From: a virus
DNA length: 21,410 bases
Virus record (IMG/VR): IMGVR_UViG_3300033145_000279
Span: 1-21,410 of that record
Strand: one strand, 5' to 3'
The translations under genes were made by a program, and so were the position numbers. Every line of letters begins with the position of its first letter. The first letter of the stretch is position 1. Under the pieces are notes generated by a model, which did not search any database, had not been told where the DNA came from, and saw only the letters and a list, made by a program, of their open reading frames with translations. Positions 1-21,410 of the stretch are shown piece by piece.

Positions 1-1016
1 GTTGACTCATCAACATTTGGAACTTGCCAGGCACCATCAGGATTTATATCATTACCCATGACCATAATGTCGCGTATTATATACTCATTGTTATGCCCCT
101 GAAAATCACGGATTATGCTATTAGTCTGAAATATCTCACCCATTAATCTATCATTGCCACTGTACCACCCACCATATACTGAGTTAAGGGCTGGAGCATT
201 AGTCTTGTCATAAAATACCAGGGTACTAGGATAAGTGGACATGTCATAGTCCAGATAGACGTAGGTTTGATTTGTTCCAGCAACTAGATTAGTGATAATA
301 AGGGCAGTGGTATTGGTATGTCTGAAATATTTATCAACGATGTAACCACACCCTACCTGTATTACCACACTGGTCCCGTCACTATATAGTGGGCGCATGC
401 CGCACATAGTATCTCTAACACCCTGATGATCTATGATGGATGTGGTAGTGACAAGCTCCCCACCATTCTCTTCCAGGTGATTCGTGAGGGAGTTGGTCGT
501 CATTAGCAACCCACCATTATCCTCGTAATAGTTGGTAATACTTGTCACCGTTACCAACTGACCACCGTTATCCTCATAGTGACTGGGAAGCCAGACATCA
601 GTCAATCTTCCTTGCCCTATATTAAAGTTGGTAATATTGCCCCATACAGGATATCGATATGTAAAGGCGGGACTACCAGTCACAGTGCCTGTCCCATAGA
701 ATACCTTTATTGCCTCTGCCTCAAATGGGGCATTGGTACCCAAGAGTATGGTAGATGCGGTGTTGGTACAATTAAGATATGATCCAGGAAGAATCCTCAA
801 TCCAACGTTCGTGGTGAATGTGACATTAGTTACGATGTTCCAGGCGCCACCATCAAGAACAATACTACAGGTCCGGGTACCAAGGGCCGTGATCATACTA
901 CGTAATGTGGCATCAGTCTTATTGGTTCCCTTATACTGGGCATACTTGAAGGCACTATAATACTGGGCATTGGCAACATTTGCAATTAACAATAATGATA
1001 TAAGTAATCGTCTCAT
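1..1016 (-). CDS. Probable beta-helical tail spike/fibre, N-terminal 338 residues (3' end beyond window)
   Basis: I read this frame directly: it opens with ATG at 1016 and stays open to the window edge. The start overlaps the stop of the preceding gene as TGATG, which supports it. Residues 1-17 look like a Sec signal peptide: two arginines, a Leu/Ile-rich core, then an ANA motif before Gln18. Residues about 30-125 resemble the opening of right-handed beta-helix phage spikes: an LRSMITALG helix, a VLDGGAWNI strand, short valine/isoleucine strands, then a GTGTVTG turn and a YPVWGN segment. Residues 146-196 hold three 17-residue repeats with an EDNGG core. The dipeptide TN recurs many times. Position after a T7-fibre-like adaptor suggests a receptor-binding or depolymerase role; that is inference, and no catalytic residues can be assigned. 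A signal peptide on a virion protein is odd. It might instead be a secreted protein. Confidence 0.75.
   Translation of the reverse strand, partial: MRRLLISLLLIANVANAQYYSAFKYAQYKGTNKTDATLRSMITALGTRTCSIVLDGGAWNIVTNVTFTTNVGLRILPGSYLNCTNTASTILLGTNAPFEAEAIKVFYGTGTVTGSPAFTYRYPVWGNITNFNIGQGRLTDVWLPSHYEDNGGQLVTVTSITNYYEDNGGLLMTTNSLTNHLEENGGELVTTTSIIDHQGVRDTMCGMRPLYSDGTSVVIQVGCGYIVDKYFRHTNTTALIITNLVAGTNQTYVYLDYDMSTYPSTLVFYDKTNAPALNSVYGGWYSGNDRLMGEIFQTNSIIRDFQGHNNEYIIRDIMVMGNDINPDGAWQVPNVDES
429..581 (-). repeat. Three tandem 17-residue repeats within the spike protein
   Basis: Residues 146-162, 163-179 and 180-196 align without gaps. Each unit has a Tyr/Leu, an acidic pair, Asn-Gly-Gly, a Leu-Val/Met-Thr stretch and usually a closing Thr-Asn or Ile-Asp. 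The DNA is diverged between copies (51 bp each), so this is an old protein-level repeat, not a recent duplication. It may form a short stalk or coils of a beta structure. Confidence 0.75.
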
Positions 1017-1843
1017 CACGCTCCTATCGTAAAGGCAGGACTCATAATTACCACGCCCTGACATTCAGCACATACTTTCCATGTGGCAGATGCCCCGTTA
1101 TGTTCTAACGTCACCACGGCATCCCCACCATCTGTTAAGACATCCCAATTAGTAACCAAATTTCCATCAGGCGGCTGTATCGTCTCTATGATAGTGGGTG
1201 AGGCGGGACTACCTGTAACAATCCAGACACGAATCTTGAAAGGTCCCGTACCGTCAAGGTGGAAGGTACAGGATTTGATTGTTGATGTGCCCGTCACGAC
1301 ACCTACACTGAAATTAGATCCCACGGTGCTGGCTATGGTTGCTATCAGTGTGGCAAGATCTGTCGTTGAGACGTTGCCATCAGCGTCGAATATTAGGACC
1401 GTGTTTTCACGATCGAGTGGAAGGATAAGATTTGTAGATATTGGTTCTGAGGCAGGGACAGTTATTGCTCTACCGTAATTGGCGTTGAGGGCGAGTTGTT
1501 GACAAATCATTGTGAGCTTGTCAAGACCTAATTCGTGGGTCTCGGCTGGAAAGGCATCATTAGCAATATAGTCAAGGAGCTGAGTCACTGGCACGATTCG
1601 AGTTATGGTGATTCGAGTCCCTGATGTGGGTGCGACGCCAAATACGACAGTACCGCCAGAGAGAACACCAGCACCCGTGACTGTGTAGTCTGTATCTAAC
1701 ACCTTCACGGTATCCACATCAAGTATAGATGTCTCTATTACTTGAAGATGTGAACCACTGAGAAAGTAATACGGGAATGCAAAGTTAACAGTAACCCCAT
1801 TAGGGGAATATTGTATTCGTGAATCTGTTGTCGCTAACGTCAT
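1016..1843 (-). CDS. Tail protein with T7 tail-fibre-like N-terminus (probable fibre adaptor), 275 aa
   Basis: Residues about 10-125 match the pattern of the T7 gp17 N-terminal tail-attachment domain: a YSPNGVTVNFAFPYYFLSGSHLQV opening segment (written here in pieces: YSPNG, NFAFPYYF, HLQV), a YTV strand, GTRITITRIVP, and an ETHELGLDKLTMICQQL helix. In relatives this domain fixes the fibre to the tail. The rest (about 180-275) is Thr/Val/Gly-rich and beta-like, ending in a CAEC pair of cysteines, and I do not recognise it. At 275 residues the protein is too short for a whole T7-type fibre, so it likely acts as an adaptor for the spike encoded next. The start overlaps the upstream stop as ATGA (1840-1843), and its own stop overlaps the spike start as TGATG, which implies translational coupling and joint assembly. 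Confidence 0.8.
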   Translation of the reverse strand: MTLATTDSRIQYSPNGVTVNFAFPYYFLSGSHLQVIETSILDVDTVKVLDTDYTVTGAGVLSGGTVVFGVAPTSGTRITITRIVPVTQLLDYIANDAFPAETHELGLDKLTMICQQLALNANYGRAITVPASEPISTNLILPLDRENTVLIFDADGNVSTTDLATLIATIASTVGSNFSVGVVTGTSTIKSCTFHLDGTGPFKIRVWIVTGSPASPTIIETIQPPDGNLVTNWDVLTDGGDAVVTLEHNGASATWKVCAECQGVVIMSPAFTIGA

Positions 1844-4365
1844 CTCACTACCTCCGTAGGTCGTATAAAGAAACCTTGATTATTTCGCTCCTCAACATTT
1901 CGTTCCATCCTACGAGTATATCCAGGACTCATCATCTCCTGTATATTCCATAGTATAATATAATCCAGGACTGGTCTAATGTAAAACAAATTGATATACG
2001 GAGTGTTACCTAGGACTAATTTTTCCGCGGATCTAGCCACGGGTTTTCCAGATTTGAGGTCGGTGATGGTTGCTGCCAGTTCCGGAATTTGCCCTATGAC
2101 GGGTCCTGTGGTCACGTTAAGGAAGTTGCGATAGCTACGATCATATTCAGTAAAGAGAAAATCGCCATAAATCCCCAGTCCCCCACCACGTAACATGGCA
2201 TCATTGAGGACTCGCCAGGCTATAGTTCCATCAGCATCGATTAAACGTCTTGGTGTTCTCCCCTTAAGAGCATCCTTAATTGACATCGACACATAACCCC
2301 CAACTGTGGTCAATGCAATCAATTGTGCCAGTCTAAAATTGCCCTTGTTCATGAGTCTCGCAATACCTGAGAACTGACCATGACTCCTAAGTTCACGCAT
2401 TATCACTCGATTCCACACAGATATCGGGAAGGACTTAAAGAGCATTAGTAACCTTGCCGCCATCCCCTTGACCGTACCTGCCTGGGTATTGAGATTCGCT
2501 ATGAGACGTTCCTTATTACCTGGTCTAATTATTGCATCAGCACCCTGATCCGTTATGAAGGTACGAATTTTCGTTTCTAACTGATCTCTCATACGAAGTC
2601 TATTGTTATTTGAGACAATACCGCCAGCTTCAAGAATTAGATTATCCACAGCACTATCAGGAAGATTCTTAAGTTGATCGGGTGTTATATATCTATAGCC
2701 ATCCTCTGCCGTATACATAGTGCTTCGTATCGCATCCCAGTCGCGCGGGGTTATCTCATAGAATGATAGTACATTCCTCAACTCACCCGGTAACTCTGCG
2801 AAACCCATCCGTGCATGAGTTCCGAGATGTGCGGCCTCAAGTTGAGCGAATGATCCGGTATGAATATCATCCCACCAGCTCATCCCGTTAATCTTAAACA
2901 AGCCTTGTTGTAGCTTAAACATCCTACCAGACGTATTATCTATGGATGTGAACCGAGACGTTATATTCCCAAGAAATCCATCCACTGCAGCCCCTAGAAG
3001 ATATGTTCGTCTTTTCCATTCTTTAGTTCTAGGACCAAATAATCTAAATTGCTCCGTCAATAGATCCATACCTCTCATGCCCTGAAATGTACCAGCCATC
3101 TGAAAGAACCCCTTATCAGGAATTGCTGAGAGCATAATATTAGGAAGTTTTGATAGTATTGCCTGTGTTCGAGCCCCACTAGTTATTATATGAAGTGTGG
3201 GATTTGACGGCATATCGTATCTACCAATTAATTGATCAAATGAGCCATGCAGCCACTCACTCTCTAATGACTTTATCTGGGCCCTATCATTAGGGAGGGT
3301 GCGCCCCTCCTCCTTCAACTTACGAATCATTCGTTTGAACGACATCTCAGGGTTAGGTCCAAGGTTCTCCATTAATGCGGTTGAGTGGGCGGTACGACGT
3401 ATATCATTCAAGATACCTTCACGTAAACTCTTCGCACCAAATTTCTGATTATACTTATAGGAGGAATCAGCATCCTTAAAATGAAGAACTCTCCGTTGAC
3501 TTACCTTCTTGGCCAACGACCCGGCACCTTGAAACTCGGCCACTGCGGAGGTACCAGATACACCATGAACCCCGGTCAATATACCCTCATGAACTCCCCT
3601 TAAGAACTTACCAGGATCAGCACCTTGAAATGTATTCTCATGATCTAATAGAGGGAGGATGAATTCTTGCCACACCATGAACGATGCCTCACTAGACCCC
3701 TCACCCACACCCTTGCCCCCAGCCTTACGTATAGCCAGAGGATCATGTGCTTGTCGCATCACATAATCATCACGCATATTTATGAAGGCACCAGCACGAT
3801 TCTCCCTAGCAAGCATATCCTCCTGAATTTCTCTTATTACACGAGCCATCGCCTTGGCTCGTTTACTACCAGAAGGTACCTGGTTAGCATCGTTACTATA
3901 ATTCCAAAGCTCTTGAAATACCTCACGTTCTAGGGCATTGGTCTGAAATTCTCGCATCAAGTCTGCCTCTTCCAGGCCAGCAATAAGTTTGCCAACGTAC
4001 CCATTACGAAGAGATACTATCTGTGCATCAACAGATAATCTTGCCCCAGCAATTTGTCGTCTGGACCCATTCAAGAAGGCATCCATCCCCTCGCCAAGAG
4101 TCTTATATCTATGTGCAAACTCACCCATCTTTCTCTGTGCACGAATAGTGATCAAGGCATTACGCTTCTGAATCACCCCTTGAAGTTTATTGTTCTCAAT
4201 CATCTCGGCGGTGACTTGACGAATCGCCTCCTCACTAGAGACCAGACGGGCATTCTCAGTATTTCTGCCCCTCTCAAGAATGGTATCTATAAGCTCTTCT
4301 GCCTGAGACTCAGATATAAGTTCCCCAGCAGCTTCTCTTATTATCGATACACAAGGATGTGCCAT
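1840..4365 (-). CDS. Large internal virion (ejection) protein, probable T7 gp16-like C-terminal partner, 841 aa
   Basis: A large, mostly helical protein with basic and coiled-coil-like N-terminal third (many Glu, Arg, Gln up to about residue 200) and no signal peptide. The middle and C-terminal parts (for example SKLPNIMLSAIPD, SWWDDIHTGSFAQLEAAHLG, RLLMLFKSFPISVWNRVI) have the feel of the large ejection proteins of podophages and of the C-terminal halves of phage polyvalent proteins; a clear enzyme motif is not visible. I place the start at 4365, not at the longer in-frame ATG at 4386, because the ATG at 4365 forms a TAATG overlap with the preceding stop and has a GAGG about seven bases upstream, the same arrangement used elsewhere in this operon. 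It probably works together with the 1022-residue protein just before it, and the two may represent one giant ejection protein split in two. Confidence 0.7.
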   Translation of the reverse strand: MAHPCVSIIREAAGELISESQAEELIDTILERGRNTENARLVSSEEAIRQVTAEMIENNKLQGVIQKRNALITIRAQRKMGEFAHRYKTLGEGMDAFLNGSRRQIAGARLSVDAQIVSLRNGYVGKLIAGLEEADLMREFQTNALEREVFQELWNYSNDANQVPSGSKRAKAMARVIREIQEDMLARENRAGAFINMRDDYVMRQAHDPLAIRKAGGKGVGEGSSEASFMVWQEFILPLLDHENTFQGADPGKFLRGVHEGILTGVHGVSGTSAVAEFQGAGSLAKKVSQRRVLHFKDADSSYKYNQKFGAKSLREGILNDIRRTAHSTALMENLGPNPEMSFKRMIRKLKEEGRTLPNDRAQIKSLESEWLHGSFDQLIGRYDMPSNPTLHIITSGARTQAILSKLPNIMLSAIPDKGFFQMAGTFQGMRGMDLLTEQFRLFGPRTKEWKRRTYLLGAAVDGFLGNITSRFTSIDNTSGRMFKLQQGLFKINGMSWWDDIHTGSFAQLEAAHLGTHARMGFAELPGELRNVLSFYEITPRDWDAIRSTMYTAEDGYRYITPDQLKNLPDSAVDNLILEAGGIVSNNNRLRMRDQLETKIRTFITDQGADAIIRPGNKERLIANLNTQAGTVKGMAARLLMLFKSFPISVWNRVIMRELRSHGQFSGIARLMNKGNFRLAQLIALTTVGGYVSMSIKDALKGRTPRRLIDADGTIAWRVLNDAMLRGGGLGIYGDFLFTEYDRSYRNFLNVTTGPVIGQIPELAATITDLKSGKPVARSAEKLVLGNTPYINLFYIRPVLDYIILWNIQEMMSPGYTRRMERNVEERNNQGFFIRPTEVVR

Positions 4366-7300
4366 TATATATGCCTCGTTATACAATCATTCGCGGCCTC
4401 AATAGCCCGATTCCTAGCATCAACATCACGAGTATCCACCGTCAGCTCATCATAGGTAATTCTCTCGTCAGGGGCCAGGGATTCTCGTATATCAGGTGGC
4501 TCTGCTGCCTCTGCACGAGGGGCGGGTGGTTCTGGCTTCAATCCACCAGTTAGTTGATCAACAACTTCTACTTTATTTGGATCAAAAACAACTAAAGTAT
4601 CAGCATATACCCCAAGACCACTGGAAGGATCACCCATAATAACAGAATCAAATCCTGCAGCCTTAAGACGTTCTTTTACTTCCGGAATATAGATCATATC
4701 TAAAATATTGCGGCCATGGTATCCTGACTCTTTGAAAATTTGTTTACTAGCTTTATCAGACATGTGAGCTATTGATTGTCCAAACTCATCTATCTCAACC
4801 CGTAAAGTTGGATCATATTCTTTTATGATCGTCAAAAACTGACCAACGTCAGCGGGATTTTGTACATTAATTCTAGTAGTAAGTATTGTATCAAGCTCAC
4901 CACCAATACGCTCTTCAACAAATCTTTCAGGATAAAATCTAGATAAATAATCTGTAAGAACCTCATCTGGAAATTCTGAAAGAGAATTATATGTCTTACC
5001 AGTAGTGGTATCAGTTATATGAACCTCTAGATCACTATGAACCCGCATCATTGTATTTGCATATGGCTTATCTCTAGTAAACCAGGCGATTCGACCTTGC
5101 TCAAAATCAACAAGACTAGAGCGTCCATGATACCATGGTTCTCCTAATACTGGATCAGCAGCCTGCCAAAGACTAACAATATCCACACCAAACTCAGATG
5201 TTACATCTAGAATATCTTTCGGTACTTTAGCTCGTAATTCTGTTATCTTTGGTTCTGGTATTTTTACAACCTCTGCACGAGCTACAGGCTCTGCACGAGG
5301 GGCGGGTGCACCCCTAACTCGAGGTTCTTGCCCATATACCCCTGATGCAATAATCTTTTCAGGTGGAATTTCCCCAATAACCACTATATTATCAGCACCA
5401 GTAATTTGTCCAAATTGTTCTTTTGCAACCCTTAATGTTTCTGACATTGTTTTTGGATCATTCATTATATCCTCAAAATCCATGACTCGTTCATGAACTC
5501 CTTCAGGATCAATAAATATACGATCCATAACATCATCAGCATAGATAGCAATCTCTACTTCACCTAGATCCCATACAGGTTCATCTAGTGTAAAGTAATT
5601 AAGTTTGTTGTTAAGTCCTTCAGCAAATATCTTCTCCTCAGCCACAGCAGTTACATGATAAAGCTCCCTACCACGTAGTGCAGATCTTAATTCCTCGATC
5701 CCCTCGACCTTATCAAGGGAGGCTATAGATTCTTTAACTTCGGGTTGATCCAAATAATATGCCTCTTCAGGAGGTACTCTTCTTCCTTCTTTGATGTCGA
5801 GACGAGTAGGTGCCTCTACCTCAGGGGCAGGCGCCTCTACTTCAGGAGCACCCTCTGCCCTGCTTGGATCGAGGTCAACCTCCACCTCCTTAATCTCTGC
5901 CTCAATATCAGTGGCTCGTGATCTGACCTCCTCTAAGTTCTTAGGCTCCTCATAGAGGTGTGGTTCGTCAACCGTGGTTCGTTTATTCTGAACCCTGGCT
6001 CGTTCTCTACGAAGCTTGAGTTGTTCAACAAGTTGTTTCTGTTCATCAAGAAGACGTCCTATGGCATCAGGCTCTAAGGCAAATTCTGTTTCTCCCTTAG
6101 CAGGTTCAAAAATTCGTCTATAATATTGTATAGATGGATCAGATGAGGACCAATTAATTCGTTTACCCCGTTCACGCGCTCGGTGTAATAATTCAAACCC
6201 AAGAGCAGTACCCTCACCCCTCTTACCTATAGAGCCTAAGGTAAAGGCTTGAATCATATCATCAGTCTCTTTATATGATATTGCTGCAATTAAAGTATCA
6301 CCATCCCTAATCACTAACACATCCATTTCTGGTTTAAACCCTTCCTCAAAGGCACTTAATACATGATTAGCTTCTTCACCTTCATATCTCCCAACTGGAT
6401 CATAAATTATATCATCCCCAACTGCCTTAAATTTAGCACCTTCATAATCTAAAGTAACATCTGCAATTGTAGCATGCATTGCAGTTCTTGTATCAACATC
6501 CAAATCACTTAATCTTTCTATTCTTGGTTGATGTCTCTCCCACACCATTCCAGCATTTCGAATATTTCGCTGATGTGGATTAAGTTCCTCAATGACCTGC
6601 ATCATCTTGGCTGGGTTCATGACTGGCTGGTCCTGAAGAATATCATTCAGGGCCGATTGTGCCAGGGCTATTTGTTGACTATCCATCATTCCACCACGTA
6701 ATGCCCTGCTCTCCATCTCATATTCTACCTGGAACATCCTAGCAAGGGCCTGATTTCTATCAGCACTCTGTGTAAGACGGAATTCTGTAAGTTTATCTCC
6801 AAGTTTACCAACACCAACATGAAATGCACCGCCCAAAATTGCACCAAATCCTAAATTGATGGCCGCATCCTTCATTCCATAATGAGATTTCTCTTGCATT
6901 GCAGGAAGAATTACAAGAGGTTCCACCAAGGCAGCACCCACAGCACCCTCAATCACTCCGGTAAGTGCCCGCGCCTTCCATACAGAACCGAGTTGTGCAG
7001 CCCATCTCGCCGTCTTTGCCTGACTAACAACAGGTATAAACATGGAGGCAAGGTTTATGGGGTCAAGTGCCTGGCCAACTAATTGAGTAACAAAGCCTGC
7101 TGACATTCTCCCAAGCCCTGTATAACCTGAAGCAATCTCATACTCATCTTGCAATTCTCTCTTCTTACGTTCATACATTATTTGAGCACCTAAATCAGAA
7201 ATAGGTTCATCAAACTCTAATTCTTCTGGAATTCCCCATCTCTCATTAGCCTCATCCACACTGATCTTCTCACCAGCCTGAGCAAGAGAAAGTTCTGTCA

Positions 7301-7433
7301 TTCTAGCCATACCTGATACTGGGGCAAACCTTAAACTTTGCCTCATATGAGCCGAGAGAAAGGGCCCAAGTCCCACATCAGGTGTTTTAACCCGGAACCA
7401 AGGGTTCTCTGTCTCTTTAGTAAGAAATTGCAT
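4365..7433 (-). CDS. Multidomain ejection protein with GNAT-like and two ADP-ribosyltransferase-like domains, 1022 aa
   Basis: Residues 1-330 resemble the N-terminus of large podophage internal virion proteins, with Gly/Ala-rich hydrophobic segments near 104-136, 155-176 and 187-208 that could enter a membrane. Residues about 330-445 look like a GNAT acyltransferase: DVLVIRDGDTLIAAISY strands, a KRGEGTAL acyl-CoA loop (R405-x-x-G408-x-A410) and a SIQYYRRI end. After a charged coiled stretch and a PEVEAP linker, residues about 587-700 start with an ELYHVT strand (H593), EKIFAEGL and YFTLDEP, and end with GEIPPEKII, like an ADP-ribosyltransferase fold. After a second Pro/Ala/Arg linker, residues about 765-958 carry PWYHG (H769), AWFTRDKPYAN, LKAAGFDSVIMGD and TLVVFDPNKVE, the pattern of ART domains in phage polyvalent proteins. 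The catalytic glutamate of the second domain is not assigned. As a packaged and injected protein it could modify host targets on entry; this is inference. It starts five bases after the upstream gene. Confidence 0.75.
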   Translation of the reverse strand: MQFLTKETENPWFRVKTPDVGLGPFLSAHMRQSLRFAPVSGMARMTELSLAQAGEKISVDEANERWGIPEELEFDEPISDLGAQIMYERKKRELQDEYEIASGYTGLGRMSAGFVTQLVGQALDPINLASMFIPVVSQAKTARWAAQLGSVWKARALTGVIEGAVGAALVEPLVILPAMQEKSHYGMKDAAINLGFGAILGGAFHVGVGKLGDKLTEFRLTQSADRNQALARMFQVEYEMESRALRGGMMDSQQIALAQSALNDILQDQPVMNPAKMMQVIEELNPHQRNIRNAGMVWERHQPRIERLSDLDVDTRTAMHATIADVTLDYEGAKFKAVGDDIIYDPVGRYEGEEANHVLSAFEEGFKPEMDVLVIRDGDTLIAAISYKETDDMIQAFTLGSIGKRGEGTALGFELLHRARERGKRINWSSSDPSIQYYRRIFEPAKGETEFALEPDAIGRLLDEQKQLVEQLKLRRERARVQNKRTTVDEPHLYEEPKNLEEVRSRATDIEAEIKEVEVDLDPSRAEGAPEVEAPAPEVEAPTRLDIKEGRRVPPEEAYYLDQPEVKESIASLDKVEGIEELRSALRGRELYHVTAVAEEKIFAEGLNNKLNYFTLDEPVWDLGEVEIAIYADDVMDRIFIDPEGVHERVMDFEDIMNDPKTMSETLRVAKEQFGQITGADNIVVIGEIPPEKIIASGVYGQEPRVRGAPAPRAEPVARAEVVKIPEPKITELRAKVPKDILDVTSEFGVDIVSLWQAADPVLGEPWYHGRSSLVDFEQGRIAWFTRDKPYANTMMRVHSDLEVHITDTTTGKTYNSLSEFPDEVLTDYLSRFYPERFVEERIGGELDTILTTRINVQNPADVGQFLTIIKEYDPTLRVEIDEFGQSIAHMSDKASKQIFKESGYHGRNILDMIYIPEVKERLKAAGFDSVIMGDPSSGLGVYADTLVVFDPNKVEVVDQLTGGLKPEPPAPRAEAAEPPDIRESLAPDERITYDELTVDTRDVDARNRAIEAANDCITRHI
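4509..4528. repeat. 20-bp direct repeat, copy 1 (distal to ART-like domain 2)
   Basis: CTCTGCACGAGGGGCGGGTG on the plus strand is identical to 5289-5308. It encodes part of a Pro/Ala/Arg linker (PAPRAE) in both places. The copies are 780 bases apart, a multiple of three, so recombination between them would remove the second ART-like domain in frame. Confidence 0.85.
5289..5308. repeat. 20-bp direct repeat, copy 2 (proximal to ART-like domain 2)
   Basis: Identical 20-base copy of 4509-4528, again in the PAPRAE linker of the ejection protein. A shorter, partial CTCTGCACGAG copy lies just beside it near 5272, so the linker seems to have grown by local duplication. Confidence 0.85.
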
Positions 7434-7438
7434 AATGG

Positions 7439-9685
7439 TTATGGGTGATATGCCGGATACATCTGTCCAAACTCAATTTGTTTCTCCACATCTGGTTTTT
7501 TCGTCTCTATAAGCCAATTATCATAGGTCAAGATTAGTTCTTCAAAAGTAAACTTAATCGATTTACCTGTCTTTTTGCTATAAACTCTTTGAGCGTTCTC
7601 ACCAACACCTGGGGCAAAGAGCGTGACACCATTCATATCTTCAGATGTTGCCCAAAACAACTTATCTGACATGAGGTCCTCGGGCCTCATCCTAATATCC
7701 GCATTCAATCGTTTCAGATCAATATCTTTAGGATCAAGCCCCTTAAAATCTGAGGCAGGCTCATACCAGGGTAATTCTGCCCGTTCTAACTGCATATCAA
7801 GTATTCTACGAATCTTGGCAATATCTCTATTATCATGGTTATAGATATTACCGCTTCGTCCAACGTATTGTCTAGAAATTGCATAAGTCTTATCAGACGA
7901 TTCTCCAAAGGCGAAACTATCGGATATTATCTGATCTGATGCCAATGTGATCGCCTTACGTATGCTCATCCCCTTTGATGCATGAAGCATGGCCTGACGT
8001 CTAACTGCCTCATTAAAATCATTGGCATACTGCATTCTCTCAGGACTACTATCCGTTGACAACAGAGAATTTGTAAAATCAATAACATCAGAATGAGTTG
8101 CAACCCTCTTCTTAATATCAGACATATCTTCTGAAGGTATTGCAAACTCAGATTCCTTTATTCTTGACGCATTTAAGAAGTCAATGATCCAGGGTTTACC
8201 CATATGATGTGCAGCAATCTGAGTGACTGTATCAATCTTCTTATCTCCAGAAAGACTTGACATATTTCCAATAAGCTTTGGAAAATGTTTACCATATTTA
8301 AGGCTCAATTGCTGAAGTGTCTGAAGAGCTTGAGCAGGTTCAGCATAATTAAGATTGGCCGCGGTAGATTTAAGAACATCAAGAGGAGCCACAGATCTTC
8401 TCCCATCAGGAATCTCTAACTCTTTCTGATGGTCCAGATTATTATCTATAAACTTCTCAGTCATTATGGCCTGAGTCTCAGGATCTGCTTTACTCAAAGA
8501 ATCAGCCTGTTCTTTCAAGGTTGTATCTTGTAGAACATAGGTGAAGGAGTCATTGGCTAATTGCCTCTTCTGTCTCTTAGCCCATTGAACTAATTCAAGG
8601 AATGCCTCCTTATCCCTGAAATAGCTTCGTGACCCCTTCTTAGGAATATACTTGGCCATGGTCTTATCTATCTGATTATTACTCTGCCCCTCCATCTCTG
8701 ACTTGGCACTGAAGAATCGATATGATTGATCTATCAAAGATTTAGCATTATGAGCCCGACCAGCAGATGTTGCTGACTTATAAATCTCTAAATTAAACAA
8801 TTGATTTGCCTGTCCAAAATCTTTAATCTGAGTAATATTGTTCTTGAGAAGTTCTTCTTGCTGAGCCCTAAAAAGACTATCATGCTTCTTACTAGCGGCC
8901 TGGATTCTACGCTCCAAGGTGGCACGGATATGCATGGGAATATCCTTGGCCGCGTCCAAAATCTCTTTTGCTAATTGAGGATCTTTTGTTGACAGATAAT
9001 CAACAGCCTCAGCAGATAAATTACTTATACTGCTATTAAATGAATCTGCCATCTTCCTTGTAATCTTACCTGCCGCTAATGCACTTGCAATATTGTCTTT
9101 AAGTTTTTCTTGCTGATCCTTCAAATCTTCTTTTGGATTGCTGCTTATTGCAACAATATCAGAGGATGTTCTTATTAGCTGATTAAGACGAATGATCGTG
9201 TCTTGAGATCTATTTCTAGCCTCAAGATGCATACTCTGACCTAACAACCGTAATCCCAACAGATCCAACTCCTTTTGAAGAGCATTTCTTGACTCGACAT
9301 TATCTGCAGTATTTACAACATCGTTCACATACTTACTATACTCTTCTCTGAATCGATCAACAAGTTCAAGCTCTCCCTTACTCTGAGCATCGTCTATCCA
9401 CTCCATCCACTGTTTCTTAGAACTGGCAGATTTTTCATGAACCCATAAGGCATTGTTATAGGCCGCACGACGCTCTATATTGTTATCGATCATCTTAAGA
9501 GCTCGCTCAAAATTACGCCCCTGCTCTGCACCAAACTTCGGTGGAACATTTCCAAGGACAGGCCTTAGTCTTACTGGCATAGCCCTGACCGAAGACATAT
9601 AAGAACTGAGTTGGCCACCTGAGAATAATCCATGTGGTCTGGTCTCTCGTCCTTTTTGTGCGATTTGTATGGGTATTTTAGGCAC
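7439..9685 (-). CDS. Internal virion protein, probable T7 gp15-like, 748 aa
   Basis: A long hydrophilic, mainly helical protein with many Gln, Lys, Asp and Ser and no membrane segment. Long heptad-like stretches occur between about residues 55 and 330 (for example RNFERALKMIDNNIERRAAYNNALW). I see no lytic transglycosylase, protease or nuclease motif. Size, helical content and place (after a small gp14-like protein and before the giant ejection protein) match the gp15 slot of the T7 ejection apparatus, in which gp14, gp15 and gp16 line the channel used for genome entry. The start overlaps the upstream gene by eight bases (9678-9685). Sequence similarity to gp15 itself is not evident by eye, so the assignment rests on context. 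Confidence 0.65.
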   Translation of the reverse strand: MPKIPIQIAQKGRETRPHGLFSGGQLSSYMSSVRAMPVRLRPVLGNVPPKFGAEQGRNFERALKMIDNNIERRAAYNNALWVHEKSASSKKQWMEWIDDAQSKGELELVDRFREEYSKYVNDVVNTADNVESRNALQKELDLLGLRLLGQSMHLEARNRSQDTIIRLNQLIRTSSDIVAISSNPKEDLKDQQEKLKDNIASALAAGKITRKMADSFNSSISNLSAEAVDYLSTKDPQLAKEILDAAKDIPMHIRATLERRIQAASKKHDSLFRAQQEELLKNNITQIKDFGQANQLFNLEIYKSATSAGRAHNAKSLIDQSYRFFSAKSEMEGQSNNQIDKTMAKYIPKKGSRSYFRDKEAFLELVQWAKRQKRQLANDSFTYVLQDTTLKEQADSLSKADPETQAIMTEKFIDNNLDHQKELEIPDGRRSVAPLDVLKSTAANLNYAEPAQALQTLQQLSLKYGKHFPKLIGNMSSLSGDKKIDTVTQIAAHHMGKPWIIDFLNASRIKESEFAIPSEDMSDIKKRVATHSDVIDFTNSLLSTDSSPERMQYANDFNEAVRRQAMLHASKGMSIRKAITLASDQIISDSFAFGESSDKTYAISRQYVGRSGNIYNHDNRDIAKIRRILDMQLERAELPWYEPASDFKGLDPKDIDLKRLNADIRMRPEDLMSDKLFWATSEDMNGVTLFAPGVGENAQRVYSKKTGKSIKFTFEELILTYDNWLIETKKPDVEKQIEFGQMYPAYHP

Positions 9686-10379
9686 TATAATTACCAGGGT
9701 TCAATGAGTTCCTATTCCCCATGTTTGAGAATATACTTAATAGAGAGGATATTGAATTCCAATTAGATGCTGTTCGCTGATTCCTACCTTGTTGCAATAA
9801 CAGTGAAGATCTAAGATCAGCCTCATGCATATAACTATCAGCCAGAAGATTACCCGCATTCATGTATTGTTTTGCACGGAATCTAGATATGGTGAGTAGT
9901 GATGTTCCCTGATAGTTATAGAGAAAGGCCTGATTCTCCAGTCTTACTCCTTCAACCCTACCCACATATTCTACTGACAAGGCATCTAGTTCTCCTTGTA
10001 TGGCAGAATCATAAATAACATCCATAGGAGTCCCTTCAAGTTGAACTCCAGCCTTGGCATACTTGGCCCTTTGCGCTCCTTTTAATCTTCTATTTCTATC
10101 CCTAATTCTATCTGCCTCATATTGAGAGGCCTCTCTTGCCCTTGCCGCATTATCTCCTGCAATTTTTGAATTTAACTGTGCCACAGAGGAATCATAAGTT
10201 CCCTGCATCTTGGCCATCGTAGAATTAAACTTGGCCTCACTCCTTGCTCTATCTGCATTAATTTGAGCAATACTCTGAAGTGCATCAGAATTAGATTGAG
10301 CATTTTGCCAAGCCTGTTTTCCCTGGTTGTACTGACCAAGAGCACTCAGCAACCCACCAACTATTCCCCACCAGGCCAT
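9678..10379 (-). CDS. Small internal virion protein, T7 gp14-like, 233 aa
   Basis: The protein begins with a short Gly/Ala/Leu hydrophobic segment (residues 2-15) followed by QYNQGKQA and long Ala/Gln/Arg/Asn-rich helices, then GAQRAKYAKAGVQLEGTPMDVI, a stretch typical of the small internal virion (gp14-like) proteins of podophages. In T7, gp14 forms the outer-membrane end of the ejection channel. Its start shares a TAATG overlap with the stop of the tail-tubular-B-like gene, and its end overlaps the next gene by eight bases, so the three ejection genes are coupled to the tail genes. The C-terminal third is Asn/Ser-rich and low in complexity. Confidence 0.75.
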   Translation of the reverse strand: MAWWGIVGGLLSALGQYNQGKQAWQNAQSNSDALQSIAQINADRARSEAKFNSTMAKMQGTYDSSVAQLNSKIAGDNAARAREASQYEADRIRDRNRRLKGAQRAKYAKAGVQLEGTPMDVIYDSAIQGELDALSVEYVGRVEGVRLENQAFLYNYQGTSLLTISRFRAKQYMNAGNLLADSYMHEADLRSSLLLQQGRNQRTASNWNSISSLLSIFSNMGNRNSLNPGNYSA

Positions 10380-12832
10380 TACTCACTCCATGTACTAAAC
10401 TCAGGCATTAGTGCCAATATATTCAGCGGATAGGGAGAATCTTGATATATCCAATATTGTGCAAGAGTATCATAGTCATGATCTAGTTCTATCTTCTTAT
10501 CTCCAGTAAACAGGGGTGGAGACTTATCTGTCAGATCAGACTCACCTCTAAATGACTCTACCTCTAAATTGGCTATCTCAGTTCCGTGTTTGAATCCCAA
10601 AGAGGTTAGTATTCGTAATCCCAATCGTTTGATTCTTTTAATCTTTGCTTGAGATGTTCCCCAATTACCACCACCCTCAAGGGGGAGAGTATGCATCCTA
10701 GACGTGAATTGTAATCCCGCATGAACATTACCCGCCGCATCATCTAAAATGATCTGTCCACCTGAAACAATCTTATCTGGTATCACGGCACCATCAGCAC
10801 ACACTTGAACTGTCTCACCCTCTAAATGATCTAATCCAGCAAGTATTATGGCTGGAACTCCTGAATATGATAATCCAGAATCAACAAAAAACATATCATC
10901 CTTATCTTCCTCGTCAACTGGATAGAAGTCTTCTTCTAGGTATTCAATATATCTGGCTGTTGATCCATCGATTGTTCTTTTCACAACCATATAAAGAACA
11001 TTTCCAACGGCACTTGATACTGCTGCTATAGATTCTACAACAGCATTACTTGTTCCAAAAAGACCGCCCAAAATGTGGCGGTGCCAGGCAAAGACTTCTT
11101 GTTCTTTAACGTAAGTAAATCCGACCAAAATTCCATCAACACGGGACATCCATAATATATTATTTGGATCTTGTTGAAAAGCCATATCTGTGATACCACC
11201 ACCATCTCGAATAATATGTTCAGAAACAATGGTCATATCACTACTCACAAAAGAATCTGCCTCAAAACTATAGGATAATTGTCTCACCTTATCACCGGAT
11301 CTTTGAGCATGAAGAATAGAATTACCTATCTTCTCTGGGTTACTCAATAGTGATCCAAATGAGGTTTGCTGGGACAGTGAGATATTGATTGGTGATATGG
11401 GTTCACTGGCAGAAGATCCCTTTACTTCCCACTCTCCCCCAATAGTTCCTATTAACAATACCTGACTGGATCTCAACCACTTGATAGAGTTCACCTTATT
11501 TGAGGCTATTGTGTATGTGATACCGTTATCATCAGAAACATCTGAGTTAGGCTCAGTGGGGGCATGGTTTGAATAATCCCCTGATCTACTCATCCAGACA
11601 GTCTGTGGCTCCTCCTCAGTATTGGCAAAGCAAAGACGTTCCTCGTGAAAGGTAATACATGATGGCCATCCAGTAGTTTCACCCCAAGCCCCTAATCTCC
11701 AAGATCGTGTACGTCCATCATCCTTATATGATGTGGGATCAGCGTCCTTGAGAGGTATGGCAATATCCAACTCCACAGTTACCTGAGTCACTGATACATA
11801 AGACGCGACCTTACCCCATACTTGATCTGTCGTAAAATCTAGTCTAAATTGTCGATCAACATCTGTAGATACAAACATATTTTCAGTACAATCCATAACA
11901 GCGGTAATTGTTCGATCCTTAGTACTGAGTATCCCAGTAGTAGCAACCATAGTTAGTGATGCACCCACAGTAACATCGGTGCGTGATGCCCCATCATACC
12001 CACTAATCAAATTCCAAGTAATTGATCCACCAACATCACATCTAAGATATGCTCCTACAATGTACCTATTAAAAACTCCATGAGTAACCACAGCCACAAG
12101 CGGGGCACCACCAAGAGAGACAAAAGTCACTTCTGAATCTAATGGCTCTACAATATTCTCAATTGGTCTTATCAACACCTCAGTCACTGAGACATAGGCT
12201 ATGATCTCTCCAAGTGTTGGGATACCATTCTTATTATACTCTACATAATCTCCAACATCACCAACAGCAAAATCACTTGTTGTAGATATGAGAGTCTCCC
12301 TATCAACAACACTGGATATTTGCATCTCTATATCTTCTATATTAAGCGGAAGATATGGACCATCAGTCGTCTCATAGAGCTCAATGGTCCAGGCTGAATG
12401 TCCAGTTCTAGAAATTTTTCTAGTTTGGTAATCTGGATGACAAACAAATAGAATATCTGCAGATTGGGTATAGGAGAGATCTGGAAGATCTGATGTTGCC
12501 CATGGAGTCACAATCTCTACAGGAGTTCCTGGAGGATTCTCAACAACTCCCCCATTCATATATACACGCATATAAGTGTCACCAAACTCCAAGACATATG
12601 ATTGGACATCAGAAAATTCAAAAGGAACAAGCTTGGTGAATTTACTCTGTTCCTTAACCTCATTTATTAGCCGTGTCCCACTCCTACGAAACAAGGCGCC
12701 TTGTGGTTTCACCAGAAAATTCTCAATGATCTCAGCCCCATTCATATACTTAGTGATGTCAGTGCGTCCAAGGATTAACGGGGAGACCTCACCTGATGTG
12801 AAGTTAGTCTTAATTATATCCGCACGTGCCAT
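10379..12832 (-). CDS. Tail tubular protein B-like (tail nozzle), 817 aa
   Basis: Residues about 9-60 match the hallmark N-terminus of podophage tubular-B/nozzle proteins: NFTSGEVSP, LGRTDITKYMNGAEIIENF, PQGALFRRSGTRLI. The following FEFSDVQSYVLEFGDTYMRVY segment is also characteristic. The body is beta-rich with Trp and Gly strands (for example CITFHEERLCFANTEEEPQTVWMSRSGDY read in two parts, FHEERLCFA and TVWMSRSGDYSN), which relatives share. The product forms the distal tail tube below the adaptor ring and carries the fibres. Length fits the family (roughly 700-850 residues). It is joined to the preceding gene by a TAATG overlap (12830-12834) and to the following one in the same way. I see no truncation. 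Confidence 0.88.
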   Translation of the reverse strand: MARADIIKTNFTSGEVSPLILGRTDITKYMNGAEIIENFLVKPQGALFRRSGTRLINEVKEQSKFTKLVPFEFSDVQSYVLEFGDTYMRVYMNGGVVENPPGTPVEIVTPWATSDLPDLSYTQSADILFVCHPDYQTRKISRTGHSAWTIELYETTDGPYLPLNIEDIEMQISSVVDRETLISTTSDFAVGDVGDYVEYNKNGIPTLGEIIAYVSVTEVLIRPIENIVEPLDSEVTFVSLGGAPLVAVVTHGVFNRYIVGAYLRCDVGGSITWNLISGYDGASRTDVTVGASLTMVATTGILSTKDRTITAVMDCTENMFVSTDVDRQFRLDFTTDQVWGKVASYVSVTQVTVELDIAIPLKDADPTSYKDDGRTRSWRLGAWGETTGWPSCITFHEERLCFANTEEEPQTVWMSRSGDYSNHAPTEPNSDVSDDNGITYTIASNKVNSIKWLRSSQVLLIGTIGGEWEVKGSSASEPISPINISLSQQTSFGSLLSNPEKIGNSILHAQRSGDKVRQLSYSFEADSFVSSDMTIVSEHIIRDGGGITDMAFQQDPNNILWMSRVDGILVGFTYVKEQEVFAWHRHILGGLFGTSNAVVESIAAVSSAVGNVLYMVVKRTIDGSTARYIEYLEEDFYPVDEEDKDDMFFVDSGLSYSGVPAIILAGLDHLEGETVQVCADGAVIPDKIVSGGQIILDDAAGNVHAGLQFTSRMHTLPLEGGGNWGTSQAKIKRIKRLGLRILTSLGFKHGTEIANLEVESFRGESDLTDKSPPLFTGDKKIELDHDYDTLAQYWIYQDSPYPLNILALMPEFSTWSE

Positions 12833-13428
12833 TACCTATTTGCCCTCATAGGACCACGAGAACCGGATGTTCTTGACTCAAGCCAAAGTTCTGCCTCCAT
12901 CTCAAGATATGGATCTTCCTTACCATCAGCAGATTTCGCCTTACCAAGCATAGTCTTAAAATCTTTCCAAACATCAGTCTTGAGACCACGACTCTCAGTT
13001 AATGCGAAACATATATCCCAAGCAAGATACAGGGCACAAGCCTCTGCACATAAATCATCAAGAGGTTCTAACGCCTCTCCAGGGTCCTTGATATACTTGA
13101 CCTCTATAGTGTCAGTATCCGTACGAACCTTATTTCCCTCAATTCGGTAATCATCCTCGTTTATCGGGTTTATCTCAAGGACACGTAAACAAGCTGAAGG
13201 AAGGGTATGTTCATACTCGTAGGTATGATTCGGGGTAGTAGTGGTAGGGGACAGGGTGTCTCGTTCAATCACACAATTCCATGGATGCATTCTAAGAACT
13301 GCACGAACACATGGATAGATTCTATTCTTACAAAGCTTAGCCGCCTTTCTGTCATCATTCAAACTAACAATAGCCGGAGAACCAAGCTTGATAAGAGCAC
13401 TATTAGCAATCTCAATAGCTGATGACAT
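12832..13428 (-). CDS. Tail tubular protein A-like head-tail adaptor (gatekeeper), 198 aa
   Basis: The N-terminus, with IEIANSALIKLGSPAIVSLNDD, then AAKLCKNRIYPCVRAVLRMHPWNC, is the familiar pattern of T7 gp11-like adaptor proteins, in which a helical bundle docks under the portal and an HPWN/HPWD-type motif follows. Later residues include LRVLEINPI and a Cys/Ala/Leu helix (DLCAEACALYLAWDICFALTE split as DLCAEACALYLA). Length is in the family range of about 190-230. A good ribosome site, AAGGAG, lies five bases before the ATG, directly after the terminator hairpin, so this is the first gene of the tail module. The promoter that serves it is not obvious. Confidence 0.85.
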   Translation of the reverse strand: MSSAIEIANSALIKLGSPAIVSLNDDRKAAKLCKNRIYPCVRAVLRMHPWNCVIERDTLSPTTTTPNHTYEYEHTLPSACLRVLEINPINEDDYRIEGNKVRTDTDTIEVKYIKDPGEALEPLDDLCAEACALYLAWDICFALTESRGLKTDVWKDFKTMLGKAKSADGKEDPYLEMEAELWLESRTSGSRGPMRANR

Positions 13429-13439
13429 GGTGACTCCTT

Positions 13440-13473
13440 AAAAACCTCCAGGTAGGGTGTGACTACCTGGAGG
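13440..13473 (-). terminator. Intrinsic terminator between head and tail modules
   Basis: On the minus strand an 11-bp perfect GC-rich stem (CCTCCAGGTAG / CTACCTGGAGG) with a seven-base loop is followed at once by TTTTT. It sits in the 68-base gap after the capsid-accessory gene, just upstream of the AAGGAG site of the tail adaptor gene. It should end or attenuate the abundant head transcripts. Confidence 0.9.
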
Positions 13474-13496
13474 GTTAAGTTTCAAGAAACAAGAAT

Positions 13497-13985
13497 CTAG
13501 TCAACCACATACTCTACATGACCGACTATATCCTGTCCAGCATCCCAAGCACCAGTCTCAGTCGTGATAACCAGGTAGCATTCCTTAGTCAACAGATAAC
13601 CATAACCAAGGGCTATGGTCGCTGCAAACGTAAGATTGAACGCCCCATTAGTTGCACCTGCCGCCAGGAAGAACTCGTCGCTATCCGCATTAACTGCCGG
13701 ATCGTCGTAATAGCCATTACCGTCTCTACCGGCGAGGCCAATATCAACAGTTGAACTATTACCCAGAGCCTCACCCTTGATGAGACCTCCTAGGATCCGA
13801 GCTCCCTTGGGAAGGATTGCCACTGCGATATTACTACCATCAGCGGTATCACCTGTTGGAACTGTGAATGTAAACCGGGTCATACGGACACGACCATGTT
13901 GCTCATCAGGTTTCAGTTTCCCGCCACCTTCTGCCAAAACCGTATCCATTTGATCGGAATAGTCTTCAAACGTTATTGCCGCCAC
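13497..13985 (-). CDS. Capsid-accessory (decoration-like) protein, 162 aa
   Basis: A short Gly/Ala/Thr-rich, beta-like protein. Residues about 30-75 (GRVRMTRFTFTVP, SNIAVAILPKGARILGGLIKGEALG, STVDIGLAGRDG) match a small family often found beside podophage and siphophage capsid genes, which I take to be capsid-stabilising or decoration proteins; the exact role is inferred from place. The start codon is GTG at 13985, preceded by a strong GAGGAGGTGAGG purine run with suitable spacing, so I keep this start. The protein is acidic overall. It is the last gene before the intrinsic terminator, so it is likely made in the same large amounts as the capsid protein. Confidence 0.75.
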   Translation of the reverse strand: MAAITFEDYSDQMDTVLAEGGGKLKPDEQHGRVRMTRFTFTVPTGDTADGSNIAVAILPKGARILGGLIKGEALGNSSTVDIGLAGRDGNGYYDDPAVNADSDEFFLAAGATNGAFNLTFAATIALGYGYLLTKECYLVITTETGAWDAGQDIVGHVEYVVD

Positions 13986-14002
13986 TTTACCTCACCTCCT
14001 CA

Positions 14003-15157
14003 TTACAGCGCATCGCTGTTATTTGTAATGGCTTGTAGAATCAGAACCATATTCGTGATTGACCGATTCGCCGCAGACTCCATGATCTCGATGACATTAT
14101 TAGTACTACCTACAGCCGGTAATACCGCTGCCGCCTCCATGATCACTTCAGCCGCGGTTGAATTTGTGAAGTCCAGCGCCGCCGCGGATTGCATAAAAGC
14201 AACCACATCATTGGTGCTATATATGGTAGGCAACACCGCTGCCGCCTCCATGATCACTTCTGCTGCTGTGGCATTAGTAAACGTTAACGCCGCAGCAGAC
14301 TCCATAATAGCGATCGTATCATTCGTACTCACGATCGCAGGTAATACGGCCGCCGCCTCCATGATAGTTTCTGCCCCTGCAGCATTTGTAAACGTCAATG
14401 CTGCTGCAGACTCCATCATAGCGATCGTATTATTTGTGCTCACGATTGCAGGCAACACCGCTGCCGCCTCCATAATTAACTCAGTCGCGGTGGCATTAGT
14501 GAAGGCCAATGCTGCCGCCGATTGCATAAGAGCAATCGTGTTGTTAGTACTAACTACAGCAGGCAACACCGCTGCCGCCTCCATAATTAACTCAGTAGCA
14601 GCCGCATTGGTCATGGTTAATGCCGCAGCAGATTGCATCAGAGCAATTGTGTCATTAGTACTCATTATAGCAGGCAATACTGCCGCCGCCTCCATGATGG
14701 TTACTGAGGCCAGTATATTGGTGTAATCCAATGCTGCCGCAGAATACATCATAGCGATCGTATTATTTGTGTTAACGACCGTTGGTAGGATTGCCGCCGT
14801 CTCCATAATGGTCTCAGCCGCATCAACATTGGTATATGCTAACGCTGCCGCTGATTGCATTATCCGAATTGTATCGTTAGTACTTACTATCGTAGGCAAA
14901 ACTGCGGCTGCCGCCGCGATTGCCTCCGCACCTTCAGAATTAGTAATAGTTAAAGGGCCATACACCTCGACCATACTGAGGGTATCAGCTGGACTTACTA
15001 AGGTTACTCGTTTGACCTCACTATTATAATACTCAGGGTGCGTTTCAATCGTGCGTCCTGTGAACTTCTCCACTATTACACGATAGTCTGCTGCCAGACC
15101 ACCGACTAGGAGAATACCCAGGAGTATGAACACGATCGTTAATGGTCGTTTAATCAT
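14003..15157 (-). CDS. Ala-rich 37-residue-repeat protein with N-terminal membrane/signal segment, 384 aa
   Basis: I do not recognise this family. Residues 5-23 are a continuous hydrophobic segment (PLTIVFILLGILLVGGLAA) after a basic MIKR start, a signal peptide or membrane anchor. Residues 24-71 are a mixed linker. From residue 72 to 384 the protein is built from repeats: one half unit, seven full 37-residue units (residues 93-351) and a degenerate last unit. Each unit has two related halves, both starting with Thr-Asn: TN-x4-IM-x-SAAAL, then TN-x6-IMEAAAVLP. Predicted shape is a helical solenoid or extended rod. The gene lies between the major capsid and the accessory protein, so it should be well expressed; it might be a head fibre or a membrane-directed factor. 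The gap to the capsid gene is only 27 bases. A plus-strand frame through the same repeats is a shadow. Confidence 0.75.
   Translation of the reverse strand: MIKRPLTIVFILLGILLVGGLAADYRVIVEKFTGRTIETHPEYYNSEVKRVTLVSPADTLSMVEVYGPLTITNSEGAEAIAAAAAVLPTIVSTNDTIRIMQSAAALAYTNVDAAETIMETAAILPTVVNTNNTIAMMYSAAALDYTNILASVTIMEAAAVLPAIMSTNDTIALMQSAAALTMTNAAATELIMEAAAVLPAVVSTNNTIALMQSAAALAFTNATATELIMEAAAVLPAIVSTNNTIAMMESAAALTFTNAAGAETIMEAAAVLPAIVSTNDTIAIMESAAALTFTNATAAEVIMEAAAVLPTIYSTNDVVAFMQSAAALDFTNSTAAEVIMEAAAVLPAVGSTNNVIEIMESAANRSITNMVLILQAITNNSDAL
14105..14944 (-). repeat. 111-bp coding repeat array (seven and a half units)
   Basis: The units encode residues 72-351 of the Ala-rich protein: half a unit at 14882-14944, then seven full 111-bp units at 14105-14881. 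The spacing is exactly 37 codons throughout, and recurring DNA words such as GCCGCCTCCATGAT and AGCGATCGTAT are shared by several units while synonymous positions differ, so the array is selected at protein level and not freshly copied. Confidence 0.9.
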
Positions 15158-15175
15158 AAGGCTCCCCTAGTTCAA

Positions 15176-15191
15176 GACCTATCTCTAGGTC
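15176..15191 (-). other. Short hairpin with GAGA tetraloop spanning the capsid stop codon
   Basis: On the minus strand GACCTA-GAGA-TAGGTC forms a 6-bp perfect stem closed by a GNRA tetraloop. The capsid TAG stop lies in the 5' arm. No T-run follows, so it is not a standard terminator; it could protect the capsid mRNA 3' side or mark a processing point. Confidence 0.5.
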
Positions 15192-16081
15192 GTTTCGTCA
15201 CAATACGCACGTACTATTTTCTCTTCCCACATACGAACTGCACCGAATGTGGCAGAAACGTATACCTGGATAGAGTTACGCTTATCACGCCTTGGACCAA
15301 CATCCACATTCACCTCATCCGCCATACCCACAGTGATTGCACTACGGGGGTAGAACAATACATCGCGAACCGTGGCGCTTGAGGAGGTTGTTAAGCGTTG
15401 TGTGCGCTTAAACGTGAATCCCATGAACGTATTAATATCACCCTTAACCAGTGCCTTAACGGTGTTATAATCCGCCGAAGTAACTTCTGTAGTTCTCAAC
15501 AGACCTTGCAGCTGCGAGGCCGTGATCACACAGAAGATTTCCTCATCCTCTTCTACAGTTTCTTGGCTGTAAAAAAGGAACTGGGCCCTACGAAGTTTTC
15601 CTATCGTAAGGTTCGAATTGGCAGCAGCCCCTGACTCGACATAATTGACAGCGATATTCTGGTTAGAGTCCCAGGTTACTTCTGTCGAACCTGTCTTACC
15701 TGTGAAGGCACTACCAAGTCCCGCGACTATAATAGCATCATCCAGCTTCCTACCAAATGCCCAGACTGCATTTCGCGTGTAGGAGGAAGTGGGATCTGCG
15801 AGCATACGCAGCTTATCACGTTTATCTATCATGTCCGCCCAGTCATAATCCTTCGTAGCGATTCTACGTCTGGAATGAGGGGTGGAAATGAGAGGAGTGT
15901 CCCCGTGACGGTTAGTGACCTCAACCGCATCGGTAGGACCTATACGATCATAGTACTCATATTCAGCATTCTGAGACTCGATCATGACCGTGTCACGTAA
16001 TCGAGATCCTTTTTGCTGGAACTGAATCTCTATGTTACTCTTATAGGCCTGGACCAATGCTGTTTCAACTTGAAATGACAT
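15185..16081 (-). CDS. Major capsid protein, 298 aa
   Basis: The sequence matches the podophage capsid family that includes the BPP-1-like proteins: LVQAYKSNIEIQFQQKGSRLRD near the N-terminus, then GDTPLISTPHSRRRI and DYDWADMIDKRDKLRMLADP (about residues 61-95), YTRNAVWAFGRKLDDAIIVAGLG (read as NAVWAFGRKLDDAII), and a C-terminal KRNSIQVYVSATFGAVRMWEE strand set. About 300 residues is normal for this HK97-fold shell protein. I start it at ATG 16081 because GGAGG lies five bases upstream; a longer frame from a TTG at 16093 has the ribosome site inside it and is unlikely. It follows the scaffold gene after a 178-base gap holding a candidate promoter and folded leader, and no other gap in this operon is so long, which suggests separate boosting of capsid synthesis. 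Confidence 0.92.
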   Translation of the reverse strand: MSFQVETALVQAYKSNIEIQFQQKGSRLRDTVMIESQNAEYEYYDRIGPTDAVEVTNRHGDTPLISTPHSRRRIATKDYDWADMIDKRDKLRMLADPTSSYTRNAVWAFGRKLDDAIIVAGLGSAFTGKTGSTEVTWDSNQNIAVNYVESGAAANSNLTIGKLRRAQFLFYSQETVEEDEEIFCVITASQLQGLLRTTEVTSADYNTVKALVKGDINTFMGFTFKRTQRLTTSSSATVRDVLFYPRSAITVGMADEVNVDVGPRRDKRNSIQVYVSATFGAVRMWEEKIVRAYCDETT

Positions 16082-16213
16082 CAGGTCCTCCAATCTTGTT
16101 TCGGAACTATTTGGTTGAGCTGCCCATCTGATGGACTCATCCTAGCGACTTACGATCGCTTAAACGGTGGCTCAGCCACGTAGCTGGACCAAGATTGGCT
16201 ACCCAGCAAATTA
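16082..16213 (-). promoter_or_regulatory. Structured 5' leader of the capsid gene
   Basis: On the minus strand several stems can be seen: GCTGG...CCAGC (16203-16207 with 16183-16187) with CCAA/TTGG inside; GTGGC-TGA-GCCAC (16167-16179); AGCGA-N7-TCGCT (16144-16160); and CCATC-A-GATGG near 16122-16132. A 9-bp exact inverted pair, CCAATCTTG (16190-16198) with CAAGATTGG (16090-16098), could close the whole fold. The 3' arm ends at the first G of the GGAGG ribosome site, so the fold may tune capsid translation. The first stem and the closing stem compete for the same bases, which would allow two states. No thermodynamic calculation was done. Confidence 0.5.
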
Positions 16214-16219
16214 TCTAGT

Positions 16220-16249
16220 ATTATAATATCATAAATAAAACTAGTTGTA
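16220..16249 (-). promoter_or_regulatory. Candidate sigma-70-type promoter for the capsid gene
   Basis: A perfect TATAAT (minus strand, 16225-16220) lies in an AT-rich stretch. The -35 region 17-18 bases upstream (ACAACT or TACAAC) is a poor match. A start about seven bases downstream would fall just before the first stem of the leader. A second TATAAT overlaps the scaffold stop codon near 16260. Confidence 0.4.
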
Positions 16250-16259
16250 CACGGGAAAA

Positions 16260-17144
16260 TTATACAGGTGCCTCCACACCAGGAAATGCCTTCTTATGGA
16301 GATCTTCCCATCTTGCCACAGACTCCTTGTGACCAGGATCCATCTTATTACCAAGCTTCTGCATGAATGATTCATCCCCACGAAGTGTGGCAAGCTCTTG
16401 TTTTGCTTCAGACTCAGAGGTGACAATCAATCCTTTACCCCGGCCCTTAGCATCATCCTCAACAAACATCTTACCCACTGTTACCAACATCTTAATCAGG
16501 TGAGGATTATTACCAAATCCTGTCTCATCCAAGGCCTTGACCAACTCATTGCCACCAAACTGAGAGATCATGTTTTGGGCCATTTCCAAGTTCATCTCAT
16601 AATCATCTTTATACTCAGTCCTAAGAGTATTCTCTGCCTCTTGCGAGGACTGGGTCTGATGATCCTGATAGGAGGTCAACTGTTCTGTCAGTAGGCCAAC
16701 ATAATATTCTGAAACATCCTTTGCTTGTTTCGTTGAGAGACCTGCCTTATGGAATGCCTTGTTCATACCCTCAATAACCTCATTGGCCATTCCAATTTTT
16801 TCTATCTTTTCCTTCTCAATTGGGGTATATCCTGTTGCCTCTTCAGGACGTCCCGTCGCATTAAAGAACTCGTCCCACTGTTCATCCTTCCAAGTCTCTT
16901 TAGGAAGGGCTATCTTGTCTGAACCAATAAGCTTTTGAGCATTCACGAAGCTTCTGGCCAGAGTTGCAGCATCCTTAATCCCTGCGGCGACAATCGATGG
17001 ATCATTCCTGAGATCATCAGGAAGTGAGAGGAGAAAATCCTCTGGTGTCGGCGTAGGTGTCGGCGTCGGTGTCGGTGTTGGCGTCGGCGTCGGTGTAGGT
17101 GTTGGCGTCGGCGTCGGTGTAGGTGTTGGTGTTGGATCAGCCAT
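16260..17144 (-). CDS. Capsid scaffolding-like protein with N-terminal Pro-Thr run, 294 aa
   Basis: After MAD come 15 Pro-Thr pairs (residues 4-33), then EDFLLSLPDDLRNDPSI and the pattern LPKETWKDEQWDEFFNATGRPEE (read as WKDEQWDEFFNATGRP), which is shared by many phage scaffold or assembly proteins encoded between portal and capsid. The rest is acidic, Gln/Glu/Lys-rich and helical, with helices near 110-230, as expected for a scaffold that is lost or cleaved during head maturation. No protease motif is visible. The start overlaps the preceding gene by eight bases (17137-17144). A Pro-Thr run this long at the extreme N-terminus is unusual; in other proteins such runs are flexible extended linkers. 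The stop is followed by the capsid promoter and leader region. Confidence 0.8.
   Translation of the reverse strand: MADPTPTPTPTPTPTPTPTPTPTPTPTPTPTPTPEDFLLSLPDDLRNDPSIVAAGIKDAATLARSFVNAQKLIGSDKIALPKETWKDEQWDEFFNATGRPEEATGYTPIEKEKIEKIGMANEVIEGMNKAFHKAGLSTKQAKDVSEYYVGLLTEQLTSYQDHQTQSSQEAENTLRTEYKDDYEMNLEMAQNMISQFGGNELVKALDETGFGNNPHLIKMLVTVGKMFVEDDAKGRGKGLIVTSESEAKQELATLRGDESFMQKLGNKMDPGHKESVARWEDLHKKAFPGVEAPV
17043..17135 (-). repeat. Pro-Thr hexanucleotide repeat tract
   Basis: Thirty-one codons alternate CCN and ACN (15 Pro-Thr pairs and a last Pro). Third positions vary, but two adjacent 24-bp copies (17080-17103 and 17104-17127) are identical, so the tract has expanded by slippage or unequal exchange in steps of whole codon pairs. 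Copy number is likely to differ between related phages. Confidence 0.9.
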
Positions 17145-17400
17145 GTTGCCCGTCCTCCATCATGCCATTCTTAAGTTGGTCATATAGGGCGGCATGATCC
17201 CCAAAGACCTCTCTTAATATAGATAGGACCAATTGGCGCCTACCCTCTCTCAGAGCTGTTTGATTTGGATCTCCAACAACAAACGTTGGTTCAAACACAT
17301 TCGCTTTCTTACAAAGATGCCTGAGGACCCTCTCACCTTGAGGACTATCGAACACATGAATATAATCCTCATGACGTCTTATTCTATCAAGAATATGCAT
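17137..17400 (-). CDS. Bbp19-like small structural protein, 87 aa
   Basis: The pattern FDSPQGERVLRHLCKKANVFEPTF followed by DPNQTALREGRRQLVLSIL (F17, G22, R24, L26 and EGRR near 71-74 being the recognisable positions) is that of the Bbp19-like family first named in Bordetella phage BPP-1, which is always found next to portal and scaffold genes. Its role in the head is not known. The start shares a TAATG overlap with the portal stop, and its end overlaps the scaffold start by eight bases, so it is tightly coupled to both. Confidence 0.8.
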   Translation of the reverse strand: MHILDRIRRHEDYIHVFDSPQGERVLRHLCKKANVFEPTFVVGDPNQTALREGRRQLVLSILREVFGDHAALYDQLKNGMMEDGQHG

Positions 17401-19022
17401 TATAGAACACCACCCATTTGATTAGCGGCCGCGAGATCTTTAATTGCCCCTGCCCCCTCCTTGGCCAACATTGTCTCTCTTTCTGTATCTTCTTCTTCTT
17501 TCCGTAATTGTCTTACCTTCTCTATATCCTCAGGGGATCGAATTATCTTACGTGGAACATCATTCAACTTAGCAATCTCAGCGGCGGCCTGATCAACATC
17601 CAGGACATCTAAGGCGTTCTTATCAATCTGAGATAACACGGTCATTGCCTCAATAAATCCCTGAATCGTGACCCCCTTCTCCATCTTCTGGGCCCTTGCT
17701 GCGGGTGACACATACTCGACTGATATCCCACGATTCTCTAAAGAGGGAGGCATGGGAGGGATCCTATTCATCATTGCCAATAATCTTAATGATCTACTCA
17801 ACATTGGCCCTAATAATTCTGTCTGGAGTCTACCTAACATTGGAGCCATCTGCCTAAGCATCTCGTTACGATCATCAAGAATCTCTGTGGTTGTTTGACG
17901 CTCCCGTTTCTTACTCCGAATAATCCAATCCACGAAAAAGGCCTTAACAATCTGATCTTTCCGACGATCCTCCATCTCATGGCCAATATGAATCTTACCC
18001 TTAGTCTCTAACGGAATAACAGCCTCGGTACCTGGTTCATACATCAACAACGATCCAGGGTTAGTCTTTAACGGCATAAGAAACCCATCATCAGGGACCA
18101 TTAACGGGGGATCAACAACTTTCTGAGCTCCCTTAATAATGGTCTTACTCATCTGATTAAGCATCTTAATATCAGGAAGACAGGTCATTGCGGGTGATCG
18201 ACCATAAACCTCACCAGATAATTTGCTCCATCTAGGAACATGATATGGGAAAGAGTCGAACCCTCCCTCATCAATTATCTCCTTAGTATCATGAGCAAGC
18301 CACAACGAGGCCCAGGGTTTGTTCGTCTTCGAGAATTTGGAGGCATCACGATCTGAGCGAGGAAACACCATATGAATTATCTTATGTTCCTTACTGAGTT
18401 TCTTATCCCCAGTGATGGATTTCAATAACTTATCTGGTAGTTGTTTCTCATCCCAATTTTGAAGAACTTGGCGTGATCTCCACAAGATATCCCTATATAC
18501 TGTATCTACCATCCCATCAGTATTTTCCTCTATCTTACAGTCTGCAAGAGGGAAGGCACGGAATGTGAGATGTCTTCCACGGCGATTATACGCCTGATAG
18601 AGGACCGCGGTGCCTAGAGATGGGATATCCAGGAACAACTCATGTAACTGTGCGGCGTGATTCGTCTGAGGGCGGGCATATTCCTTATATAATAGGTCAC
18701 TCACAAACTCCAGCCATGTAAGTTCATCATGATCTACTGGTAGGTCATCACTAACAGCCAGGTTGAACCATCGGCTTGTGGGAGACGTTAGGTAGTTATG
18801 TAACGCCGCCGCAAGTTGTTCCAATGCCCATGGGGCGGTGCCATCATAGATATTGTCTGTCTTTCGCTCCCCCTTATTATACCTATTATCGGCATAGAAA
18901 TTTCTGGAATGAACTCGAACCAAGTTTCGAATATCCTCCCATTGAGATTTCCACTGAGATCGTCTCGAATCCATCTCAGAATACTTTTGTAATAGATTAA
19001 CTGCGCGTGTATCATCTGCCAT
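17400..19022 (-). CDS. Portal (T7-type head-to-tail connecting protein), 540 aa
   Basis: The sequence is typical of the T7 gp8-type connector family: a charged N-terminal helix with WKSQWEDIRNLV (residues 24-35), NIYDGTAPWALEQLAAALHNYLTSPTSRWF (about 57-86, read as DGTAPWALEQLAAALHNYL), SLGTAVLYQ (about 135-143), RAFPLADCKIEENTDGMVDTVYR (about 155-177), and EVYGRSPAMTCLPDIKMLNQM (about 271-290), which is the most conserved segment. Twelve copies form the ring through which DNA enters and leaves. The acidic C-terminal helix region (about 480-525) is normal for the crown. The start is one base after the TGA of the preceding gene, with a G-rich upstream stretch. Length fits the family (about 500-560). 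Confidence 0.93.
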   Translation of the reverse strand: MADDTRAVNLLQKYSEMDSRRSQWKSQWEDIRNLVRVHSRNFYADNRYNKGERKTDNIYDGTAPWALEQLAAALHNYLTSPTSRWFNLAVSDDLPVDHDELTWLEFVSDLLYKEYARPQTNHAAQLHELFLDIPSLGTAVLYQAYNRRGRHLTFRAFPLADCKIEENTDGMVDTVYRDILWRSRQVLQNWDEKQLPDKLLKSITGDKKLSKEHKIIHMVFPRSDRDASKFSKTNKPWASLWLAHDTKEIIDEGGFDSFPYHVPRWSKLSGEVYGRSPAMTCLPDIKMLNQMSKTIIKGAQKVVDPPLMVPDDGFLMPLKTNPGSLLMYEPGTEAVIPLETKGKIHIGHEMEDRRKDQIVKAFFVDWIIRSKKRERQTTTEILDDRNEMLRQMAPMLGRLQTELLGPMLSRSLRLLAMMNRIPPMPPSLENRGISVEYVSPAARAQKMEKGVTIQGFIEAMTVLSQIDKNALDVLDVDQAAAEIAKLNDVPRKIIRSPEDIEKVRQLRKEEEDTERETMLAKEGAGAIKDLAAANQMGGVL

Positions 19023-19023
19023 A

Positions 19024-19416
19024 TCAACCCCCTAACAAAGTTCCAGCCGGAGTCTCTTGAGGATTATACAATTGCCTACGTCGTACTGGACCTGTCTCAC
19101 CACTGGGAGTGAGAATAGTCTGTCTACGACCAAATTTCTTTCTGAAATCTCTTAATGATGCCTTCTCTGCCATCCCGGCCCTGGGTGGTTCCTTAAGACT
19201 TGAAAGATCTGGCATTTCCAGTTTAGGAATTGTCTGTTTCTTCTCCTTGCCTTTTCGTTTGTCCTCCTCCTTACTCTCCTCCCCTAACAATCCTCCTGGA
19301 GCGAAGATCCCACCTGGGTCTCCTAAATTCTGCCACCAATCCTTATAATGAACCCCCTCATCAGGGTTCAAAATATTGAGGGGATCTGCTATTTGGGCCA
19401 ATGACTCTCTACACAT
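19024..19416 (-). CDS. Small basic protein between terminase and portal, 130 aa, function unknown
   Basis: A hydrophilic protein with a Gly-rich turn region (GDPGGIFAPGGLLGEE, residues about 32-47), a highly charged Lys/Glu stretch (SKEEDKRKGKEKKQ, about 48-61), and a basic C-terminal part with FRKKFGRRQTIL and TGPVRRRQLYN. A short C-terminal RR-x-TIL motif like this occurs in small proteins encoded beside the portal in other podophages, to my recollection, but no role is established. The start overlaps the preceding gene by eight bases (19409-19416), and it ends one base before the portal ATG. A DNA-binding or portal-binding role is conceivable; I do not claim it. Confidence 0.65.
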   Translation of the reverse strand: MCRESLAQIADPLNILNPDEGVHYKDWWQNLGDPGGIFAPGGLLGEESKEEDKRKGKEKKQTIPKLEMPDLSSLKEPPRAGMAEKASLRDFRKKFGRRQTILTPSGETGPVRRRQLYNPQETPAGTLLGG

Positions 19417-19783
19417 GACTATCCTCCAATTTGAACTGAAACGCTCCCTCGACTCGATTCATTACGCGACTACAATACTCAAATAATGGGCTATCAGGAC
19501 TGACCACCATTACTGGATTCAGACCATTCATCATGCACCACGACTCAAAATGCCTAAAACATCTATATGTCTGAGGCATATTTCCATCCACACTAAAGGA
19601 CATGTACATACGGTTATGTCTTGTCAATCGGGCGACAGCGATCACATTACCATTGAGAACGCCAAACACCACCACATCACTTGGATCAATCCTAACCTTA
19701 GAATCCTCATTCTCATTAATCCAAGCCTCAAGAAAACCTAGATATTGTTCCTCATATGCCTGATGGAATCTTATATCTTTCAT
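19409..19783 (-). CDS. Small GNAT-fold-like protein (T7 gp13-like slot), 124 aa
   Basis: The sequence has a strand-rich middle, DVVVFGVLNGNVIAVARLTRH (about residues 36-56), then an aromatic stretch and FRHFESWCMMNG with VMVVSPDSPLFEYCSRVM. The order of strands and the final amphipathic helix suggest a small GNAT-like fold, similar to the small gp13-like proteins of podophages. The usual acyl-CoA loop is not visible, so it may be a structural relative and not an enzyme. The start overlaps the terminase stop as ATGA (19780-19783). Its place between terminase and portal suggests an assembly or packaging role. Confidence 0.65.
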   Translation of the reverse strand: MKDIRFHQAYEEQYLGFLEAWINENEDSKVRIDPSDVVVFGVLNGNVIAVARLTRHNRMYMSFSVDGNMPQTYRCFRHFESWCMMNGLNPVMVVSPDSPLFEYCSRVMNRVEGAFQFKLEDSHV

Positions 19784-21111
19784 GCCAGTGGATCGTAATC
19801 CATCCCCGTACTCATTTGTCGACTCTCTCGCTTATATTTAGAGCGTCTCTTCTTGCCCCACGCGAGAATTCTAAATCCATCTGCACCGTGAGACGTCCAG
19901 TCATGAAGTGGACGATCAGAATAACACTTATTCTTATCATCCCACTCTTTACGATATTGTCTGAGGCAATCAAGGCCATACGAACAAGAGTCATTATCAA
20001 ACCAGCAGGTATTGAGGAGATTCCTGGCCGCCTCAATACCGTCCATTACATCATGTCTCTCGACTATTGTAAACTTAATTCCCAAACCACGAGCGACCTC
20101 GAGACGACTCTTACCCGTTGCCAACTCTCGAACCTTAATATCGTGAGGGGCATAGTGACGACCGTACGTGAAATTATTACTTGTAGCGATTTCATTCAAT
20201 TTCCTAGCATAATGCGATAGGGGTTCACCTGAGTTCTCATAATAGTTGCAGATTCGTGTCTCAAAGCCGTGTTCCTGATAAAACCAGATACTCATAGCAT
20301 CGGCTATACCCAGATCCCACGCGGTGTGTACTGGAAGGGCCGGATCGAATGGGACCTTGGTGATCCGGCCGCTCTTATCCGCCCTCATCATTTGTTGACC
20401 GAAGTATGCCCCAATAATCGGGGCCTCAAACGAACAATAGAATTCTTGCTGGATTGTCTCCTCTGGCATCCCGGAATCTCGCTCTTCCTGTATCGTCTCA
20501 TCTGATATTACTGGTGAACCATCAGGACGCAAGGTGCCCTCGTCTCCCGCAACAAGAACCTCACCCCACCATTTAGGATTCTTCTTGGCCATCTCTATCA
20601 TTCGAAAGCCATGGTTCCTCCCCCTGGCCGTATATATAAAGAGTGCCCACCCCTGATTCTCAGCGAGTATGGGACGTATCAGATCCCATGCCTTAGGATC
20701 CTGAAGTGAGTATTCTGAGAAGACGACACCAATCGGATTCGTACCAACCAAACGATCCGGGTCGTCTGTCCCCACCACCTGGAATATGGATCCTGTATGA
20801 AGGGTAAGACGCATCTCCGTATTATTCTTCGCCTCCACTAACTCCGGTGGAAAGTGATCGAGAAACTTCCGCCCATCCCTCGTGAACCCGTCCCATACTA
20901 TCTTTCGCCCCTGGTTATAGGTGGGAAGGAGATGCCAATACAGCCCCTTTCTCTGAACGGCGGCCGTCGCACACAAGTTTATGGCGAATAGATCCTTTCC
21001 AGCGCGCCGATGCCACACAGCCACCCCTCGTCGACCCCCTCCCTCATAAAAGTCCCACAACGGCCTCTGATAGTTTCGTGGTCGCCACTTATGTGGGAGG
21101 GTCACGTTCAT
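19780..21111 (-). CDS. terL: Terminase large subunit, 443 aa
   Basis: This is the DNA-packaging motor. The ATPase has an adenine-binding RNYQRPLW segment, Walker A WHRRAGKD (residues 33-40), Walker B VVFSEYS (129-135) and a coupling motif LFIYTARG (157-164). The nuclease domain has AWDLGIAD (264-271, first catalytic Asp), APHD (321-324) and the typical HDWTSHGADGFR near the C-terminus (403-414). A Glu after the Walker B hydrophobics (FSE) gives the catalytic carboxylate. I choose ATG 21111, with AAGGG four bases upstream; an in-frame ATG at 21123 would add four residues and is a real alternative. The packaging strategy cannot be told from this sequence alone. The stop overlaps the next gene as ATGA. 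Confidence 0.95.
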   Translation of the reverse strand: MNVTLPHKWRPRNYQRPLWDFYEGGGRRGVAVWHRRAGKDLFAINLCATAAVQRKGLYWHLLPTYNQGRKIVWDGFTRDGRKFLDHFPPELVEAKNNTEMRLTLHTGSIFQVVGTDDPDRLVGTNPIGVVFSEYSLQDPKAWDLIRPILAENQGWALFIYTARGRNHGFRMIEMAKKNPKWWGEVLVAGDEGTLRPDGSPVISDETIQEERDSGMPEETIQQEFYCSFEAPIIGAYFGQQMMRADKSGRITKVPFDPALPVHTAWDLGIADAMSIWFYQEHGFETRICNYYENSGEPLSHYARKLNEIATSNNFTYGRHYAPHDIKVRELATGKSRLEVARGLGIKFTIVERHDVMDGIEAARNLLNTCWFDNDSCSYGLDCLRQYRKEWDDKNKCYSDRPLHDWTSHGADGFRILAWGKKRRSKYKRESRQMSTGMDYDPLA

Positions 21112-21173
21112 ACTACCCTTCATCCTCAGCTGCGGTCATTTGCCTACGTACAACAGAGACAGGGGTCTTGATA

Positions 21174-21410
21174 TTATTCTGTGCCCGAAGGCTCAGTCTC
21201 ACCAGTCCCTTCGGGATCCTGATTATCTTCTCCCTCGCCCTGACCTTCGCCGGAAGCACCCGTCCCCTCGTCCCCCGGATTGCGTGTATCTTCTCCGTCA
21301 TTATTATCACCCTTAGGATCCTCATCACCCTTAGGATCCTCATCACCCTTAGGATCCTCATCACCCTTAGGATCCTCATCACCCTTAGGATCCTCATCAC
21401 CCTTAGGATC
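21174..21410 (-). CDS. C-terminal 78 residues of an acidic protein with DPKGDE repeats (5' part beyond window)
   Basis: Reading from the window edge, this frame stays open for 78 codons to a TAA at 21174. It gives five DPKGDE units and one DPKGDN, then a tail rich in Gly, Glu and Asp (NPGDEGTGASGEGQGEGED and so on) ending PSGTE. Such acidic disordered tails are common at the end of phage proteins. Its place directly before the large terminase suggests the small terminase subunit, but no folded domain is visible, so I do not name it. A rival frame (21113-21400) reads the same repeat as MRILRV and reaches the terminase start; I prefer the acidic frame for its composition, though the choice is not certain. 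The 62-base gap to the terminase contains nothing obvious beyond its ribosome site. Confidence 0.55.
   Translation of the reverse strand, partial: DPKGDEDPKGDEDPKGDEDPKGDEDPKGDEDPKGDNNDGEDTRNPGDEGTGASGEGQGEGEDNQDPEGTGETEPSGTE
21303..21410 (-). repeat. 18-bp tandem repeat (six units to the window edge)
   Basis: The unit GGATCCTCATCACCCTTA (plus strand) is repeated exactly, so a GGATCC site recurs every 18 bases, with only the last unit changed at one codon (GAG to AAT). Exact DNA identity between units means recent expansion. The array continues past the window edge, so its full length is unknown. Confidence 0.92.

What the first reader, a model, noticed from the sequence alone, without database searches (positions are those of the whole stretch)
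4560..6446. An ejection protein that carries three possible effector domains: GNAT plus two ADP-ribosyltransferase-like modules
The 1022-residue protein sits in the T7 gp16-like ejection slot, yet its middle and C-terminal parts show a GNAT-like segment (KRGEGTAL loop, SIQYYRRI) and two ART-like segments (ELYHVT...GEIPPEKII and PWYHG...TLVVFDPNKVE), separated by Pro/Ala linkers. Enzyme domains strung together in large phage proteins are known as polyvalent proteins and are proposed to act on host targets on entry. Three candidate modifying domains inside a packaged virion protein would be an early takeover or anti-defence device, delivered with the DNA.
Basis: partly seen in the sequence, partly recalled or inferred. 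Interest (0 to 1): 0.7.

Follow-up and report, generated by a model that had tools for sequence, protein, structure and literature searches.

The report
Ejection protein with enzyme cargo modules
A short-tailed phage carries, inside one of the proteins it is expected to shoot into its host ahead of its DNA, what look like enzymes that modify host molecules, and that protein and its neighbour each keep just one cysteine, placed so that the two could be locked end to end.

Summary
The 1022-aa ORF (4365-7433, minus) is real and is a podophage ejection protein: its N-domain matches phrog_3003 and a gp16-like family (phrog_342). Relatives are mostly 390-650 aa. Here about 700 residues are inserted between the family's N-domain and its conserved C-terminal tail. 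The GNAT is likely but sub-threshold (16.5 bits, cut-off 23.6; motif RGEGTA). The first ART has no support beyond a YHVT motif. All three stretches have foreign GC3 (20-24% against 39%). Relatives carry other cargo at the same place: ART-PolyVal, ADPrib_exo_Tox, ddrB-ParB, GNAT. So: a polyvalent-protein cassette on an ejection chassis, a new variant of a known kind.

An unexpected pattern emerged. This family has exactly one cysteine, 3-9 residues from the C-terminus (125/125). The next gene's protein has one near its N-terminus (118/122; the exceptions look like start-codon or frameshift artefacts). The other ejection proteins have almost none. The pattern extends to epsilon15 and phiV10; T7 gp16, a single chain, has none. 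A tail-to-head disulfide is the likeliest reading; it is untested.

The parts
4365..7433 (-). Gene A: 1022-aa ejection protein (N-domain + cargo + conserved C-tail)
   Evidence: ORF; phrog_3003 7e-21, phrog_342 1.6e-9; relatives
6519..7376 (-). Conserved ejection-protein N-domain, residues ~20-305
   Evidence: Alignments A1/A3; tblastn to Pelagibacter, Pseudomonas and Vibrio podophages
6054..6476 (-). GNAT-like module, residues ~320-460; motif A RGEGTA at residues 405-410 (6204-6221)
   Evidence: Pfam PF13673/PF00583 sub-threshold, 1e-4 in single-genome search, hhalign 30.5 vs shuffle max 17.9; low-confidence a-bbb-a-b-a order; GC3 19.9%
5805..5864 (-). Pro/Ala linker 1, residues 524-543
   Evidence: sequence; 21-bp tandem repeat at 5804-5850
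5319..5723 (-).
   Evidence: GC3 23.7%, linkers on both sides; no profile support
5253..5318 (-). Pro/Ala linker 2, residues 706-727
   Evidence: sequence
4548..5168 (-). ART-like module (PolyVal/HYD2 type), residues ~756-962; H769, Y791 (by eye), D929
   Evidence: viral fold search hits PolyVal ARTs
4494..4547 (-). Pro/Ala linker 3, residues 963-980
   Evidence: sequence; GC3 returns to 38% from here to the tail
4383..4385 (-). Cys1017, the only cysteine of protein A, 5 residues before the C-terminal residue
   Evidence: 125/125 relatives have one Cys at this place
1840..4365 (-). Gene B: 841-aa virion structural protein (phrog_684), ATG overlapping A's stop (TAATG)
   Evidence: phrog_684 3.5e-155; junction
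4351..4353 (-). Cys5, the only cysteine of protein B
7439..9685 (-). gp15-slot protein, 748 aa, no cysteine
   Evidence: position; gp15-slot relatives lack Cys in 72/76
9678..10379 (-). gp14-like protein, 233 aa, no cysteine
   Evidence: phrog_418

Best explanation
Gene A encodes one of two gp16-type ejection proteins (A and B) of a podophage, into which a polyvalent effector cassette (probable GNAT, one module of unknown family, one HYD-type ART) has been inserted between the structural N-domain and the conserved C-terminal tail. Inferred steps: A is packed in the head core with B and the gp14-like and gp15-slot proteins and expelled into the envelope before the DNA. There A's single C-terminal Cys and B's single N-terminal Cys pair into a disulfide, joining A's tail to B's head as a peptide bond would in a single-chain gp16. 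The enzyme modules, tethered by Pro/Ala linkers, reach the cytoplasmic side, where NAD+ and acetyl-CoA are available, and modify host proteins or defence components early in infection. Shown: the architecture, the insertion point, the ART and (weaker) GNAT resemblance, foreign composition, and the conserved cysteine pair. Not shown: packaging, ejection, catalysis, target, or the disulfide.
For: N-domain and C-tail homology with relatives mostly of 390-650 aa. Independent cargo at the same place in relatives: PF18760 3e-17 in L010, PF03496 3e-13 in L016, ddrB-ParB 2.6e-34 in L142, GNAT over cut-off in L023. Window ART. Window GNAT. Foreign GC3 of the three modules only. Cargo of six such proteins, 3478 aa in all, has no Cys, as expected if it travels with the cysteine-poor ejection proteome; for N4-like vRNAP this was published as a possible requirement for passing tail and periplasm (PMC3715699). 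Cys pair: 125/125 A with exactly one Cys, 118/122 B with exactly one and the rest explained by starts or a frameshift; 12-15 clusters at 40% identity; TGT and TGC both used; present in epsilon15, phiV10, YeP6, Shamal and SI2; T7 gp16, a single chain, has no Cys.
Against: No public sequence close to the cargo was found, so the modules rest on single-sequence comparisons. Pfam thresholds are not reached. AF2 models are poor (pLDDT 34, and 54 for ART2); Foldseek against PDB found nothing significant, and the viral hits have low TM-scores and come from a model whose alignment already contained PolyVal ARTs. The ART tyrosine is aligned by eye only. Colinearity of A+B with T7 gp16 is weak at the sequence level. 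No biochemical evidence of a disulfide; each Cys could instead pair with its own kind or be modified.
Confidence: 0.62

Rival explanations
1. The inserted region is structural: a longer spacer or coiled-coil that enlarges the core or tunnel, and the GNAT and ART resemblances are decayed or coincidental folds without activity.
For: Curated Pfam cut-offs are not reached; other long relatives such as L158 (710 aa) and L161 have no recognisable enzyme; ART1 has no support.
Against: ART2 scores far above shuffles with H and D kept; relatives carry unmistakable enzyme domains at the same place; foreign GC3 limited to the modules.
Confidence: 0.2
2. The cargo enzymes act in the virion-producing cell (for example modifying phage or host proteins during assembly) and are only incidentally packaged.
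For: Late-gene location; NAD+ and acetyl-CoA are abundant in the producing cell (general knowledge).
Against: Fusion to a component of the ejected core and absence of Cys from the cargo fit delivery; PolyVal effectors and T4 Alt are regarded as early-phase, injected proteins (PMC5512222).
Confidence: 0.12
3. The conserved single cysteines of A and B are not a mutual disulfide but separate features: A-A or B-B homodimer disulfides, thioacylation that anchors each end in a membrane, or metal or thiol sensing of the periplasm.
For: The sequence pattern alone does not show which thiols meet; gp14 of T7, epsilon15 and YeP6 also has an isolated Cys2.
Against: The two cysteines occur together, at the facing termini of adjacent, mostly overlapping genes, in every lineage examined, and neither was seen without the other once starts are corrected. 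No lipobox or signal peptide is visible by eye.
Confidence: 0.3

Closest known systems
Polyvalent proteins of phages and conjugative elements (Iyer et al. 2017, PMC5512222)
   Same: Several enzyme domains of different chemistry in one late-gene protein thought to enter the host with the DNA; GNAT next to ART is an architecture described there; ART of the H-Y-D type; relatives carry ART-PolyVal and DdrB-ParB.
   Different: The cassette here is built into a gp16-type ejection protein with conserved N-domain and C-terminal tail; in that paper's text gp16, internal virion and ejection do not occur. One module is of unknown family.
T7 gp16 / phrog_342 internal virion protein D
   Same: Gene position, N-domain similarity (1.6e-9), Cys-free body.
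   Different: Two chains (A and B) instead of one 1318-aa chain; no transglycosylase domain detected in A; a Cys at each facing end where T7 has none.
Epsilon15 gp16/gp17 and phiV10 PhiV10p19/p20
   Same: Two adjacent proteins with one Cys each, C629 of 634 with C5, and C596 of 600 with C5; gp17 is homologous to B.
   Different: A proteins of 600-634 aa; their middle regions were not scanned for enzyme domains here.
N4-type virion RNA polymerase
   Same: Large ejected enzyme protein without cysteine (3500 aa, 0 Cys).
   Different: RNA polymerase, not GNAT/ART; no cysteine pair.
T4 Alt
   Same: Packaged ART delivered with the DNA (by literature).
   Different: R-S-E type ART, free-standing head protein, not a fused cassette.

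Membership tests
Polyvalent proteins (Iyer et al. 2017) | Two or more domains of disparate biochemical activity in one polypeptide | tested here: inconclusive
   ART2 supported, GNAT probable only, third module unassigned
Polyvalent proteins (Iyer et al. 2017) | Encoded with late/virion genes, as expected of packaged and injected proteins | tested here: met
   Lies in the ejection-protein block, with gp14-like, tail tube and portal genes; injection itself not testable
ART-PolyVal (PF18760) | Score above Pfam's gathering cut-off (31.2 bits) | tested here: not met
   No hit of the segment or ORF, none in single-genome search; so called ART-like, not a PF18760 member
ART-PolyVal (PF18760) | H in strand 1, Y in strand 2, D in strand 5 | tested here: inconclusive
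   H769 and D929 fall in invariant columns of A6; Y791 is plausible but not aligned automatically
GNAT (Acetyltransf_10 / Acetyltransf_1) | Pfam gathering score | tested here: not met
   16.5 bits vs 23.6 and 16.3 vs 20.7
GNAT (Acetyltransf_10 / Acetyltransf_1) | Acetyl-CoA motif A [QR]xxGx[GA] | tested here: met
   R405-G-E-G-T-A410, aligned to motif A of other GNATs
phrog_3003 / ejection protein A | N-domain homology | tested here: met
   7.3e-21 over residues 20-243
phrog_3003 / ejection protein A | Single Cys within 10 residues of the C-terminus | tested here: met
   C1017 of 1022; 125/125 relatives
T7 gp16 (phrog_342) | N-terminal lytic transglycosylase domain in the same chain | tested here: not met
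   No such domain found in A
T7 gp16 (phrog_342) | Packaged in the core and ejected into the envelope | not testable with these tools
   Needs virion and infection proteomics

The most novel reading that the evidence does not exclude
A wide range of podophages (pelagiphages, epsilon15/phiV10 types, Pseudomonas, Vibrio, Stenotrophomonas and Yersinia phages, and this one) make the gp16-type ejection protein as two chains and join them by a dedicated tail-to-head disulfide, with cysteine otherwise almost purged from the ejected proteins; some lineages use the first chain as a carrier for exchangeable polyvalent enzyme cargo.
Probability: 0.5. Interest if true: 0.8.

Novelty: new variant of a known kind. 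Interest (0 to 1): 0.66.

Why it matters
If right, it gives a defined place, between the N-domain and the cysteine tail of protein A, where podophages load enzymes for delivery with the DNA, so new early effectors can be collected by reading that place across many contigs. The cysteine pair would be a chemical handle on a long-open problem, how ejection proteins reassemble into a tunnel in the envelope: a natural crosslink whose presence, timing and dependence on the host's disulfide machinery can be measured directly. It also gives a simple sequence signature for recognising both proteins in unannotated phages.

Tried and rejected
Whole-protein and segment searches for close relatives of the cargo in IMG/VR, phages and PDB found none. 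Full-length alignment A2 was too variable to search with. L010's ART alone found nothing in GTDB genomes; the two-sequence alignment A5 found 15 loci, which led to the multi-ART proteins used as profile. A phylum draw for PF18760 found only the genome used as its centre. AF2 of residues 305-975 without alignment gave pLDDT 34. ART2 with a 9-row alignment gave pLDDT 54; PDB fold search gave nothing significant; viral fold search pointed to PolyVal ARTs but is not independent of the alignment. ART1 as an ART: rejected as unsupported. Idea that the window's GNAT came from the phages' own acetyltransferase gene: no similarity found. Idea that the cysteines are conserved only at the DNA level near the start/stop overlap: rejected, both TGT and TGC are used. 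Apparent lack of Cys in four B proteins: missed alternative starts or a frameshift. T7 gp16 against A and B profiles: too weak to prove colinearity.

Full report
What the window is. The window is an IMG/VR virus record of 21,410 bases carrying the virion module of a podophage on the minus strand: portal (phrog_332), tail tube A and B (phrog_394, phrog_376), a gp14-like internal protein (phrog_418), a 748-aa gp15-slot protein, the 1022-aa protein of the finding (A), an 841-aa phrog_684 protein (B) and a tail-fibre-type protein. A's stop and B's ATG overlap as TAATG.

The protein of the finding. A's N-domain (residues ~20-305) belongs to phrog_3003 (7e-21) and matches the T7 gp16-type family phrog_342 (1.6e-9). 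Relatives are annotated as internal virion proteins in Pelagibacter phages and lie in the same gene order. Collecting 135 distinct relatives showed that most are 390-650 aa long; only six distinct complete proteins exceed 700 aa, the window's among them. Both ends are conserved, so in the window some 700 residues are inserted between the N-domain and the C-terminal tail.

Testing the three modules. Pfam finds nothing. A profile of 19 PolyVal-type ARTs, most from Cupriavidus multi-ART proteins found through the Vibrio phage relative, matches it with 20-22 bits while 400 shuffled sequences reach at most 7; hhalign gives probability 94.7%, E 6.4e-8, score 50 against a shuffle maximum of 21. His769 (YHG) and Asp929 (GFDS) fall in invariant columns; Tyr791 is a plausible third member of the H-Y-D triad described for polyvalent-protein ARTs (PMC5512222). 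A structure search with a modest model (pLDDT 54) retrieved several proteins named PolyVal ADP-ribosyltransferase among viral predictions, though the model's alignment already contained such ARTs and the PDB search gave nothing significant. (ii) Residues 320-460, the GNAT. The only two Pfam hits of the segment are GNAT models, both below cut-off; hhalign to 25 GNATs scores 30.5 against a shuffle maximum of 17.9 with the acetyl-CoA motif RGEGTA in register. Likely, not proven. Every search was negative; only the motif LYHVT recalls an ART. Its composition does mark it as cargo: GC3 is 19.9, 23.7 and 19.8% in the three modules against 36-38% in the N-domain, coil and tail, and none of 360 overlapping 140-codon windows of the other genes is at or below 20%.

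The same place carries other enzymes in relatives. Vibrio phage 1.182.O has PF18760 ART-PolyVal at 3e-17; L016 has an ADP-ribosyltransferase exoenzyme domain at 3e-13; L142 has a ddrB-like ParB domain at 2.6e-34, a domain named among those of polyvalent proteins; L023 has a GNAT over its cut-off in a single-genome search and a kinase-like stretch just under its cut-off. The natural reading is a stable delivery chassis with exchangeable cargo, as in polyvalent proteins, whose authors note GNAT next to ART as a typical pairing. In that paper's text gp16, internal virion and ejection do not occur, so the ejection-protein chassis seems not to have been spelled out there.

An unexpected signature. 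Reading the C-termini of relatives showed a cysteine in all of them. Counting: A has exactly one cysteine in 125 of 125 complete distinct sequences (312-1156 aa), always 3-9 residues from the end. B has exactly one, near its N-terminus, in 118 of 122; the four exceptions have the same cysteine once an alternative start (L023, L142, L139) or a frameshift (L063) is allowed for. Proteins of the same contigs differ: tail tube A 17.5 and tube B 4.8 Cys per 1000 residues, gp14-like none in 74 of 75, gp15-slot none in 72 of 76. The sequences form 12-15 clusters at 40% identity, both cysteine codons are used, and the pattern holds in epsilon15 (C629 of 634; C5), phiV10, Shamal, YeP6, SI2, a Klebsiella phage and others; one distant B, of Acinetobacter phage TPWB-05, has a second cysteine at 844. 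T7 gp16, one chain of 1318 residues, has no cysteine; P22 gp7, gp16, gp20 and N4 vRNAP have none. In the window the two are Cys1017 of 1022 and Cys5 of 841. The cargo of six loaded proteins, 3478 residues, has none, while comparable multi-ART proteins outside this setting have 1-7.6 per 1000.

Interpretation. Freedom from cysteine was already noted for N4-like virion polymerases and explained by passage through the tail and the disulfide-forming periplasm (PMC3715699, PMC3915230). Against that background one cysteine kept at the tail of A and one at the head of B, in adjacent genes, suggests that they meet: a disulfide that makes one chain of two. I found no report of this in the held library, which lacks most subscription papers. 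The disulfide itself is inference; separate roles for the two cysteines remain possible.

Verdict. The finding is partly confirmed: one ART, one probable GNAT and one unknown module in an ejection protein. Filed as a new variant of the polyvalent-protein theme, not as a member of PF18760 or of a GNAT Pfam family, whose thresholds it fails. The cysteine pair is the more surprising and more easily tested result.

Limits. Sequences are not independent; many IMG/VR contigs are near copies, hence the cluster counts. Window and relatives were read from DNA alone. Host unknown. Each scan returned only the best 80 of roughly 490 relatives.

Noticed in passing
4351-4385, and L002-L169, L213-L222: Single-cysteine tail-to-head pair between protein A and protein B, with cysteine otherwise nearly absent from ejection proteins (described in the report).
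   Followed up: yes
14003-15157 (-): 384-aa protein with an N-terminal hydrophobic segment and about ten ~37-residue repeats (111-bp tandem array, 333-bp higher-order unit), next to the major capsid gene; possibly a head fibre or decoration.
   Followed up: no
17044-17132: Scaffold-like protein (294 aa) begins with a long run of Pro-Thr repeats (6-bp units).
   Followed up: no
21306-21410: Perfect 18-bp tandem repeat (DPKGDE) of 5.8 copies running off the contig end, upstream of the terminase gene.
   Followed up: no
19409-19783 (-): 124-aa gene beside the terminase with a weak GNAT-like profile score (hhalign 23 against a shuffle maximum of 17.5); many relatives have an acetyltransferase gene between tail tube B and gp14 instead, where the window has none.
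   Followed up: partly
L211:229-13000: Cupriavidus pampae contig with at least 17 ART-PolyVal copies spread over three consecutive long ORFs, comparable with the 12-copy Pseudomonas protein cited in PMC5512222.
   Followed up: partly
L212, L213, L216 gp14 genes: gp14 of T7, epsilon15 and YeP6 each has one cysteine, at position 2 (MC...), whereas the window's gp14-like protein has none.
   Followed up: no
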